Source of the DNA: Catellatospora vulcania
GTDB lineage: Bacteria; Actinomycetota; Actinomycetes; Mycobacteriales; Micromonosporaceae
Reading direction: 5' to 3'
Length of the DNA: 64,000 nucleotides
NCBI RefSeq assembly: GCF_009720385.1
Contig: NZ_WARX01000026.1
Coordinates: forward strand, 1 to 64,000
A program made the translations under genes and the position numbers. Positions 1-64,000 of this stretch are shown here, one piece after another. The notes beneath the pieces were generated by a model, which saw only the letters and a program-made list of their open reading frames with translations, did no database searches and was not told the DNA's origin. Within the stretch, counting starts at the first letter, position 1; the number at the start of each line of letters is the position of its first letter.

Positions 1-1256
1 ATCTGCTCCGGGGACTTCGAACCGGCGACCAGCTCGGCGACACTGTCGTTGACCTGCTGGCCGACGGCCGGCGGATACGCCTGGTCCAGATACAACTGGA
101 ACCCCGTCGCGCTGGCCAGGCTCGCCGCGACGACCTTGCTGTTCGGATCCTTGATCGCGTCCGCGGCATCCTTCACCGTCGGCAGCACCGCACCCGTCGC
201 CGCGGACTTGCGCTGGTTCGCGACGTCCAGCAGCACCTTCAGGAAGTCCACCGTCGAGGCCGGGGCGTTCTTGCCGACCACGAAACCGTTGCCGCCACCG
301 AACGCCTCCGCCACGGTCCCCTTGCCGCCCTCGACCGCCGGGAACGCGAAGTAACCCAGCTTGTCACCCAGGCCCTTCTTACTCGTCGAGCTCGACGCCT
401 GCACCGACGGAGCCCACTGCCCCATCAGCTCCAGCGCCGCCCCGCCGTTGCCCATCGTCGCCGCCTGACCATCCGGCGAGCCGTACTCCGCCCCCAGGAA
501 ACCCTTCTGGAACGGCTGCAGATCCACCAGCTCCTTCAACCGCGCACCCGCGGCGATGAAGTCCGGAGTGTCGAAGTTGTTGTCCTTCGCCGCCTGCTGA
601 AGCGCTCCCAGACCACCGATGCGCATAGCCAGGTACGCCCAGTAGAAATGCCCCGGCCACTTCTCCTTGCCCGCCAGCGCGATCGGCACGATGCCCTTGC
701 TCTTGATCGTCGACACCGTCGTCAGCAGCTCAGCCCACGTCGTCGGCGTCGCCGTGACCCCCGCCTTGGCGAAAAGGTCCTTGTTGTACCAGAACCCGAC
801 CATGCCCACGTCGAACGGAACCCCGTAGACCTTCCCGTCGATCGTGAACGGCTGCAGCGACGCCGGCAGCAGGCTGCCGATCCACGGCTGCACCTGCTCG
901 GTGATGTCCTTGACCAGCCCGGCGTCGACCTGCTGCTGAAGCACGCCGCCACCCCAGGACTGGAACAGGTCCGGCGGGGATCCGGCCTGGGTCGCGGTGG
1001 TGAGCTTGGCCTTGAAGGCCTCGTTCTCCAGCGGCTGGATCTGGACCTTGACGTTGGTGTGCGCGGTCTCGTACTCCTTGGCCATCGCCGCCCACACGGG
1101 CAGCATCGGCTCGGTGTTCTGAATGTGCCACCAGTTGATGGTCTGCGGACCGTCGGGATTGGTGGGCTCGTCGCCGCCGCAGGCGCCGAGCAGGTAAGCG
1201 CCGGCGCCAACACCGGCGATGCCCAGCAGCGATCTGCGGGAGAGGTGCGCTGTCAT
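1..1256 (-). CDS. Sugar ABC transporter substrate-binding lipoprotein (3' end outside window)
   Basis: The reading frame is open from the ATG at 1256 to the left edge, so the C-terminus is missing; about 418 residues are visible. The N-terminus has a twin-arginine-like SRRSLL followed by a lipobox (LLGAC), so the protein is probably lipid-anchored on the outer face of the membrane. The body (TINWWHIQNTEPM, PPDLFQSWGGG, YGVPFDVGMVGFWYNKDLF) is typical of family 1 extracellular sugar-binding proteins that deliver oligosaccharides to MalFG-type permeases. An AAGGGAC ribosome site lies 8 bases before the ATG. It diverges from a GH43 gene, which suggests xylo- or arabino-oligosaccharide uptake; the substrate is inference. 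Permease genes would lie to the left. Confidence 0.93.
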   Translation of the reverse strand, partial: MTAHLSRRSLLGIAGVGAGAYLLGACGGDEPTNPDGPQTINWWHIQNTEPMLPVWAAMAKEYETAHTNVKVQIQPLENEAFKAKLTTATQAGSPPDLFQSWGGGVLQQQVDAGLVKDITEQVQPWIGSLLPASLQPFTIDGKVYGVPFDVGMVGFWYNKDLFAKAGVTATPTTWAELLTTVSTIKSKGIVPIALAGKEKWPGHFYWAYLAMRIGGLGALQQAAKDNNFDTPDFIAAGARLKELVDLQPFQKGFLGAEYGSPDGQAATMGNGGAALELMGQWAPSVQASSSTSKKGLGDKLGYFAFPAVEGGKGTVAEAFGGGNGFVVGKNAPASTVDFLKVLLDVANQRKSAATGAVLPTVKDAADAIKDPNSKVVAASLASATGFQLYLDQAYPPAVGQQVNDSVAELVAGSKSPEQ

Positions 1257-1331
1257 GAGCCGTCCCTTCGCGATACATATCAGGTGCTCGGGTGTGCCGA
1301 ACGAGTCGGCGGGAGGTGCCCGGAGCCGGCC

Positions 1332-1341
1332 CGAAAGTTTC
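1332..1341. promoter_or_regulatory. CGAAAGTTTC palindrome in the divergent transporter/GH43 promoter region
   Basis: CGAAAGTTTC is a near-perfect inverted repeat in the 279-base region between the divergent sugar-binding protein and GH43 genes. It matches 10 of 11 bases of the CGAAAGTTTCG element described upstream of Streptomyces xylanase genes and linked to xylose-type repression. A second short inverted repeat, CACGT-TACG-ACGTG, lies at 1376-1389. Both are operator candidates. No regulator gene is adjacent. Confidence 0.5.
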
Positions 1342-1535
1342 TGCCCGGGGGCCGGTATTTTCGCTTGATGGCGCGCACGTTACGACGTGTGCACGCGGTA
1401 GGTCAAGGGCTGTCGCATCTCTACTGGAACAGATACCGTGAGCGAGAATATCGCCACCCGTGGACCTGTTCTATCGGCCTGTTTCCGGAAGGTCGGCGGT
1501 TCGCCGGAGGGACCAGGCGCAGCAGAGGAGAACAC

Positions 1536-3161
1536 ATGTCGACCGAGATCGCAGACGTGGCCACCGCCGCCCGGTCGATCCGCAACCCGATCCTGCCCGG
1601 GTTCCACCCCGACCCCTCGATCCTGCGCGTCGCCGACGACTACTACCTGGCCACCTCGACCTTCGAGTGGTACCCGGGCGTACGCGTGCACCACTCTCGC
1701 GACCTCGTCCACTGGCGCGCCCTCGGCGGCATCGTCACCGAACGCCGCCTGCTCGACCTGCGCGGCTGCGGCGACTCCAACGGCGTCTGGGCACCCGACC
1801 TCACCTGGCACGACGGCCAGTTCCACCTCGTCTACAGCGACGTCGCCAGCTTCGCCAGCGGCTACTGGGACCCCCAGAACTACCTCATCACCGCCCCCGA
1901 CATCACCGGCCCCTGGTCCGACCCGGTGCGCCTGCACGCCCACGGCTTCGACGCCTCGCTGTTCCACGACGAGGACGGCACGACGTGGCTGCTCAACATG
2001 AGCGCCGACTGGCGGCCGGGACGGAACCGGTTCGGCGGCATCGAGATCCAGCAGTACGACCGCGTTTTGCGAAGCCTGGTCGGCGAGCGGCGCATCATCT
2101 TCACCGGCACGGCCGCGGGGCTGACCGAGGGCCCGCACCTGTACCGCCACGACGGCTGGTACTGGCTGGTCACCGCCGAGGGCGGCACGAGCTGGGACCA
2201 CCAGGTGACGGTGGCCCGCTCCCGTGACCTGTTCGGGCCGTACGAGGTCGACCCGGCCGGGGCGTTGCTGACCTCGGTCGGGCGTCCGGACCTGGCACTG
2301 CAGAAGGCCGGACACGGCAGCCTGGTGCAGACCCAGCACGGCGACTGGTACCTCGCCCACCTGGTCGGCCGCCCCTACACCCCGCTGGGCAACTGCGTGC
2401 TCGGCCGCGAGACCGCCATCCAGAAAGTCGACTGGACACCCGGCGGCTGGCCCGGCATCCCCGGCGGCGTCCCCGCCGACGAGATCGCCGCACCCGGCCT
2501 GCCCGAACACCCGTGGCCCGCCGAACCCGCCACCGACCACTTCGACGCGCCCGAACTCGGCGCGTGCTGGTCGACGCTGCGGCGTCCGGCCACACCGGAC
2601 TGGGTCGACCTGCGCTCGCGCCCGTCCCACCTGCGTGTCTACGGCGGGCAGTCACCGGTCGGCAAGCAGACCCCCAGCCTGGTCGCCCGCCGCGTCGGCG
2701 CGACCCACTGCTCCCTGGAGACCGTCGTCGAGTTCGATCCGGCCGACCACCGGCAGCTCGCCGGGATCACCGGCTACTACAACACCCAGAACTGGTACTA
2801 CGCCTACCTGACCCGGGCCGACGACGGACGGCGCACGCTGGAGGTGCTCAGCTCGAACAGCGGTAAGCGCACCGCCCATCAGGAGCTGACCGTCGACGTG
2901 ACCGGGGTGGACCGGGTCGGGCTGCGCGTGGAGTTCGACGGGCCCGCGCTGCGCTTCGCGTACCACACGGGGGTCGGCTGGTCCGAGCTGCCGGCGACGT
3001 TCGACGCGACGATCCTGTCCGACGAGCACGCCGCCCGGGAGGTCGACGGCGAGCCCGCAGCCTGGGGCTTCACCGGGGCGTTCCTCGGCCTGTGGGTGCA
3101 GGACCTGGGCGCCGACGGCGCGTACGCCGACTTCGACCACGCCACCTACCTGGAGCGCTGA
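1536..3161 (+). CDS. GH43 beta-xylosidase/arabinofuranosidase-like glycosidase
   Basis: 541 residues. The ATG at 1536 is preceded by AGAGGAG at five bases; a much longer open frame upstream has no such site. The N-terminal five-bladed propeller starts with NPILPGFHPDPSIL, where Asp26 is the expected general base; Asp139 (GFDASLF) and Glu198 (LTEGPHLY) fit the pKa modulator and general acid. Residues from about 350 form a C-terminal beta-sandwich like that of GH43 subfamily 11/12 xylosidases (GYYNTQNWYYAYL). There is no signal peptide, so it should act in the cytoplasm on imported xylo-oligosaccharides, matching the divergent sugar-binding lipoprotein. Activity on arabinosides cannot be excluded. 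Confidence 0.92.
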   Translation: MSTEIADVATAARSIRNPILPGFHPDPSILRVADDYYLATSTFEWYPGVRVHHSRDLVHWRALGGIVTERRLLDLRGCGDSNGVWAPDLTWHDGQFHLVYSDVASFASGYWDPQNYLITAPDITGPWSDPVRLHAHGFDASLFHDEDGTTWLLNMSADWRPGRNRFGGIEIQQYDRVLRSLVGERRIIFTGTAAGLTEGPHLYRHDGWYWLVTAEGGTSWDHQVTVARSRDLFGPYEVDPAGALLTSVGRPDLALQKAGHGSLVQTQHGDWYLAHLVGRPYTPLGNCVLGRETAIQKVDWTPGGWPGIPGGVPADEIAAPGLPEHPWPAEPATDHFDAPELGACWSTLRRPATPDWVDLRSRPSHLRVYGGQSPVGKQTPSLVARRVGATHCSLETVVEFDPADHRQLAGITGYYNTQNWYYAYLTRADDGRRTLEVLSSNSGKRTAHQELTVDVTGVDRVGLRVEFDGPALRFAYHTGVGWSELPATFDATILSDEHAAREVDGEPAAWGFTGAFLGLWVQDLGADGAYADFDHATYLER

Positions 3162-3169
3162 AGATCCGG

Positions 3170-3763
3170 TCAGCCGATGCGCAGGCCGAGGGCCTGGGCG
3201 ATGACGACGGCCTGGGTGGCGTCGATGACGGCGTCGCGCAGCTCGACCTCGTTCGGATGCACCGCGGTCAGGTCGCTGCCGCGCAGGTCGCAGCGGTTGA
3301 ACTTGGCCCGGGTCAGGTGCGCCCCGGACAGGTCCACGGCGCTGATCGTCGCGCCGTCGCAGAGCGCGGAGGTCAGGTCGGCCTCGCGCATGCGTACGCC
3401 GGAGAAGGTGACGCCGCGCAGGTCGGCGTCGGACAGGTTGACGAACGACCAGTCGCCGCCGGTGACCCGCAGCGGCCGCAGCGTGCACTGCTCGAACACG
3501 CTGCCGGTCAGCTTGCACCCGGCGAACTCGGCCTCGAACAGGTTGCAGCGCAGGAACCGGCAGCGCAGGAACGCGCTGTCGGCATGCCGGGAGGCGTTGA
3601 GCTTGACGTTGCCGAACACGCACTCCTCGAACACCGCGTTGCGGCTGGACAGCTCGGTCATGTCGACGTCGCGGAAGGTGCACCGCAGGAAGTGCCGGTC
3701 TGCCAGCTCGTCGCCGTACCAGTCCTCGCCGGAGAAGCTCGCGTCCTCTGTCACCTCAGCCAC
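3170..3763 (-). CDS. Pentapeptide-repeat protein
   Basis: 197 residues with roughly 25 tandem A(D/N)LXX-type pentapeptides from residue 20 to 175 (NLSDADLRGVTF, DLSGAHLTRAKF), predicting a right-handed quadrilateral beta-helix. Some members of this family mimic DNA and protect gyrase (Qnr, MfpA, McbG). This protein has several Cys and Phe at the central position and resembles that group only in architecture, so no resistance role is claimed. The GTG at 3763 opens the frame. The gene converges with GH43, with stop codons eight bases apart and no terminator between them. Confidence 0.85.
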   Translation of the reverse strand: MAEVTEDASFSGEDWYGDELADRHFLRCTFRDVDMTELSSRNAVFEECVFGNVKLNASRHADSAFLRCRFLRCNLFEAEFAGCKLTGSVFEQCTLRPLRVTGGDWSFVNLSDADLRGVTFSGVRMREADLTSALCDGATISAVDLSGAHLTRAKFNRCDLRGSDLTAVHPNEVELRDAVIDATQAVVIAQALGLRIG

Positions 3764-3787
3764 CCGGCCACCCTAACCGCCCGCCGC

Positions 3788-3827
3788 CTTCGCGTGCCGC
3801 CGCCCGGACCGGCGGTGGCACGCGAAG
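3788..3827 (-). terminator. Intrinsic terminator after the MFS gene
   Basis: Stem of about 17 pairs (one G-U), arms 3788-3804 and 3811-3827 built on CTTCGCGTGCC/GGCACGCGAAG, with a six-base loop. It starts one base after the stop of the leftward MFS gene, so it ends that transcript before the pentapeptide gene. Confidence 0.75.
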
Positions 3828-3828
3828 A

Positions 3829-5094
3829 TCAAGCCGCGGTGGGAGCGGCCGCCGTGACGGCCGGGGCGGCGGGCTCGGGCGCGCGCAGGCGGCGGACCGA
3901 TGGGACGGCGAGCAGGGCCAGCGCGGCGGGCACGCCCAGCAGCGTCATCGCGTACAGCGTCGGGCGCAGGTCGATCGTCTGCGCGACCGGCCCGGCGACC
4001 GCCAGGCCGAGCGGCATCAGGCCCGCGGTCAGCAGGTAATCGTAGGAACTGACCCGCGACAACGCCGCCTGCGGCACGTTCGCCTGCAGGGACGTCTCCC
4101 ACAGCGTGAACGCCAGCGACACCGCCACGCCGGTCACGGCTTCCAGGGCGGCGATCACCGGGATGGTCGGACCGGCCCCGATGATCGCCGCCTGGCAGGA
4201 CGCCACGGCCAGGGCGGCCGCGGCGACCGCCAGCGGGCGGCTGATCCGCACCCGCATCGCGATCACGTCGCCCACGATGGAGCCGACACCGAACGCCGCC
4301 ACCACCACCGACCAGGCCGCCGCGCCGCCGAACTCCCGCTCCGCCAGCACCGGCCCGAGCACGAACACCGACGGCAGCACCACCACGTGGTACACCGACA
4401 GCGCGGCAAGCATCGACCACACCCAGGTCCGCGACCTGACCTCGGTGAAACCCTCACGCAGCTGTGCGAAGAAGCCGCCCTGCGGCGCGTCCGCGGGGTC
4501 CGCGGCCCGCGGCGTGAGCCGGGCCAGGAACGCGGCGCTGACCGCGAAGCTCAGCGCGTCGAGTGCGATCGCGCCACCCGGCCCGAGCAGGAAGATCAGG
4601 CCACCGGCCAGGGCCGGGCCGGCGACCAGGCCGGTCGACATGACCAGGCCGCGCAGTGCGTTGGCCTCCTGCAGCCGATCGGAGCCGACGATCAGCGGCA
4701 TCAGCCCACCGGCGGCGGGCGCGAAGAAGGCGTCGGCGGTGCCGAACACCGCCATCAGCACGACCAGGTGCCAGACCTGCGCGACCCCGGCCAGCAGCAG
4801 TGCCGCGACCAGCGCCTGGGTCACGAAGCGGACCAGGTCGGAGACGAGCATGACCTGCTGGCGGGGCAGCCGGTCGGCCCATACGCCGCCGGCGAGCGCG
4901 AACACCAGGAACGGCACCAGCGTCGCCGCGCTCACCAGGCCCACCTCGGCCGCGCCCGCGCCGGGGATGGACAGCACCGCGAACGGGACCACGACGAAGC
5001 TGATCCGGTCGCCGACCATGGACAGCGCCTGGCCGTAGAAGTAGCGGGCGAACTGGCGTTCCTCGCGCAGCACGGCGGGAATCAGCGACCCCAT
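3829..5094 (-). CDS. MFS transporter, EntS/MFS_3-like exporter
   Basis: 421 residues with about 12 hydrophobic segments. Signatures are the N-terminal ARYFYGQALSMVGDRISFVVVPF segment and the loop GGVWADRLPRQQVMLVSDLVR, typical of the enterobactin-exporter-like MFS_3 family. These are proton-driven exporters of small molecules such as macrolides or siderophores; the substrate here is unknown. AGAGGA lies nine bases before the ATG at 5094. It diverges from a lipoprotein gene and ends at a strong terminator. Confidence 0.88.
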   Translation of the reverse strand: MGSLIPAVLREERQFARYFYGQALSMVGDRISFVVVPFAVLSIPGAGAAEVGLVSAATLVPFLVFALAGGVWADRLPRQQVMLVSDLVRFVTQALVAALLLAGVAQVWHLVVLMAVFGTADAFFAPAAGGLMPLIVGSDRLQEANALRGLVMSTGLVAGPALAGGLIFLLGPGGAIALDALSFAVSAAFLARLTPRAADPADAPQGGFFAQLREGFTEVRSRTWVWSMLAALSVYHVVVLPSVFVLGPVLAEREFGGAAAWSVVVAAFGVGSIVGDVIAMRVRISRPLAVAAAALAVASCQAAIIGAGPTIPVIAALEAVTGVAVSLAFTLWETSLQANVPQAALSRVSSYDYLLTAGLMPLGLAVAGPVAQTIDLRPTLYAMTLLGVPAALALLAVPSVRRLRAPEPAAPAVTAAAPTAA

Positions 5095-5247
5095 GACGAT
5101 CCTCTTCTCGACTGTCGAGGACGGGCGGATGCGGCCGCGTTCCTGCTGGTGACAGCCCAGGCTAGGAGCCCGTCAGGGACTCGGCAACGTATTTCCGCCG
5201 GTCGCGGGCCGTCGACCGGCGCAGAGCATGCCGTCTACGATGCGACG

Positions 5248-5811
5248 ATGTCGTCCCCTCGACCTGGCCTGCGCCACCCTGTGCTGACCGTCACCCTGGT
5301 CATCGCGGCCGCCGTAGGCCTGGCCTGCGGCGTCAAGCCGCAGCAGTCGAGCGTCACCGGCAGCACCCCGGCCGCGTCCGCACCGGTCGCCTCGCCCGGG
5401 TCCGCGCCGACCGCGAAACTCGGCCAGAGCATCGAGACCAGCGGCGGCCTCGGTGACAACCGCGTCGCGTACACGGTCAGCAAGGTGGCCCGGCACACCG
5501 TCGCGCCGGACAGCGTGCTGGTGCGCCCGAAGAAGGGCCTGTTCGTCGCGATCACCGTCGAGGTGAAGGTGACGGCGGGCAAGACGTACGCCTGCTTCTG
5601 TGACTTCGCGCTGGTCGCCGTGGACGGCACGCTGTTCGAGCCGGTGCTGCCGTTCGGCTTCGACGCCGGCATGCAGTCGGTCACCCTCAACGCCGGGGAG
5701 AAGGCGGGCGGGGTGGTCGTGTTCGACGTGCCGAAAGACGCCGCCGACGGGGTTCGCGTGCAGTTGCGCCCCGACATCACCAACGACGTGCGCGGCTACT
5801 GGGCCGGCTGA
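5248..5811 (+). CDS. Secreted DUF4352-like lipoprotein
   Basis: 187 residues. The signal peptide ends in a lipobox (VGLACG), followed by a Ser/Ala/Pro-rich linker (residues 30-55) and a single beta-sandwich domain with the Ig-like layout of DUF4352 proteins: strands around LFVAITVEVKVTAG, ending in a VVFDVPKD motif. No catalytic residues are seen. The start at 5248 was chosen because it gives a complete signal peptide; the open frame upstream does not resemble protein. The 3' end overlaps the convergent PPOX gene by 16 bases. Function unknown. Confidence 0.75.
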   Translation: MSSPRPGLRHPVLTVTLVIAAAVGLACGVKPQQSSVTGSTPAASAPVASPGSAPTAKLGQSIETSGGLGDNRVAYTVSKVARHTVAPDSVLVRPKKGLFVAITVEVKVTAGKTYACFCDFALVAVDGTLFEPVLPFGFDAGMQSVTLNAGEKAGGVVVFDVPKDAADGVRVQLRPDITNDVRGYWAG

Positions 5812-6332
5812 CCGCCGGCCGGGTCGCGCCGCCAGAACTGGCGCGGGGCGTAGCCGTCGCGGCGCAGCCAGTGCTCGGTGTACACGATGCGCTCAGCCTC
5901 GATGACCACCAGCGGCCCGGCGGGCGGCTCGTCGAGCGGGCGGGACCGCTCGACGTGGTCGTTCTGCCAGCGGAAGGCCTCCCAGTAGTGGTCGAACTCC
6001 GCGTCGCCGCGGTCCAGCGAGCGGGCTTGCCCGAAAACCTGCGCGCCCCGGCTGCTGGCCTGGCCGACCAGTGGCGCGAACACGCCGACGGAGACCCTCG
6101 GGTCGGCGGCGAGGTTGCGCATCTTCGGTGAGGTCGCCACGGCCGTGAACATCAGCGCGAAGTCCAGGTGGTAGTAGCGCACCGGGGTGGCCAGCGGGCC
6201 GTCCGGGCCGGTGGTCGCCAGCACGCACATGTTCTGCGAGGACAGCAGGTTGAGGATGCGCTCGGAGAGCCGTTCGCGCGGCAGCCGCCGGGCGGGCGAC
6301 GGCCCGGCGAGCCAGGGGTTCGTCACAGCCAT
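5796..6332 (-). CDS. Pyridoxamine 5'-phosphate oxidase-fold (PPOX) protein
   Basis: 178 residues, a single split-barrel flavin-binding-type domain: the early strand MCVLATTGPDGPLATPVRYYHLDF, then KMRNLAADPRVSVGVFAP, a pattern shared by PNPOx-like and F420- or FMN-dependent actinobacterial proteins. A short tail (YTEHWLRRDGYAPRQFWRRDP) may close the active site. Substrate and cofactor cannot be read from sequence. The ATG at 6332 lacks a clear ribosome site; an in-frame GTG 15 bases upstream is an alternative. The stop codon lies inside the convergent lipoprotein gene. Confidence 0.8.
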   Translation of the reverse strand: MAVTNPWLAGPSPARRLPRERLSERILNLLSSQNMCVLATTGPDGPLATPVRYYHLDFALMFTAVATSPKMRNLAADPRVSVGVFAPLVGQASSRGAQVFGQARSLDRGDAEFDHYWEAFRWQNDHVERSRPLDEPPAGPLVVIEAERIVYTEHWLRRDGYAPRQFWRRDPAGGQPAQ

Positions 6333-6401
6333 GATCGAGTCTCGCACGTCCCACCGCGCCGGCCGCGCGGCCCTGGCCTCCCCGGCCTCGCCGAGAGGAT
6401 G

Positions 6402-6447
6402 GGAAGGGCACCTTCTACATCGCATAGCGATAAGAAGGTGCCCTTCC
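6402..6447 (-). terminator. Intrinsic terminator of the cadmium-transporter-like gene
   Basis: A perfect 15-base-pair stem GGAAGGGCACCTTCT (6402-6416) / 6433-6447 with a 16-base AT-rich loop lies just beyond the stop of the leftward gene at 6454. The arm sequence resembles terminators that recur in Micromonosporaceae genomes (from memory). Confidence 0.8.
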
Positions 6448-6453
6448 TTCGTG

Positions 6454-7038
6454 CTAGGCGAGGTTGACGAGGATGAGCAGGCCGATGGCGATGAAGACGG
6501 CGGGGACGAGCCAGTGGCCGTAGCGCTCGATGAAGGCCACGACGCGGGGGTGAGCGCCGAGCCACGCGGCGGCGGCGCACCAGACGGCGACGAGGACGGC
6601 GAAGACCGCGACGGTGACGAGGCTGTCGGTGACGCCGACGGTGCGGAACACGGGCGTGTAGACGGCGATGTTGTCCGCGCCGTTGGCGACGGTCACCCCG
6701 GCCACGGCCAGCGCCGTGGTCGCCACGGCGGGCGCAGGACCGCCGTCGCCCCGGGAGCGCAGCGTCTGGATCAGGGCGCGTACGCCCAGCAGGAGTGGAA
6801 TGAGGCCGAGCAGGCCCACCCAGCGGTCGGGCACCACGGTCAGCCCTGCGGCGGCCAGCGCCGAGACACCGACCAGTGCGGCGATACCGGTGTACTGGCC
6901 GGTCCAGATCTCCCAGCGGCGCGGCCGGCCGGTGGTGCGGCTGCTCAGGAACAGCACGGTGAGCACGATCAGGTCGTCGACGTTGGTGCCCGCGAACAGC
7001 GCGACCGCCGCGCCGAGCGTCGCCCACAGGTGATCCAC
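6454..7038 (-). CDS. CadD-family cadmium/heavy-metal transporter
   Basis: 194 residues, five to six membrane segments. The two half-repeats each carry an acidic signature: FAGTNVDDLIVLTVLF near the N-terminus and VANGADNIAVYTPVF in the middle, the hallmark of the CadD (cadmium resistance transporter) family in the LysE superfamily. Members export Cd or other small cations or amines; no specific substrate is claimed. The ATG is at 7038. The gene diverges from the M28 aminopeptidase gene across a 132-base AT-richer gap and ends at a strong hairpin. No metal-sensing regulator is adjacent. Confidence 0.85.
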   Translation of the reverse strand: MDHLWATLGAAVALFAGTNVDDLIVLTVLFLSSRTTGRPRRWEIWTGQYTGIAALVGVSALAAAGLTVVPDRWVGLLGLIPLLLGVRALIQTLRSRGDGGPAPAVATTALAVAGVTVANGADNIAVYTPVFRTVGVTDSLVTVAVFAVLVAVWCAAAAWLGAHPRVVAFIERYGHWLVPAVFIAIGLLILVNLA

Positions 7039-7170
7039 GGACCGAAGCCTAAGGCCACGGACGGCCGGTCACCCAGCGTGTCGAGTTCCACCTATTCAAA
7101 TCTATCTACTTAACGTTCTATCCTCCTCAGGACCGGCAACCCCGGCGCACTCGATCCCGAGGAGTACGGC

Positions 7171-9129
7171 GTGAGAAGAAACCCCATCATCCGCGGCATT
7201 CTTGTCCTGTCCATGGCGCTCGCCGGAGCCGTGGCCATCCCGGCCGCCCCGGCGCTCGCCCTGGCCCCGCCCGACATCTCGCTCACCGACATCCGCACCC
7301 ACCTGCAGCAGTTCCAGACGATCGCCAGCAGCAACGGCAACACCCGCCGGTCCACCACGGCGGGCTACACCGCGTCGGTGAACTACGTCTTCAACGCGCT
7401 GACCGCGGCCGGGTACAGCGTCGTCAAGCAGCCCTGCACCTCGGGCTGCACCAGCGGCGCCGGGCCGAACGTGATCGCGGACTGGCCGGGCGGTGACGCC
7501 AACCAGGTGCTCATGCTGGGCGCGCACCTCGACAGCGTGTCCGCCGGGCCGGGCATCAACGACAACGCCTCGGGCTCCTCGATGCTGCTGGAGCTGGCGC
7601 TGACGCTGGCCGAGCAGAACCCGACGATGGTCAAGCACGTGCGCTTCGGCTGGTGGACCGACGAGGAGCAGGGCCTCAACGGGTCCGAGTTCTACGTCAA
7701 CTCGCTGTCGTCCACCGAGCGCGCGAAGATCACCGGGTACCTGAACTTCGACATGGTCGCCTCCACCAACGGCGGCTACTTCATCAACCGGATCACCAGC
7801 AGCCTCGGCCAGACCATCAAGGCCTACTACGACGCGAACTTCCCGGGCCTGAACCCGGAGGAGAACGTCGAGGGCGCGGGCCGCTCCGACGACGCCTCGT
7901 TCAACGCGGCGGGTATCCAGACCAGCGGCATCGCGGCCGGCGCGAGCGCCAACAAGACCTCGGCCCAGGTGACCAAGTGGGGCGGCACGACCGGCGACTA
8001 CGACCCCTGCTACCACGCCTCCTGTGACACGTTCCCGTCCAACATCAGCGACACGGTGCTGAACCGGGCCGCCGACGCCTCGGCGTACGCGGTGTGGACC
8101 CTCGCCGTGGGCACCCCCGCGGGCAACGACTTCTCCATGGCCGCCAGCCCGGCGTCCGGCAGCACCACGGCCGGCGGTTCGGTGACCTCGACCATCGGCA
8201 CGACCGTCACCAACGGCAGTGCCCAGTCGGTCGCCCTGTCCGCGTCCGGCCTGCCCAGCGGGGCGACCGCGTCGTTCAGCCCGTCCACCGTCACCTCGGG
8301 CAACTCCTCGACGCTGACCATCGCCACCAGCGCGAGCACCCCGGTCGGCACGTACACGGTGACCGTCACCGGCACCGGCAGCGCTGCGACCCGGACCACG
8401 ACGTTCGCGCTGACCGTCGCCGGGCCGCCCGGCTGCTCGGCGACCAACCCGACCGACGTCACGATCATCGACCAGGGCACGGTGGAGTCGTCGATCGCGA
8501 TCACCGGCTGCACCGGCAACGCCGGTGCGGGCAGCACCGTCGAGGTGCACATCGTGCACACGTACGTCGGTGACCTGATCGTCAGCCTCGTCGCCCCCGA
8601 CGGCAGCCTCTACACGCTGCGCAACAAGACCGGGGGCAGCGCGGACAACATCGACCAGACGTTCACGGTCAACCTGTCCAGCGAGGTCGCCAACGGCACC
8701 TGGAAGCTGCGGGTGCAGGACGCGGGCCCCTCGGACGTCGGCTACATCAACAGCTGGACGCTGAACCTGGGCGGGGCGCTCCCGCCGGGCTGCAGCGGCA
8801 CCAACGCCGCCGATGTGACGATCACGGACCTGGCCACCGTCAACAGCCCGATCACGATCTCGGGCTGCACCGGCAACGCGTCGGCGACGTCCACGGTCGA
8901 GGTGCACATCGTGCACACGTACAAGGGCGACCTCGTGGTGAGCGTGGTGGCTCCGGACGGCAGCGCGTACGTGCTGCACAACCGGGCCGGCGGCAGCACG
9001 GACAACATCGACCAGACGTTCACCGCCAACCTGTCGACCGAGGTGCGCAACGGCACCTGGAACCTGCGGGTGCAGGACGCCGCGTCCGGCGACGTCGGCT
9101 ACATCAACAGCTGGACGCTGACCCTGTGA
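7171..9129 (+). CDS. Secreted M28 zinc aminopeptidase with two proprotein-convertase P domains
   Basis: 652 residues, GTG start with GAGGAG seven bases upstream. Signal peptide about 1-30 (PALALA). The M28 domain covers 35-320 with all metal ligands visible: His119 (AHLDS), Asp131 (INDNASG), Glu165/166 (TDEEQG), Asp194 (NFDMV) and His282 (CYHASCD), as in the Streptomyces griseus aminopeptidase. An Ig-like domain (about 325-425) and two homologous P/Homo-B domains (about 425-535 and 541-652, each ending GYINSWTL) follow. The enzyme should release N-terminal amino acids outside the cell; the P domains probably aid folding or substrate binding. Tandem terminators follow the stop. Confidence 0.95.
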
Positions 9130-9151
9130 CCACGGTCGGCTGAGGGAACTC

Positions 9152-9184
9152 CGCTGCCCCGGGCCCGCACCGCCCGGGGCAGCG
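9152..9184 (+). terminator. Intrinsic terminator of the M28 aminopeptidase gene
   Basis: A perfect 13-pair stem, CGCTGCCCCGGGC (9152-9164) with 9172-9184 and a seven-base loop, lies 22 bases after the stop. Confidence 0.75.
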
Positions 9185-9196
9185 GCGCCCCCCGAC

Positions 9197-9230
9197 GGGG
9201 CACGGCGTCCCCCAGGCGCCGCCGTGCCCC
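9197..9230. terminator. Second hairpin in the convergent M28/conservon gap
   Basis: Stem GGGGCACGGCG (9197-9207) / CGCCGTGCCCC (9220-9230). With the stems at 9152-9184 and 9262-9284 it fills the 172-base gap between the convergent genes, so this stretch holds terminators only. Confidence 0.6.
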
Positions 9231-9261
9231 GCCACCGCGGGCGCAGCAGATGACCGTCCGG

Positions 9262-9284
9262 CGCGCCGCCCCTCCTGCGGCGCG
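9262..9284 (-). terminator. Hairpin after the conservon
   Basis: Stem CGCGCCGC (9262-9269) / GCGGCGCG (9277-9284), 17 bases beyond the stop of the last conservon gene; probably ends the leftward cvn transcript. Confidence 0.5.
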
Positions 9285-9301
9285 TCGGGCGGGTCACCGC
9301 T

Positions 9302-9889
9302 TCAGCCCGCGGCGTGTGCCCCCTGTGCCATCACCTGCTCCAGCAGGGTGACCAGGACATCCTTGACCGACTCGCGGCGGCGGGCGTCGCACAGCCGCAC
9401 CGGCACGTGCGAATCGAGGTTGAGCGCCTGCTCCACCTCCTGCGCCTGGTACACCCGCGCGCCGTCGAAGCAGTTGACCGCCACCACGAACGGGGTGCCG
9501 CGCTGCTCGAAGTAGTCGATGGAGCCGAACGCGTCCTCCAGCCGCCGGGTGTCGGCCAGCACCACCGCGCCGATGGCCCCGAACGCCAGCTCGTCCCAGA
9601 CGAACATGAAGCGCTCCTGCCCGGGCGTGCCGAACAGGTACAGCACCAGGTCGTCGTTGATGGTGATGCGGCCGAAGTCGAGCGCGACCGTGGTGGTCGT
9701 CTTGGTCTCCACCCCGACCGTGTCGTCCACGCCGATGCTCTCGTCGGTGAGCAGCTCCTCGGTCAGCAGCGGCGAGATCTCGCTGACCGCTCCGACCAGC
9801 GTGGTCTTGCCGACCCCGAACCCGCCCGCCACCAGGATCTTGAAGGCGGCCGGAATGCCGCCCTCGTCGTCATAGGGCTCGGATGCCAT
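9302..9889 (-). CDS. cvnD: Conservon Ras-like small GTPase (CvnD)
   Basis: 195 residues. P-loop GGFGVGKTT (about 22-30), switch region with VETKTTTTVALDFG, and G3-type motif GTPGQERF (about 88-95), the pattern of the bacterial MglA-like/CvnD GTPases. The expected NKxD base-recognition motif is replaced by AVNCFDG, usual for conservons. CvnD is thought to cycle nucleotides under control of CvnA/CvnB at the membrane, a prokaryotic analogue of receptor-G-protein signalling. It is the last gene of the operon and overlaps cvnC by 20 bases. Confidence 0.93.
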   Translation of the reverse strand: MASEPYDDEGGIPAAFKILVAGGFGVGKTTLVGAVSEISPLLTEELLTDESIGVDDTVGVETKTTTTVALDFGRITINDDLVLYLFGTPGQERFMFVWDELAFGAIGAVVLADTRRLEDAFGSIDYFEQRGTPFVVAVNCFDGARVYQAQEVEQALNLDSHVPVRLCDARRRESVKDVLVTLLEQVMAQGAHAAG

Positions 9890-10277
9890 CGATGACCGCC
9901 TTGAGAATGTCCGGGCTGGGTAGCTGGTTGACGTTGACGGGCACGCGCCGCCGGACCAGCCGGCGTTCGAGCAGGTCGCTGAGCAGCACCCGCACCGTGC
10001 CCGCGGGCAGTCGCAGGTACGAGGCGATCTCCGCCACCGACACGGGCCGCTGGCACACCGCCATGATCTCGGCGTAGACCGAGCCCAGGCCGCCGTCGGA
10101 GGGCAACGTGGGCCGGGTCGCCATGACGACCGCGATCAGGTCCAGGTCGCCGTGGCGCGGGCGGGTCCGGCCGGAGGTCATCGCGTACGGGCGGATCAGT
10201 GGCCCGGCCTCGTCGTCGACCCACAGCAGCCCGTCGCCGGGCAGGCCGTCGGGCTGCAGCGGCTGTGCCACGTTCAC
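9870..10277 (-). CDS. cvnC: Conservon DUF742 protein (CvnC)
   Basis: 135 residues, GTG start overlapping the end of cvnB in GTGA. The DUF742 fold carries a winged-helix-like segment (RPVSVAEIASYLRLPAGTVRVLLSDLLERRLV). In studied conservons CvnC joins the complex with CvnA, CvnB and CvnD; DNA binding has not been the accepted role, so the helix-turn-helix look is noted without a regulatory claim. The 3' end overlaps cvnD by 20 bases, which points to coupled translation. Confidence 0.92.
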   Translation of the reverse strand: MNVAQPLQPDGLPGDGLLWVDDEAGPLIRPYAMTSGRTRPRHGDLDLIAVVMATRPTLPSDGGLGSVYAEIMAVCQRPVSVAEIASYLRLPAGTVRVLLSDLLERRLVRRRVPVNVNQLPSPDILKAVIDGIRAL

Positions 10278-10684
10278 GGGTGGCTGCCGCGGGCCGGTGC
10301 GGTCAGATACTGGCCCACCCGCACCACGAGCATCGCCATCTCGTATGCCACCAGGCCCGCGTCGGCGTCCTTGCCCGCGACCACGGCCAGGCAGGCGCCG
10401 TTGCCCGCGGCCGTGACGAACAGGAAGCCGCCGTCCATCTCGATGATCGCCTGGCGGGCCTTGCCCTTGCCGAAGCGCCGTCCCGCCCCGCGGGCCAGGC
10501 CGAACATGCTCGCGGCGACAGCGGCCAGGTGCTCGGCGTCCTCCCGGCTCAGTTCCGCGGACGCGGCCATGAGCAGGCCGTCGGCGGACAGCACGATGGC
10601 CTTCTGGGCCTGCGCCACCCGCTCGACGAAATCGTCGGTGAGCCAGGCCAGGTCGGCCGCTCTCGTCTTCTGCTCCACGGTCAT
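10274..10684 (-). CDS. cvnB: Conservon roadblock/LC7 protein (CvnB)
   Basis: 136 residues, a single Roadblock/LC7 domain (VERVAQAQKAIVLSADGLLMAAS and GGFLFVTAAGNGACLAVVAG). In other bacteria roadblock proteins act as partners or GTPase-activating proteins for MglA-like GTPases, and CvnB is expected to do this for CvnD. The start overlaps the cvnA stop as ATGA, and its own stop overlaps cvnC as GTGA, so the four genes are one translationally coupled unit. Confidence 0.93.
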   Translation of the reverse strand: MTVEQKTRAADLAWLTDDFVERVAQAQKAIVLSADGLLMAASAELSREDAEHLAAVAASMFGLARGAGRRFGKGKARQAIIEMDGGFLFVTAAGNGACLAVVAGKDADAGLVAYEMAMLVVRVGQYLTAPARGSHP

Positions 10685-13452
10685 TCCCCTCCGCCTTGCC
10701 CTTCCTCGTGCCGCGGCGCTGTGCGCGGGCTCGGCCGTCGCGGCAGTGCGGGCCGGTCCTCGGGCTCCGGCTCGGGCTCGCCCGAGCCGCGGGGTTCGGT
10801 GGCGATCTGTTCGGCGGCGAGCCGGCCGCGCCGGCTGCCCTGCTGGTATGCCGCGATCAGGCTGTACACCTGGGAGGCCGGGCGTTCGGCGGGTGCCGGG
10901 GCGAGGTCGACGGCCGCCGGCTCGGGCTCGCGCGACGCGGCGGTGGTCAGCCGTAACTCCACTCCCGGCGGTGACTCCGGGGGTTCCTCCTCCACCCGTA
11001 CGGCCTCGGCCGGATGGTCGGTCAGGGGCACCGCGGGCACCGCCGGGCGGGCGCGCACCGGCAGACCCGAGGGGGTGTAGACGGTGCCTTCGACCGGGCC
11101 GCGCGGGGCGGGCACCGCGACGCCGCTCAGGCCGGCGTCCGAGGTGGACCCGTTGACCCGGGCGGCCGCGGCGGCAGGGGCGGCGGTGGCGGCGGCTGGG
11201 GTCGCGGCGAGGGCGGGCGTGGGAACGGTGGCCGGGCCGGACGCGGGCGGCGCGGTCTCGGTTGCTGGTCCGGGCCCTGCCGACACGAGCGGCTCGGCCT
11301 CGCGCCCGACCGTCTCGTCGACTCGGGCCTCGGCCTGCCCCCCGACCGGCACGGCTGTCTCGACCCCGCCCTCGGGCTCCCGTTGCGGCCGCTCGGGCGC
11401 CGGGCGAGGCGTGCGGACCGGCAGCGCACCGGAAGGCTGCGCCGAGGCGGTGAGGGCGGCGCGGCGGTCGCCGTTGTCGTTGTCGTCGCCGCGGACCTCG
11501 CGCTCGGCGGCCGGCTGCGACACGGTCGCGGTGACGACGCGGTGCTCGCCGCTGTCGCCGCCGGGGACCGGCGTCCAGGAGTCCGAGACCAGGCTCGACG
11601 GGAGCAGCACGATCGCGGTGGTGCCGCCGCCCGGCGAAGGCTGCAGCCGGACCTTGATGTGGTGACGTTCGGCGAGCCGGCCGACGACGTACAGGCCGAG
11701 CCGCGGAGTGCCGGTGAGCAGGAACTCGGCGGGTTCGTGCAGCTGGGCATTGGCCTGTTCCAGATCGGCGGCGGTCATCCCCAGGCCGTGGTCCTCGACT
11801 TCGATCACGTAACCGGCGCCGACCGCGGAGCCGCCGACGTTGACCAGGGTGTGCCGGGGCGAGAACGCCAGCGCGTTCTCCATCAGCTCGGCCAGCAGGT
11901 GCACCACGTCGCCGACGGCGTGCCCGGCCAGCCCGGCGGCGTCGCTGGACAGCACGTTGACCCGGGGGTACTCCTCCACCTCGGCGACCGCGGCGCGGAC
12001 CACGTCGACGACCGGGATGGTGCGCCGCCAGCCGCGGCCGGGCACGGCCCCGGCCAGCACGATCAGGTTCTCGGCGTTGCGGCGCATGCGGGTGGCCAGG
12101 TGGTCGACCCGGAACAGCTCGTCGAGTTCGGCGGCGTCGGTGGCGCGGCGCTCCATCGCGTCGAGCATGGTGAGCTGGCGGTGCACCAGCGTCTGGCTGC
12201 GCCGGGCCAGGCTCAGGAACAGGTCGCGCACGCTGCGGCGCAGCTCGGCCTGCTCGACGGTGGCCCGGATCGCGGTCTCCTGCACGGCGTTGAACGCCTG
12301 GCCGACCTGGCCGATCTCGTCGTTGCCGAAGGCCAGCGGCGGCGCTTCGGCGACGACGTCGACCTCCTCCCCGGCCCGCAGCCGCTGCACGACCCGGGGC
12401 AGCCGGGCCGTGGCCAGGTCGTCGGCGGCGTCACGCAGCAGGCGCAACTGGGTCACGATGGCCCGCGCGGTGGTGATCGACAGCACGATCGAGGCGACGA
12501 CGGCGATGAGGCCCAGGCCCGCGGCCAGGATCAGCCGCACGATGACCAGGATGGTCGGGCCCTTCGCGCGTTCGATGGTCGCCTCGGCGAGGTCGATGTC
12601 GAGCTGTGCCACCGCGGACAGCGCCGGGTCGAACGCGGCCCGCCAGTCGGCGGCGCTGACCGGCGGCGCCTCGCCCGGTCTGGCCCGTGCGACGACCAGG
12701 TCCTCGAGCTGGGTCAGCCGGGTCAGCGCGGGGCCTTCCAGCACCGGGGAGTAGATCGCCGCGTCGTCGGGCAGGCCCTCCAGGCCGGTGGCGCGGATGT
12801 TGCGCTGCGCGCCGACGAGCTGGGCGAACTCGGCCGCGTCGGTGGCGGAGAAGCGGCCCGCGGCGAGCACGCCCGACATCAGCGCGTCCTCCTGCGACAG
12901 CAGCTCCCGACCCCGGGACATGATCAGCAGGTGGCTGAGCTGGTCGTTGATGGCCTGGTCGTCGAAGCTGGCGATGGTCGCGAAGATGCGGTACCCGACA
13001 CCGATGGTCTGTGTGTAGTAGGCGACCGCGGCGGCCCGTTCGGCGCTGCGCTGGTCGACGTCGGCTCGCACCGGGCCGAGGCCGTCGAGCATCCGGCCCA
13101 GTTCGGCGATGTTGCGCTCGGCGATCGGGGTGGCCGCCCAGCCCGCGGTGGTGCCGCGGACCGACTCGCGGAAGCGTGCGGCGGCGGCGTCGGTGGCGGC
13201 ACGCGCGGTGGCCAGCTCGGTGCGGTGGTCGTCGCCGGCCGCGGAGAGCACGACGGCGGAGATGCGCCGCTCGGCCTGCAGGGCGGCGACGAGCGAGTCG
13301 GTGGGGCGGCCCACCTCCTGGTCGAGGGTGCTGATCCAGAACAGGTTGAGGCCTTCGCGCATGGTCACGAACGCGGCGAAGGCCCAGAGCGCGGCGAGCG
13401 AGGCGAGCAGGAAGGCGATCTTCGCCCGCAGGTTCGAGGTCCGGGAGCTCAT
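10681..13452 (-). CDS. cvnA: Conservon histidine-kinase-like sensor with NIT domain (CvnA)
   Basis: 923 residues, start at the ATG 13452 with GGGAAA just upstream; the longer open frame continues into the divergent-promoter gap and is not coding there. Membrane segment about 12-32, an extracellular nitrate/nitrite-sensing-type (NIT) helical domain to about 300, second membrane segment near 305-330, HAMP-like linker, then an HATPase domain with N box ELMENALAFSP and G box EDHGLGM. No phosphoacceptor His stands out, as is usual for CvnA. The last 350 residues are a Pro/Ala-rich low-complexity tail. It probably senses an external cue and signals through CvnB-D. Confidence 0.93.
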   Translation of the reverse strand: MSSRTSNLRAKIAFLLASLAALWAFAAFVTMREGLNLFWISTLDQEVGRPTDSLVAALQAERRISAVVLSAAGDDHRTELATARAATDAAAARFRESVRGTTAGWAATPIAERNIAELGRMLDGLGPVRADVDQRSAERAAAVAYYTQTIGVGYRIFATIASFDDQAINDQLSHLLIMSRGRELLSQEDALMSGVLAAGRFSATDAAEFAQLVGAQRNIRATGLEGLPDDAAIYSPVLEGPALTRLTQLEDLVVARARPGEAPPVSAADWRAAFDPALSAVAQLDIDLAEATIERAKGPTILVIVRLILAAGLGLIAVVASIVLSITTARAIVTQLRLLRDAADDLATARLPRVVQRLRAGEEVDVVAEAPPLAFGNDEIGQVGQAFNAVQETAIRATVEQAELRRSVRDLFLSLARRSQTLVHRQLTMLDAMERRATDAAELDELFRVDHLATRMRRNAENLIVLAGAVPGRGWRRTIPVVDVVRAAVAEVEEYPRVNVLSSDAAGLAGHAVGDVVHLLAELMENALAFSPRHTLVNVGGSAVGAGYVIEVEDHGLGMTAADLEQANAQLHEPAEFLLTGTPRLGLYVVGRLAERHHIKVRLQPSPGGGTTAIVLLPSSLVSDSWTPVPGGDSGEHRVVTATVSQPAAEREVRGDDNDNGDRRAALTASAQPSGALPVRTPRPAPERPQREPEGGVETAVPVGGQAEARVDETVGREAEPLVSAGPGPATETAPPASGPATVPTPALAATPAAATAAPAAAAARVNGSTSDAGLSGVAVPAPRGPVEGTVYTPSGLPVRARPAVPAVPLTDHPAEAVRVEEEPPESPPGVELRLTTAASREPEPAAVDLAPAPAERPASQVYSLIAAYQQGSRRGRLAAEQIATEPRGSGEPEPEPEDRPALPRRPSPRTAPRHEEGQGGGE

Positions 13453-13625
13453 CACTTTCCCACCGACGCTAGAGGGTGCCGACCGCGACGGTCCGCGCCT
13501 GTCGGTGCTATGACCGCCACGCAAGGTGACTGACATCCAGCACTCAACACGACGCGGCCGCCACGGCGTCGCACCCCCTGTGCGATACGCCGGAAAGCCT
13601 CGGTGAACTCTCCTAAACCGACGTC

Positions 13626-14885
13626 CTAACGCGACAGACGGCGCCAGGCGAGCTCGGCGAGCAGCACCGCGCCGTCGGGCACCACCGCGTCGTCGTGGCG
13701 GGCCTGCGGCGCGTGGTTGAGCGGCGCGGTCGTCGGGTCGTGGCCGGGCGGGCAGGCGCCGAGGAAGACGAACGCCCCCGGCACCTGCTCGAGCACGTAC
13801 GACATGTCCTCGGCACCGGCCGTCGGGTTGGCCGTCCAGGCGAAGCGGTCGTCGCCGAACAGCTCCGCGGCGGTGCTCGCGGCGAACTCGGCCTCGCCGC
13901 CGTCGTTCACCGTCACCGGGTAGCCCGGGAGGTAGTCGGCGTCGGCGGTGAGCCCGTGCGCGGAGGCGATGCCGTGCACCAGGTCCAGCACGCCCTGCCG
14001 GACCCGCTCCCGGGTGGCGGGGGAGAACGAGCGCAGTGTCGCGGCGAACTCGGCCTGTGCCGGGATGACGTTCTCGACGGTGCCGGCGTGGAAGCTGCCC
14101 ACGGTGATGACGGCCGGGTCGAAGATGTCGATGCTGCGGGTGACGAACGTCTGCAGCGCGGTCACCATCTCGCACGCGGCCGGGATCGGGTCCTTGGCGA
14201 ACCGCGGCGCGGAGCCGTGGCCGCCGGCCCCGCGCACGGTCACCTTCAGCGTGTCGGCGGCGGCCAGCATCGGCCCGCGCCGGGTGGAGAAGCGGCCGAA
14301 CGGCTCGAGCGCCGACAGCACGTGGATGCAGTACGCCGCGACCGGGTGCTCGCCCGCGGCCTCCAGCAGGCCTTCGGCGATCATCGGCTCGGCCCCGCCG
14401 GGCCCCTCCTCGCCGGGCTGGAACATGAAGATCACGCTGCCGGGCAGCCGGTCGCGTACCCCGCACAGCAGCCGGGCCGCGCCGGCCAGCATCGCCACGT
14501 GCAGGTCGTGCCCGCAGGCGTGCATAGCGCCGTCCACCTCGGAGGCGTACTCCAGCCCGGTCAGCTCGGTGACCGGCAGCGCGTCCATGTCGCCGCGCAG
14601 TAGCACGACCGGCCCGGGCAGGCCGCCGCGCAGCACGGCGACCACCGAGCTGAGCGCCTTTCCCGTGGTGACCTCCAGGGGCAGCCCGTCCAGTGCCTGC
14701 AGCACGGCGGCCTGGGTCTGCGGCAGGTGCAGGCCGATCTCGGGGCGGCGGTGCACCTGCCGGCGCAGCGCGATGAGGTCGTCGGCGTGGTCCTGGACGG
14801 CGGCCCGGAAGCCGGAGTCATCGGGGGCGGAGTCGGCGGCGGCGGTGGCGCCCGTGGTGGAGGCGGGCGAGGCGAGGGTCGACAT
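13626..14885 (-). CDS. M20D-family amidohydrolase (hippurate/N-acyl amino acid hydrolase-like)
   Basis: 419 residues. Metal-site motifs are clear: GDMDALPV, HACGHDLHVAML, QPGEEGPGGAEPMI, and a late AEDMSYVLEQVPGAFVFLG. The lid domain carries GGHGSAPRFAKDPI, the signature of the M20D subgroup (hippurate hydrolase, indole-3-acetyl-amino-acid hydrolase). It should cleave N-acyl amino acids in the cytoplasm; substrate not predictable. It lies behind the cvnA promoter (173-base gap), transcribed the same way, and an exporter gene follows upstream with a 56-base gap, so the two may be co-transcribed. Confidence 0.9.
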   Translation of the reverse strand: MSTLASPASTTGATAAADSAPDDSGFRAAVQDHADDLIALRRQVHRRPEIGLHLPQTQAAVLQALDGLPLEVTTGKALSSVVAVLRGGLPGPVVLLRGDMDALPVTELTGLEYASEVDGAMHACGHDLHVAMLAGAARLLCGVRDRLPGSVIFMFQPGEEGPGGAEPMIAEGLLEAAGEHPVAAYCIHVLSALEPFGRFSTRRGPMLAAADTLKVTVRGAGGHGSAPRFAKDPIPAACEMVTALQTFVTRSIDIFDPAVITVGSFHAGTVENVIPAQAEFAATLRSFSPATRERVRQGVLDLVHGIASAHGLTADADYLPGYPVTVNDGGEAEFAASTAAELFGDDRFAWTANPTAGAEDMSYVLEQVPGAFVFLGACPPGHDPTTAPLNHAPQARHDDAVVPDGAVLLAELAWRRLSR

Positions 14886-14941
14886 GGCGGCACGTTATCC
14901 GACCGGGAACGGCTGCGACAGGCCTCGCGCCGGGGCACGCG

Positions 14942-16183
14942 CTAGCGGGCCACCGGGAGGTCGACCCGTTTCGGCAGCAGGGCGCCCAGGCGCAGCAGCA
15001 GGAGGTAGGCGGCGGCGCAGCAGGCGATCAGCGCCAGCCACGGCATCGCCGGCCCGCGAGCCAGCAACCAGGTGGCCAGTCCGGGGCTCAGCGCCTTGCC
15101 GATGTTCCAGGACAGCTGGTAGACGGCGGTGTACCGGCCGCGCACGTGGTCGGGGGCGGCGTCGGTGACCAGCCCGATGCCGGAAGGGCCTTCGAGCAGG
15201 TTGGCCGCCGTCGCGGCGAGCATGGCCAGGATCAGGCCCGGCGCGACGAGGTGTCCCGGCACGCCGGGCAGGGCCGCGTACACCGCGAACGAGGCGGCGA
15301 AGGCCACCGCCGCCCAGCGCAGCGCGGCGGTCCGCCGGCGGTGTTCCATCAGCCGCCCGAGCACCGTCTGCAGGCCCGCGATGAGCACGGTCTCCATGGT
15401 GAACAGGACGCCGACCAGCCACAGCGGGCCGTCCAGCACCTGTGACACATAGATCGCCAGTAGCAGGCCGGGGATGGCCATGCAGAGCACCAGCAGCAGA
15501 TTGACGAGCACGTACAGCAGGTAGACCCGGTCGCGGAGCACGGTGCGGAACGAGCCCGGTTCGACGGACGCGGCCTGCTCGCGGGGGATGAGGCGGGGCC
15601 GCCAGGTGCCGATCAGCAGGGCGAGGGCGACGAAGCTGGCCGCGTTGACGGCGGCGAGCGCGGGCAGCACGCGCGGGCCGGGGGCGGTCGCGGCCAGCGC
15701 GGCGGTGAGCCCGCCCGCGGCGAAGGAGGCGTTGCGCAGTGCGATCTGCGCGGCCAGCCAGCGCGGCCGGTCCGGCACGTCGACCACCGCGGCGGTCATC
15801 GACCGGATCGCGACCCAGAACGCGGCGTCGCCGACGGCGGCCAGCAGCGCGCACACCGCGATCTGCCACACGTCTGCGGCGAGCAGGAAACCGCCCATCC
15901 CGGCGGCCTGGAGCAGGCCGCTGGCGACCAGGGTGGGCTGCGGGCCGAGGCGGTCGGTGAGCGGGCCCGCGAGCACGCCGAGCGGCAGGGCCACCAGGCG
16001 GGCCAGGGTGACGGCGGCGCCGACGACGGCCAGGCTAGCGCCGGTCCACTGGCTCAGGAAGAGCAGCAGGAACGGCGCGAACAGGCCGTTGCCCAGGGCG
16101 TCGACGGCCAGTGCCGCGAGCAGGCGGCCATTGCCGCGGGTCCGGGGCAGGCCGAGCTGGTCGAGCAGTGGGTACGCAGTCAC
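14942..16183 (-). CDS. MFS transporter
   Basis: About 413 residues with 12 predicted membrane helices and the MFS loop GPLTDRLGPQPTL between helices 2 and 3. I chose the GTG at 16183 because AGGA sits seven bases before it; a GTG at 16210 would add nine residues without a ribosome site. The protein is similar in layout to sugar-efflux and drug-efflux MFS members; substrate unknown. It lies upstream of the M20 amidohydrolase on the same strand and diverges from the antiporter operon. Confidence 0.86.
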   Translation of the reverse strand: MTAYPLLDQLGLPRTRGNGRLLAALAVDALGNGLFAPFLLLFLSQWTGASLAVVGAAVTLARLVALPLGVLAGPLTDRLGPQPTLVASGLLQAAGMGGFLLAADVWQIAVCALLAAVGDAAFWVAIRSMTAAVVDVPDRPRWLAAQIALRNASFAAGGLTAALAATAPGPRVLPALAAVNAASFVALALLIGTWRPRLIPREQAASVEPGSFRTVLRDRVYLLYVLVNLLLVLCMAIPGLLLAIYVSQVLDGPLWLVGVLFTMETVLIAGLQTVLGRLMEHRRRTAALRWAAVAFAASFAVYAALPGVPGHLVAPGLILAMLAATAANLLEGPSGIGLVTDAAPDHVRGRYTAVYQLSWNIGKALSPGLATWLLARGPAMPWLALIACCAAAYLLLLRLGALLPKRVDLPVAR

Positions 16184-16340
16184 CCGGCGATCCTGGCGGA
16201 TCAAGCGCACTTGAAGTCAACCGCATACTGACCTGCGACTATGTCCGCCCTGGCGGCGTAACGGGCAATATGCGTGTAGACCAGTTACCTATCGATTGGG
16301 TAGGGTTACCTCAGTCGATCACGCACAGGAGGTTTGAGCC

Positions 16341-16823
16341 TTGGACGTCGAGAAGACCGCGTTGCCGGGCATCGGGCTGCGGCACGAGTTCCAGACCAAA
16401 CGGGGACAGCACGCGGCCGTGGTGTCGCACGTCTCGGGCAGGCGGGACATCGTGATCTACCACCCTGATGATCCGGACACGGCCGTCGCGACGTTGTCGC
16501 TCAACACCGACGAGGCCAACGGCATCGCCGAACTGCTGGGCACCTCCCGCATCGTGGAGCGCCTGGCCGACCTGCGCCGCCAGGTCGTCGGCCTGCTGAC
16601 GGTGCAGGTGCCGGTCATCGCGGGCTCGCCGTTCGACGGTCGCACCCTCGGTGACACCCAGGCCCGCACCCGTACCGGCGCGTCCATCGTCGCGGTCATC
16701 CGCGGCGGCGAGATCCTCGCCAGCCCCCGCCCCGACTTCGTGTTCCAGCCCGGCGACCTCGCCGTCGCGGTGGGCACGGCCGAGGGCACCGCCGCGGTCA
16801 CCGACATCCTCAACAACGGCTGA
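16341..16823 (+). CDS. Cation:proton antiporter regulatory subunit, TrkA-C (RCK_C) domain
   Basis: 160 residues. TTG start supported by a strong AGGAGG at 16327-16332. The N-terminal 75 residues match the KhtT-like regulatory module (LPGIGLRHEFQTKRGQ); residues 88-158 form an RCK_C domain (GRTLGDTQARTRTGASIVAVIR, FQPGDLAVAVGT). In Bacillus the equivalent KhtT gates the KhtU antiporter, and related RCK_C domains bind nucleotides such as c-di-AMP. The antiporter gene follows six bases later. The 157-base region upstream shows a GGTTACC direct repeat but no riboswitch I can recognise. Confidence 0.9.
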   Translation: MDVEKTALPGIGLRHEFQTKRGQHAAVVSHVSGRRDIVIYHPDDPDTAVATLSLNTDEANGIAELLGTSRIVERLADLRRQVVGLLTVQVPVIAGSPFDGRTLGDTQARTRTGASIVAVIRGGEILASPRPDFVFQPGDLAVAVGTAEGTAAVTDILNNG

Positions 16824-16828
16824 CGCGT

Positions 16829-18079
16829 ATGCACGGAGCCATCACCCTGATCGAAATCGGCGCGGTCATCCTCGCCCTGGGCCTGCTCGGCGCGGTGTCG
16901 CTGCGGGTCGGCATCTCCCCCATCCCCCTGTACCTGCTCGCCGGGCTCGCCTTCGGCAAGGGCGGCCTGCTGCCCATCGACTCCGCGGGCGACTTCGCCG
17001 CGACCGGCGCCGAGATCGGCGTCATCCTGCTGCTGTTCACCATGGGCCTGGAGTACACCGCGCCCGAACTGGTCAGCACGCTGCGCCACAACGCCCCGGC
17101 CGGCCTGGTCGACCTGGTCCTGAACTCGGCGCCCGGCGTCATCGTCGCGTTCCTGCTGGGCTGGGGGCCGGTGGCCGCGGTCGCGCTCGGCGGCATCACC
17201 TACGTCACCTCGTCCGGCATCACGGCGAAGGTGCTGGCGGACCTGAACTGGCTGGGCAACCGCGAGGTGCCCATCGTGCTGTCGCTGCTGGTCTTCGAGG
17301 ACCTGACCATGGCGATGTACCTGCCGATCCTGACCGCGATGCTGGCCGGGGCGAGCTTCGTGACCGGCCTGACCACGCTGGGCATCGCGGGCCTGACCAT
17401 CACCGTCATCCTCGTCGTCGCGCTGAAGTTCGGCCGGTACGTGGAGAAGTTCGTCGCCTCGCCCAGCTCCGAGGTGCTGCTGCTCAAGGTGCTCGGCCTC
17501 ACCGTGCTGGTCGCCGGCGTCGCCCAGCAGCTGCAGGTCTCCGCCGCGGTCGGCGCGTTCCTGGTCGGCATCGCGCTGTCCGGGCCGCTCGCGCACACCG
17601 CACGGGAGCTGCTCACGCCGCTGCGCGACGTGTTCGCGGCGGTGTTCTTCGTCTTCTTCGGCCTGCAGACCGACCCGACGGCACTGCCGCCGGTGGCCGG
17701 CATCGCCATCCTGCTGGCGCTGGCGGGCATCGCGACGAAGATGGCGACCGGCTGGTGGGCGGCCAAACGGGCGCACATCAGCGTCGCGGGCCGGCTGCGC
17801 GCCGGGGTGGCGCTGCTGCCCCGTGGCGAGTTCAACATCGTCATCGCCGGACTGGCCGTCGCGGCGGGCATCGAACCGCAGCTCGGTCCACTGGCCGCGG
17901 CGTACGTGCTGATGCTGGCCGTGCTCGGCCCGCTCACCGCCCGCGGCGTCGAGCCGCTGATCAACCGGATCAGCCGTCGCCGCCGTGCCGCCGAAGCGGC
18001 CGCCGGCGCCCCGTCCGACACCGCTCCGCTGCCCGCCCAGCGGGGCCCCGACCCCGACGCCTCCCCCGCCCAGGCCTGA
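16829..18079 (+). CDS. CPA2-family potassium/cation:proton antiporter
   Basis: 416 residues with about 12-13 membrane helices of the Na+/H+ exchanger superfamily. Motifs: GLAFGKGGLLPID, GAEIGVILLLFTMGLEYT, SSGITAKVL, and VFFVFFGLQTDP, all usual for KefB/KhtU-type CPA2 proteins. With the RCK_C protein encoded just upstream it should form a gated K+ (or Na+)/H+ antiporter for pH and osmotic balance. A short hydrophilic tail (about 385-416) follows. A perfect hairpin ends the transcript. Confidence 0.92.
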   Translation: MHGAITLIEIGAVILALGLLGAVSLRVGISPIPLYLLAGLAFGKGGLLPIDSAGDFAATGAEIGVILLLFTMGLEYTAPELVSTLRHNAPAGLVDLVLNSAPGVIVAFLLGWGPVAAVALGGITYVTSSGITAKVLADLNWLGNREVPIVLSLLVFEDLTMAMYLPILTAMLAGASFVTGLTTLGIAGLTITVILVVALKFGRYVEKFVASPSSEVLLLKVLGLTVLVAGVAQQLQVSAAVGAFLVGIALSGPLAHTARELLTPLRDVFAAVFFVFFGLQTDPTALPPVAGIAILLALAGIATKMATGWWAAKRAHISVAGRLRAGVALLPRGEFNIVIAGLAVAAGIEPQLGPLAAAYVLMLAVLGPLTARGVEPLINRISRRRRAAEAAAGAPSDTAPLPAQRGPDPDASPAQA

Positions 18080-18111
18080 CCCGGGCGCGGCTCGCGCCTT
18101 ACACAGACGTC

Positions 18112-18158
18112 GGCCTATCTGGATGAGTTCGATCGCCGAAAAGTCATCCAGATAGGCC
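18112..18158. terminator. 15-bp perfect inverted repeat between convergent genes
   Basis: GGCCTATCTGGATGA (18112-18126) pairs perfectly with 18144-18158; loop 17 bases. It lies between the convergent antiporter and DinB-like genes, so it can serve both transcripts. It is AT-richer than the surroundings and lacks a T-tract, unlike the other terminators here. Confidence 0.6.
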
Positions 18159-18190
18159 AACATCTATTAAAGGTGGGTGGGGCGTCCGGG

Positions 18191-18706
18191 TCACTCCCAG
18201 AGGTAGGCGTGCCAGGGGCCGACCTCGGTGGTGTAGCGGGTGGCCAGGGCCTGGGTGACCTGTCCCAGGTGGACGTGGTCGTGGGTGGTCCAGGTGGCCA
18301 GGAGCTGGCCCAGGGTGACCGGGCCGAAGGCGGGGTGCGTGCCCTGCCGGTCGAGGTCGTCGGCGGTCAGCTCGAAGCCGCGCAGCGCGGCGAGGTTCTC
18401 GGCACGCAGGGTGCGGAACAGGTCGAGCAGCTCGGCGGTGGAGCGGTCGGCCGCGATCGCGACATGACCGTCCCGGTCGAACGGTGTGAACGGCGCCGAC
18501 GTGCCGTGGTCGAGGATGATCCGGGCGCGGGGGATCCAGTCGGTGCGCTCGCCGTGGATGAAGTGGCCGAGCACGTCGTGCGCGCTCCACTCGCCGTCGG
18601 CCGGACGCTGCCTGGTCCATCCGTCGTCGAGGTCACCGAGCAGGGCGTCGAGCACATCGGGCGTACGGCTCAGCGCGGCGATCGCGTCAGGCAGCTGGAA
18701 CGTCAT
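18191..18706 (-). CDS. DinB-superfamily (DinB_2/maleylpyruvate isomerase-like) protein
   Basis: 171 residues, four-helix bundle with a His triad placed as in DinB/YfiT proteins: GEWSAHDVLGHFIHGE and, near the end, TWTTHDHVHLGQV. Such proteins bind a divalent metal and often act as thiol (bacillithiol or mycothiol) S-transferases or are uncharacterised. Mycothiol use would fit an actinomycete but is inference. The ATG at 18706 is used; a TTG two codons earlier is possible. No ribosome site is obvious. Confidence 0.82.
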   Translation of the reverse strand: MTFQLPDAIAALSRTPDVLDALLGDLDDGWTRQRPADGEWSAHDVLGHFIHGERTDWIPRARIILDHGTSAPFTPFDRDGHVAIAADRSTAELLDLFRTLRAENLAALRGFELTADDLDRQGTHPAFGPVTLGQLLATWTTHDHVHLGQVTQALATRYTTEVGPWHAYLWE

Positions 18707-18727
18707 GGTCAACAGCGTAAGGGGCGC

Positions 18728-19462
18728 TCACTTGACCCGCAGCCGCTGGTCGACCTGGATCAGGTCCGGGTTGGTGATCACCGGGTTGAGCTTGACCAGG
18801 GCGGGCACCGTCGTCTTGTAGCGCCCGGCGATCGCGGTGAGAGTGTCCCCTGGACGCACCGTGTGGAACGCGGTGGCGGGCAGGGACTTCTTCGGCGTGG
18901 CGGTCTTCCTCGGTGTGCTGGCCTTCTTCGCCGCTTTGCGTGGCGCGCGCTTGCGGGCGGGCTCGGGAGCCGCGCCGCCGGTCCTGCCCGCGAGCCGCTC
19001 CAGCGCCTTGGCCACCTGGGCCGCGGACATCGCCAGGTGCACATGGTCGGCGTGGGCGGCGTCGGTGGCCGCGCCGTACGAGGCGATCTTCTTGCCGTTC
19101 TTGACGTAGAAGCCGTCGTCGTCGGCGAACGGCGTGGTGTGGATCAGCTCGACGCACAGGTCGCCGAACTCGTCTTCGATCCACTTGGCCAGGTCGCGGC
19201 CCATCCGCGCGTTCGCGCCGACGCCGAAGTCGATCGCGGCGGTCGGCGAGCTCCGATGGTGCAGCCCGTAGTGGTGGCTGACCTTGCCGTGGTCGCCATC
19301 CATGCCGGAGGTCACGTAGACCTCGCCGCGCTTGGGGTAGTACCGCTCGATGATGTCCAGGATCGCGTCGCCGGTCGGTCCGGTGCGGACCGCCGACCAT
19401 CGCCGCAGCGCCACCGCGACACCTCCCGTGGTGCCGGGGACCGGCCGGAACCAGCCCCGCAC
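18728..19462 (-). CDS. M15-like peptidase domain protein with C-terminal LysM
   Basis: 244 residues. The N-terminal domain (about 30-140) has the metal-ligand spacing of M15/VanY-like peptidases: [23 protein letters not shown] and later [10 protein letters not shown] basic Ala/Lys/Thr linker follows (about 150-195), then one LysM domain ([20 protein letters not shown] ... [14 protein letters not shown]). LysM should bind peptidoglycan. No signal peptide is visible, so export is uncertain. A DinB-like gene lies 21 bases downstream on the same strand. Confidence 0.78.
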
Positions 19463-19497
19463 GTCTCATGGTAGGCGGCGCGGCGGCGCGAGCGGCG

Positions 19498-19719
19498 TCA
19501 GTCGACCGAGGCCAGCACCTTCTCGATCTTCGCCACGCGGGCCTGCAGGTCGGTCAGCTGGGCGGAGATCGCGGTCAGCTGCTCGGCGGCGGGCGCGGAC
19601 GCGGCCTTGGCCTGCGTGTTCTGCCTGCGGTGCCAGAGCACCATGCCGATCACGGAGATGGCCAGCATGCCGACGACCCAGATCGTGCCCATGCTCATGG
19701 CCCATGACGTGTTGCCCAT
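19498..19719 (-). CDS. Small single-pass membrane protein, coupled to wHTH gene
   Basis: 73 residues: one membrane helix (about 8-28, MGTIWVVGMLAISVIGMVLW), a basic stop-transfer, then an Ala-rich helix ending in a heptad-like coiled coil (LTAISAQLTDLQARVAKIEKVL). The ATG at 19719 shares one base with the stop of the upstream winged-helix gene (TGATG), so both are made together. Function unknown; small proteins of this layout often sit beside PadR/ArsR-like regulators in actinomycetes. Confidence 0.72.
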   Translation of the reverse strand: MGNTSWAMSMGTIWVVGMLAISVIGMVLWHRRQNTQAKAASAPAAEQLTAISAQLTDLQARVAKIEKVLASVD

Positions 19720-20042
19720 CAGTTGTTTCCCTCCTCGGTGGTGAGCGTCCGCGCGGCCAGCGCGATGCTCTGCGGGGTGAGCGTCACGGCAAACGGCACC
19801 GTGTCGTAGTACTTCATGGCCTTGCCGTCGGCGGACAGCTCGAACGCGGCGGTGACCAGGCCCGCCGCCTCCAGCTTGGCCAGGTGCAGCTGCAGCAGCG
19901 GGCGGCTGATGCCCAGTTCGCGGGCCAGCGCGCTCACGTAGTTGCGGCCGTGCGCCAGGGCCGCGATGACGCGCATCCGGTGCGGGTTGGCCAGGGTCGC
20001 CAGGATCCGCGCCAGCTCGTCGCCGGTGTGCGACGTCTCCAT
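19719..20042 (-). CDS. ArsR-like winged-helix transcriptional regulator
   Basis: 107 residues. The helix-turn-helix is LANPHRMRVIAALAHGRNYVSALARELGISRPLLQLHLAKLEAAGLV, followed by a wing (AFELSADGKAMKYYDTVPF). There is no metal-binding Cys motif, so it is not a classic metal sensor. Its stop overlaps the start of the small membrane protein, a likely functional partner. The region just upstream (20053-20090) is AT-rich and probably holds the promoter and its own operator. Confidence 0.85.
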   Translation of the reverse strand: METSHTGDELARILATLANPHRMRVIAALAHGRNYVSALARELGISRPLLQLHLAKLEAAGLVTAAFELSADGKAMKYYDTVPFAVTLTPQSIALAARTLTTEEGNN

Positions 20043-20134
20043 CGGGCCCCCTAGCTTCGACTTTCACCTGCAAGAAAAAACTAGCATGTGCCCGCAAGCG
20101 CTGTCGAGTGCGATAAGCGACAGCGGAATCCGGT

Positions 20135-20935
20135 TCAGCGGTCGGCGCGCAGGGCACGCGGCGACAGGCCGAACTCGCGGCGGCAGGCCTTGTTGAACGC
20201 CTGCAGGTCGGCGATGCCGACCGAGGCGGCGACGGCCGGGATGGACAGCGTCGAGCGGCGCAGCAGGTGCTCGGCCCGCACCAGCCGGCGACGGCGCAGG
20301 TACGCCACCACGGTGTCGCCGGTCTCGGCACGGAACAGGCGGGTCAGGTGGTTGTGCGACACCCCGGCGTGCCGGGCGGCGTCGGGCACCGACACCGGCT
20401 CGGCCAGCCGTGCCTCCAGGAACGCCATCGCCGCCGCGACCGCCGGGTGCGGCCCGCCGGATCGGGGGTCCGGCACGGCGCGCGGCAGCTGGGCCATCCG
20501 CCACAGCACCGCCCACACCTCCGCCGCGGCCTGCGCCGGCCGGTGCGGCGCGGCGGCCACCGCCTGGCGCAGCATCGCCGACAGCACCGCGGCCTGCGCC
20601 CCGGCGTCCTGCATCACCGGCACCGGCAGCGGCACGCCGGCGCGCGGCAGGCGCAGGTGGGCGTACAGGTGCTCGGAGCGGCCCCGATAGTCGAAGCGCA
20701 CCTCGACCCCGGGCGGGACCAGGCTGACGTATCCGGGGCGGATCGCATGGGTGACCCCGCCCACGGTCAGTTCGCCCTGGTAGCCGTACAGGTGCAGCTG
20801 CCACAGCTCGGGGAGCAGGAACGACTCGCTGGCCACCGTGGTGCCGTGCACCCCGACGCCGATGTTGGCCACCTGCGGCGGGCTGTCCAGGTGCAGGCGC
20901 ACGCTCCGGCCACCCGGCTCCAGCAGCGCCGTCAT
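20135..20935 (-). CDS. AraC-family regulator, divergent to the fucosidase gene
   Basis: 266 residues from the ATG at 20935. The N-terminal cupin-like sensor (LHLYGYQGELTVGGVTHAIRPGYVSLVPPG) should bind a sugar; two helix-turn-helix motifs lie at the C-terminus (VSVPDAARHAGVSHNHLTRLF and STLSIPAVAASVGIADLQAF). The gene diverges from a GH29 alpha-L-fucosidase gene across 105 bases, the usual layout of a local activator, so it probably responds to L-fucose or a fucoside. Inference from layout only. Confidence 0.88.
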   Translation of the reverse strand: MTALLEPGGRSVRLHLDSPPQVANIGVGVHGTTVASESFLLPELWQLHLYGYQGELTVGGVTHAIRPGYVSLVPPGVEVRFDYRGRSEHLYAHLRLPRAGVPLPVPVMQDAGAQAAVLSAMLRQAVAAAPHRPAQAAAEVWAVLWRMAQLPRAVPDPRSGGPHPAVAAAMAFLEARLAEPVSVPDAARHAGVSHNHLTRLFRAETGDTVVAYLRRRRLVRAEHLLRRSTLSIPAVAASVGIADLQAFNKACRREFGLSPRALRADR

Positions 20936-21040
20936 GGTGAAAACGTACCAGTAGTGGTGAGCAGGACCCACGCGCTGCCAGGCGATCGGGCCATAGCCTT
21001 ACCCACCGTCGACCAGAAATGACAGTCAAGGAGCACGACC

Positions 21041-22312
21041 GTGGCGATGCAGCCCTGGTTCGCCGAGGCCAGACTCGGCATCTTCCTCCACTGGGGGATC
21101 TACGCCGTCGACGGCACCGCGGAGTCGTGGGCCTTCTACGCCGGCGAGGTCCCGCACGAGCAGTACATGCGCCAGCAGGACGGTTTCGCGGGCGAGAACT
21201 ACGACCCGACGGCGTGGGCGGAGCTGTTCGCCCGGGTCGGCGCGCGCTACGCGGTGCTCACCGCCCGCCACCACGACGGCATCGCGCTGTGGGACTCCGC
21301 GCAGGGCGGCCTGAACGTCGTCGAGCACACCCCGGCCGGGCGCGACCTGATCGCCCCGTACGCGCAGGCGCTGCGCGAACAGGGCCTCAAGGTGGGCCTC
21401 TACTACTCGCACTCGGACTGGAACCACCCCGACTACCCGTCGGTGCGCAGCCAGGGCGAGGCCCAGCACGTCAACGACAGCGCCTGGGTCGCCCCGCAGG
21501 ACGGCAGGCCCGACGACCCGCAGGCCTGGACCCGGTATCTGTCCTACCGCGACGGCCAGGTCGGCGAGCTGATCGACCGGTACCGCCCGGATCTGCTCTG
21601 GTTCGACGGCGAGTGGGAGCGCAGCGAGCAGCAGTGGCGCATGCGGGAGCTGTCCGAGCAGATCCTGGCCGCCAACCCGCAGACCGTGCTCAACGCACGG
21701 ATGCTGTCCTACGGCGACTACGCCACCCCGGAGCAGGGCATCCCGATGCAGGCCCCGGACGGGCCGTGGGAGCTGTGCCTGACCGTCAACGACTCATGGG
21801 GCTACCGGCACGGCGACACCAACCAGAAGTCCGTGGGCCAGCTGGTGCGCTACTTCACCGAGACCATCGGCATGGGCGGCAACCTGCTGCTCGACGTGGG
21901 CCCCAAGGCCGACGGCACCATCCCGGCCGAGCAGGTCGAGCGGCTGGAGGGCCTGGGCGCGTGGATCGCGCGGCACGAGACGGCCGTCTTCGGCACGGTG
22001 GCCGGCCTGCCCGCGGGCCACCACTACGGCCCGAGCACGCTGTCCCCCGATCGCCGCACCATGCACCTGATGCTCTTCGGCTCCCCTGGCGAAAACATCG
22101 CGATCAAGGGCCTGCGCACCCCGATCAAGCGGGCGTACGTCCTGGGCACGGGCGCCGAACTCGGTCACCGGGTGACCGGCGGCTTGGGCGAGGTGCCCGG
22201 CGTGACCTGGATCGACGCGCCGGAGGCGGCCGACCTCGACCGGCACGCGACGGTGATCACCGTCGAACTCGACGGCGAACTCGACCTCTACCGCGGCACC
22301 GGACGCGACTGA
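21041..22312 (+). CDS. GH29 alpha-L-fucosidase
   Basis: 423 residues, GTG start with AAGGAG seven bases upstream. The TIM barrel begins at WFAEARLGIFLHWGIYAV and carries the GH29 signatures ARYAVLTARHHDGIALWDS and YRPDLLWFDGEWE, where Asp189 is the expected nucleophile. Later NDSWGYRHGDTNQKS and GGNLLLDVGPKADGTIP are also typical. There is no signal peptide, so it acts on imported fucosides or xyloglucan fragments. The beta-sandwich tail (about 335-423) is usual for the family. Regulated, probably, by the divergent AraC protein. Confidence 0.95.
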   Translation: MAMQPWFAEARLGIFLHWGIYAVDGTAESWAFYAGEVPHEQYMRQQDGFAGENYDPTAWAELFARVGARYAVLTARHHDGIALWDSAQGGLNVVEHTPAGRDLIAPYAQALREQGLKVGLYYSHSDWNHPDYPSVRSQGEAQHVNDSAWVAPQDGRPDDPQAWTRYLSYRDGQVGELIDRYRPDLLWFDGEWERSEQQWRMRELSEQILAANPQTVLNARMLSYGDYATPEQGIPMQAPDGPWELCLTVNDSWGYRHGDTNQKSVGQLVRYFTETIGMGGNLLLDVGPKADGTIPAEQVERLEGLGAWIARHETAVFGTVAGLPAGHHYGPSTLSPDRRTMHLMLFGSPGENIAIKGLRTPIKRAYVLGTGAELGHRVTGGLGEVPGVTWIDAPEAADLDRHATVITVELDGELDLYRGTGRD

Positions 22313-22349
22313 GCGACGGCGTACTCGGCTGCCCGCGGCCGGGCCGGTG

Positions 22350-23015
22350 TCAACTGCGCCAGTCCTGCCGCGGGCGGTCGCGTCTGCGGCCCCGGGGCAC
22401 CTCGAACACCGGGCTCACCATGGCGTCCGGGTCGACAGGGGGCGCGGGTTCACGCCGGGGGACTCCCGCGATGAGTGCCGGAACCGCCAGCACCAGCCAG
22501 AAGAACACGAGCGCGCCGGTGCTGCCCGCGACGACCTCGTCGGCGAGCATCGGGTTGGCCAGCCCGGCCGGATCGCGCAGCACCGTCACCTGCTCGCCGA
22601 GTTCCAGCGGCTCCCCCTCCTCCAGGGTGAGTTCACCGCGGATCGGCGCACCGCCGAGCTCGGTCAGCGTGTAGCGGTGGCTGGTCGGCGCCTTGCCCTC
22701 GTAGCCGTCGCGGTCGGCGACCACGGTCGCCGCGACCGGCTCACCCGCGAGTTCGAGGATCACGGCGGAGACGGAGAGCATGAAAATGATGTTGATGAAG
22801 ACGGCCAGGCCGAGCGCGGTGAACCCCCAGCCGGCACGCAGGTCGCGCGCTTTGATCACGTAGATGGCGCCGAGCGCCACGAACAGTCCTCCGAAGAACC
22901 CGACGAGTTGCAGGTCCTGGTTCAGCAGCGAAGTCCCCGCGACGGCGCTCACCAGCAGGCCCGCGGTCAGCACACCCAGCAGCGGCAACGCCCGCCGCAC
23001 CGTCACCAGCAGCAT
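22350..23015 (-). CDS. DUF3592-like membrane protein
   Basis: About 221 residues: helices near 9-28, 36-55 and 66-88, an extracytoplasmic beta domain (about 95-160) with GEPVAATVVADRD and LEEGEPLELGEQVTVLRDPAGLANP, and a final helix around 165-185, then a basic tail. The beta segment matches the 'conversion/ratio' style DUF3592 domain (chain followed by HRYTLTELGG). Function unknown. Either the ATG at 23015 or a GTG two codons earlier starts it; neither has a strong ribosome site. Confidence 0.7.
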   Translation of the reverse strand: MLLVTVRRALPLLGVLTAGLLVSAVAGTSLLNQDLQLVGFFGGLFVALGAIYVIKARDLRAGWGFTALGLAVFINIIFMLSVSAVILELAGEPVAATVVADRDGYEGKAPTSHRYTLTELGGAPIRGELTLEEGEPLELGEQVTVLRDPAGLANPMLADEVVAGSTGALVFFWLVLAVPALIAGVPRREPAPPVDPDAMVSPVFEVPRGRRRDRPRQDWRS

Positions 23016-23143
23016 GGGCACACGTTAGCCGGGCACCGCCAGCCTGATACTGCTGTGACGGCTGTCTCGCGGGGCGACGGGCGCAACGCACCCGGTGCTA
23101 CGGTGATCCGCCCTCGGATGTCCGACTCGCACGGAAACGAACG

Positions 23144-23773
23144 ATGATGCTGGCTCTCCTGCACACCTCGCAGGCCCACGTGCTCACCTTCGACCGGCTC
23201 CGCAACGAGGAGGCGCCGACGCTGACGCTGTACCACATCGTCGCCGAACACCTGCTCGAAGACGCGCGCCGCCACGGCGTGGCCGCCGTCGCCGACCAGG
23301 TCGCCCAGCAGATCGACCTCGCCGTCGAGGCCGGCGCGCGGGCCGTGCTGTGCACCTGCTCCACCATCGGCGCGCTCGCCGAGCAGGCCGCCGCCCGCGC
23401 GGGCATCCCCGTGCTGCGCGTCGACCGGCCGATGGCCGCCGCGGCCGTGGCCGCCGGTCCCCGGATCACGGTGCTGGCGGCACTGGCCACCACGCTCGCG
23501 CCCACCACCGCGCTGATCGAGCAGGAGGCCGCCCGTGCGGGCCGCCCGGTCACCGTGTCCGCGCAGATGATCTGCGGCGCCTGGGACCGCTTCGAGGCCG
23601 GCGACCTCGACGGCTACCTCGACCGGGTCGCCACGGCACTGGCCGGGGTCACCGACACCGACGTGATCGTGCTGGCCCAGGCGTCGATGGCGCCCGTCAC
23701 CGAGCGCCGCGCGACCGCCATCCCCGTGCTGGCCTCACCGCGCCTGGGCCTGCGCGCCGCCGCGGCGCTCTAG
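23144..23773 (+). CDS. Asp/Glu racemase-superfamily protein with one catalytic Cys
   Basis: 209 residues. Two alpha/beta halves as in aspartate/glutamate/hydantoin racemases. The first catalytic Cys is present (AVLCTCSTIGALAEQAA); the second, normally in a Gly-Cys or Cys-Thr turn, is replaced by Ala/Ser in DVIVLAQASMAPV. Racemases need two cysteines, whereas maleate isomerase and arylmalonate decarboxylase relatives use one or a different pattern, so racemase activity is doubtful. Starts with two adjacent ATGs. The gene stands alone, followed by a small zinc-ribbon gene. Confidence 0.75.
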   Translation: MMLALLHTSQAHVLTFDRLRNEEAPTLTLYHIVAEHLLEDARRHGVAAVADQVAQQIDLAVEAGARAVLCTCSTIGALAEQAAARAGIPVLRVDRPMAAAAVAAGPRITVLAALATTLAPTTALIEQEAARAGRPVTVSAQMICGAWDRFEAGDLDGYLDRVATALAGVTDTDVIVLAQASMAPVTERRATAIPVLASPRLGLRAAAAL

Positions 23774-23893
23774 CCTCGACCGCCGCCGCGCGTCTCGTCC
23801 CGGCCGCGCGGCGCGTCTCGTCCCGGTGGCGAGGCCTGCCGACAATGGAAGGCGCCCGCCGCCCCGGCCGGGCGACGCCACGGGAGGCAAGTC

Positions 23894-24130
23894 ATGACGC
23901 AGCGGCCCGAGCAGCCTGAGACGTGCGCCCAGTGCGGCCACCCGTTCGACCCGCACGCGCTCGTCACCACCGCCGACGACCCGGCCGACGGCGGCATCAT
24001 GCTGTGCCCGGTGCCCGGCTGCGAGTGCTTCTCCACCTGGGGTATGGAAGGCATGCCCACGGTGCGGGTCCCGGACCGGTTCGAGATCGCCTCTATCCGC
24101 GAGAAGATCCAGGCTCAGGAACAGGACTGA
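23894..24130 (+). CDS. Small CxxC-motif hypothetical protein
   Basis: 78 residues with GGGAGG seven bases before the ATG. One CxxC pair at the N-terminus (CAQCGHPFDPH) and two further Cys (CPVPGCECF) suggest a zinc ribbon. The C-terminus is charged and helical (IASIREKIQAQEQD). Small proteins of this look are common in actinomycetes and uncharacterised. The stop is seven bases from the stop of the convergent PARG gene. The 120 bases upstream hold a 16-base direct repeat (23788-23803 and 23811-23826). Confidence 0.75.
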   Translation: MTQRPEQPETCAQCGHPFDPHALVTTADDPADGGIMLCPVPGCECFSTWGMEGMPTVRVPDRFEIASIREKIQAQEQD

Positions 24131-24137
24131 GGACCGG

Positions 24138-24941
24138 TCAGCCGTTCCGGAACACCCGCGCGAACGTCGCGTGCACCGGTGTGCCGGACAGGTTGTCGTA
24201 GATCGCGAACACGACGCGGTCGAAGCGGTCCACGGTACGCAGCGCATCAGCGAAGGCTTGCGCGACCACGGCCGGGTCGTTGCGGAACACGCCGCAGCCC
24301 CACGCCCCGAGCACGAGCGTGCGGTGCCCGTGCGCGGCGGCCACCTCCAGCACCCGGGTCGCCCGGCGCAGCAACACCGCGGGCACGTCGGGCACGTGTT
24401 CGGGCTGGTTGCGGGCGATCGCGCCCAGGTTCGGCGCGGCCGCGGTCAGGAACGACGTCCGGTAGGCCTCGTCGAGCAGGTTGCCCTTGTCGTCGCGGAA
24501 CACCGGCACGCCCGGCGAGTAGATCACCCGGTCGCTGTAGCGCAGGTCGCGCTGCGCGCGGTGGTAGGCGTAGAAGTCCGGCACGGCCAGCAGGCTGGGG
24601 TAGAGCGCCGACGCGCGGGCGATGCTCTCCTCCTGCGCCTTCGCCCCGCCGAGGAAGCCGCCGCCCGGGTTCTTCGCCGAGGCGAACACCAGGCAGGCCG
24701 CCGCCGGACCTGCCCGCCGGGCCGCGACCAGCGTCGACTCGCGGGTCACCTCGATCACCGGCCGCGTGGTGCGCTCGCCCGCGACGGCCAGTTCCTCGTC
24801 CGGCTCGTGGTGCCGGGTCCCGGCGACGGCTTCGCGTACGGCCGGTCCGATCCGGACCTCCGAACCTGCCGCGTTGTGGTAGTGCCCGCGCTCGGCGATC
24901 TCCACCGTCTGCCGTGCGATCTCCCGCAACCGACCGCTCAC
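24138..24941 (-). CDS. Bacterial-type poly(ADP-ribose) glycohydrolase, TIGR02452/DUF2263 family
   Basis: 267 residues, GTG start. The PARG catalytic loop is plain: SAKNPGGGFLGGAKAQEESIARAS, which contains the GGG...QEE signature where the second Glu is the catalytic acid. Other family marks: YSPGVPVFRD and LVLGAWGCGVFRNDP (macrodomain-like fold). Such enzymes strip ADP-ribose chains from proteins; in bacteria they relate to DNA-damage response or phage/toxin ADP-ribosylation. It has no obvious partner gene here. A large hairpin and an octamer repeat precede its start. Confidence 0.92.
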   Translation of the reverse strand: MSGRLREIARQTVEIAERGHYHNAAGSEVRIGPAVREAVAGTRHHEPDEELAVAGERTTRPVIEVTRESTLVAARRAGPAAACLVFASAKNPGGGFLGGAKAQEESIARASALYPSLLAVPDFYAYHRAQRDLRYSDRVIYSPGVPVFRDDKGNLLDEAYRTSFLTAAAPNLGAIARNQPEHVPDVPAVLLRRATRVLEVAAAHGHRTLVLGAWGCGVFRNDPAVVAQAFADALRTVDRFDRVVFAIYDNLSGTPVHATFARVFRNG

Positions 24942-25030
24942 CGCGACTGCACCTGCATACCTCTCACGCCCGGCAACGTTAGGGCGGCGGCACGGGCCGG
25001 GCAACCGGTTTCGGCCGTACCCCGTGCCCC

Positions 25031-25102
25031 GTGCGGCCGTGCGGCCGTGCGGCCGTGCCGCCGTGCCGCCGTGCCGCCGTGCCGCCGTGCCGCCGTGCCG
25101 CG
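25031..25102. repeat. Octanucleotide tandem repeat (9 units)
   Basis: Nine consecutive 8-base units: three GTGCGGCC followed by six GTGCCGCC-type units, the last ending in G. The unit length is not a multiple of three and the array sits between genes, about 90 bases before the PARG start. Such arrays can change length by slippage. The remaining part of the 293-base gap (24942-25234) holds the hairpin at 25118-25163. Confidence 0.9.
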
Positions 25103-25117
25103 GGTAGTTTCGCCGGC

Positions 25118-25163
25118 GGTCCACAACTCCTGGGTTGTGGATACAACCCAGGAGTTGTGGACC
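25118..25163. terminator. 21-bp perfect inverted repeat with 4-base loop
   Basis: Arms 25118-25138 and 25143-25163 pair without mismatch (core CAACTCCTGGGTTGT, loop GGAT). It lies 72 bases past the stop of the leftward aldo/keto reductase gene and can end its transcript. It is unusually long and AT-richer than its surroundings, so it may be a dispersed palindrome. Confidence 0.6.
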
Positions 25164-25234
25164 TGCCGGACGGTTCTGTCCCGCCCGGCCCACCCAGGCG
25201 GTGGCGCCCACCGGAGCGGGCCGGGGCACAGGAC

Positions 25235-26236
25235 TCAGCCGCGCAGGTCGGCGAGCAGCGACTCGACTTCGGCGAAGGCGTCGGCGGGCAGCGGGGTGCG
25301 GGCGAGCGGGGCGAAGTTCTCCTCGGCCTGGGCGACGGTCCGGCAGCCGGGGATGGGCAGGTTGTGCGGGCTGCGGGCGAGCAGCCAGCCCAGCGCGCCC
25401 TGGGTGAGGGTGCGGCCGTCGGCGGTGAGCGCCTCGCGGACCCGGTCGACCCGCGCAGCCCACTGCGGGGTCGGTACGCCGTCGGTGAACCAGTGCAGCC
25501 ACTCCGGGTTCTTGCCACGTACGTCGTCGCGGCCGAGTGGGCCGGCCGCGCCGTGGTACTTGCCGGTGAGCAGGCCCATCGCGAGCGGGCCGCGGTTGAG
25601 TCCGGCCAGGTTCCAGTCGGCCAGCACGTCGACCATGGCGGCGTTGTCGTTCAGCACGGAGGTGTCGTACTGCACCGCCGCGCAGTGCGCGCCCGCCTTG
25701 GCCATGGCCGCGGCGCGCTCCGGGTCGTCGGTGCTCCAGCCGTACGCCCGGATGCGGCCCTGGGCGACCAGGGCTTCGAGCGTGTCCACCAGGTCGAGGG
25801 CCTGGCTGATCGGCAGGCTGCCCAGGTGCAGCTGGTACAGGTCGAGGTGGTCGGTGCCGAGGCGGTCGAGGATGCCGTCGAGGCAGGCCAGGGCATACGC
25901 CGGGCTGGCGTCCTCGCCGGTGGCCAGGCGGGTCTGCTCCTCGACCGTGTAGCCGAACTTGCTGGCGATGACCGCGTTGTCCCGCCGTCCGTGCAGGGCC
26001 CGGCCGAGCACCCGCTCGCTGTGGCCCGCGCCGTAGTTGCTGGAGGTGTCGAACAGGGTGATGCCGTGGTCGAGGGCTGCGTGCACGGTGCGGATCGACT
26101 CCTCGTCGTCGACCTCGCCCCAGCCGAGCGGCTGGCTGCCGCCGTCGCCCCAGAGCGGGCCGCCGATCGCCCAGCAGCCCATGCCCAGCGCGCTGACCTC
26201 GATCCCGCTGCGGCCCAGTGTCCGTGTCGTCGTCAT
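25235..26236 (-). CDS. Aldo/keto reductase
   Basis: 333 residues, NADPH-dependent TIM barrel. The catalytic tetrad is in place: Asp (LFDTSSNYGAGHSE) with Tyr in the same motif, Lys (VIASKFGY) and His (LDLYQLHLGS). The C-terminal cofactor motif IPGCRTVAQAEEN is also present. It reduces aldehydes or ketones of unknown identity. It diverges from a MerR gene and its promoter has the 19-base spacer of MerR-controlled genes, so it is probably induced by a reactive compound sensed by MerR. Confidence 0.92.
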   Translation of the reverse strand: MTTTRTLGRSGIEVSALGMGCWAIGGPLWGDGGSQPLGWGEVDDEESIRTVHAALDHGITLFDTSSNYGAGHSERVLGRALHGRRDNAVIASKFGYTVEEQTRLATGEDASPAYALACLDGILDRLGTDHLDLYQLHLGSLPISQALDLVDTLEALVAQGRIRAYGWSTDDPERAAAMAKAGAHCAAVQYDTSVLNDNAAMVDVLADWNLAGLNRGPLAMGLLTGKYHGAAGPLGRDDVRGKNPEWLHWFTDGVPTPQWAARVDRVREALTADGRTLTQGALGWLLARSPHNLPIPGCRTVAQAEENFAPLARTPLPADAFAEVESLLADLRG

Positions 26237-26243
26237 GCGGGCC

Positions 26244-26274
26244 AGCCTGACACCTGGAGTGCGCTCCAGGTCAA
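26244..26274 (-). promoter_or_regulatory. MerR-type promoter/operator of the aldo/keto reductase gene
   Basis: On the minus strand TTGACC (26274-26269) and CAGGCT (26249-26244) are separated by 19 bases, and the spacer holds the inverted repeat ACCTGGAG-TGCG-CTCCAGGT (26252-26271). The overlong spacer with a dyad inside is the hallmark of MerR activation by DNA distortion. The ATG lies only eight bases beyond the -10, so the mRNA has almost no leader. Confidence 0.75.
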
Positions 26275-26288
26275 GCTAAGGTGGGCCG

Positions 26289-26660
26289 ATGAGCGCGTAC
26301 ACCCCCTCCGAGACGTCCCGGCGCAGCGGCTTCAGCCTGGACACGCTGCGCTACTACGAGCGCATCGGCCTGCTCAGCGAGGTCGACCGCACGCCCGGCG
26401 GGCAGCGCGTCTTCTCCGATCACGACCTGGGCTGGCTCGGGCTGCTGCGCTGCCTGCGCGACACCGGCATGCCGATCAACCAGATGTGCCGCTTCGCGGA
26501 GCTGGCCCGCGACGGCGACGGCACCGTCGCCGACCGGGTCGAGCTGCTGCGCGCGCACGCCGAGGCGGTCGAGGAGCAGATGGCGCTGCTGGAGCGGCAG
26601 TACGGGCATCTGCGGGAGAAGATCCGCTACTACGAGAGCGAGCTGGCCGCACAGAGCTAG
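26289..26660 (+). CDS. MerR-family transcriptional regulator
   Basis: 123 residues. Winged helix of the MerR type (TSRRSGFSLDTLRYYERIGLL, GGQRVFSDHDLGWLGLLRCLRDTGMPINQMCRF) followed by a dimerising coiled coil (EAVEEQMALLERQYGHLREKIRYYESEL). No Cys ligands for metals and no large effector domain, so the signal is probably a small reactive or hydrophobic compound. Divergent from the aldo/keto reductase gene, sharing the operator at 26252-26271. Confidence 0.9.
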   Translation: MSAYTPSETSRRSGFSLDTLRYYERIGLLSEVDRTPGGQRVFSDHDLGWLGLLRCLRDTGMPINQMCRFAELARDGDGTVADRVELLRAHAEAVEEQMALLERQYGHLREKIRYYESELAAQS

Positions 26661-26784
26661 CGGGCCTGCCGTCAGCAGGATGCGGCGACTAGGCTGCCGT
26701 ATCCCGGCCCTGCCTGGCGCTCTGCTCCTGCCGCCGCATCTGTTCGCGTCGCTGCGCCTGCAGGTCACCGCGCCGCCACGCCTC

Positions 26785-27228
26785 TTACGACTCGGCGCGC
26801 TGCCGCCGCATCCCCGCGAACAGGGCTGCCGCCAGGATGAACACCCCGGTCGAGCCGGCGACCAGGGTCCAGAGGAAGCCCAGGTAGGCATTCCCGCGCG
26901 GCACGTACACGCGGTCGGAGTCGCCCGTGTACAGCGCACGGAACGTGTCGCCCTCGTGCACCCTCCCGCGCGGGAGGTCCAGTATGCCGACCTCGTGGAC
27001 AGTCCTGCGGCCGTCATCGGAGGTCCAGGTGCCGATGTTGCATGAGTTTCTGTGGCAGGTGGTGGCCGTGAACACCCCGGGCGTGCCGATGCCCTGGTGG
27101 GCCCGCCAGGCGGGACCTATCCCCATCGCGCCGTCCATCAGCAGGAGCAGGCAGAACGCCGGCACGCCCACCCATATCATGAGATTCTGCCCGACTCCGG
27201 CAGCGTGCCGCTTCGCGTCGGCGTCCAC
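26785..27228 (-). CDS. Two-helix membrane protein with extracytoplasmic domain
   Basis: 147 residues from the GTG at 27228, chosen because GGGGAGG lies five to six bases before it. Membrane helices at about 14-34 and 113-135; the loop between holds a small beta domain with two Cys (TTCHRNSCNIGTW) and the phrase VYVPRGNAYLGF. No known family is recognised. It lies 23 bases after the GntR gene on the same strand and may be co-transcribed with it. The gap 26661-26784 shows nothing notable. Confidence 0.6.
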   Translation of the reverse strand: MDADAKRHAAGVGQNLMIWVGVPAFCLLLLMDGAMGIGPAWRAHQGIGTPGVFTATTCHRNSCNIGTWTSDDGRRTVHEVGILDLPRGRVHEGDTFRALYTGDSDRVYVPRGNAYLGFLWTLVAGSTGVFILAAALFAGMRRQRAES

Positions 27229-27251
27229 CCGTGCCTCCCCTTGCCCGCGGG

Positions 27252-27992
27252 CTACGGCGCGCCCCATCGTACCGACACCTGGTGCACGGTGCGCTCGGCA
27301 CGGACCTGCATCAGCCCGCCCGCCAGCACGGCCCGGTCGACGACCCCGACCGCGCCGTCGCGGGTACGGGTCACCCGGTCGCTGACCAGTACGGGGCTGT
27401 CCGCGCTCTGGTGCAGCAGGGCCGCGCCGGCCTCGCCGAGGGTGGCGGCGGCGATGCGCTCGGACGCCGAGGCGATCTCCATGCCGGCGTCGGCGAGCGA
27501 CGCGTACAGGGCCGTGGCGGTGAAGTCGACGCCGCGCACCAGCTGTGCGTACGGCTGGTCCACCCACGACACCTGGTGGATCGCGGGGACGCCGTCGAGC
27601 AGCCGCAGCCGCTCCAGCCGCAGCGCCTTGGCCGTCCCGTCGCGTTCGCCCCACAGCTGGGCGACCCAGGCGGGCATGGCGCGCAGCGAACTCGACACGA
27701 CCTCGGTGGTGACCTGGTGGCCCTGGTCACGCAGGTCGTCGACGAAGCTGCGCAGCGTGTCCAGCCGGTATGCGGGCCGGGCCGGCGCGACGAACGTGCC
27801 CCGGCCGGCCTCGACCACGATCAGCCCGTCGTCGATCAGGGCCTGCAGCGCCTGCCGCGCGGTCGCCAGCGCCACGTCGTACCGGGCGCTCAGCTCGCGC
27901 TGCGCGGGCAGCGCGGTGCCCGGCGGGTACTCCCCGGCGCGGATGCGCTCGGCGAGGTCGGCGGCGATGACCCGGTAGCGGGGCCCGGCCAT
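27252..27992 (-). CDS. GntR/HutC-family regulator with UTRA domain
   Basis: 246 residues. N-terminal GntR winged helix (LAERIRAGEYPPGTALPAQRELSARYDVALATARQALQALIDDGLI), then a UTRA effector domain (from about 75) that in this family binds small sugar phosphates, amino-acid derivatives or similar. No ligand can be predicted, and the gene is not beside a clear catabolic target. The start ATG is at 27992. Confidence 0.9.
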   Translation of the reverse strand: MAGPRYRVIAADLAERIRAGEYPPGTALPAQRELSARYDVALATARQALQALIDDGLIVVEAGRGTFVAPARPAYRLDTLRSFVDDLRDQGHQVTTEVVSSSLRAMPAWVAQLWGERDGTAKALRLERLRLLDGVPAIHQVSWVDQPYAQLVRGVDFTATALYASLADAGMEIASASERIAAATLGEAGAALLHQSADSPVLVSDRVTRTRDGAVGVVDRAVLAGGLMQVRAERTVHQVSVRWGAP

Positions 27993-28067
27993 GCGGTGGC
28001 TCCTGTCGGTCGGCGGCGGGATCGCTCCAGTATCGGCGATCCAGCCCCCACCGCGTCAGCCGTGGGC

Positions 28068-28222
28068 CCGCGTCCAGCGCGGCGGCGCGGCGCACGCTGC
28101 CCGGTCAGTCTGGTCCGCATCCAGCGCGGCGGCGCGGCGTGCGCTGCCCCGTCAGTCCTGGTCCGCATCCAGCGCGGCGGCGCGACGTGCGCTGCCCCGT
28201 CAGTCCTGGTCCGCGTCCAGTG
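28068..28222. repeat. 47/48-bp tandem repeat duplicating the trpA 3' end
   Basis: Units at 28068-28114 (47 bp), 28115-28162 and 28163-28210 (48 bp each), with a fourth, diverged copy running into trpA. In trpA orientation each unit contains CTGGATGCGGACCAGGACTG or a close variant, i.e. the codons for LDADQD plus the stop. The array fills most of the 207-base gap between trpA and the GntR gene. Confidence 0.88.
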
Positions 28223-29003
28223 CGGCGCGCAGCGCGCGGACCTGCGCGCCGGACTCGGCCGGGGTGGCGCCGTCGAGCAGCCGCCGCATCAGCGCGGAGG
28301 CGACCACGACACCGTCGGCAGCGCGTGCCCCGGCCGCCGCGTGCTCCGGCGTGGAGATGCCGAAGCCGAGCAGCACCGGCAGGTCCGTGTGCGCCTTGAG
28401 CCGGGCCGCGAACTCGCCGGCCGCGGCGGGCAGCTCGGCCCGTTCCCCGGTGGTGACCATGGCGGTCATGGCGTAGACGAAGCCGCGGCTGCGTACCGCG
28501 ATCTCCCGCAGCCGCGACGGCGCGCCGCTGGGCGCGGCGACCAGGATCAGGTCCACGTCCGCGGTGGCGGCCGCCTGTTCCAGCTCGGCCAGCTCCTCCA
28601 GCGGCAGGTCGGGCACGATCAGCCCGCGCACCCCGGCGTCGGCGAGCGCGGCACAGAACTGCGCGTGGCCCTCGCGCGCCACCAGGTGGTAGTAGGTCAT
28701 CACGATGAGCGGCACGTCGACCCGTACCTCGCGCAGGTCGGCGAGGATGCCGCGGACCGTCGCGCCCCGGTGCAGGGCCCGTTCGGAGGCCTCCTGCACG
28801 GTCGGCCCGTCGATCATCGGGTCGGAGAACGGCAGTCCGATCTCGACGGCGTCGGCCCCGGCCTGCGCGTACGCCGCGAGGTATGCGGTCCAGTCGGCGC
28901 TGACGCCGCCGGTCACGTAGGGCACGAGCAGTTTGCGCCCGGTGTCACGGCGCTCGCGCAGGCGCGCGCCGACGGCCACGCCGGTGGCGATGGTGGCGTT
29001 CAC
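28200..29003 (-). CDS. trpA: Tryptophan synthase alpha subunit
   Basis: 267 residues, GTG start overlapping the trpB stop (GTGA), so translation is coupled. It converts indole-3-glycerol phosphate to indole plus glyceraldehyde 3-phosphate. The catalytic Asp lies in ADAVEIGLPFSDPMIDGPTVQ, a Glu/Asp pair follows the family pattern (VPDLPLEE), and the phosphate loop is LLGFGISTPEHAA. Length is normal. No other trp gene is nearby. The C-terminal codons are repeated downstream in a 48-base tandem array. Confidence 0.95.
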   Translation of the reverse strand: MNATIATGVAVGARLRERRDTGRKLLVPYVTGGVSADWTAYLAAYAQAGADAVEIGLPFSDPMIDGPTVQEASERALHRGATVRGILADLREVRVDVPLIVMTYYHLVAREGHAQFCAALADAGVRGLIVPDLPLEELAELEQAAATADVDLILVAAPSGAPSRLREIAVRSRGFVYAMTAMVTTGERAELPAAAGEFAARLKAHTDLPVLLGFGISTPEHAAAGARAADGVVVASALMRRLLDGATPAESGAQVRALRAALDADQD

Positions 29004-30211
29004 GGGATCTCCATCAGGGTCGTGGTGTCCTTGTCGCCGCGGCCGGACAGGGTGATCAGCACGGTCGCACCGAGCGGCAGCTCGCCGTCGCGGGCTGCGC
29101 GCAGCACCCAGGCGACGGCGTGCGCCGACTCGAGCGCGGGCAGGATGCCCTCGCTGCGGGCCAGCCGCCGCACCGCGTCGATCACCTCGTCGTCGGCGAC
29201 GGTGACGTAACGGGCCCGGCCGAGGTCGTGCAGGTGGGCGTGCTCGGGGCCGATGCCGGGATAGTCCAGGCCCGCGGCGACGGACTCGGCTTCGAGGATC
29301 TGGCCGTGGTCGTCCTGGATCGCGTACGACCGGTGCCCGTGCAGGACCGCGACCTTGCCACCCGCGATCGCCGCGCCGCCCGCGGCCTCGACGCCGACCA
29401 GCTTCGCGGTGGTGCCCGCGAACCCGGCGAAGGTGCCCGCGGCGTTGGAGCCGCCGCCGACGCAGGCCACGACGTAGTCCGGGATGGCGGCGGGCAGCTC
29501 GGCGGCGCACTGGGCGCGGGCCTCGTCGCCGATCACCCGCTGGAACTCGCGCACCATCCACGGGTACGGGTGCGGGCCCATCACCGAGCCGAGGCAGTAG
29601 TAGGCCTCGTCGACACAGGTCACCCAGTGCCGCATCGCCTCGCTGGTGGCGTCCTTGAGGGTGCGGCTGCCGCTGGTGACCTCGACCACCTCAGCGCCGA
29701 GCAGGCGCATGCGGTGCACGTTGAGCGCCTGGCGGGCCATGTCCTTCTGGCCCATGAACACCGTCGCCGACAGGCCCAGCAGCGCCGCGGCGGTCGCGGT
29801 GGCCACGCCGTGCTGGCCGGCGCCGGTCTCGGCGAGCAGCCGGGTGCGGCCCATGCGCCGGGCCAGCAGCGCCTGGCCGAGCACGTTGTTGATTTTGTGG
29901 GAGCCGGTGTGGGCCAGGTCTTCGCGCTTGAGCAGCACGGTGACGCCCAGCTCGGCGGAGAGGTTCCAGGCGGGGGTGACCGGGGTGGGCCGGCCGGCGT
30001 AGACGGTCAGCAGGCGGTCGAGGTCGCGGCGGAAGCCGGCGTCGGCCCACGCCTCCCGGAACGCCTCCTCGACCTCGGCGCAGGCCGGGATGAGCGCTTC
30101 GGGCACGTAGCGGCCCCCGTAGTCGCCGAACCGGCCGGTGGCGCCCGGGTCGTGCATCAGCCCTGCGGCGGGCAGCAGCGCGGGCAGGCCCGCGGCGGTG
30201 ATGGCACCCAC
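29000..30211 (-). CDS. trpB: Tryptophan synthase beta subunit
   Basis: 403 residues. PLP-dependent condensation of indole and serine. The PLP lysine is in KREDLAHTGSHKINNVLGQ, the catalytic Glu region is AETGAGQHGVATATAAALL, and the phosphate-binding loop is CVGGGSNAAG. The start is set at a GTG (30211) with TTGGAGGA three bases upstream; a further ATG at 30244 lacks a ribosome site. Sequence differs enough from housekeeping TrpB (e.g. EAMRHWVTCVDEAYYCLGS) to suggest a second copy, perhaps for specialised metabolism. Inference. Confidence 0.92.
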   Translation of the reverse strand: MGAITAAGLPALLPAAGLMHDPGATGRFGDYGGRYVPEALIPACAEVEEAFREAWADAGFRRDLDRLLTVYAGRPTPVTPAWNLSAELGVTVLLKREDLAHTGSHKINNVLGQALLARRMGRTRLLAETGAGQHGVATATAAALLGLSATVFMGQKDMARQALNVHRMRLLGAEVVEVTSGSRTLKDATSEAMRHWVTCVDEAYYCLGSVMGPHPYPWMVREFQRVIGDEARAQCAAELPAAIPDYVVACVGGGSNAAGTFAGFAGTTAKLVGVEAAGGAAIAGGKVAVLHGHRSYAIQDDHGQILEAESVAAGLDYPGIGPEHAHLHDLGRARYVTVADDEVIDAVRRLARSEGILPALESAHAVAWVLRAARDGELPLGATVLITLSGRGDKDTTTLMEIP

Positions 30212-30220
30212 AGTTCCTCC

Positions 30221-30238
30221 AACTGTTCTAGAACTGTT
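30221..30238. promoter_or_regulatory. Imperfect palindrome directly before the trpB ribosome site
   Basis: AACAGTTCT-AGAACAGTT on the trpB strand: nine-base arms with one mismatch around GTTCTAGAAC. It abuts the ribosome-binding site, so a protein bound there could block transcription start or a stem could hide the ribosome site. No Trp-rich leader peptide is present. Confidence 0.45.
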
Positions 30239-30257
30239 GCCCATAGTGGCACAGCGA

Positions 30258-30289
30258 AGGGCCGCCCCGCCAGTCGGCGGGACGGCCCT
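30258..30289 (-). terminator. Terminator of the ATPase cassette
   Basis: 14-pair stem with one mismatch (30258-30271 / 30276-30289, AGGGCCGCCCCGCC arm), loop AGTC, 12 bases past the ATPase stop. It separates the cassette from trpBA. Confidence 0.7.
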
Positions 30290-30301
30290 GTCGTCGATCG
30301 G

Positions 30302-33300
30302 CTACCGCTTGGCGCGCTCGACGACCTCCTCCGTGGTCAGCGGGCTCTTGGGGTGGTGGCTCAGGCACAGCGAGCCGCGCATCTTGCGGAACGCGAAGCC
30401 CTCCCCCGAGGCGTAGAACTCCCCGGTGCCCAGCCGCGAGATGTCCGGCACGTCAGCCCCCTTGGCCCGCGCCATCTCCCGCGCCGCCTCGATCTGCGCC
30501 GGGGCGTTGAGCAGCCCGAAGAACTGCGTCGCGGCGTTGCCGGAGATCCGGTTGTGCAGCCCCTTGGGCGCCTGCGTGGCGAAGACCAGGCCCAGGCCGT
30601 ACTTGCGGGCCTGCGAGGCCAGCGCCAGCGTGCTCTGCGTACACGCGGTCAGCGGGCCCGACGGGGCCAGCGTCTGCGCCTCGTCCATCACCAGCAGCCC
30701 GCCCAGCGGACGGTCCCCGGCCGGGTTCTTCTTGATCCAGGCGAACAGCGCCAGCTGCAACTGGTTGACGAAGCTCTGCCGCTGCTGCTCCGACGGCAGC
30801 CCCACCAGGCTGATCACCGACACCCGGGCCCGCTTGCCGGGCGCGGGCGTCAGCAGCAGGCCCGGATCCGCCGGCGCACCACCGCCGCCGAACAGGGCGT
30901 CGGTCACCATGGCCGCGGTCAGGTTCTGCGACAGCTCGAACGCGATCTTCTCCGCGTCCTCCAGCTGGCTAACCCCTTCGGGCAGCGAGCTGAGCACCCC
31001 GACGAACGCCCGGATGCCCTCGCCGCCGCTGCGGGCGAAGTGCCGCAGCGCCTCGTTGAGCACCGCCTGCCCGCGTATCGCCTTGGCGGTGCCGCCCTCC
31101 ACCTTCGCCCGCGGCGCGAGGCTGGCCACCGCCGCGTCGATGGCGGCCCCGAACTCGTCGGCGTCGTCGCGGATGGTCGCGAACTCCGGCAGCGGCTGGA
31201 AGGTCAGCGGCCGCCCCGCCTCCCGCCGCGGCGTCCACACCACCACGTCGGTGTGCGCGAGGTACTCCGCCGACCGGGCCGCATCACCGTCGGACCAGCC
31301 CGCGGGCGGCTCCGGCCAGGCGTCGCCGAGCCGGGCCAGGTCGTTGTTGGGGTCCAGCACGATCGTGGACACGCCCTGCAGCGCGCACTCCTCGATCAGC
31401 CGCCGGATCAGCACGGTCTTGCCCGACCCGCTGCCCGCGAAGATCGCCGTGTGCTTGCGCAGCGACTCCAGCTCCAGCCGCACGGGCTCCCCGTCATCGA
31501 ACCCGGTGCCCAGCGTGATGGTGTGCGCGGATGCGGCGACCGTCGGCGGGCGATCCGCCCTGCTCGCCGAGCCGGATCCGGCCGCGACCGCCGAGGCGTC
31601 GCCGTCCACGACATCCCGTGCCACCGCCGCCGCCCCGGCCGACTCGGCCGCACCCGGCGGTGCCGGAACGTCCTCCCCGTCAGGCACGGGCGTCAGGTGT
31701 ACCGCGCGTTCGCGGCGGCGCCCGCCCGCCTCGGCGGCCATGGCGACCTCCGCGACGATCTCGCCGAGCACGGTGCGCAGCAGCATCGTGCGGCCGGCCG
31801 GGCGGCGGGCGGCCAGCCAGGCAGCCAGGCCGGAGTCCCGCTCGGCCAGCAGCTGCCGCAGCGCGGCGAAGGTGCGCAGGTCGTCCTCGCCGATGCTCAG
31901 CCGGGTGCCGCCGTCGGCGGCGAACGCCTTCAGCGACTCCTGCGTCTTGGCGCCCTTGTTCCAGTCGGCGTTGCGCAGCAGGAACAGCTTGCGCTTGCCG
32001 ATACCCCGGCTCAGGCCCGCGCTGGTACGCGCCGCCTGCAGCCGGGACAGGGCTGCGATCGCGTTGGTGTGCGCGATCGCCCGGAACGACCAGTGCTGCT
32101 CGTCCTCGGTGGCCTCGTCCAGGCTGCGGCGCAGCCGGGCGTGCAGCGGCACCTTGCCGCCCTGTGGCGGGTCCACCCGGAAGGCCCGGCCCGCCTCGCC
32201 CAGCTCCTCGATCCACGCGGACAGCCCGGCGGTGAGCAGCGCCGGCATCTCGCCGTCCTCGGTCGCGCCCGCCAGCGCCGGCGACACGTCCACACCCTCG
32301 CGCAGCTCGGCGAAGCGCCGGTCCAGCTTGTCGTCCAGGACCTCGTCGGCGACCGGCACGATGACCTGGTGCTCGGGCTCGGTGAACCCGGCCAGCTCCC
32401 GCACCGTGCCCTCGCGCAGGCAGGCCTGCACGTGCTCATTGATCCGGTTGATGAGCAGCCGCGGGGTGAACACCGTCGCCTCGGCGAAGGCCGCCTCCCG
32501 CACCGGCCACGTCGGGTACGGCGGCACGAAGCCCTGCTCGTCGAAGCGCACCGCGAACCGCTTGGCGACGATGTCGCGGGCGATGTCCGCGCTGGCGATG
32601 CCCTTGAGCGTGACCGGCTCGCGGAACCGGTCGGCGACCGACTTGGTGGCCCGGGTGCGGATCAGCGTCCACGTCGACGGCAGGCAGGCCAGCACCGTGA
32701 GCGTGCGGCGGGTCGTCTGCCGCAGCGCCATCAGGCCGTCCGCGATCTGGTTGATCAGCTGCGTCTGCTCGGCGCTCTCCTCGCCCGTCTCCTTGCGCGC
32801 GGTGCTGCTCCACAGCTGGGCGACGAGCGTGTCGATCTGGTCGATCGCCACCACCGTCGGGCCGGTCAGCGCCAGCAGCTGCGACAGCTCCTGCATGACC
32901 AGCTGCGGCGGCTTCTGCACCGGGTGGATGCCCCACTCGTGCCGCTCCCCCGGCTCCATCTCCTGCATCGACTGCAGGTACGTGTACCCGACGTCCTGCG
33001 CGGCTGGGTTGTCGGCCGCCCCGAGCAGCGCGAGCGCCCGCGCCGTGTGGTGGCAGGCCATGCCGACCGGCCCGTCGAAGCGGCGCAGCGCACCGGCGAA
33101 CTCGTCCAGGTGCGCCCGGGTCAGCGGGGCCCGCCCGGTCACCGCCGCCGCGGCCTCCGGCGGCACTGCCGCCTTGTCGCACAGCCGGTCCAGGAACACC
33201 GACAGCTGGCTGCCCTGGCCCAGGTGGTCGCGCTGCAGCCCGTTGACCACGGCGAGGGTGGCGCTGGACCAGAACGCCGCCCCGTCCAGCAGCCCGACCA

Positions 33301-33568
33301 GGAAGAAGTAGCCGCCGCCGCGCTGGGTCTGCTCGCGTACCCAGCCCAGCAGGTGCGTCTTGCCCGAGCCGGGCTGCCCCTGCATGGCGATGCCGATGGG
33401 GCTGCCGTCGGGGCTGCGCCGGGCGTCGTCGAGCCCGTGCAGGATGTGCCGCACCACGTCGTCGTGCAGGGCCTCGACGTGGAAGGGCGAGCCGCGCCAG
33501 ACGTCGTCGGGCACCGGGGCCACGTCGAACCGCAGGTTCGACAGCGCCCGGCGCTGGTCGGGGTTCAC
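30302..33568 (-). CDS. Double P-loop ATPase with C-terminal HerA/FtsK-like domain
   Basis: 1088 residues with two complete ATPase cores. Core 1: Walker A GQPGSGKTH (64-72), Walker B VVAIDQID (239-246), of the AAA/KAP-like type. Core 2: Walker A GSGSGKTVL (712-720), Walker B GLLVMDEAQ (957-965) and a sensor FATQAP (997-1001), as in HerA/DUF87 translocases. Residues 500-625 form a helical domain I do not recognise; 625-680 is a Ser/Ala/Pro linker. The GTG overlaps the stop of the winged-helix gene (GTGA). HerA-like motors pair with nucleases in DNA-end processing and in several anti-phage systems; here the partner would be the DUF559-type nuclease upstream. Role is inference. Confidence 0.85.
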   Translation of the reverse strand: MNPDQRRALSNLRFDVAPVPDDVWRGSPFHVEALHDDVVRHILHGLDDARRSPDGSPIGIAMQGQPGSGKTHLLGWVREQTQRGGGYFFLVGLLDGAAFWSSATLAVVNGLQRDHLGQGSQLSVFLDRLCDKAAVPPEAAAAVTGRAPLTRAHLDEFAGALRRFDGPVGMACHHTARALALLGAADNPAAQDVGYTYLQSMQEMEPGERHEWGIHPVQKPPQLVMQELSQLLALTGPTVVAIDQIDTLVAQLWSSTARKETGEESAEQTQLINQIADGLMALRQTTRRTLTVLACLPSTWTLIRTRATKSVADRFREPVTLKGIASADIARDIVAKRFAVRFDEQGFVPPYPTWPVREAAFAEATVFTPRLLINRINEHVQACLREGTVRELAGFTEPEHQVIVPVADEVLDDKLDRRFAELREGVDVSPALAGATEDGEMPALLTAGLSAWIEELGEAGRAFRVDPPQGGKVPLHARLRRSLDEATEDEQHWSFRAIAHTNAIAALSRLQAARTSAGLSRGIGKRKLFLLRNADWNKGAKTQESLKAFAADGGTRLSIGEDDLRTFAALRQLLAERDSGLAAWLAARRPAGRTMLLRTVLGEIVAEVAMAAEAGGRRRERAVHLTPVPDGEDVPAPPGAAESAGAAAVARDVVDGDASAVAAGSGSASRADRPPTVAASAHTITLGTGFDDGEPVRLELESLRKHTAIFAGSGSGKTVLIRRLIEECALQGVSTIVLDPNNDLARLGDAWPEPPAGWSDGDAARSAEYLAHTDVVVWTPRREAGRPLTFQPLPEFATIRDDADEFGAAIDAAVASLAPRAKVEGGTAKAIRGQAVLNEALRHFARSGGEGIRAFVGVLSSLPEGVSQLEDAEKIAFELSQNLTAAMVTDALFGGGGAPADPGLLLTPAPGKRARVSVISLVGLPSEQQRQSFVNQLQLALFAWIKKNPAGDRPLGGLLVMDEAQTLAPSGPLTACTQSTLALASQARKYGLGLVFATQAPKGLHNRISGNAATQFFGLLNAPAQIEAAREMARAKGADVPDISRLGTGEFYASGEGFAFRKMRGSLCLSHHPKSPLTTEEVVERAKR

Positions 33569-34227
33569 TCGGCCTCGATGGTCAACAGGTGCTTGTCCTC
33601 ACCGCCGATGTGGATCGCGGCGGCGCGGTCCTCGTCGGTGAGGGTCTTCTGGTTGTCCTCGGGCACCAGCACGATGGTGCGCGCGACCGCCATCTTCATC
33701 AGCGCCGCGTCGACCTCGGCGGCCGACACCCCGGCCAGCTCCCGGCGCAGGTCGGTCAGGCTGACCCAGGCCTGCGGCTGGTCGGCGAGCTTGTCGTACG
33801 CGGTGCGCACCCGCTTCTCCAGCCCGCGCTTGACCACCGGCTTGATCTTGACCACCGGCTGCGCGGCGGGCGGCGGGACGCTGGCGGTGAACAGGTCGGG
33901 CAGGCTCAGCTCGGCCCGGCGCAGGTAGCGGTCCACCGCACCGAGCAGCGCGTGCAGCGCCGGGTACGCGGGCCCGGCGCCCTTGACGAAGTCCTCCGTC
34001 AGTTCCCGCTTGCACTGCGCCCAGCCCTCGTCGGTCAGCTCGTGCACCAGCGCGCCCTTGGCCCCCTTGCGCTTGGTGGCGAACCCGTTCTCGACCAGGG
34101 TGCGGCTGTCCGCACCCTGGATCGAGAAGCCGTCATAGCGCTCGCGCAGCTCGCTGTTGGAGACTTCACGGGCCTCCGACATGAGCAGCAGCAGGCACGC
34201 CTTCTCCGAGGGCTTGAGCTTGGTCAT
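33565..34227 (-). CDS. Winged-helix-like hypothetical protein of the ATPase cassette
   Basis: 220 residues. The N-terminal half resembles a winged helix (LKPSEKACLLLLMSEAREVSNSELRERYDG, then KGALVHELTDEGWAQCKREL); the C-terminal half has another short helical repeat (AWVSLTDLRRELAGVSAAEVDAALMKM) that looks like a second winged helix, then HIGGEDKHLLTIE. The middle (about 95-135) has a Pro/Lys-rich linker. No enzyme motif is visible. ATGA and GTGA overlaps on both sides couple it to the nuclease and ATPase, so it may bind DNA or bridge the two. Confidence 0.72.
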   Translation of the reverse strand: MTKLKPSEKACLLLLMSEAREVSNSELRERYDGFSIQGADSRTLVENGFATKRKGAKGALVHELTDEGWAQCKRELTEDFVKGAGPAYPALHALLGAVDRYLRRAELSLPDLFTASVPPPAAQPVVKIKPVVKRGLEKRVRTAYDKLADQPQAWVSLTDLRRELAGVSAAEVDAALMKMAVARTIVLVPEDNQKTLTDEDRAAAIHIGGEDKHLLTIEAE

Positions 34228-35276
34228 TGTTTCTCCTTGTGCGCGTCGGTGCGTCGGGAACGGAGGTACTGCTCCAGGTGTGCCAGCACCTGGCCCAGTT
34301 CGGTGAGGACCTGGCGGTTGGTGAACCGCAGCACGGCAAAGCCGTCGAGCTGCAGCAGCACGTCGCGGCGGCGGTCGTGGGCGAACTTGCGGGGGCCGCG
34401 GTGCTCGTCGCCGTCGATCTCGACGGCGCACCGCTCGTCGGGCCAGACCAGGTCGATGACGTAGTGCGGGCGGGCCGCGTACCGCCGGTTCCAGATGCGG
34501 CCGGCCGCCCAGGCCGCCTCGGCCAGCGCCGCCTCCAGCGCGGTCTCCGCGGCGCTGTCCGCCCGCGGTCGGCCCTCGACCGGCGGATACGACAGCGCGG
34601 GCGGGCTCGGCCCGGCGGCGGGAATGTCGCCCGCCGTCGCGACCAGCTCTGCGACGTGCTCGGGCAGCCGCACCGGGCACACCGTGACCCGCCCTGCCGC
34701 GGGCAGGTCGCCCCCGGCCAGCCACACCGTGAAGCCGCCGTGCGCGGCCAGCCACTCCGCGGCGGCGGCCAGTGCCCGCTGCCGCACCGGGTCCAGCCCG
34801 TCGGGCACGTCGACCAGCAGCGCCGCGCCGTTGCGCCGGTAGCTCTCGGCGACGACCCGGGCCAGCCCGGCGGCGCGCACCTCGGGCGCGAAACGGGACG
34901 CGATCGGCTGGCGGCGGGACGGCCGCCCGCGCAGCGCGAGCTCGGCCAGGTCGGCCAGGAAGGGTCCGAAGTGGCGGGTGGTTGCGGCCAGCTCCACCGC
35001 CAGCGCCCGGACCGCGGGCACCCCGCCCCCGCCCGGCCCTTCGAGGTGCTCGGCGGCGGGCAGCCAGGCCGGGAACAGCCGCAGGGCGGCCGTCTCCAGC
35101 TCGTCCAGCGCGGCGGCGGCCACCTCGGCGGCGGTCGGCGCGAGCGGCGGGCGGTAGGTCACCACGGCGGGTGCGCCGTCGGGCAGCGGGGTCAGCGCGA
35201 GCTCGATCGCCTCCGTGGACGCGCCCCGCAGGCGGGTGACCCGGCCTGCCGGCGTATGCGTCCAATGTGGCGTCAT
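34224..35276 (-). CDS. DUF559/Vsr-like PD-(D/E)XK nuclease of the ATPase cassette
   Basis: 350 residues from the ATG at 35276. The last 110 residues are a DUF559-type nuclease: HYVIDLVWPDERCAVEIDGDEH supplies the Asp...Glu-x-Asp metal site and the motif ends RRDVLLQLDGFAVLRFTNRQV. The first 230 residues are an alpha/beta region with no motif I recognise (GAALLVDVPDGLD, GGFTVWLAGGDLPAAG). First gene of the cassette; its stop overlaps the next start as ATGA. Upstream in-frame starts up to 35438 are possible but lack ribosome sites. Confidence 0.82.
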   Translation of the reverse strand: MTPHWTHTPAGRVTRLRGASTEAIELALTPLPDGAPAVVTYRPPLAPTAAEVAAAALDELETAALRLFPAWLPAAEHLEGPGGGGVPAVRALAVELAATTRHFGPFLADLAELALRGRPSRRQPIASRFAPEVRAAGLARVVAESYRRNGAALLVDVPDGLDPVRQRALAAAAEWLAAHGGFTVWLAGGDLPAAGRVTVCPVRLPEHVAELVATAGDIPAAGPSPPALSYPPVEGRPRADSAAETALEAALAEAAWAAGRIWNRRYAARPHYVIDLVWPDERCAVEIDGDEHRGPRKFAHDRRRDVLLQLDGFAVLRFTNRQVLTELGQVLAHLEQYLRSRRTDAHKEKQ

Positions 35277-35392
35277 GTCCAAGGATCTCCCCAGCTGCGA
35301 CTCCTGGTGATTCTGTCGCTGCACTGGGTAGACGGCAACCGGACATTCGGCCCGAGACAACGCTGTCGGGCCGGGAAGACTGCCGGTTCGTC

Positions 35393-36283
35393 CTATCCCG
35401 AACCCGCGGACAGCTGTCCGATGAGGGCGCGTGACCACGGCAGCGCCAGGGCGGGCTCACCGGACATCGCGCGCACCAGCGCCCGCCGCATGCGGGCCGA
35501 ACGGCCCAGTTCGACCAGCGCGAACGCCTCGGCCAGGGCGAGGCGGGTCTGCTCGTCGCGCCGCGGGCCGGGCACCTCGGCCAGCCAGTCCCGCGGCGGA
35601 AACGTCCGGGTCAGCTTGACCTGGTTGTTGCCGAGGTAAGACCAGACCATCGCATCGAGCGACACGTTCAGCACCGAACGCGCGGGCAGCTCGCGGGTCC
35701 AGTCGGCGTGCTGCTGCCAGCGCCAGGTCTTCGGGCTGGTGTCGCGCCGCGAGGTGACCCCGACGAAGCGCAGTTTCCGCCGGATCACGCCCCACGGCTC
35801 CCGCTCACGCTCGATCCACGACCGCAGCAGCGTGTACAGCTCGCCGAACGTCTCGCCGCTGTATACGACGTCGACGAAGGCCACCGGCCGGGCGCGCCGG
35901 GCGAGCGCGTGCGGGCTCAGCCCGAGCTGGTCGAGGATCAGGCGCGCCTGAGCGAGCTGCGGTCCGCCTATACGCTCCGGCCGGAACCTGCCCCCGGCCC
36001 ACCGGCCGCCGACACTGAACGACAGCGGCAACCGGTACGTGCGGTCCCGCCAGGAGGTGCCCGCGAGCGCCCCGCCGAGCAGGTCGTACATCGAGTCCAG
36101 GGACCTGCCGACGAAGATCAGGTCGGCGTCGCCGCTGCGGGCGATGACCCGTCCCGCGCACGCGGCCAGCTCGTCGGCGTACCACAGCGGCGGCGGTTCG
36201 ACGCCGTCGAGCAGCCCGCCGACCTGGTCCGGGGTGACCACGTCCCAGCGGAAGGGCAGGTTCGTCGCGTGCACGGCGGCCAT
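35393..36283 (-). CDS. Hypothetical protein with PRTase-like motif
   Basis: 296 residues. RPVAFVDVVYSGETFGELYTLL resembles the PRPP-binding loop of phosphoribosyltransferases, and ADLIFVGRSLDSMYDLLGG a preceding Rossmann strand. The rest, including WSYLGNNQVKLTRTFPPRDW and a helical tail, is not recognised. It ends 117 bases upstream of the nuclease gene on the same strand, so it could belong with that cassette or stand alone. Tentative: a nucleotide- or PRPP-linked function. Confidence 0.6.
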   Translation of the reverse strand: MAAVHATNLPFRWDVVTPDQVGGLLDGVEPPPLWYADELAACAGRVIARSGDADLIFVGRSLDSMYDLLGGALAGTSWRDRTYRLPLSFSVGGRWAGGRFRPERIGGPQLAQARLILDQLGLSPHALARRARPVAFVDVVYSGETFGELYTLLRSWIEREREPWGVIRRKLRFVGVTSRRDTSPKTWRWQQHADWTRELPARSVLNVSLDAMVWSYLGNNQVKLTRTFPPRDWLAEVPGPRRDEQTRLALAEAFALVELGRSARMRRALVRAMSGEPALALPWSRALIGQLSAGSG

Positions 36284-36331
36284 CCTAGGCCGGGGCGCCC
36301 CGCGACGTCAGCGCGTTTCCGCGGCCGCGGG

Positions 36332-37036
36332 TCAGGTGCCGTAGACCTCTTCGAGTTCGAGTTCGAAGTCGACGCCGTGCTTCTTGAACCAGGTCATCGG
36401 GTCGTGCGCGACGCCGTCGACGTGGATCTCCAGGTGCAGATGGGTGCCGTACGAGTAGCCGGTGTTGCCGGTCAGCCCGATCACGTCGCCGGCCTGTACC
36501 CGGTCGCCGGGCTTGACCAGCACCCGGCTGGAGTGCCCGTACAGCGTCTGCAGGCCGTGCCCGTGGTCGACGATGATCGAGTTGCCGTAGCCGCCGTTCC
36601 ACCCGGCCTGTACCACGATGCCGCCGCGCACCGCCATGTACGGCGTGCCCTCGGGCAGCCCGGCCAGGTCCAGCCCGCGGTGCGGCCGCCCCCAGCGGAT
36701 GCCGTAGCGCGAGCTCAGCGTGTAGTCGTGCAGCGGCAGCACCCACGCGTCGGGGGCTTCCTGGTTGAAGGAGGTGCTGAGCTGGCGGTCGCCGCGGTTG
36801 GGGCGGGCGGCGATGTCGCCGCGGGCCGCGTCGGCGAGGGCCGTGACATGGTCGCCGGGAGTGTCCGCCTTGGCGTCGGGCACCACGGCCGCGGCCCCGA
36901 AGGCGACGATGCCCGCGCCCGCGGCGGCGGTGGCCAGCACGGTGGCGTACCTGCTCCGCGACGGCACATCCGCACGGCGCCGCCCGCTGTAGCGGTCGGC
37001 CTCCCTGACCAGCTCTGGCCGATAGCGCACGACCAC
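36332..37036 (-). CDS. M23-family peptidoglycan endopeptidase (LytM domain)
   Basis: 234 residues. A basic N-terminus and membrane/signal segment (about 31-56, ATVLATAAAGAGIVAFGAAAVV) lead to an exported protein. The LytM domain at about 100-220 has both zinc motifs: HRGLDLAG and HLHLEIH, plus YGNSIIVDHGHGLQTLYGH. It cuts peptide cross-links in the cell wall. GTG start at 37036; a GTG two codons later has better spacing to AAGGG. A long upstream region (37037-37230) may hold regulatory RNA or operators. Confidence 0.9.
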   Translation of the reverse strand: MVVRYRPELVREADRYSGRRRADVPSRSRYATVLATAAAGAGIVAFGAAAVVPDAKADTPGDHVTALADAARGDIAARPNRGDRQLSTSFNQEAPDAWVLPLHDYTLSSRYGIRWGRPHRGLDLAGLPEGTPYMAVRGGIVVQAGWNGGYGNSIIVDHGHGLQTLYGHSSRVLVKPGDRVQAGDVIGLTGNTGYSYGTHLHLEIHVDGVAHDPMTWFKKHGVDFELELEEVYGT

Positions 37037-37725
37037 ACCCTTCGGTCACGTCGGGCGCCGGTCCGTCCGGAGCCCCATACAGGCGAGTCGCCCTCGCCAG
37101 GGATGGCACTGCTGGACAACCTAACCAAATCGGGCACTAGACACAAGTCAGTCGACGTGCCAAAAAGAGTCCTAAAACCTCAAATCCTCTCGCGTTCATG
37201 TTTCCGGTACGCGTGGCCGAGCGCTCCCCACCCGGGGCACAAGGGCCGGACCGGCTCGCCGGCGCGACGGGCCGTACGCCCGATGTCGACGGTCGGACGG
37301 CCCGCCCGACGATCGGCCGAGCGTGGCCGGGTTCGTGCGAACAGGCAGCACCGGGGCTCCGGGCGGCCGTCCGGCGAGAACTCGTCAGTGGGCTGTATCA
37401 CCGCTCCGGGCGACCCGCCCTCATCGGAACCGGCAGCCGGGCCGCCCGCCATACCCTCGATGCACTACGGCACTTCGGTATCCATCGGGCATTTCGGCGC
37501 GGCCCGGCTCGTGTCGACGACATCCGTTCCCCGCGCGGCGCGCAGGATAACCCGCCCGCGCCAGCGTGCCGGTTCGGCGTTCAGCGAAAGCACAGACAAA
37601 CGACGCACGATGGCCACGCTTCACCCGAAACCGCAGAGCCCGGCATCCGTTGTCTCGCTTAGCAACGGAGGTTTGGCCGACAGGGGCATCGGGAAGCCAC
37701 GATGCACCGAGACAGTGGAGGCATG
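37037..37725. other. Gap between divergent M23 and DksA/TraR genes
   Basis: 689 bases without a convincing gene. 37037-37230 forms the upstream region of the M23 gene and is AT-richer (37110-37200), with a small hairpin GGCGAG...CTCGCC near 37080-37098. 37560-37725 has mixed GC3 and ends at the DksA ribosome site. Frames of 90-154 residues on both strands show no signal peptide or domain. I recognise no riboswitch, but leaders of cell-wall peptidase genes are often regulated. Confidence 0.5.
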
Positions 37726-38097
37726 ATGACAACGCTGGAAGGCACGCTCGACAAGGCACAGCTCGGCGTGCTGCTGAAGGCTCGCTACGAGGAGGCGGCC
37801 GAGCAGTTGCGGGTGCAGAGCGAGTCCGTCCGGCAGCTGCGCCGCTCCGGCGACCAGGGCCCCGGCGACCTCGCCGACGCGGGCGCGATGGTCTCCGACA
37901 CCGAGCAGCAGGACCTGCTGACGGCGGCGCTCGACGACCACATGCGCAAGCTGTCCGACGCGCTGGCCCGGTTCGAGAGCGGCTCGCTGGGCACCTGCGA
38001 CGGCTGCGGGCAGCAGATCCCGCCCGCGCGCATGGAGATCATGCCCTGGTCGACCCACTGCGTGAAGTGCCAGGCGGCCGCCGAGCGCTGGCGCTGA
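37726..38097 (+). CDS. DksA/TraR-type zinc-finger protein
   Basis: 123 residues from the second of two ATGs (37726), four bases after GGAGG. N-terminal helical hairpin (LLKARYEEAAEQLRVQSESV) and a C4 zinc finger CDGCGQQIPPARMEIM...THCVKC. Family members bind the RNA-polymerase secondary channel and modulate promoters, sometimes with ppGpp; a role here is inferred. It lacks the DxxDxA tip motif of true DksA, so it is a relative. A perfect hairpin follows. Confidence 0.85.
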   Translation: MTTLEGTLDKAQLGVLLKARYEEAAEQLRVQSESVRQLRRSGDQGPGDLADAGAMVSDTEQQDLLTAALDDHMRKLSDALARFESGSLGTCDGCGQQIPPARMEIMPWSTHCVKCQAAAERWR

Positions 38098-38109
38098 CCG
38101 CCCCGACAT

Positions 38110-38141
38110 GAAGGGCCCGTCCCCGCCGGGACGGGCCCTTC
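38110..38141. terminator. Terminator between convergent dksA-like and ABC ATPase genes
   Basis: Perfect 14-base-pair stem GAAGGGCCCGTCCC / GGGACGGGCCCTTC with a CGCC loop, 12 bases after the DksA-like stop and nine bases from the ATPase stop on the other strand; serves both. Confidence 0.8.
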
Positions 38142-38149
38142 GCCATCGG

Positions 38150-39655
38150 TCAGACCGCCGCGGGCGCGGCGTGGATGAGACGGATCACGCGCTGGCTCAC
38201 CGCGTCGTAGTCGTGGTCGTTGACCAGCTCGCCGCGTACGGCGGCCTCCCCCATCACCGCGATCCGGTCGGCCAGCGTGACGATCTCCGGCAGGTCCGAG
38301 GAGATCAGCAGGATGGCCATGCCCTGTCCGGCCAGCCGGGCGATCAGCTCGTGGAACGCGGCCTTGGTGCGCACGTCGATGCCGACCGTCGGCTCGTCCA
38401 CGATGAGGATGTCGCAGCTGGCGGCGAGCCACTTGGCAAGGCTGACCTTCTGCTGGTTGCCGCCGGACAGCTGCCCGGCGAGCTGCCCCGGCGAGGCGGC
38501 CCGGATGCCGAGCAGCTCGGTGTACTCGGCGACCACGTCGCGCTCGGCCCGGTCCGGGATCAGCCCGAAGCGGGCCAGCCGCCGCCAGACGGTGACCCCG
38601 ACGTTGCGGGTGATCGGCTGCTCCAGGAACAGGCCTTCGCCCTTGCGGTCCTCGGGCACGTAGCCGATGCGGTGGCGGCGCAGCGCCTGCCCGACGTCGC
38701 GGATGCGCACCGGCACGCCGTGCACCCGGACCTCGCCGCCGGTGATCTCGTCCAGCCCGAGCAGGGCCTTGGCCAGCTCGGTGCGGCCCGCACCGACCAG
38801 GCCGTAGAGGCCGAGGATCTCGCCGCGGGCGACGGTGAGCGAGACCTCGCGGTGGCCGTGGCGGGTGCTGAGCCCGGCCAGTTCCAGCGCGGGGGTGGCG
38901 GCGCGGTCCACCGTGCGGGCGGTGAGTTCGACCGAGGCGTACGCCCGGCCGACCATCAGGTCGACGATCTCGTCCCGGGTGTACCCGGACAGCGGCTGCG
39001 CCTGCGCGACGCTGCGCCCGTCGCGCAGCACGGTGACCGTGTCCGCGACCGCGAACACCTCTTCGAGCTTGTGGCTGACCAGCACCACGGCATGTCCGGT
39101 GGCGGTCAGCTTGCGCACGATGGCGTAGAGCCGGTCGGCCTCGTCGCCGGTGAGCGACGCGGTCGGCTCGTCGAGCAGCAGCACCCGGGTGTCGACAGAC
39201 AGCGCCTTGGCGATCTCGACCAGCTGCGCCTGCGCCACCGACAGCTCCGCGACCCGGGTGTCCGGGTCGAGGTCCAGGTCGAGCATGCCCAGGCAGCGGC
39301 GGGCCTCGGCCCGCATCCGGGTCCGGTCGACCATGCCGAGGCGGTTCGGCAGGTGCTGCAGGGCGATGTTCTCCGCGATGGAGAACTCGGGCACCAGGTT
39401 GCGTTCCTGGTGCACCACCCCGATGCCGGCGTGCAGCGCCTCCAGGGGGCTGCCGAAGCCGACGTCACGGCCGTCGAGCACGACCCGGCCCGCGTCGGGG
39501 CGGTACACCCCGGTCAGGATCTTCACCAGGGTGCTCTTGCCCGCGCCGTTCTCGCCGAGCAGGGCGTGCACGCTGCCCGCGGCGAGTTGCAGCGTCACGC
39601 CGTCCAGCGCGCGTACGCCGGGAAACGACTTGCTCAGGCCCTCGGCCAGCAGCAT
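38150..39655 (-). CDS. Sugar ABC transporter ATP-binding protein, RbsA/MglA type
   Basis: 501 residues, two ABC domains. First: Walker A GENGAGKST, signature LSVAQAQ, Walker B LLLDEPTAS. Second: GLVGAGRTE, signature LSGGNQQK, Walker B LIVDEPTVG; as usual in this family, the second P-loop is degenerate. GGAGG is eight bases before the ATG at 39655, which shares a base with the permease stop (TGATG). Energises uptake of a monosaccharide. Last gene of the transporter operon, ending at the terminator at 38110-38141. Confidence 0.95.
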   Translation of the reverse strand: MLLAEGLSKSFPGVRALDGVTLQLAAGSVHALLGENGAGKSTLVKILTGVYRPDAGRVVLDGRDVGFGSPLEALHAGIGVVHQERNLVPEFSIAENIALQHLPNRLGMVDRTRMRAEARRCLGMLDLDLDPDTRVAELSVAQAQLVEIAKALSVDTRVLLLDEPTASLTGDEADRLYAIVRKLTATGHAVVLVSHKLEEVFAVADTVTVLRDGRSVAQAQPLSGYTRDEIVDLMVGRAYASVELTARTVDRAATPALELAGLSTRHGHREVSLTVARGEILGLYGLVGAGRTELAKALLGLDEITGGEVRVHGVPVRIRDVGQALRRHRIGYVPEDRKGEGLFLEQPITRNVGVTVWRRLARFGLIPDRAERDVVAEYTELLGIRAASPGQLAGQLSGGNQQKVSLAKWLAASCDILIVDEPTVGIDVRTKAAFHELIARLAGQGMAILLISSDLPEIVTLADRIAVMGEAAVRGELVNDHDYDAVSQRVIRLIHAAPAAV

Positions 39656-40671
39656 CACGACGACCTCCGGGAGAGCTTGGTCCGGATCGCGCCGGACAGC
39701 ACCACGCCGAGCACGACGGCGCCGACGATCAGGTCGACCCAGCGCCGGTTGATGGCGAACTGGGCCTGGGCCACGTCGACCAGCCGCACGATGAACGCGG
39801 CCAGGCTGGTGCCCAGCACGCTGACGACCCCGCCGGCCAGCGCGACGCCGCCGATGATCGGCGCGGCGAAGCTGGGCAGCAGCAGGTCGTCGCCGATGGT
39901 GGCGTTCACCGAGCCGGACTGGGCCAGGGTGAGCACCGCGGCGACCCCGGCCAGCAGCCCGGACAGCGCGTGCGCGAGCACGATGGACCGGTCGTTGGAC
40001 ACCCCCGACAGCCGGGCGGCGAACGGGCTGCCGCCGCTGGCCAGCAGGTGCCGGCCGGGCACGGTGCGGGCGAAGAAGAACCACACTGTGGCGGCGACCG
40101 CGCAGGCGATGAGGAACACGACGGGCAGGCCGAGCAGCGAGGCCTGGCCGAGTTCTGCGAGCCCGGCGGAGTAGTCCTGGTAGGTGCCGGGGCCGTTGAC
40201 GCCGTACCGGAGCCCGTCGATGATCGTCATGGTCGCCAGGGTGACGATGAACGCGTTGATCCTGGTGAACACCACCAGCAGCCCGTTGCCCAGGCCGACG
40301 GCCGCGCCGAGCAGCATCGCGGCGAGCACGGCCAGCGGCGCGGGCAGCCCGGCCTCCAGCATGGCCCAGGCGGCGACCATGGCGCAGAAGCCGGTGAGCA
40401 CGCCGACGGACAGGTTCATCTGGCCGATGGCCAGCACCACCATCTGCGCCAAACCGATGATCATGGGTACGGCCAGGAAGCGGAAGAACGCGGCCAGGGT
40501 GCCCGCGGACAGCATGTTGCCGTCGGTGGTCAGGGTCAGCGCGACGAAGCCGATGACCGCGAGCATGACCAGCGTGAACTCGGAGGTGCGCACGGTGCGC
40601 CGCAGGCGGCTCGGCTTCGCGGCGGGCGGGGTCGCGGCCCGGGTCGTGGGGGTCTGCACGGTGCTGGTCAT
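39655..40671 (-). CDS. Sugar ABC transporter permease, RbsC/YtfT-like
   Basis: 338 residues, about ten membrane helices. Family motifs include NLSVGVLTGFCAMVAA, VTLATMTIIDGLRYG and LSGVSNDRSIVLAHALSGLLAGVAAVL (coupling loop). The start overlaps the preceding permease stop (ATGA) and the stop overlaps the ATPase start, so translation is coupled. With the second permease it forms a heterodimeric channel for a pentose, hexose or related polyol. Confidence 0.93.
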   Translation of the reverse strand: MTSTVQTPTTRAATPPAAKPSRLRRTVRTSEFTLVMLAVIGFVALTLTTDGNMLSAGTLAAFFRFLAVPMIIGLAQMVVLAIGQMNLSVGVLTGFCAMVAAWAMLEAGLPAPLAVLAAMLLGAAVGLGNGLLVVFTRINAFIVTLATMTIIDGLRYGVNGPGTYQDYSAGLAELGQASLLGLPVVFLIACAVAATVWFFFARTVPGRHLLASGGSPFAARLSGVSNDRSIVLAHALSGLLAGVAAVLTLAQSGSVNATIGDDLLLPSFAAPIIGGVALAGGVVSVLGTSLAAFIVRLVDVAQAQFAINRRWVDLIVGAVVLGVVLSGAIRTKLSRRSS

Positions 40672-41717
40672 GCCGGCACCCCCCGCCGCTCGGCGAGCAC
40701 GTGGCGCAGGCGGTCCAGCGACAGCGCGGCCAGCAGGACGAGGCCGATGTAGAGCTTCAGCTCGTCGACCTGGAACTGCAGCAGGTTCAGGCCCTTGTAG
40801 ATGACCTGGGTGATGGCGGTGCCGAGCACCGTGCCGAGCACGCTGACCGCGCCGCCGACCAGCAGCGTGCCGCCGAGCACCGGGGCGAGGAAGGACGGCA
40901 GCAGGAAGCCGTCGCCGACCCCGGCCGAGAACGAGCCGTTGTTGGCCGACAGCAGGAACCCGGCGAGCCCGGCCAGCAACCCCGACAGGGCGTGCGCCTG
41001 GACGACCCGCCAGCCGACCGGGATGCCGGACAGCTCGGCGGCCTTGGCGTTCGACCCGGTCATCAGCACCTCGCGGCCCACCCGCGACCATCGGAACAGC
41101 AGGCCCACCACCAGCACCGCGACCAGTGCGATCGGGGCGAGCAGCGGGATCTCGGGCCCGCACACGTCCCCGGCGCAGTAGTCGGCGAAGGTGTCGGTGC
41201 GCAGCGCGGACATGCCCGCGGGCAGGCCGTTGAAGGCGACCCCGTCGGTGAAGGTGGCGTACAGCAGCGAGACCAGCCCGATCAGCGCGAAGTCCAGGGC
41301 GAGGGTGACCACGAACGAGTTGACGCCGGTGCGCGAGATGATGATCCCGGCCAGCGCGCCGAGCAGCGCGCCCATGGCCAGGCCCCCGGCGAGCGCCACG
41401 ATCAGCGGCGCGTCGAGGCGGTCGTGCAGCAGGCCGGAGGCGAAGGCGCTCATCGCGGCCATCCGGCCGACGGCCATGTTCATGTGGCCCAGGGAGAGCA
41501 CGGCGAGCTGGGACAGCCCGACGACGGCGTACACGCTGATGTCGGCCTGCATGGGCACGAGCGTCAGCTGGGTGTTGAGGAAGGCGGGCCGCAGCGTGGT
41601 GAACAGCGCGATCAGCGCGATCAGCAGCACGACGAGCCCGATCCGGGGGTTGGCCCACAGCGGCAGCCGCGCGGGCGGCCGCGGCTGCTCGGGGGTGGTG
41701 GTGTCCTCTTGCTTCAC
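40668..41717 (-). CDS. Sugar ABC transporter permease, RbsC-like (second copy)
   Basis: 349 residues with about ten helices: GHMNMAVGRMAAMSAFASG, VTLALDFALIGLVSLLY and the coupling segment LSGIPVGWRVVQAHALSGLLAGLAGFLLSA. GTG start with GGAGAG five bases upstream. Paired with the downstream permease. An 11-bp hairpin in the gap to the binding-protein gene probably lowers expression relative to it. Confidence 0.93.
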   Translation of the reverse strand: MKQEDTTTPEQPRPPARLPLWANPRIGLVVLLIALIALFTTLRPAFLNTQLTLVPMQADISVYAVVGLSQLAVLSLGHMNMAVGRMAAMSAFASGLLHDRLDAPLIVALAGGLAMGALLGALAGIIISRTGVNSFVVTLALDFALIGLVSLLYATFTDGVAFNGLPAGMSALRTDTFADYCAGDVCGPEIPLLAPIALVAVLVVGLLFRWSRVGREVLMTGSNAKAAELSGIPVGWRVVQAHALSGLLAGLAGFLLSANNGSFSAGVGDGFLLPSFLAPVLGGTLLVGGAVSVLGTVLGTAITQVIYKGLNLLQFQVDELKLYIGLVLLAALSLDRLRHVLAERRGVPA

Positions 41718-41758
41718 TGCACTCTCCGGGGGTGTGACGCGTCGCGATCGGCGCGGAC

Positions 41759-41792
41759 GCGCCCCGGCCGCGTGGGGGTGGGGCCGGGGCGC
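41759..41792 (-). terminator. Hairpin between binding-protein and permease genes
   Basis: Stem GCGCCCCGGCC (41759-41769) / GGCCGGGGCGC (41782-41792), loop 12 bases. Such partial terminators or RNA-stabilising stems usually lead to more binding protein than membrane components. Confidence 0.6.
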
Positions 41793-41840
41793 GAACGCCT
41801 GCGGCCGGAGCGGATGCGGCCCGCCCCGGCCGTCGGCGTG

Positions 41841-42890
41841 TTACTTGGCGCAGGTGAGGTACTTGCTGTCGAAGTCGGACTTGAGCGAGGTGGTCTTGGC
41901 CGCCCGGTCGTTGTCGTAGGTGGCGACGTTGGCCGTGGTGACCACGAACGAGCCGGAGTCGATGATGACACCGGGGGTGGCCATCGTGCAGCCCTCGGAC
42001 AGCTTCACCAGCGCGTACGAGCCGACGTACGCCTGACCGACCGGGTTCTGCAGGACGGTCGCGGCGACCTCGCCGGCCTTGATGCCCGCGATGATGGTCG
42101 GGTCGTCGTCGATGGCGATGACCTTGATCGGCAGCTTGGCCTGCTTCACGCCGCCGGCCGCGGCCACGGCCGGGTTGTAGGCGGTGGTGACGATCGCGTT
42201 GACCTGGCTGCCCTTGGCGGCGAGCAGGTCGGCGACGGCCTTCTGCGCGGTCTGCAGGTCCTTGTCGATGTCGGTGATGGTGTCCAGCAGCTTGACCTTG
42301 CCGCCGGTCTCGTCGACGGCCTTCTGCACGCCCGCGATGCGGCGCTGGGTGTTGGAGTCGACCTTGTTGCCGGTCAGGTGGACCAGGTTGCCCGCGCCGC
42401 CCATGGCCTCGACGGCCGCCTTGGCCGCCTTGTACGCCGCCTCCTGCACGTCGGTGGACAGGCAGAAGTCGGCCAAATTCTTGTCACCGGCCGGGCAGGA
42501 CGCCAGCGAGCCGACGTGGAAGCCCTGCTTCTTGAGGTTCTCGAAGGTGGAGTTGATGCTCTCCGGCGCGACGCCGAAGATGCCGAAGGCGTTGTAGCCC
42601 TGGGCGGCCAGCGAGGTGAGCACGTCGTTCTGCTTGGTCTGGTCCCAGCCGGCGGTCTCGTTGAACGTCACGTCGCCGAACGCGAAGTCGGTCTTGGCCT
42701 TGCCGCCCGCGTCCTTCCACGGCTGGAAGTACGGGTGCGCGCCGCCGGGGACCAGCGCCACCTTCACCTGGGCGGCGGTGAGCGCGGTGCTGCCGCCGTC
42801 CGGGTTGTCTTCCTTCTTGGTGCAGGCCGACGCCGCGATCACCACAGCGAGCACGCCGACGATGGAGCCCAGTCGAACAAACGGCCTCAT
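41841..42890 (-). CDS. Sugar ABC transporter substrate-binding lipoprotein (periplasmic-binding-protein 4 type)
   Basis: 349 residues. Lipobox VVIAASAC after a signal segment (cleavage before Cys 23), then a ribose/galactose-type binding fold: KVALVPGGAHPYFQPWKDAG, VLTSLAAQGYNAFGIFGVAPES, IKVIAIDDDPTIIAGIKAGEVAATVLQNPVGQA. AAGGAA before the ATG at 42890. The promoter upstream is good, with a CCTATAGG operator just beyond the -10. Substrate unknown; the nearby mannan- and glycan-degrading enzymes suggest a monosaccharide released by them. Confidence 0.93.
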   Translation of the reverse strand: MRPFVRLGSIVGVLAVVIAASACTKKEDNPDGGSTALTAAQVKVALVPGGAHPYFQPWKDAGGKAKTDFAFGDVTFNETAGWDQTKQNDVLTSLAAQGYNAFGIFGVAPESINSTFENLKKQGFHVGSLASCPAGDKNLADFCLSTDVQEAAYKAAKAAVEAMGGAGNLVHLTGNKVDSNTQRRIAGVQKAVDETGGKVKLLDTITDIDKDLQTAQKAVADLLAAKGSQVNAIVTTAYNPAVAAAGGVKQAKLPIKVIAIDDDPTIIAGIKAGEVAATVLQNPVGQAYVGSYALVKLSEGCTMATPGVIIDSGSFVVTTANVATYDNDRAAKTTSLKSDFDSKYLTCAK

Positions 42891-42930
42891 GCCGAGTTCC
42901 TTCCCTAGTCAGGCACTTCGAGCTATCGAA

Positions 42931-42942
42931 ATCCTATAGGAT
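42931..42942. promoter_or_regulatory. ATCCTATAGGAT palindromic operator of the sugar transporter operon
   Basis: A perfect 12-base palindrome lying about 10 bases downstream of the -10 of the transporter promoter, where a repressor would block transcription. Its flanks match those of the palindrome at 56545-56558 over 16 bases (AAATATCCTATAGGAT, opposite orientation). Also TTTC/GAAA-like flanks extend the dyad. Confidence 0.65.
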
Positions 42943-42952
42943 ATTTCCTAGA

Positions 42953-42981
42953 TGTTTACTCGGTCACGTACCGGCAGTCAA
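42953..42981 (-). promoter_or_regulatory. Promoter of the sugar transporter operon
   Basis: On the minus strand TTGACT (42981-42976), 17-base spacer, TAAACA (42958-42953). This fits a sigma70/HrdB-type promoter and lies 63 bases before the binding-protein ATG. Confidence 0.6.
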
Positions 42982-43019
42982 GCCCTCATCCGTAACGACC
43001 TGATCGAACATGGAAATAT

Positions 43020-43031
43020 GAAAACGCTTTC
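43020..43031. promoter_or_regulatory. LacI-type operator-like GAAAACGCTTTC
   Basis: One mismatch from the GAAAGCGCTTTC consensus of LacI/CcpA-family sites, 40 bases upstream of the transporter -35. Possible site for a LacI-type or catabolite regulator; no such gene is in the window. Confidence 0.45.
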
Positions 43032-43128
43032 TACGCAAGGCTTCGCCGCCGCCGCGTAACATCCGCGGCGACGGCGAAGTCCACTGTGGTGGACGGCGCG
43101 GGACGAGGCCTCCACGCCATCCACCGGG

Positions 43129-44622
43129 TCAACTGGCGATGATGTCGAACTTCTCCCATCCGCCGACGGCCGTGCGGTTGGCGACCAGCGCCGCCGCGCC
43201 CGCGTTCTCGGCCGCGACGTAGCGGTTGTTCGCCGTGGCCAGCAGGCTGACGCTGCCGTCGCTGTTGGCCACGACCCGGAACGTCTCCCACGCCCCGGCC
43301 GCCGTCGCGTTCGCGATCAGCGGGGCGGTGTTGTCGGCGTGTGTGAACCGGCTGTTGATCCGGGCGCGCAGCGCGATGAGGCCGCCGCCCAGGTCGACGC
43401 GGTCGAACTGCTCCCACGGGCCGACGGCGGTGCGGTTGGCGACCAGCGGGGCCGCGCCCGCGTTCTCCGCCGTCACGTACCGGCTGTTCACCCGCGCGCG
43501 CAGGCTCACCACCGACGAGGGCGCGGGCGGGTTGTAGCGGTCGACCCAGTACTTGGTGCGGGTGAGGTAGGCCGTCTCGGCCGCGGCGCCGGTGAGGCCG
43601 TACGCGCCCGAGTAGGTCTGGTAACCGTTTCCGGCGGGCGGGTTGGCGCTCGCCGGTTCGATGACCGAGCCCTCGTGCCACTCGTTGAACGAGGTGATGG
43701 ACACCCAGCTCGGCGGGCCGCCGTTGGCCGCGGACAGGACGTTGCCCCACTCGCGGTCGTAGGTCGCCCCGTTGTCGCGCCCGAGGGTGGGCGTGGTGTT
43801 GCCGGGCACCGCCCGGTCGTCGAGGTAGCCGGGCCCCACCGACGGGGCCCAGACCAGGCCGTTGGCCTTGCAGAACGCGTTGGCGTTGGCCCACCCCGGC
43901 GCGGTCGCCCCCGCGATCGCGTCGTAGGTGTACATCCCGCCGAAGCCGGCCACCTTCGAGGTGTCGGTGGTCTGCGCCAGGATGATGTTGCTGCTCCGCA
44001 GCGGCGCGATCGGGGCCCAGTCGGTGATGCGCAGGCTCTCGAACACGTAGAACGCGGGCCGGTTGCCGTGGGCCGCGTCGCGGTAGTACGCCGCGTGCGA
44101 GCCGTAGCGGCTGTTGAGGTAGTTGACGTCGGCGACGGTGGACGCCGCGGTGCGCCCGGCGTAGGGCTCCAGGTGCCAGGCGACCTTGATGCCGTGCTGG
44201 TTGGCGGCGTTGAGCACTCCCGGCACGAGGCGGTCCTCGTAGGAGTTCTGGCCCCACCAGCTGTAGACGATCACGCCGACACCGGCCTGGGCGATCCAGG
44301 CCATGTGCTGGTTGACGGCCCCGGCGTAGTCGCCGGAGTCGTACGCGCCGAGCTTCGGGTACAGGTTCGCCCCGATCGCGTTGGGCGGCGTGAACCCGCC
44401 CTGCTGCCAGTGCCGGTACGAGCCGTTCACGGTCGGGCTGCCGTACCAGGAGTAGTAGAAGATGTGCACGTTGGACGCGAGCGGCGCGGCGGCCGCCGCG
44501 GCCGCCACGGGGACGGGTGCCGCCACCGGCGGGGGCGCCGACGCCGCGGGAGAACCCGCGAGCGCCAGCGCCAGCCCGACGGCCGGCAGCAGGACGGACC
44601 AGGTCCGCCTGATGCGTTTCAT
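43129..44622 (-). CDS. Secreted GH99-like endo-alpha-mannosidase with fascin-like repeats
   Basis: 497 residues. Signal peptide about 1-30. The GH99-like domain (about 50-345) is marked by HIFYYSWYGSP, GVGVIVYSWWGQ, AWHLEPYAGRT (candidate catalytic Glu) and SFNEWHEGSVIEPA (second Glu), typical of glycoprotein endo-alpha-1,2-mannosidases/mannanases. The C-terminus has a fascin-like beta-trefoil of three repeats (RARVNSRYVTAENAGAAPL style), probably a glycan-binding module. GGAAGGG precedes the ATG. It may open fungal or yeast-type mannans. Last of the leftward row of secreted genes. Confidence 0.88.
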   Translation of the reverse strand: MKRIRRTWSVLLPAVGLALALAGSPAASAPPPVAAPVPVAAAAAAAPLASNVHIFYYSWYGSPTVNGSYRHWQQGGFTPPNAIGANLYPKLGAYDSGDYAGAVNQHMAWIAQAGVGVIVYSWWGQNSYEDRLVPGVLNAANQHGIKVAWHLEPYAGRTAASTVADVNYLNSRYGSHAAYYRDAAHGNRPAFYVFESLRITDWAPIAPLRSSNIILAQTTDTSKVAGFGGMYTYDAIAGATAPGWANANAFCKANGLVWAPSVGPGYLDDRAVPGNTTPTLGRDNGATYDREWGNVLSAANGGPPSWVSITSFNEWHEGSVIEPASANPPAGNGYQTYSGAYGLTGAAAETAYLTRTKYWVDRYNPPAPSSVVSLRARVNSRYVTAENAGAAPLVANRTAVGPWEQFDRVDLGGGLIALRARINSRFTHADNTAPLIANATAAGAWETFRVVANSDGSVSLLATANNRYVAAENAGAAALVANRTAVGGWEKFDIIAS

Positions 44623-44648
44623 GATCTTTCCCTTCCGGGGCGATCGGG

Positions 44649-47480
44649 TTACTGCGTGACCAGGTCGAACTTCTCCCACGGTCCGATGGCGGCCCGGTTG
44701 GCGATCAGCGGCTCGGCGCCGTTGTTCTCGGCGACGACGTACATGCCGTTGACCGTCGCCCGCAGGCTGATGCTGCCGTCGGAGTTGTTGACCAGCGTGA
44801 ACGTCTCCCACGACCCGGCCGAGGCCCGGTTGGCGAGCAGCGCGTTCGCGCCGCCGTTCTCCGCGCAGACGAACATGTTGTTCGCGCGGGAGCGCAGGGC
44901 GTAGTTGCCGCCGCTCAGGCTGACCAGGTCGTACAGCTGGGTGGCGCCGACCGTGGTGGAGTTGGCGATCAGCGCGGTGGTGGCGTTGGCCGCCGTCACG
45001 TACTGCGTGTTGGCCCGTGCCCGCCAGGCGACCACCGGGTTGCCCGGGGCCGACCCGGTGGTGAAGGTGAACGAGTCGACGTCGAACAGGTTGCCCGTGC
45101 CGCCCTTGAACACCAGGTAGAGCGTGGTCGTGCCGGACGGCGCGCCGGACAGGTTGGTGGTGACGTTGGTGAACGTCTCCCAGCTTCCGGTCACCGGCAC
45201 GGTGACGGTGCCGAGCAGGGTGCCCGTCGCCGAGCCGGTGCGCACCTCGATGGTGCCGCCGGCCCCCGCCGAGGAGACCCGCGCCGTGAACTGGGTCGCG
45301 TTGCCCACGATGTACGGGTTGTACGCGATCCAGTCGTTGTTCTCGATGTAGCCGGCGGTGCGCCCGCCCTCGGCCGCCGCGTGGTCGGCCGGCTGCACGC
45401 CCGAGGTCGTGCCGTAGTGCTCGCCCTGGCGCTTCTTGGGCTGCAGGGTGCGGGTGCTGCGCGAGGTCAGCCCGCCGTTGTCGGTGTAGCTGGCGTCGAT
45501 GACGCCGAAGATGTTCGCCGCGGCGTCGTGCTCGCCGTCGACCGGGATGGTGATGGTGCCCGAGCAGCCGGTCTTCGAGGTGATCTGGTGGGCGTGGCTG
45601 TCGTGGCCGAGCGAGTACGTCACTGTCACCCGGGCACAGTTGATCGTGCCGTCCTCCGGGTCGCTGACGGTGACCGTGAACGGCACCGTGTCACCGAAGT
45701 TGAACAGCTGGCCGTTGCCGGGCGTGCTCACGTTGATCGTCGGGGCGCTGTTGCCGACCGTGACGACCAGGCTCGCCGTGCCGGACAGGCCGCCGGGGTC
45801 GGTGACCTTCAGGGTCGGGGTGTACGTGCCGTTGGTGGTGTACGTCTTGGTCGGGTTGGCCGCCGTCGACGTGGTGCCGTCGCCGAACGTCCACAGGTAG
45901 CTCAGCGCCCCGCCCTCCGGGTCGGAGCTGCCCGCCGAGGAGAAGTTGATGGTCAGCGGGCTCGGGCCGGAGGTCTTGTTCGCCGAGGCGACCGCGACCG
46001 GGCTGCGGTTGCCGCCGCCGATGTACTCGATCCGGAACAGGCCCTGGTTGTTGGCGCCGGTGCCGTAGTCGAGCACGTACAGCGCCCCGTCGGGGCCGAA
46101 GGCCATGTCCATGACCTGGGTGCCGGTCCACGGGAACGCCGAGATCTCGCCGGGCGTGCCGTTGGTGTTGACCGCGATCGCCTTGATCCAGCGCCGGCCG
46201 TACTCACCGGCGAAGTAGCGCCCGTCCAGGGACTGCGGGAACTTCACCGCCGAGGTCGACGACGCGTTGAACCGGTACACCGGGCCGCCCATCGGCGACT
46301 CGGAGCCGCCGCCGAACTCCGGCGGGGTCCCGGCGTCGCCGCCGTAGCGGATCCAGCTCGGACGGGCCGCGGGCAGGGTGGCCTGGCCGGTGTTGCGGAA
46401 CGAGTTGTTGGCCGGGCCGCCGGCGCAGTTGTACTTCGCGCCGGTCGCGTTGGTGGAGAAGTTCCACTCGTTGTAGGTCTCGCTGGTGGTGTTCGTGCCG
46501 GTGCAGTACGGCCAGCCGTAGTTGCCCGCCGAGGTGATCCGGTTGAACTCGACCTGCCCGCTGGGGCCGCGGTTGGCGTCGGTGGTGCCCGAGTCCGGGC
46601 CGTAGTCGCCGAGGTAGACGACGCCGGTGGGCTTGTCGACGCTCATCCGGAACGGGTTGCGGAAGCCCATCGCGTAGATCTCGGGACGGGTGCCGGCGGT
46701 CCCGGGCGCGAACAGGTTGCCCGACGGGATGGTGTAGCTGCCGTCGGCCTGCGGCTTGATACGCAGCAGCTTGCCGCGCAGGTCGTTGGTGTTGCCCGAG
46801 GACCGCTGCGCGTCGAACTGCGGGTTGCGGTTGGTGCGCTCGTCGATCGGGCTGTAACCGGCCGACTCGAACGGGTTCGTGTCGTCGCCGGTGGTCAGGT
46901 ACAGGTTGCCCGCGGCGTCGAAGTCGATGTCGCCGCCGACGTGGCAGCACTGGCCGCGGTCGTTGTCGACCTGCAGCGTGATCCGCTCGCTGCCCACGTT
47001 GACGGTGTCGTCGGAGTTGAGCGTGAACCGGGACAGCCGCAGGTGGCCCTTCCACGGCGCGAAGTCCGCGGCGGTGCCGGTGACCGGGGCGTCTCCGCCG
47101 GGGGTGCTCAGCGGCGGCGAGTAGTACACCCAGATGTAGCGGTTGCTGGCGAAGTTCGGGTCGACCGCGATGCCCTGCAGGCCCTCCTCGTCGTGGGTGT
47201 ACACGGACAGCTTGGCCGCCTGCTTGGTGTTGCCGTTGACGTCGGTGACCCGGATCGTGCCGTCCCGGGCGGTGTGGATCACCGAGCGGTTGGGCAGCAC
47301 CGCCAGCGACATCGGCTCGCCCAGCTCGGCCGAGCCAGTGGCGAGGGAGACCTGCTGGTAGTCGGCCGCCGGGATGGGCGCGGCATGGGCGGCGGGGGCG
47401 CCCGCCACGGACACCGCGGCGCTCGCGGCGAGGGTGGCGACGGCGGTGAACCACAGCCGCCGTCTGGGGGTCCTTCTCAT
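44649..47480 (-). CDS. Secreted GSDH-like sugar dehydrogenase with PKD, CBM6 and fascin-like modules
   Basis: 943 residues. Signal peptide about 1-33. A six-bladed glucose/sorbosone-dehydrogenase (PQQ-type) domain to about 485 with EGLQGIAVDPNFASNRYIWVYYS and GDIDFDAAGNLYLTTGDDTNP, PKD domain about 490-580, an Ig-like part, a CBM6 sandwich (about 690-815), then a fascin-like trefoil (about 820-943) nearly identical to that of the GH95-like protein. Whether it oxidises sugars is unproven; ThuA/GSDH modules often travel together in secreted actinomycete proteins. An 11-bp hairpin precedes it (47504-47533). Confidence 0.9.
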   Translation of the reverse strand: MRRTPRRRLWFTAVATLAASAAVSVAGAPAAHAAPIPAADYQQVSLATGSAELGEPMSLAVLPNRSVIHTARDGTIRVTDVNGNTKQAAKLSVYTHDEEGLQGIAVDPNFASNRYIWVYYSPPLSTPGGDAPVTGTAADFAPWKGHLRLSRFTLNSDDTVNVGSERITLQVDNDRGQCCHVGGDIDFDAAGNLYLTTGDDTNPFESAGYSPIDERTNRNPQFDAQRSSGNTNDLRGKLLRIKPQADGSYTIPSGNLFAPGTAGTRPEIYAMGFRNPFRMSVDKPTGVVYLGDYGPDSGTTDANRGPSGQVEFNRITSAGNYGWPYCTGTNTTSETYNEWNFSTNATGAKYNCAGGPANNSFRNTGQATLPAARPSWIRYGGDAGTPPEFGGGSESPMGGPVYRFNASSTSAVKFPQSLDGRYFAGEYGRRWIKAIAVNTNGTPGEISAFPWTGTQVMDMAFGPDGALYVLDYGTGANNQGLFRIEYIGGGNRSPVAVASANKTSGPSPLTINFSSAGSSDPEGGALSYLWTFGDGTTSTAANPTKTYTTNGTYTPTLKVTDPGGLSGTASLVVTVGNSAPTINVSTPGNGQLFNFGDTVPFTVTVSDPEDGTINCARVTVTYSLGHDSHAHQITSKTGCSGTITIPVDGEHDAAANIFGVIDASYTDNGGLTSRSTRTLQPKKRQGEHYGTTSGVQPADHAAAEGGRTAGYIENNDWIAYNPYIVGNATQFTARVSSAGAGGTIEVRTGSATGTLLGTVTVPVTGSWETFTNVTTNLSGAPSGTTTLYLVFKGGTGNLFDVDSFTFTTGSAPGNPVVAWRARANTQYVTAANATTALIANSTTVGATQLYDLVSLSGGNYALRSRANNMFVCAENGGANALLANRASAGSWETFTLVNNSDGSISLRATVNGMYVVAENNGAEPLIANRAAIGPWEKFDLVTQ

Positions 47481-47503
47481 GGGGTTCCTTCCGGGGTGGG
47501 GTG

Positions 47504-47533
47504 CCCCGGCGCGCGGGGGCGTGCGCGCCGGGG
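47504..47533. terminator. Hairpin between ThuA and GSDH-like genes
   Basis: Stem CCCCGGCGCGC (47504-47514) / GCGCGCCGGGG (47523-47533), eight-base loop, in the 78-base gap. May partly terminate the upstream transcript. Confidence 0.5.
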
Positions 47534-47558
47534 GTGTCGCGGGGAGCGGAAGTCTTGA

Positions 47559-49676
47559 TCAACTGCCGTAGACGTCCAGCTCCCAGATCGAGTAGCCGTA
47601 CTGGGTGAGGGCGCGCTGGGTGCCGTTGACGCGCACGTAGCGGCCGGTGCCGGTGACGTTCACGTCGTCGACGCCGCCGTCACTGGTGGTGGTCGAGTGC
47701 ACGGTGGTCCAGGTGGCGTTGTCCGGCGACGTCTGGATCTGGTACGCGCGCCCGTAGGCGGCCTCCCAGCTGATCCGGACCCGGCTGATGGTCTTGCTCG
47801 CGCCGAGGTCCACCGAGATCCACTGCGGGTCGGCGTAGGCGCTGCCCCAGCGGGTGCCGGTGTTGCCGTCGACGGCGTTCGCGCCGTTGTGCGCGCTGCC
47901 GGGCTCCACGCTGGACACCGTCACCGGCCGGTTGCGCGACAGCAGGACCGGGCCGGTCCCGGCGGGGGTGCCGTAGACGTTGAAGTCCCACAGCGAGTAG
48001 CCCCACTGGGTGGCCCGCTGCGTGCCGTTCATGCGCACGTAGCGGCCGGTGCCGGTCAGGGTCACGTCGTCCACGCCGCCGTCGCCGGTGGTCGTGGAGT
48101 AGACCGTGGTCCAGGTGGCGTTGTCAGGCGAGGTCTGCAGCTGGTACGCCCGGCCGTAAGCCGTCTCCCAGTTCAGCCGGACCCGGGTCAGGTTGTACGA
48201 CTGGCCGAGGTCCACGGTGATCGACTGCGGGTCGGTGTAGAGGCTGCTCCACCGGCTGGCGGCGTTGCCGTCCACGGCGTTGGCGGCGACGTTGCCCCCG
48301 GCCTCGGTGCTGGAGGCGGTGACCGGCTTGCCCTGGGCGATGTCGGTGGCCGGCGGCTGGCTGCCGTCGGTCCTGATCCGGATGTTGCGGTAGTTGATGT
48401 CCGCGCCCGTGCCGTCGTTCTGCACGCCGACGTAGCCGTTGGCGATGGCCCGGGTGCTGGTGTAGTCGTTGATCTTCACGCCGTTGAGCCAGATCTCGAC
48501 CCGCTGGCCGTGCAGCCCGATCTCGTACGTGTTCCACTGCCCCGGCGGGTTGAGCGCCGCCGCGCGGGCGGTCGTGTTGGGCGCCTGGAAGCTGTACACG
48601 CTGCCCGTGGTGCGGCTCGGGTCGGCGTCGGTGGCGTCGATCTGGATCTCATGACCGGCGTTGACCGGCCCCCACGGGTCGTTGAGCGGGTCCGGGAAGC
48701 CGATGAACACGCCGCCGTTGTCGTCGCCCGGCATCATCCAGTCGAGCTTCAGCGAGTAGTTGGCGTAGGTGCGCACCGGGAACCACAGCAGGCCCATGCC
48801 GCCGAACGAGGTCAGCGTCTCGTTGGCCAGGGTGAACCCGCCGGGTCCGGCCATCCGCCACTGGTTGAGGCTGTTCTGGGTGCCGTCGAAGATCGCCGTG
48901 TAGCCGGTCTCCGGGCGGCAGTCGGCGGGCTTGGACCCGGCCGCGATCTGGATGCCGCCGAGCAGCATGGTGCGGAAGTTCGCGTCGGCGTAGGTCTCCT
49001 CGGTGTGGCCGAGGCCGGTGTACCAGGAGCGCCCGCCGCCGTAGCTCTGGCACCAGGTGATCGGGTGGTCGCCCATGGTGCCGCCGGTGTACGACGACTC
49101 GACCAGGCTGGCCAGCACCTTCACGTTGGCGCGGGGGTTGGCGCGGTAGTTGTACCACTCGTCGGTGCGGGTCCAGGTCGGCGGCAGGTGCGAGGTGGAG
49201 ATGTTGGACCGGTCCTCGACCCGGATGGTCGCCTGCTGGGTCGCCGGGTGCGAGGAGAAGTACGCCCCGACCAGCCCGCCGTACCAGGCCCAGTCGTATT
49301 CGGTGTCGGCCGCGGCGTGCACGCCGACGTAGCCCCCGCCCGCGGCGATGTAGCTCTGGAACGCGGCCTCCTGCGTCGCGTTGAGCACGTCGCCGGTCGT
49401 CGACAGCCAGATGACCGCCTGGTACTGGGCCAGGTTGGCGGTGGTGAACTGGTTGGCGTCCTCGGTCGCGGTGACCGTGAAGCCGTTGGCCGTGCCCAGC
49501 GCCTGGATCGCGGCGATGCCGTTGGGGATGGCGGAGTGGCGGAAGCCGGCCGTCTTGGAGAAGACCAGCACCTTGGTCAGCGGCGCGGCCTGCGCCGTGG
49601 CAGGCAGCGCCAGCGTCGCCGACCCGACCGCCAGGGCCAGGCCGGTGAGCAGGGACAGAAACCTTCTGCGCATCAT
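47559..49676 (-). CDS. Secreted ThuA/DUF1080 protein with two F5/8 type C (CBM32) domains
   Basis: 705 residues. Signal peptide about 1-31. ThuA-like domain (32-250): VLVFSKTAGFRHSAIPNGI, GGGYVGVHAAADTEYDW, GGRSWYTGLGHTEETY. Then a DUF1080/3-keto-disaccharide-hydrolase-like sandwich (255-440; LKLDWMMPGDDNGGVFIGF) and two discoidin-like domains (440-575, 577-705) that bind galactose-type or other glycans. The ATG at 49676 is followed by another at 49673, which fits AAGGAG better. Function probably in sugar recognition or oxidation with the neighbouring GSDH proteins. Confidence 0.9.
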   Translation of the reverse strand: MMRRRFLSLLTGLALAVGSATLALPATAQAAPLTKVLVFSKTAGFRHSAIPNGIAAIQALGTANGFTVTATEDANQFTTANLAQYQAVIWLSTTGDVLNATQEAAFQSYIAAGGGYVGVHAAADTEYDWAWYGGLVGAYFSSHPATQQATIRVEDRSNISTSHLPPTWTRTDEWYNYRANPRANVKVLASLVESSYTGGTMGDHPITWCQSYGGGRSWYTGLGHTEETYADANFRTMLLGGIQIAAGSKPADCRPETGYTAIFDGTQNSLNQWRMAGPGGFTLANETLTSFGGMGLLWFPVRTYANYSLKLDWMMPGDDNGGVFIGFPDPLNDPWGPVNAGHEIQIDATDADPSRTTGSVYSFQAPNTTARAAALNPPGQWNTYEIGLHGQRVEIWLNGVKINDYTSTRAIANGYVGVQNDGTGADINYRNIRIRTDGSQPPATDIAQGKPVTASSTEAGGNVAANAVDGNAASRWSSLYTDPQSITVDLGQSYNLTRVRLNWETAYGRAYQLQTSPDNATWTTVYSTTTGDGGVDDVTLTGTGRYVRMNGTQRATQWGYSLWDFNVYGTPAGTGPVLLSRNRPVTVSSVEPGSAHNGANAVDGNTGTRWGSAYADPQWISVDLGASKTISRVRISWEAAYGRAYQIQTSPDNATWTTVHSTTTSDGGVDDVNVTGTGRYVRVNGTQRALTQYGYSIWELDVYGS

Positions 49677-49692
49677 TGCTCCTTGAGGAAGG

Positions 49693-49727
49693 TGCGCCGG
49701 AGGCGACGGACGGCCGCCTCCGGCGCA
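49693..49727. terminator. Hairpin between the second GSDH and ThuA genes
   Basis: Stem TGCGCCGGAGGCG (49693-49705) / CGCCTCCGGCGCA (49715-49727), loop nine bases, directly after the GSDH2 stop and beside the ThuA ribosome site. Confidence 0.65.
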
Positions 49728-49733
49728 GGTGGG

Positions 49734-52700
49734 TCAGGACCCGTAGACGTCGAACTCCCACAGCGAGTAGCCCCACTGGGTGGCCCGCGCCGTGCCGTTG
49801 ATCCGCACGTAGCGGCCGGAGCCGGACACGGTCAGGTCGTCCACGCCGCCGTTGCCGGTGGTGGTGGACGAGACCGTGGTCCAGTTGCTGTTGTCGTTGG
49901 AGACCTGCACCTGGTAGGCGGTGGCGTACGCGGTCTCCCAGTTCAGGACCACCCGGCTGACGTTGCGGGTCGCGCCGAGGTCGACGGTGATCCACTGCGG
50001 GTCGGCGTACAGGCTGCTCCACCGGGTGGTGGTGCTGCCGTCGACCACGTTGGCGGCGACGTTCGTCCCCGCCTCGGTGCTGGACGCGGTGACCGGCCGG
50101 TTGCGCGACAGCAGGGTCGCGCCGCTCGCCGGGGTCCCGTAGACGTTCAGGTCGAACAGCGAGTAGCCGTACTGGGTCAGGCCGCGCTGGGTGCCGTAGA
50201 CGCGCACGTAGCGGCCGGTGCCGGTGACGCTGAGGTCGTCGACGCCGCCGTCGCCGGTGGCCGTCGAGAAGATCGACGTCCACGCGCTGTTGTCCGGCGA
50301 CACCTCGACCCGGTAGGCCCGGCCGAACGCGGCCTCCCAGTTGATCCGGACCCGGTTGACGTTGTACGAAGCGCCCAGGTCCACGGTGATCCACTGCGGG
50401 TCGGCGTACAGGCTGCTCCAGCGGGTGGCGGCGTTGCCGTCGACCGCGTTCGCGGCCACGTTGGCCCCGGCCTCGGTGCTGGACGCGGTCACCGGGCGGC
50501 CCTGCGCCAGGTCCTGGCCGCCGCCCGGCGGGGTGCTGCCGACACCGCTGCCGACGAACGTGTAGCTGTCCACGTCGTACAGCGCGCCGGTGCCCGTGCC
50601 GGTGAACACCAGGTACAGGTCGTGCGTGCCGTCGTCGGGCCTGGTCACCGGCGCGGTGACCTCGGTGTAGTTGTCCCAGCCGCCGGTGCCCGGCACGGTG
50701 ATCCGGGCGACCTCGGGGCCGGTCGTGGAGTCGTACCGGAAGGACAGCACGCCGCCCGCCCCGGCCGAGGAGACCCGGGCCTTGACGCTGGTGATGCCCT
50801 TCAGGCTGACGCCGTGGTGGCGTACGCTCTCGCCGTTCTGGATGTCGCCCAGGCGCTTGCCGCCCTCGGCCGCGGCCTGGTCGACCACCTTGGGACCGTT
50901 CAGGGTCACGTAGTGCTCGGCCTGCCACTGCTTGGGCCACAGGGTGAGCTGCTGCTCGCCGGTCAGCGGCACGGTGCCCGCCGCCCCGCTGTCGGTGTAG
51001 CCGCCCCGGACCACGAAGAACTGCACCGCGTCCAGGCCGGCGTGGATCGGGCCGGTGTTGAACGTGAAGCCGCAGCCGGTGCCCTGGCCCTCCTCGTGCG
51101 CATGCTCCTGGTGGCCGAGCGCCACCCGGACCACCACGTTGCCGCAGGCGATGGTGCCGTCCTGGGCGTCGGTGGACGCCGCGGTCGCGGTGACGTTGTC
51201 GCCCCAGCCGTAGATGCCGCCGTTGGGAATCGAGCCCACGGTGGTGACCGGCCGGTTGTTGCCGACCACGATGGGGATCTGGACGCTGCCGGAGCGGCCG
51301 GTGCCGTCGTTTACCGTGAGCCGGGCGCGCTTGTCGCCGACCGTGGTGTACGTGTACGACGGGTTCGCCGCGGTGGAGTCGGTGGTGCCGTTGCTGTCGA
51401 AGTCCCAGGCGTAGGTCAGCGGGTCGCCGTCGGGGTCGTTGCTGCCCGCGCTGGAGAAGGTCACCGCGAGCGGGGCGAGCCCGTTGTCCCGGTTGGCCGT
51501 GGCGACCGCGGTCGGCGAGCGCCCGCCCGCCACGTAGTTGATTTTGTACAGGCCCGCCGCGGCGTCGCCGGAGAAGTAGCCGTTGCCGTACTCGAGCAGG
51601 TAGAGCGACCCGTCGGGGCCGAACTCCATGTCGATCGGGTGCACCAACTGCATGCCGGTCACCACCGGCTCGATGATCGTCGGGTTGCCGGTGACCGGGT
51701 TGCCGTTGTCGAACTGGACCTCCTTGATCCAGTTGCGGCAGTACTCCGTGATGATCAGCTTGTTGTCGTAGTAGGCGGGCCACTTCACCGTGGAGTTCAG
51801 GTTCGGGTTGTAGTGGTAGACCTCGGCGTGGTTGGGCGAGCCGCAGCCGCCCGGGTTGTCCAGCGCGGGCCACTCGCGACTGCCGCCGTGCTGCTCCCAC
51901 ACCAGCGCGCCCTTGGTCGGCGGGAGCTGCTGCAGGCCGGTGTTGCGCGGGGAGTTGTTCACCGGGCCGGTGCTGCCGCCGCACGGGAACCAGCCGCGCG
52001 GGGCGTTGGCCGCGAAGTCCCAGTCGTTGTAGGCGGTGTTCGGGCCGCCGCAGTACGGCCAGCCGTAGTTGCCGGGGCCGGTGGCGCGGTTGTACTCGTC
52101 GTAGGCGGCGGGACCCCGGTTCGGGATCGTGGCACCGGCGTCGGGGCCGACCTCACCCCAGTACAGGGTGTTGTTCGCCTGCTTGTCGACCCAGATCCGG
52201 TACGGGTTCCGGTTGCCCATGGTGTAGATCTCGGGCCGGGTGTTGGCCGTGCCCTGGGCGAACAGGTTGCCCGCGGGGATCGTGTAGGTCCCGTTGTTCT
52301 CCGGGTGGATCCGGTTGATCTTTCCGCGCAGGTCGTTGGTGTTGCCCGAGGTGCGCTGGGCGTCATACTGCGCGTCGCGCGAGGTGCGCTCGTCGATCGG
52401 GGCCATGCCCGCCGAGTCGCCGCCGGAGTTGGTGTTGTCGCCCACCGCGAAGTACAGGTTGTTGTTGCTGTCCCAGGTCATCGAGCCCGCGGAGTGGCAG
52501 CACAGCCGCCGCTCGGTGGGCCACTCGATGAGCTTGGTCTCGCTGGCCGCGTCCAGCACGTTCGTGGACGTGTTGAAGGTGAACCGGGAGATCCGGTTGA
52601 CCAGCGGCGTGGCCACCGGCGAGTAGAACAGGTAGACCCAGCGGTTCGTGGCGAACTGCGGGTGCAGCGTGATGCCGATCAGGCCGTCCTCGAAGCGGGC

Positions 52701-53009
52701 GTCGAGCTGCAGCGTCAGCGCCACCGTCGTGGAGTTCGTGGCCGGGTTGTAGAGCCGGACCTGCCCGCCGCCGGAGCTGGTGCCCCGGTTGATGTAGAGG
52801 ACCTTGCCGTCAGGCAGCACGGACAGCTCGATCGGCTCGCCCATGGACAGCCCGCCGTCCAGCTTCACCTTCTCGAAGCTGGAGGTCGGGGGCGGCGCGG
52901 CGGCCGCCGGCGCGGGGTTCGCGACGACGTTGACGACCGCGGCCGCCACGCTCGCGAGCATCATCAGGGCCAGGCCCGCGGCCAGGCGCGGGCGGGTACT
53001 TCGAGGCAT
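49734..53009 (-). CDS. Secreted GSDH-like protein with PKD, CBM6 and two F5/8C domains
   Basis: 1091 residues, paralogous to the 943-residue protein downstream. Signal peptide about 1-38. GSDH propeller to about 520 (IGITLHPQFATNRWVYLFYS, RRLCCHSAGSMTWDSNNNLYF), PKD about 520-610, Ig-like part, CBM6 about 700-815, then F5/8C modules about 815-950 and 955-1091, which closely match those of the ThuA protein. GGAGCG before the ATG at 53009. Likely a cell-surface or secreted glycan-binding protein that might oxidise aldoses. Confidence 0.9.
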   Translation of the reverse strand: MPRSTRPRLAAGLALMMLASVAAAVVNVVANPAPAAAAPPPTSSFEKVKLDGGLSMGEPIELSVLPDGKVLYINRGTSSGGGQVRLYNPATNSTTVALTLQLDARFEDGLIGITLHPQFATNRWVYLFYSPVATPLVNRISRFTFNTSTNVLDAASETKLIEWPTERRLCCHSAGSMTWDSNNNLYFAVGDNTNSGGDSAGMAPIDERTSRDAQYDAQRTSGNTNDLRGKINRIHPENNGTYTIPAGNLFAQGTANTRPEIYTMGNRNPYRIWVDKQANNTLYWGEVGPDAGATIPNRGPAAYDEYNRATGPGNYGWPYCGGPNTAYNDWDFAANAPRGWFPCGGSTGPVNNSPRNTGLQQLPPTKGALVWEQHGGSREWPALDNPGGCGSPNHAEVYHYNPNLNSTVKWPAYYDNKLIITEYCRNWIKEVQFDNGNPVTGNPTIIEPVVTGMQLVHPIDMEFGPDGSLYLLEYGNGYFSGDAAAGLYKINYVAGGRSPTAVATANRDNGLAPLAVTFSSAGSNDPDGDPLTYAWDFDSNGTTDSTAANPSYTYTTVGDKRARLTVNDGTGRSGSVQIPIVVGNNRPVTTVGSIPNGGIYGWGDNVTATAASTDAQDGTIACGNVVVRVALGHQEHAHEEGQGTGCGFTFNTGPIHAGLDAVQFFVVRGGYTDSGAAGTVPLTGEQQLTLWPKQWQAEHYVTLNGPKVVDQAAAEGGKRLGDIQNGESVRHHGVSLKGITSVKARVSSAGAGGVLSFRYDSTTGPEVARITVPGTGGWDNYTEVTAPVTRPDDGTHDLYLVFTGTGTGALYDVDSYTFVGSGVGSTPPGGGQDLAQGRPVTASSTEAGANVAANAVDGNAATRWSSLYADPQWITVDLGASYNVNRVRINWEAAFGRAYRVEVSPDNSAWTSIFSTATGDGGVDDLSVTGTGRYVRVYGTQRGLTQYGYSLFDLNVYGTPASGATLLSRNRPVTASSTEAGTNVAANVVDGSTTTRWSSLYADPQWITVDLGATRNVSRVVLNWETAYATAYQVQVSNDNSNWTTVSSTTTGNGGVDDLTVSGSGRYVRINGTARATQWGYSLWEFDVYGS

Positions 53010-53337
53010 GGGGTCGCTCCGGATCAGTGGGGGTCGGCTGGTGCGGGACGGGGAGCCGAAGGGGCGTTTGACCGTCCCGGCGACCGGCCACTGATCAGGC
53101 GCGGAGCACGGTGGATCTCGGCGACGGGTGCCATGACGCGTTCCCTCGGGGTCGGGCGTCCGGGCGGTCCGCGGCGCGCCGCCCGTGGAGGCGGAGCGCC
53201 CGGTGCCAACCCGGGCGACCGGTCTGCCGCGGTGTGCCGCGGAGGACCGGACGGTCGGCTCGGAGCCGGGTCGCCGAATGCTCGGCTCCGAAGTGGCGAG
53301 TGCGGAGGGCAGGACCAGGTCCGGCCCTCCGCCGGGG
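53010..53337. other. 328-base gap between GH95-like and second GSDH genes
   Basis: Holds the terminator of the GH95-like gene at 53302-53332 and the upstream region of the GSDH gene, with a nine-base inverted repeat GATCAGTGG (53022-53030) / CCACTGATC (53088-53096) over 57 bases. No open frame in it resembles a protein, and no promoter is clear. Confidence 0.5.
53302..53332 (-). terminator. Terminator of the GH95-like gene
   Basis: Stem GCGGAGGGC (53302-53310) / GCCCTCCGC (53324-53332), loop 13 bases, five bases after the stop codon. Confidence 0.65.
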
Positions 53338-56300
53338 TCAGAGTGTGATCATCTCGAACTTCTCCCAGGGGCCGATGGACGCGCGGTTGGCGATGAGCGC
53401 CGCGGCACCGCCGTTCTCGGCCACCACGTACTGGTTGTTGACGGTGGCCCGCAGGCTCACCGTGTTGTCGGAGTTGCGGACCAGGGCGAAGGTCTCCCAG
53501 GAGCCCGCCGAGGCCCGGTTGGCCAGCAGCGGGTTCGCGCCCGCGTTCTCCGCGCAGACGAACTGGCTGTTGGACCGGGCGCGCAGCGCGATGTTGCCGT
53601 TGCCGAGGTCGCTCACCTGGAACTGCTGCGCCGTGCCCACCGTGGTGGAGTTGGCGATCAGCGCCGTGGTGGCGTTGGCGGCGGTCACGTACTGCCCGTT
53701 GGCCTGGGCCTTCAGCGCGACGTAGCCGGTCGCCGGTGGTGTGCCGCCGGTGGTGACGCGCAACGCGTCCACCATGCCCACGGACGTGGCCTTGTTGACG
53801 ATCCGGATGGTGTGCTGCCCGTTGGTCAGGCCGGTCCTGGACCAGACGACCGCCTGCGCCTGCCGCGCCCCGGACACGTTCAGATTGACGTTGGCCTGGA
53901 ACACGTTGTCCAGGTACACGTCGACGTTGCCCATGTCGCTGAACCGCTCGGACAGGTACTCGATCCCGGTGCCGGTGAACGTGTACGAGGCCGCCGCGTT
54001 GACGGTGTTGGTGTGGTGGGTGTCGTCGTTGTAGTCGCCGTAGCCCCGGGCCGTGGTGTGGTACCAGCCGGCGTCGTAGGTCAGGTCGGTGTCGTTGACC
54101 AGCCCGCCGCCACCGCCGCCGCCCGGCGTGCCCAGGCCCAGCGTCGACGCCGTGTTGAGCAGCGACTTCTGGGCGTTGTTGGCGGTGCCGGTCAGCGTGG
54201 TGGCGCTGTAGCTCGACAGCGGCTTCACGGTGCGCTCGACCACGTACACCGTGTTGGCGGCGGTGGCGAAGCTGACCTCGGCCGCCGACGACGTGGTGAT
54301 GATCGCGTTGTCGGACGTGCGGCGCACCTGGATCTGCTGGGTGCCCCACGGGTTGACCACGGTGGCGTTCTTGCCGAACTGGCTGCGCAGCCCGACGTAC
54401 TTGACCTCACCGGCTTCGCGTTCCGAGCTGACCAGGAAGCCGTCCTTGGCCAGCAGGGTGAACTTGCCGACGAAGGAGGAGGCGGTGGGCGGCGCCGGGA
54501 ACACCCTGATCTTGTCGTTGTAGCTCTGCAGCAGCGACTCGTTCATGGCGACCAGGTGGATGCCGAGGTACTCGAACACCCCGTTGGTGTTGTTGGTCAT
54601 GCCGTTGGGGTAGTTCTGGTAGCGCTGCAGCATGGTCCGCATGCCGTTGAACGCCTGGTCGCCCAGGCCGAGGCGGGCCGCCTGCGCGTGGTCGTTGGCC
54701 CACACGTTGCTGTACGGGTTGGGCCGCACGTTCCACGTGTTCAGCGCGGTGCCGTAGTCGGCGTAGCCGATGCCGGTGCGGTCGTAGGGCCAGATCAGCT
54801 CGGCCGACACGTTCTCACCGTTGCGGGTGGGCGAGGTCGGCGGGTCGTGCGGCAGCCAGGCGTTGTTGCTCACCTGGTACGCCCACAGGTTGTCGACCAG
54901 GTTCTGCCAGCCCGCGCGCAGCCCGCTGTCCAGGCCGAGCTGCGTGCTGACCTGGATGGTCAGCGGCGCGAGCAGCCGCACCGCGGCCAGGTCGGTGATC
55001 GCGTTGCGCACGTCCCAGTAGGTCTCGTGGGCGTTGCTGTTGACCATCTGGTACTTGCCGTTGATCAGCTGGAACCGGTTCTGGTAGAACCGCAGCGCGT
55101 CCTTCATGTACGGGTACACCGTGTTCTGCAGGTACGCGGTGTCGTTGGTGTACCGGTACTGCAGGTACATGTTGTACGCGGCCTCGGTGCCGGTGGAGTA
55201 GATGTCGTTGACGTAGTCGCTGCCGACGGTGCCGCGGGCGTTGCCGTCCCAGCCCATCGTCTCGGGCACCCACAGCGAGTCGGTGCCGTACCGGGTCTGC
55301 GTGTACGCCTTCAGCGCGGTGTAGTTGCGGCTGTAGAGCCGGTTGAACACCGCCATCATGTCGGCGTGGTTGCTGGCCAGGAACGAGTTGTAGACGTCGC
55401 GCTGGTTCCAGTACCAGTAGCCGTTGCTCCACTTGGTCTGATCACCGGTGGCCCGGAACACGCCGTTGATGAAGTGCACCGGGTAGTTGCCGTACCCGCC
55501 CGCCGCGATCATGTACGTGGACAGGTAGTACACGTTCTCCAGGTAGTCGGCGTCGCCGGCGGCGTTCGAGTACTGCACGAACGACCTGCCCCAGAAGCTG
55601 TGCCACCAGTTCTTGTAGTTGGTGAACGTGGTGTTGTAGCCCGTCGACTTGGCCGAGGCCAGCTGGTTCTTGGCCTGGGCGACCGAGTCGAGGTTCGGCG
55701 AGTTGATCCGGCTGGCCGCGGTGAACCAGATGGTGTAGCTCGACGTCGGGGTGATGCTCAGCCGCACCCGGGTGCCGTTGACCACCGAGGCGCTGTAGGA
55801 CGCGCCCTCGACGGTGGCGGCGAAGGTGTAGCCGAAGTTGTTCGGGTCGGCCTGGCCGCGGCTGAACCACGCCGCGGAGGAGTCGCTACCCGTGGAGACC
55901 GTGCGCCAGGTCGTCAGGTTGGGCACGTCGGCGCTGTTGGAGACCCCGTTCGGGTCCCACAGGCTCAGCTCCAGGGTCGCGGCCGACACCCCGCCACGGG
56001 TGTCGTCGACGTGGATGCCCATCACCTCGGAGTTGGGTGAACCCATGATCGTGACGGTGCGGTTGCTGTCGTACTTCGTGGTCAGCGTGCCGTCGTAGAG
56101 CGACAGCCGCTGCTGGAAGGTGCTCGACCCGGCGTCGATGGCCGGGCTGGTCTGGAAGTTGAGCTGGCCGGCCGCGAACGCCGACTGCTGCGACAGGTCG
56201 ACGCCGGAGACCTGGGCGGTGATTCCGTTCTGGGACCAGACCATGGCTCCGGTGCGGCCGTTGCCGACGGTCAGGCCGTGCAGCGGGTTGGTGTTCTGGC

Positions 56301-56481
56301 GGTTGTAGACGAGGTCGTGCTTGGAGAGGTAGCCGGCGTAGTTGACGTTGAGGGCGCCGGTGGAGGAGTTGAACGCGGCATCGGTCGGCGATGCCAGGGC
56401 GGGCGCGGCGGGGACGGCCGCGCCCAGGCCCGCGGCGAGAACCGCCGCGAGGGCCAGGCGTGACGACTTGCTGAGGTTCAT
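53338..56481 (-). CDS. Secreted GH95-like/DUF5703 glycosidase with fascin-like C-terminus
   Basis: 1047 residues. Signal peptide about 1-30. The N-terminal beta-domain (PLHGLTVGNGRTGAMVWSQ) and the helical barrel (about 265-680; YLENVYYLSTYMIAAGGYG, NAHETYWDVRNAITDLAAVR) match GH95-type or DUF5703 proteins, which act on fucosides or related glycans. A spacer beta sandwich (about 805-915) and a three-repeat fascin-like module end it (RARSNSQFVCAENAGANPL, RATVNNQYVVAENGG). Strong GGAGG nine bases before the ATG. Its promoter carries the CCTATAGG palindrome shared with the sugar transporter. Exact substrate unknown. Confidence 0.85.
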   Translation of the reverse strand: MNLSKSSRLALAAVLAAGLGAAVPAAPALASPTDAAFNSSTGALNVNYAGYLSKHDLVYNRQNTNPLHGLTVGNGRTGAMVWSQNGITAQVSGVDLSQQSAFAAGQLNFQTSPAIDAGSSTFQQRLSLYDGTLTTKYDSNRTVTIMGSPNSEVMGIHVDDTRGGVSAATLELSLWDPNGVSNSADVPNLTTWRTVSTGSDSSAAWFSRGQADPNNFGYTFAATVEGASYSASVVNGTRVRLSITPTSSYTIWFTAASRINSPNLDSVAQAKNQLASAKSTGYNTTFTNYKNWWHSFWGRSFVQYSNAAGDADYLENVYYLSTYMIAAGGYGNYPVHFINGVFRATGDQTKWSNGYWYWNQRDVYNSFLASNHADMMAVFNRLYSRNYTALKAYTQTRYGTDSLWVPETMGWDGNARGTVGSDYVNDIYSTGTEAAYNMYLQYRYTNDTAYLQNTVYPYMKDALRFYQNRFQLINGKYQMVNSNAHETYWDVRNAITDLAAVRLLAPLTIQVSTQLGLDSGLRAGWQNLVDNLWAYQVSNNAWLPHDPPTSPTRNGENVSAELIWPYDRTGIGYADYGTALNTWNVRPNPYSNVWANDHAQAARLGLGDQAFNGMRTMLQRYQNYPNGMTNNTNGVFEYLGIHLVAMNESLLQSYNDKIRVFPAPPTASSFVGKFTLLAKDGFLVSSEREAGEVKYVGLRSQFGKNATVVNPWGTQQIQVRRTSDNAIITTSSAAEVSFATAANTVYVVERTVKPLSSYSATTLTGTANNAQKSLLNTASTLGLGTPGGGGGGGLVNDTDLTYDAGWYHTTARGYGDYNDDTHHTNTVNAAASYTFTGTGIEYLSERFSDMGNVDVYLDNVFQANVNLNVSGARQAQAVVWSRTGLTNGQHTIRIVNKATSVGMVDALRVTTGGTPPATGYVALKAQANGQYVTAANATTALIANSTTVGTAQQFQVSDLGNGNIALRARSNSQFVCAENAGANPLLANRASAGSWETFALVRNSDNTVSLRATVNNQYVVAENGGAAALIANRASIGPWEKFEMITL

Positions 56482-56544
56482 GGGGGAAAACCTCCGCGAA
56501 TGTGGGGGCAGAGTTTCCGGCCTGTTACCGGACCGTGTATGAAA

Positions 56545-56558
56545 TATCCTATAGGATA
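56545..56558. promoter_or_regulatory. TATCCTATAGGATA operator before the GH95-like gene
   Basis: A perfect 14-base palindrome 64-77 bases upstream of the GH95-like ATG. On the gene strand it contains TAGGAT, an actinobacterial -10-like box, with TTAACC about 18 bases before it. Shares 16 bases (AAATATCCTATAGGAT) with the transporter operator, inverted. FCD-type GntR or LacI repressors bind sites like this; the regulator is not in the window. Confidence 0.65.
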
Positions 56559-56637
56559 GATGAAGATCAGGTTAAGACATGTCGCTGCTTATATGGAAAT
56601 TGGTGACCTCAGTGGAAATGTGAGCGATCCTGTTGCC

Positions 56638-57720
56638 TCACACCGATCTGCTCGCCACGAAGTCGGCCAGCGCCCCCAGCGCCTGCCGCGACTGCTCCGC
56701 CACATCCAGGAACTCCAGCGCCCGCAGCGCCTCGGCCCGAGCCGCCGCGATCCGCTCCTCCACCGCGGCCAGCGCCCCCGACTCCGCCAGCACGGCCCGC
56801 ACCCGCGCCGCGCCCGCCTCGTCCAGCCCTGGATCCCCGACGTGTGCCGACAGCACCGCACGCGATCGCACATCCCCGCGCGCGAACGCCTCCGCCAGCA
56901 GCGTCGTCGGCTTGGCCTGGCGCAGGTCGTCCAGCACCGACTTGCCGGTGCGGGCCGGCTCGCCGAACACCCCGAGCACGTCGTCCCGCAGCTGGAACGC
57001 CTCCCCCAGCGGCTCCCCGAACGCCGCCAGCCCGTCCAGCACGGCATCGCTCGCCCCGGCCAGCACCGCCCCGATCTGCAGCGGCCGCACCACCGAGTAC
57101 CGGGCCGTCTTCAACTGCACCACCCGCGCCGCGCGCTGCCGAGCACCCACTCCGAAGTCGCCCATCGCCTGCGCGACGACCTCCAGGTACTCCCCCGCCA
57201 CCGCCTCGGCCCGCATCACCGCGAACAACCGCTGCGCCTGCGCCAGCCGCACCGGCGTCGCCGGGCAGGCGGCCAGCAGCTCCTCCGCCCACATCGCGCA
57301 CAGGTCCCCGCACAGCAGGGCCGTGTTGCGACCGAACGAGCCCGCGTCCCCACGCCAGCCGTGCCGGGCGTGCGCCGCGGCGAACTCCTCGTGCATCGAC
57401 GCCTGGCCGCGGCGGCGACTGCCCGCGTCGATGATGTCGTCGTGGATCAGCGCGAAGCAGTGGAACAGCTCCAGCGCCGCACCCGCGGTCACCGCCGCCT
57501 GGTCCTCGCCCCGCTCCTCGGGCGCGGCCACCCCGTGCCAGGCCCAGTAGCAGAACGCCGGCCGCAGCCGCTTGCCGCCGGTCAGAATGAACCGCCGCAC
57601 CGTGTCCAGCATCGGCCGCAGATCATCATCCGGCCACAACAACCGCTGCCCGTCCACGAACCCCGCCAGCACCGCATCGATCCGCGCCGCCAACAACGTC
57701 GGCGCGGGCGCCAGGGTCAC
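56638..57720 (-). CDS. Polyprenyl (geranylgeranyl-type) diphosphate synthase
   Basis: 360 residues. FARM region LFHCFALIHDDIIDAGSRRRGQ with the DDxxD site, GGKRLRPAF near the N-terminus, and the second Asp motif QLRDDVLGVFGE (DDxxG, usual in actinobacterial GGPP synthases). It makes C15-C20 or longer prenyl diphosphates. Positioned after the ebo-like genes, same strand, 142 bases on, so it may supply the prenyl group to the UbiA protein. GTG start at 57720. Confidence 0.92.
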   Translation of the reverse strand: MTLAPAPTLLAARIDAVLAGFVDGQRLLWPDDDLRPMLDTVRRFILTGGKRLRPAFCYWAWHGVAAPEERGEDQAAVTAGAALELFHCFALIHDDIIDAGSRRRGQASMHEEFAAAHARHGWRGDAGSFGRNTALLCGDLCAMWAEELLAACPATPVRLAQAQRLFAVMRAEAVAGEYLEVVAQAMGDFGVGARQRAARVVQLKTARYSVVRPLQIGAVLAGASDAVLDGLAAFGEPLGEAFQLRDDVLGVFGEPARTGKSVLDDLRQAKPTTLLAEAFARGDVRSRAVLSAHVGDPGLDEAGAARVRAVLAESGALAAVEERIAAARAEALRALEFLDVAEQSRQALGALADFVASRSV

Positions 57721-57768
57721 GGCGTCCCTCCAGCCCGCGAGCCCCGCGGAGCCCGCGGCCGACCGCGC

Positions 57769-57830
57769 TGCAGTTTCGGGGAAACTGCATCATGGACCGC
57801 GCTGATTCGCGCAGTTTCCCCGAAACTGCA
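57769..57830. repeat. Nested palindromes, two inverted copies of a self-complementary 20-mer
   Basis: TGCAGTTTCGGGGAAACTGC at 57769-57788 is itself a hairpin (8-bp arms around GGG). Its reverse complement is at 57811-57830, so the pair can also form a 20-bp long hairpin with a 22-base loop. GACCGCGCTG is repeated at 57761-57770 and 57795-57804. The element fills the 142-base gap between the phosphatase and prenyl synthase genes and probably terminates. Confidence 0.8.
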
Positions 57831-57862
57831 GAAGCCCGAAATCGCGCGACGAGCGCGGGGGG

Positions 57863-59236
57863 TCATGACGACGTTCCGGCAAGGCGCAGGAGCAGGGCCT
57901 TCACCTCGGTGGCGGCGATACGGTCCGCCGCGGGGCCCGGGTCGGTACAGAGCAGCAGCGGAGCGTCGTCGGCGCCGGGCGGCAGCAGGCCGTGCGAGCC
58001 GCGGATCGCGTCCGCGCCCGCGTCCAGGCCGACCACGTTCATCCGGTAGCGCATGCCGAGCTTCTTGCGCACCAGCGCCTTCGCCGCCCGCCCCTTCGCC
58101 GAACCCGGACCGGCCGGGTCGAACAGCAGCTCAGCGGGGTCGTAGCCGGGCTTGCGGTGGATCTCCACGTGGGTGGCGAAGTCCGGCGCGCGATCCTCGT
58201 CGAGCCAGTAGTAGTAGGTGAACCAGGAGTCCGGCTCGGCCAGCAGCACCAGCTCGCCGGAGCGCTCGTGGTCCAGCCCCTGCCCCGCCTTGCCCGACTC
58301 GTCGAGCACCTGGCCGACGCCGGGCAGCTCGGCGCACAGCTTCGCCACCGCGGCGACGTCGGCCGGATCACGCACATAGACGTGGGCGACCTGGTGGTCG
58401 GCGACCGCGAAGGCGCGCGAGGTCCACGGGTCCAGGTATTCCATGCCGTCCTGGGTGTGCACGTGCAGCAGCCCGGCGGCGCGCAGCGCCCGGTTGACGT
58501 GCACCGGCCGGCTGACCTCGGTGATGCCGTACTCGGAGAGCGCGACGACGGTCGCACCCCGCGCGGCGGCCGCGTCGAGCAACGGGCCCAGGGTCTCGTC
58601 CAGCTCGGCGGCGGCGGCCGCGGCCTGCGGCGCGGACGGGCCGAAGCGCTGCAGGTCGTAGTCGAGGTGCGGGACGTAGACCAGGGTCAGGTCCGGGTTG
58701 CGGGTGGCCATCACGTGCACCGCGGCCGCGGCGATCCAGGCCGAGGAGGCGATGCCGGCGCCCGGTCCCCAGTAGCTGAACAGCGGGAACGTCGGCAGCT
58801 CGTCGTGCAGCTCGGCCGGGATCGTGTAGCAGTCGGGGTCCTTGCGGCCGTCGGCCCGGTAGATCGGGCGGGGCGTGATCGTCCAGTCGACGTCCGCGCC
58901 CATGGCGTACCACCAGCAGATGTTGGCCACGGTGTAGCCGGGCCGGTCGCGACGGATCGCGTCCCAGACCCGCTCCCCGCCGACCAGCGCGTGGCTCTGC
59001 CGCCACAGCAGCACCTCGCCGAGGTCGCGGAAGTACCAGCCGTTGCCGACGACGCCGTGCCCGGCCGGGGTCTCGCCGGTGAGGAAGGTCGCCTGCACCG
59101 AGCAGGTCACCGCGGGCACGACCGGGTCGAGCCGGGCGGTGAACCCGCCGGCGAACGCGGTGCGCAGCCGCGGCATGTGCGCCAGCAGCCGGGGCGTCAG
59201 CCCGACCACGTTCAGCACGACGAGTGGCTTGCTCAT
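57863..59236 (-). CDS. Alkaline-phosphatase-superfamily protein of the ebo-like cluster (EboF-like?)
   Basis: 457 residues. Alkaline phosphatase/nucleotide pyrophosphatase fold: LNVVGLTPRLLAHMPRL at the start, DPVVPAVTCSVQATFLTGETPAGHGVVGNGW with the nucleophile Thr/Ser, LVYVPHLDYDLQRFGP, ALSEYGITEV and ADHQVAHVYV (metal ligands). The ATG shares a base with the upstream EboE-like stop. It would remove a phosphate or phosphodiester from a cluster intermediate. Last gene of the operon. Confidence 0.85.
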   Translation of the reverse strand: MSKPLVVLNVVGLTPRLLAHMPRLRTAFAGGFTARLDPVVPAVTCSVQATFLTGETPAGHGVVGNGWYFRDLGEVLLWRQSHALVGGERVWDAIRRDRPGYTVANICWWYAMGADVDWTITPRPIYRADGRKDPDCYTIPAELHDELPTFPLFSYWGPGAGIASSAWIAAAAVHVMATRNPDLTLVYVPHLDYDLQRFGPSAPQAAAAAAELDETLGPLLDAAAARGATVVALSEYGITEVSRPVHVNRALRAAGLLHVHTQDGMEYLDPWTSRAFAVADHQVAHVYVRDPADVAAVAKLCAELPGVGQVLDESGKAGQGLDHERSGELVLLAEPDSWFTYYYWLDEDRAPDFATHVEIHRKPGYDPAELLFDPAGPGSAKGRAAKALVRKKLGMRYRMNVVGLDAGADAIRGSHGLLPPGADDAPLLLCTDPGPAADRIAATEVKALLLRLAGTSS

Positions 59237-60354
59237 CACGAGACCCCCAGGGCGGCGAACTGGTCGCGGGCGAAGGCGAGCTCGGCCGCGATGCCCTCGG
59301 CCAGCCCGGCGTCGTCGACGGGACGGGCCGACGGCGGCAGCACGTCCCAGGTGTACGTCTCGACCTCGAAGTGGTCGCAGTCGCTGTTGGTCAGCAGCGC
59401 CGCCAGGCCCTCGCGCAGCACCGTGGAGCTGGTGCGCAGCGGGTCGAGCGCGGCGGCGTGCAGTGGCGCGTGGAAGTGGATGCGCCACGGGCCGGGCGCG
59501 TCGGAGGCCAGGGCCTGCGGCAGGTCGTCGAAGCGCTCGCCGGCCGAGCTGCGGGTCTGGTGCAGGAAGCGCGGTTCGGCGTACGCCGCCAGCACCTCCC
59601 GGGCCGCCTCCGGGTCCTCGACCTCCAGGGCCTGTGACACCTGCACCTTGACCACGGCGACCCCGGCGGCCTTGAGCTTGGCGACCGCGTCGACCGGGTC
59701 CTCCCAGCCGCAGGCCAGGTGCGCCAGGTCGACGCAGACGCCGAGGTGCTCGCTGGCCACCGCGGACAGCGCCGCGACCGCCTGGTCGGTGGACTCCACC
59801 ACGCAGCCGGGCTCGGGCTCCAGCGCGACCCGGATCGGGCGCTCGCCCCGGGCCAGGCCCGCGGCCAGCTCGTCGAGCTGCGCCTTGGCGGCCCGGAAGC
59901 GGCGGCGGTCCCACGGCTCGCGCCAGGCCAGCGGCAGCGTCGAGATGGAGCCGCGGGCCGCGTCGTCGGGCAGCAGCTCGGCCAGCACCAGGGCAAGATC
60001 GAGGGTGTATCGCAGCCGCCGCGGGTCGGTCCAATCCGGCAGGTACACGTCGTGCTTGACCACCGGCGCCTGGAACGCCTGGTAGGGGAAGCCGTTGAGG
60101 GTCACCGTCTCCAGCCCGCGCGCGGTCAGCTCACGCCGCAGCTTGCCGCGCAGTTCCGGCTGCTCGGCCAGGGCGCGGGCGACCGGGGCGGCCAGCCACA
60201 GCCCGAGCCCGAGCACGTCGACGCCGAGGCGTTCGCGCACCGGCACCGCGAAGCGGTCCAGCTGCGACAGCACCCCGTCGAAGTCCTCCGCGGCGTGCAC
60301 GTTCGTGCAGTACGCCAGGTGGACCGTCGCGCCGTCGGCGTCGCGCAGCCGCAT
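59236..60354 (-). CDS. eboE: EboE-like TIM-barrel sugar-phosphate isomerase-fold protein
   Basis: 372 residues. AP-endonuclease-2/xylose-isomerase-like barrel: YCTNVHAAEDFDGVLSQLDRF, ALEPEPGCVVESTDQAV, VCVDLAHLACGWEDPVDAV and HFHAPLHAA supply the metal ligands (Glu, Asp, His). This is the metabolite-traffic protein EboE type. The ATG shares a base with the TatD-like stop (TGATG). Substrate unknown; in cyanobacteria the ebo genes are needed for transport of a scytonemin precursor. Confidence 0.87.
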   Translation of the reverse strand: MRLRDADGATVHLAYCTNVHAAEDFDGVLSQLDRFAVPVRERLGVDVLGLGLWLAAPVARALAEQPELRGKLRRELTARGLETVTLNGFPYQAFQAPVVKHDVYLPDWTDPRRLRYTLDLALVLAELLPDDAARGSISTLPLAWREPWDRRRFRAAKAQLDELAAGLARGERPIRVALEPEPGCVVESTDQAVAALSAVASEHLGVCVDLAHLACGWEDPVDAVAKLKAAGVAVVKVQVSQALEVEDPEAAREVLAAYAEPRFLHQTRSSAGERFDDLPQALASDAPGPWRIHFHAPLHAAALDPLRTSSTVLREGLAALLTNSDCDHFEVETYTWDVLPPSARPVDDAGLAEGIAAELAFARDQFAALGVS

Positions 60355-61202
60355 CACGAACCTCCGCGCAGGATCGAGTTGCCCGCGAAGGTGGCCCCGG
60401 TGTCGGCCTCGTCGAGGTCGAGGCGGCCGGACTGGCCGTAGAACTCGACCGGGTTGCGCCACAGCACCCGGTCCACGTCGTCGTCGCTGAACCCGGCGGC
60501 CAGCATCGCCTCGCCGGTGCGCAGGGTGAGCAGCGGATCGGACTTGCCCCAGTCGGCGGCGGAGTTGACCAGCATGCGCTCCAGCCCGTACTCGCGCAGG
60601 ATGGCGACCATCCGGTCCGGCGACATCTTGGTGTCGGGGTAGATGGAGAAGCCCATCCAGCAGCCGCTGCCGGCGACCTCGCCGACGGTCGGCTCGTTCA
60701 GGTGGTCGAGCACGACCAGGCCCGGGTCGATGCCGGACTCCTTGACCACGTCGAGGCTGCGCCGGGTTCCGACGACCTTGTCCCGGTGCGGGGTGTGCAC
60801 CAGCGCGGGCAGGCCGTGCTCGCGGGCCAGCTGCAGCTGCGCCGCGAACACCTCGTCCTCCTCCGGCGTCATCGAGTCGTACCCGGTCTCGCCCACCGCG
60901 ACCACCCGGTCCTTGGCCAGGTAGCGCGGCAGCACGGCCAGCACCTCGCGGCAGCGCGGGTCGTTGGCCTCCTTCGGGTTCAGCGCGATGGTGCAGTGGT
61001 GCGCGATGCCGTACTGGCTCGCCCGGAACGGCTCCCAGCCGATCAGCGCGTCGAAGTAGTCGGTGAACGAACCCGGGTTGGTGCGGGGCTGGCCGAGCCA
61101 GAAAGCCGGCTCGACCAGCGCTCGCACACCCGCCGCCGCCATCCGCTCATAGTCGTCGGTGGTGCGCGAGGTCATGTGGATGTGCGGATCGAAGATGCGC
61201 AT
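60354..61202 (-). CDS. eboB: TatD-like hydrolase, EboB type
   Basis: 282 residues. Metal-dependent hydrolase barrel with DPHIHMTSRT, CTIALNPKEAND, GETGYDSMTPEE, LVHTPHRDK, VLDHLNEPTV and a late NSAADWGKSDPLL. Start ATG at 61202 overlaps the fusion gene stop. EboB is conserved in ebo clusters from cyanobacteria to actinobacteria; its reaction is not known. Confidence 0.9.
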   Translation of the reverse strand: MRIFDPHIHMTSRTTDDYERMAAAGVRALVEPAFWLGQPRTNPGSFTDYFDALIGWEPFRASQYGIAHHCTIALNPKEANDPRCREVLAVLPRYLAKDRVVAVGETGYDSMTPEEDEVFAAQLQLAREHGLPALVHTPHRDKVVGTRRSLDVVKESGIDPGLVVLDHLNEPTVGEVAGSGCWMGFSIYPDTKMSPDRMVAILREYGLERMLVNSAADWGKSDPLLTLRTGEAMLAAGFSDDDVDRVLWRNPVEFYGQSGRLDLDEADTGATFAGNSILRGGS

Positions 61203-62506
61203 CAATGCAGCCTCTCCAGGAGGTCGACGGCGTCGTCGGGCATGGTGCGGCCGGCCGCCTCACGCTCGCGGCGCAGCGCCGCCAGCATCCGGCCCAGCTC
61301 GGCGTCGGCCCGCTGCGCCAGTCCGTCGACGCCGGACAGCGGCAGGCCCATGAACACGCTCTTCAGCACGCCCTGGCGCCATTCGGCGTCGGGCAGGTCC
61401 CGGGCGCCGGGGCCGAGCGCGGCGGCCACCAGCCGGGTGTCGTTGCTGCGCAGCGCGTCGCGCAGCAGGTCGGGGTCGGGGCAGGCCAGCAGCACGGCCC
61501 GCTTCTCGTCGTTGTCGCCGTAGCGGTACAGCTCGGCGGCTTCGTCCCGGCCCGGGGCCGCCGCGTGCAGCAGGCGCACCCGGGCGTCCTCGGCGGCGGC
61601 GCGCCCGACACCGCGGCGGGCCGCGGGCAGCAGCACGGCGATCGCCGCGGGATCGGCCGCCAGCCGGTCCAGCGCGTCGCCGAGCCACTGCGCCGCGCGC
61701 AGGAAGCTCAGCGAGCGGGCTGCGACGTCGGGGGCGGCGTGCGAGTGCCGGGGCAGCTCGACGGCGACCAGGCCGCGGTATCCGGTCCCGGCCAGCGCCC
61801 GCAGCACCGGCGGGAAGTCGATCTCGCCGTCGCCGAATTCGAGGTGCTCGTGCACGCCCCGGCGCATGTCGTCGATCTGCACGTTGACCAGGTGCGGGCC
61901 GGCGATACGCACGCACTCGGCGACGTCTTCGGGCTCGTTGGCGCGGCAGTGCCCGATGTCGAGGGTCAGCTTGAGGTCCGGGCCGACCTGCTCGCGCAGC
62001 CGGTCCCAGTCGGCGAGCGTCTCGACCAGCATGCCCGGCTCGGGCTCGAAGCCCGCCGCGACACCGCGCCCGGCGGCGTAGGCGGTCACCTCGGCGCAGC
62101 CCTCGACGAGCAGCTGCCAGGCGACCTCGGCGGACACGTGCGTCGGGCGCACGCCCGCCCAGAACGACACCGCCTCGGCGTTGAGACCCGCCGCGATGTC
62201 GATCGCGCGCTTGAGGAAGTCGACCCGCCGGGCGGCGTCGTCGTGCAGGAAGGTCGGCGCGTGCTTGCGCCGCGGGTCGAGCAGGTAACGCGCCCCGGTC
62301 TCCACGACCACGGCCAGCTCGCGTTCGGCGAGCAGCCGCGCGGTGCGGGCGACCTGGTCTTTGACATCCGGGTCGTAGGGGTCGAGGTGCGCGTGGTCGA
62401 GCGTCAGCGCGACGCCCGCGTAGCCCAGCTCGGCGATGACGTCGAGCGCGTCGGCCAGCCGGTGGTTGGCGAAGCCGTTGGTGCCGTAGCCGAAGCGCAG
62501 GCTCAT
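61202..62506 (-). CDS. Sugar-phosphate isomerase-like/EboA fusion protein
   Basis: 434 residues. N-terminal TIM barrel of the xylose-isomerase-like group (about 1-265): LRFGYGTNGFANHRLADAL, AGFEPEPGMLVETLADWDRL, LTLDIGHCRANEPEDVAECV and VELPRHSHAAPDV. The last 160 residues are EboA-like helices (ELYRYGDNDEKRAVLLACPD, KSVFMGLPLSGVDGL). In many genomes these are separate genes. Starts within the UbiA stop (ATGA) and ends within the TatD start. Confidence 0.87.
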   Translation of the reverse strand: MSLRFGYGTNGFANHRLADALDVIAELGYAGVALTLDHAHLDPYDPDVKDQVARTARLLAERELAVVVETGARYLLDPRRKHAPTFLHDDAARRVDFLKRAIDIAAGLNAEAVSFWAGVRPTHVSAEVAWQLLVEGCAEVTAYAAGRGVAAGFEPEPGMLVETLADWDRLREQVGPDLKLTLDIGHCRANEPEDVAECVRIAGPHLVNVQIDDMRRGVHEHLEFGDGEIDFPPVLRALAGTGYRGLVAVELPRHSHAAPDVAARSLSFLRAAQWLGDALDRLAADPAAIAVLLPAARRGVGRAAAEDARVRLLHAAAPGRDEAAELYRYGDNDEKRAVLLACPDPDLLRDALRSNDTRLVAAALGPGARDLPDAEWRQGVLKSVFMGLPLSGVDGLAQRADAELGRMLAALRREREAAGRTMPDDAVDLLERLH

Positions 62507-63345
62507 GTCGGGGACACCTTCCTCGCGAGCTTGGCCGCGGCCGGGGCGGCGGTCGCGATGGCAGCCCCGACCAGCGGTTTGCCGTGCCGTGCGATGAGCG
62601 CGCCCTGCAGTGCGGGCAGCGAGGTGATGCCGGCCCCGACCGCGGCGCGCACCCGGCCCGCGTCGGGGTGGCGCAGCACCTCACGCTGTGCCTTGCCGAA
62701 GCGTGTGGCGTACCAGCCGGCCAGCACCGCGGGCAGCCAGCCGCCGCTGCGGCCCGCGGCGTGCGTGGCCACGGCCGCGGTCGCGGTCATGGTCAGCGCG
62801 GGCAGCACCCGGTCGGTGCCGCTGACCTCGCGCCGCGACAGCGCGGTGACGGCGTAGGTGTGGGCGGCGACGGCCAGCGCCGGGCGGGCGGCCTTGCGCA
62901 GGTCGCCGGTGCTCGCGCCGAGCAGCACGTCCAGTCCCCGGCACAGCGCCATCCCGGCGGGCCCGGCCGGGGAGTTCTTCCACTTCACGTCGTAGGCCCA
63001 CACCGCCCCCGCGAGCAGCCCCGCGGTGGCCAGGGTGCGCTTGCCGCCGCTGGCCGCGGCCAGGGCCAGCCCGGCGACGGTGAGCCCGCCCGCGATGGCG
63101 AGCGCGGCCTCCGGGCTGATCCGCCCGGACGGGATGGGCCGCTCGGGTCGCTCGACGGCGTCGAGTTCGCGGTCGGCCCAGTCGTTGGCGGCCATGCCGC
63201 CCCAGTAGAGGCAGACCGAGGCGGCGGCGATGCCGGCGGTGCGCGCGTCCAGCGTGCCCGCGGCGGTCGCGCCCGCGACCGCGTCCCCCGGCACCGACAG
63301 CGCCGCCGGTGCGCGCACCAGTTGTGCCAGGTCACGCAGCTTCAT
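62503..63345 (-). CDS. eboC: UbiA-family prenyltransferase, EboC type
   Basis: 280 residues, about seven to eight membrane helices. The first Asp motif is MAANDWADRELDAVERPERPIPSGRIS (NDxxDxxxD), the second YDVKWKNSPAG. It should attach a prenyl chain, probably from the diphosphate synthase downstream, to a cyclic or polyol acceptor at the membrane. It overlaps its neighbours by ATGA on both sides. Confidence 0.92.
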   Translation of the reverse strand: MKLRDLAQLVRAPAALSVPGDAVAGATAAGTLDARTAGIAAASVCLYWGGMAANDWADRELDAVERPERPIPSGRISPEAALAIAGGLTVAGLALAAASGGKRTLATAGLLAGAVWAYDVKWKNSPAGPAGMALCRGLDVLLGASTGDLRKAARPALAVAAHTYAVTALSRREVSGTDRVLPALTMTATAAVATHAAGRSGGWLPAVLAGWYATRFGKAQREVLRHPDAGRVRAAVGAGITSLPALQGALIARHGKPLVGAAIATAAPAAAKLARKVSPT

Positions 63346-64000
63346 GACGGCTCTCCGGCCGGTTCGGCCCGCCCAGTGGGCGCGGCGCCGCCGGGCTGCT
63401 CGCCCGGCACGTCCGGGACGTCCCAGCCCTGGACCCATTCGCACAGGTCGACCCATTGCTCGGCGAGGCCGTGCGGGACCTGCCCGATCGGGTCCTTGAA
63501 GAAGAAGGCCAGCTCCGGCAGCGGGCCGGACCGGCCTTGGGCGTGGGCGGCGGCGGTGAGCCGGGCCAGGTCCAGCACCAGTGGCGCGGCCAGCGCGGAG
63601 TCGCAGCCGTGCCAGGTGAACTCGAGCCGCATCCGGCTGCCGAGGAAGCCGCTGAACGTGATGAGGTCCCAGGCGGTCTTCAGGTCCCCGATGTCAGGCA
63701 CGTAGTCGATGCGGGTGTGGCCCTCCGGCTCGTAGCCCAGGGTCTCCCGCAGCACCCGCTGCTTGCTGGCGACCTTGGCCGCGTTGGCCTCCGGCCGGGC
63801 CAGCGTCGCGCCGTCGCCGCCGCCCAGCAGGTTGGTGCCCGACCAGGAGCGCACGTGCAGGTTGCGCATCGCGAACATGGGCGCGAGCACCGACTTGAGC
63901 AGGGTCTCGCCGGTCTTGCCGTCGCTGCCCGCGTACGGCACGCCGTGCCGGGCCGCGAGCTGGTCGAGCGCGGGCAGCCGGGCTCCGGTCGACGGGGTGA
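63342..64000 (-). CDS. Myo-inositol-1-phosphate synthase-family protein (5' end outside window)
   Basis: About 219 residues of the C-terminal part, open to the right edge. Characteristic text: PYAGSDGKTGETLLKSVLAPMFAMRNL (the Lys/Thr-rich active-site loop), SWSGTNLLGGGDG, SKQRVLRE, HTRIDYVPDIGDLKTAWDLI and SGFLGSRMRLEFTWHGCDS. Inositol-phosphate synthase cyclises glucose 6-phosphate to inositol phosphate with NAD. As first gene of the ebo-like operon it may make a cyclitol for prenylation. Not the housekeeping version, by context. Confidence 0.9.
   Translation of the reverse strand, partial: TPSTGARLPALDQLAARHGVPYAGSDGKTGETLLKSVLAPMFAMRNLHVRSWSGTNLLGGGDGATLARPEANAAKVASKQRVLRETLGYEPEGHTRIDYVPDIGDLKTAWDLITFSGFLGSRMRLEFTWHGCDSALAAPLVLDLARLTAAAHAQGRSGPLPELAFFFKDPIGQVPHGLAEQWVDLCEWVQGWDVPDVPGEQPGGAAPTGRAEPAGEPS

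Follow-up and report, generated by a model that had tools for sequence, protein, structure and literature searches.

Introduction

Predicted operons with ORC/Cdc6, HerA, wHTH and REase components go under the name of 'HerA/FtsK capture systems' (Rakesh, Aravind and Krishnan 2024, PMC10853773); the sections of that paper drawn on here propose that they intercept invader DNA and mention STAND and TIR fusions, and BREX-related HerA/FtsK capture systems are added in the accessible part of PMC12839542. Effector-swapping conflict systems, together with Trypco1, are defined in the sections used of PMC7159879.

Here we describe a cassette of three genes, encoding a nuclease (NUC), a winged-helix protein (WH) and a large ATPase, in a 64,000-nucleotide stretch of Catellatospora vulcania DNA (the window). 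It shares four features with the ORC-type capture systems, as the sections of PMC10853773 drawn on here present them, namely an Orc/Cdc6 AAA+ module, a HerA/FtsK ATPase, a wHTH component and a predicted active REase. A separate protein of 2-4 wHTH domains is described there for a subset, which WH fits; the REase is absent from those relatives of the cassette that carry other partners. In contrast to the capture systems, AAA+ and HerA are fused here, WH has an obligate gene of its own, the Walker B Glu of the AAA+ module is Gln, and the nuclease is of the DUF559 type, replaceable by AIPR, PDC-M02, TIR-KGGVGR, Mrr or Trypco1-trypsin units, which go unnamed in the main text of PMC10853773 as far as it was covered. 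A search of the main texts of open papers returned no paper with this gene set and no published functional test. Since the cassette family has these four features and that search gave no paper with its gene set, we regard it as a variant of the predicted capture systems. The first-pass annotation had not recognised the architecture; as ORC/Cdc6-HerA-wHTH-REase operons were already predicted, this has to be revised.

Three further systems are similar in part. HerA-DUF4297 and HerA-SIR2 resemble the cassette in the HerA ring with a nuclease partner, in activation by assembly and in the varying partner (PMC11291478, sections used); in HerA-DUF4297, by the same sections, HerA is unfused to an ORC AAA+ module, a WH gene is absent and the nuclease is DUF4297, not DUF559. 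Membership was rejected because Pfam and PADLOC gave neither a DUF4297 or SIR2 partner nor a stand-alone HerA. For MADS, the best PADLOC match of the HerA half was mad8 at low similarity (5e-21, 73.5 bits, confined to that half), and membership was rejected since, with all three cassette proteins scanned, WH and NUC matched no PADLOC model. DndFGH likewise combines a HerA/FtsK domain, an REase and a multi-wHTH partner, although DndH has about 1700 aa and other domains (PMC10853773, same sections); this assignment was rejected too, as no Dnd model of PADLOC was matched by NUC, WH or the ATPase.

Cassette layout and protein features

The three genes lie on the minus strand of the window with 4-nt overlaps between neighbours, so that the overlapping arrangement of a DUF559 nuclease, a winged-helix protein and a 1088-residue AAA/HerA protein, as first annotated, is confirmed. 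The terminator claimed for the cassette is represented by a strong GC hairpin before trpB, which without a T tract is a possible terminator. Directly downstream are trpB and trpA, upstream are one gene and an M23 peptidase gene, and transporter genes are nearby. Among the matches listed, the nearest named match of the ATPase is from Catellatospora sichuanensis (92%).

Features of the cassette and their positions in the window. Residue numbers refer to the respective protein.
Feature	Position	Strand	Remarks
NUC	34224..35276	-	350 aa; conserved N-terminal region (about 1-230) and DUF559 nuclease domain
NUC DUF559 / PD-(D/E)XK domain, residues 263-338	34263..34490	-	Pfam E 6e-13; PDB 3hrl_A E 6e-7
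WH, tandem winged-helix protein, 220 aa	33565..34227	-	obligate ATPase neighbour
WHC, the C-terminal WH domain (approximately residues 128-217)	33577..33846	-	recurs in phage proteins
ATPase, 1088 aa, AAA+ / REase-like region / HerA	30302..33568	-	
ORC/Cdc6/TnsC-type AAA+ module of ATPase, residues 1-400	32369..33568	-	Walker A G67-x-G69-K70; Walker B D243-Q244-x-D246
ATPase residues 437-557, candidate inactive REase	31898..32260	-	helix-strand-strand-strand-helix-strand, from the model's secondary structure alone
HerA motor of ATPase, residues 685-1088	30305..31516	-	Walker A GSGSGKT 712-718, D962-E963, R988, Q999; Pfam DUF87
Strong GC hairpin between ATPase stop and trpB	30258..30289	-	without T tract; possible terminator

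NUC gave Pfam matches to DUF559 and MTES_1575 and to no other family. Its residues E244, D275, E286 and D288 are invariant in 30/30 aligned sequences, in agreement with the conservation of Asp and Glu on which the first reading had depended, and H292 is invariant in the same 30/30. With its catalytic acids kept, NUC is a putative active REase. The HerA/FtsK-like nature proposed for the second half of the ATPase was borne out by Pfam (DUF87, E 4e-11) and by profile matches to HerA structures (E down to 2e-10); the motor matches are HerA/TraD/terminase-like, and the HerA residues named in the table are invariant in 41/41 sequences, except for G712 and S713 (at least 90%). The Walker B motif of the AAA+ module carries a fixed Gln (D-Q-x-D) at what we take to be the position of the catalytic Glu of ORC proteins, and the site is thus likely to bind ATP with slow hydrolysis. 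In WH, the most conserved part is WHC. The capture systems hold an inactive REase between the AAA+ core and a C-terminal wHTH (PMC10853773, sections drawn on here), for which ATPase residues 437-531 would be the counterpart: the order of helices and strands in the model's secondary structure is REase-like, yet Pfam gave no REase match within residues 450-640, and fold searches, with coverage mainly of residues 2-482, gave no REase fold for residues 437-557.

Relatives and partner genes

A protein search with the ATPase scored 7993 candidates, and at least 1942 of them were homologues at E <= 1e-5, with at least 120 of these homologues listed. From coded genomes, plasmid records and named genomes (at least 80) we obtained 116 loci with an ATPase match, and 113 after removal of the duplicates L070, L071 and L110. 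WH adjoins the ATPase gene in 109 of the 113; the remaining four are contig ends (L064, L127, L137) and a broken ATPase frame (L125). Of the 106 pairs with both genes called, 73 show a gap of -4 nt and 21 one of -1 nt. Alphaproteobacteria have members of the family too, and a plasmid of Methylobacterium carries one. A Tsukamurella record filed as plasmid (L068:9541-18579) has the cassette together with a VapBC pair and a DEAD/DEAH helicase gene, all between the ribosomal-protein genes rplN and rpsQ.

What had first been described as a nuclease-motor cassette is in part upheld, as the WH-ATPase pair is fixed, while the nuclease is one of several partners. NUC is upstream in 54/113 loci, ranging from Catellatospora to Tsukamurella and Methylobacterium. 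A ParA-like KGGVGR protein that has a TIR-like region is the partner in 10 loci (preceded by a TIR gene in 9), PDC-M02B in 9 (preceded by DUF4365/PDC-M02A in 8), a downstream AIPR gene in 9, a Trypco1 gene in divergent orientation, accompanied by a trypsin-like WD40 protein, in 6, a STAND-like TPR protein in 4 (214 nt away in one locus, and also upstream of NUC in two more loci), a CBS protein in 2 (with a gap of 442 nt in one) and Mrr in 1. Eleven loci, 7 of them from Mycobacterium/Mycolicibacterium, have no recognised partner, which suggests that the WH-ATPase pair may act alone; seven loci are not judgeable or show no partner (L059, L062, L064, L090, L127, L130 and L137). The partner families were named with Pfam and PADLOC from one or few representatives each, with PADLOC matches to AbiU (8e-112), PDC-M02B (3e-104), PDC-M02A (2e-55) and mREase_IV (2e-116); L060 was assigned to the trypsin class by eye and L120 to NUC by a six-frame match. 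Two loci of different class are present in 6/61 relatives (G003, G009, G025, G027, G029 and G032).

Mapped on a tree of 106 sequences (the window ATPase and those of 105 loci, with 8/113 loci left out; a quick tree without bootstrap and with long branches flagged), the partner label requires 17 changes, against a minimum of 8 and a shuffled mean of 47; an earlier FastTree tree gave 15. The NUC label by itself requires 9 changes, 6 of them forced by well-supported branches, and the TIR and trypsin partners form one group each. Partner type is thus strongly clustered, pointing to partners that are mostly inherited and exchanged now and then.

Other operons were seen beside individual cores. In L043:12740-17297 a divergent Abi_2 / AAA_15 / unknown / GmrSD-like operon, which PADLOC reports as PDC-M55A and C, adjoins the core, and gene sizes in L099:2184-6685 and L062:2921-5800 resemble those of this operon. 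Upstream of an AIPR-type locus are two genes judged by eye to be Wadjet-type condensin-like (L056:3-4803).

Distribution

Of 150 genomes sampled from the order, 27 have the ATPase at E <= 1e-100, as do 12 of 47 genera, and within one genus 4 genomes carry it and at least 13 do not. The cassette is neither a universal core gene set nor always devoid of defence-type partners, either of which would have spoken against the first annotation. Nine of 11 Catellatospora genomes carry the ATPase, 6 of them beside trpB and 3 elsewhere with an empty trpB site. The other two, G002 and G007, retain remnants of the cassette at the trpB site: NUC lacks its catalytic part, with end points that differ between the two, and of the ATPase G007 keeps the first 29 residues, with none detected in G002. 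In both, WH is whole and open between the ruined NUC and ATPase genes (L066:8558-9748 and L150). Between these two genomes dN/dS is 0.33 for WH and 0.06 for trpB (based on 19 and 19 changes, some of them perhaps older than the loss). Every relative with NUC (21/61) or with WH (29/61) is either one of the 27 carriers or one of the 2 genomes with ruins; some NUC copies of G012 and G036 lie on contigs showing no ATPase.

Function and alternative explanations

We explain the WH-ATPase pair and its exchangeable partner as an accessory anti-invader system, with a probability of about 0.72. Judged by its sequence the cassette looks co-expressed and accessory, and it is plausibly defensive. Relatives have defence-type partners. 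Against a defence reading, the surroundings in the window (trpA, trpB, the M23 peptidase and transporters) are not a defence island, the Trypco1-trypsin partner is divergent and not co-directional with the core, 11 loci lack a recognised partner, partner type is mostly inherited, and PADLOC shows low similarity to MADS/HerA. In the mechanism that we propose, invading DNA or a component of the entering phage particle would be recognised or clamped by WH together with the ORC-like AAA+ module, which would serve as a switch or clamp more than as a motor, and the HerA domain would assemble into a DNA-translocating ring. WH and ATPase would jointly activate the partner, NUC then cutting DNA, with TIR, AIPR, Mrr or protease effectors taking the place of NUC in relatives. 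As the core is tied to nuclease, TIR, AIPR and protease-type partners, sensing and activation are a likelier common task than the feeding of DNA to one nuclease, and we infer that the core is a sensing and activating unit, not a dedicated DNA-end-resection machine. If this is right, one two-gene core drives nuclease, TIR, AIPR and protease-type effectors in actinomycetes, and a computationally predicted HerA class becomes testable with one modular cassette.

A housekeeping role in DNA repair or end resection like that of HerA-NurA, with DUF559 as the resecting nuclease, would account for one operon joining a HerA domain and a nuclease, and the 7 mycobacterial loci without a recognised partner point to a lasting role of the pair alone; we nevertheless consider it quite improbable and rejected a HerA-NurA-like repair system, because Pfam gave no NurA match for NUC, presence is patchy inside genera with the cassette ruined in 2/11 congeners, and the partners are swappable, TIR and AIPR not being resection nucleases. 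Hardly likely is also that the WH-ATPase pair serves integrated elements as a motor for segregation, conjugation or packaging, with the partners as passengers. The HerA/TraD/terminase-like motor matches, the family members in alphaproteobacteria and on a plasmid of Methylobacterium, and WHC in phage portals would fit such a motor, yet the ATPase had no match in 50,697 phage records nor in a viral-contig scan for close relatives, and the chromosomal site beside trpB is kept in 6 congeners. WH might instead be a MarR-like transcriptional autoregulator of the nuclease-motor operon, standing outside the machine. This is an alternative for one component, compatible with the anti-invader reading, and we find it unlikely, since the WH gene is internal to the operon and its link with the ATPase is as tight as that of any subunit, and WHC, the most conserved part of WH, also occurs in virion proteins, which is unusual for a repressor.

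WHC domain in phage proteins

A profile of WH detected eight stray WHC copies in 5/61 genomes, all 5 among the 27 carriers; within the family (26 carriers of 37, hand count) the association with carriers is not significant (p about 0.15). One copy is near residue 1150-1220 of a portal protein (L156:1968-7172; Pfam Phage_portal 8e-25), and a 699-aa protein with two copies (L155:5262-7358) adjoins portal and terminase genes. Among named phages, Gordonia phage Mollymur alone was matched, in the tape-measure protein (L162, near 6001-6249), where three of the four queries gave E between 2e-5 and 3e-8 and the fourth gave 8e-4. The scan of viral contigs with WHC yielded 11 loci (L163-L173), one of which is the prophage of L155. 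WHC was found in L172 (1e-37), L165 (8e-32), L168, L167 and L162 also with a profile built from cassette WH sequences only; the WHC proteins of L165, L167 and L172 are portals, and L164, L166 and L170 have two or three small WHC genes in tandem. ATPase and NUC profiles gave no match near the WHC genes of the viral contigs, in stretches of at most about 16 kb per contig, and PHROGs gave no match for the small tandem phage protein or the 413-aa protein of L173.

Domains of phage polyvalent proteins fused to portals or MuF are believed to be passed into the host, where they would counter defence (PMC5512222, sections used); WHC is likewise fused to portals, while a link to WHC or to HerA systems was not found in the text of that paper as far as it was covered. 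The phage WHC may be a decoy, a trigger or a plain DNA-binding domain. Its occurrence in both cassette and phages suggests a possible arms race, and WHC in virion proteins offers a direct lead to a trigger or to counter-defence. Tentatively, and with more doubt than confidence, WHC may be the interface of such an arms race: copies on virion-associated proteins of actinophages (portal C-termini, a tape-measure protein, the products of small tandem genes close to the head module) would reach the cell along with the phage DNA and, as decoys, would poison the core formed by WH and the ATPase; conversely, WH would have arisen from the phage domain to sense the entering particle. In both cases the core would be a general platform for at least seven effector kinds. 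WHC was also seen in short or HTH-bearing proteins of cellular appearance (L154:4815-5855, L157:4244-4552, L158:883-1242 and L161:4766-5074).
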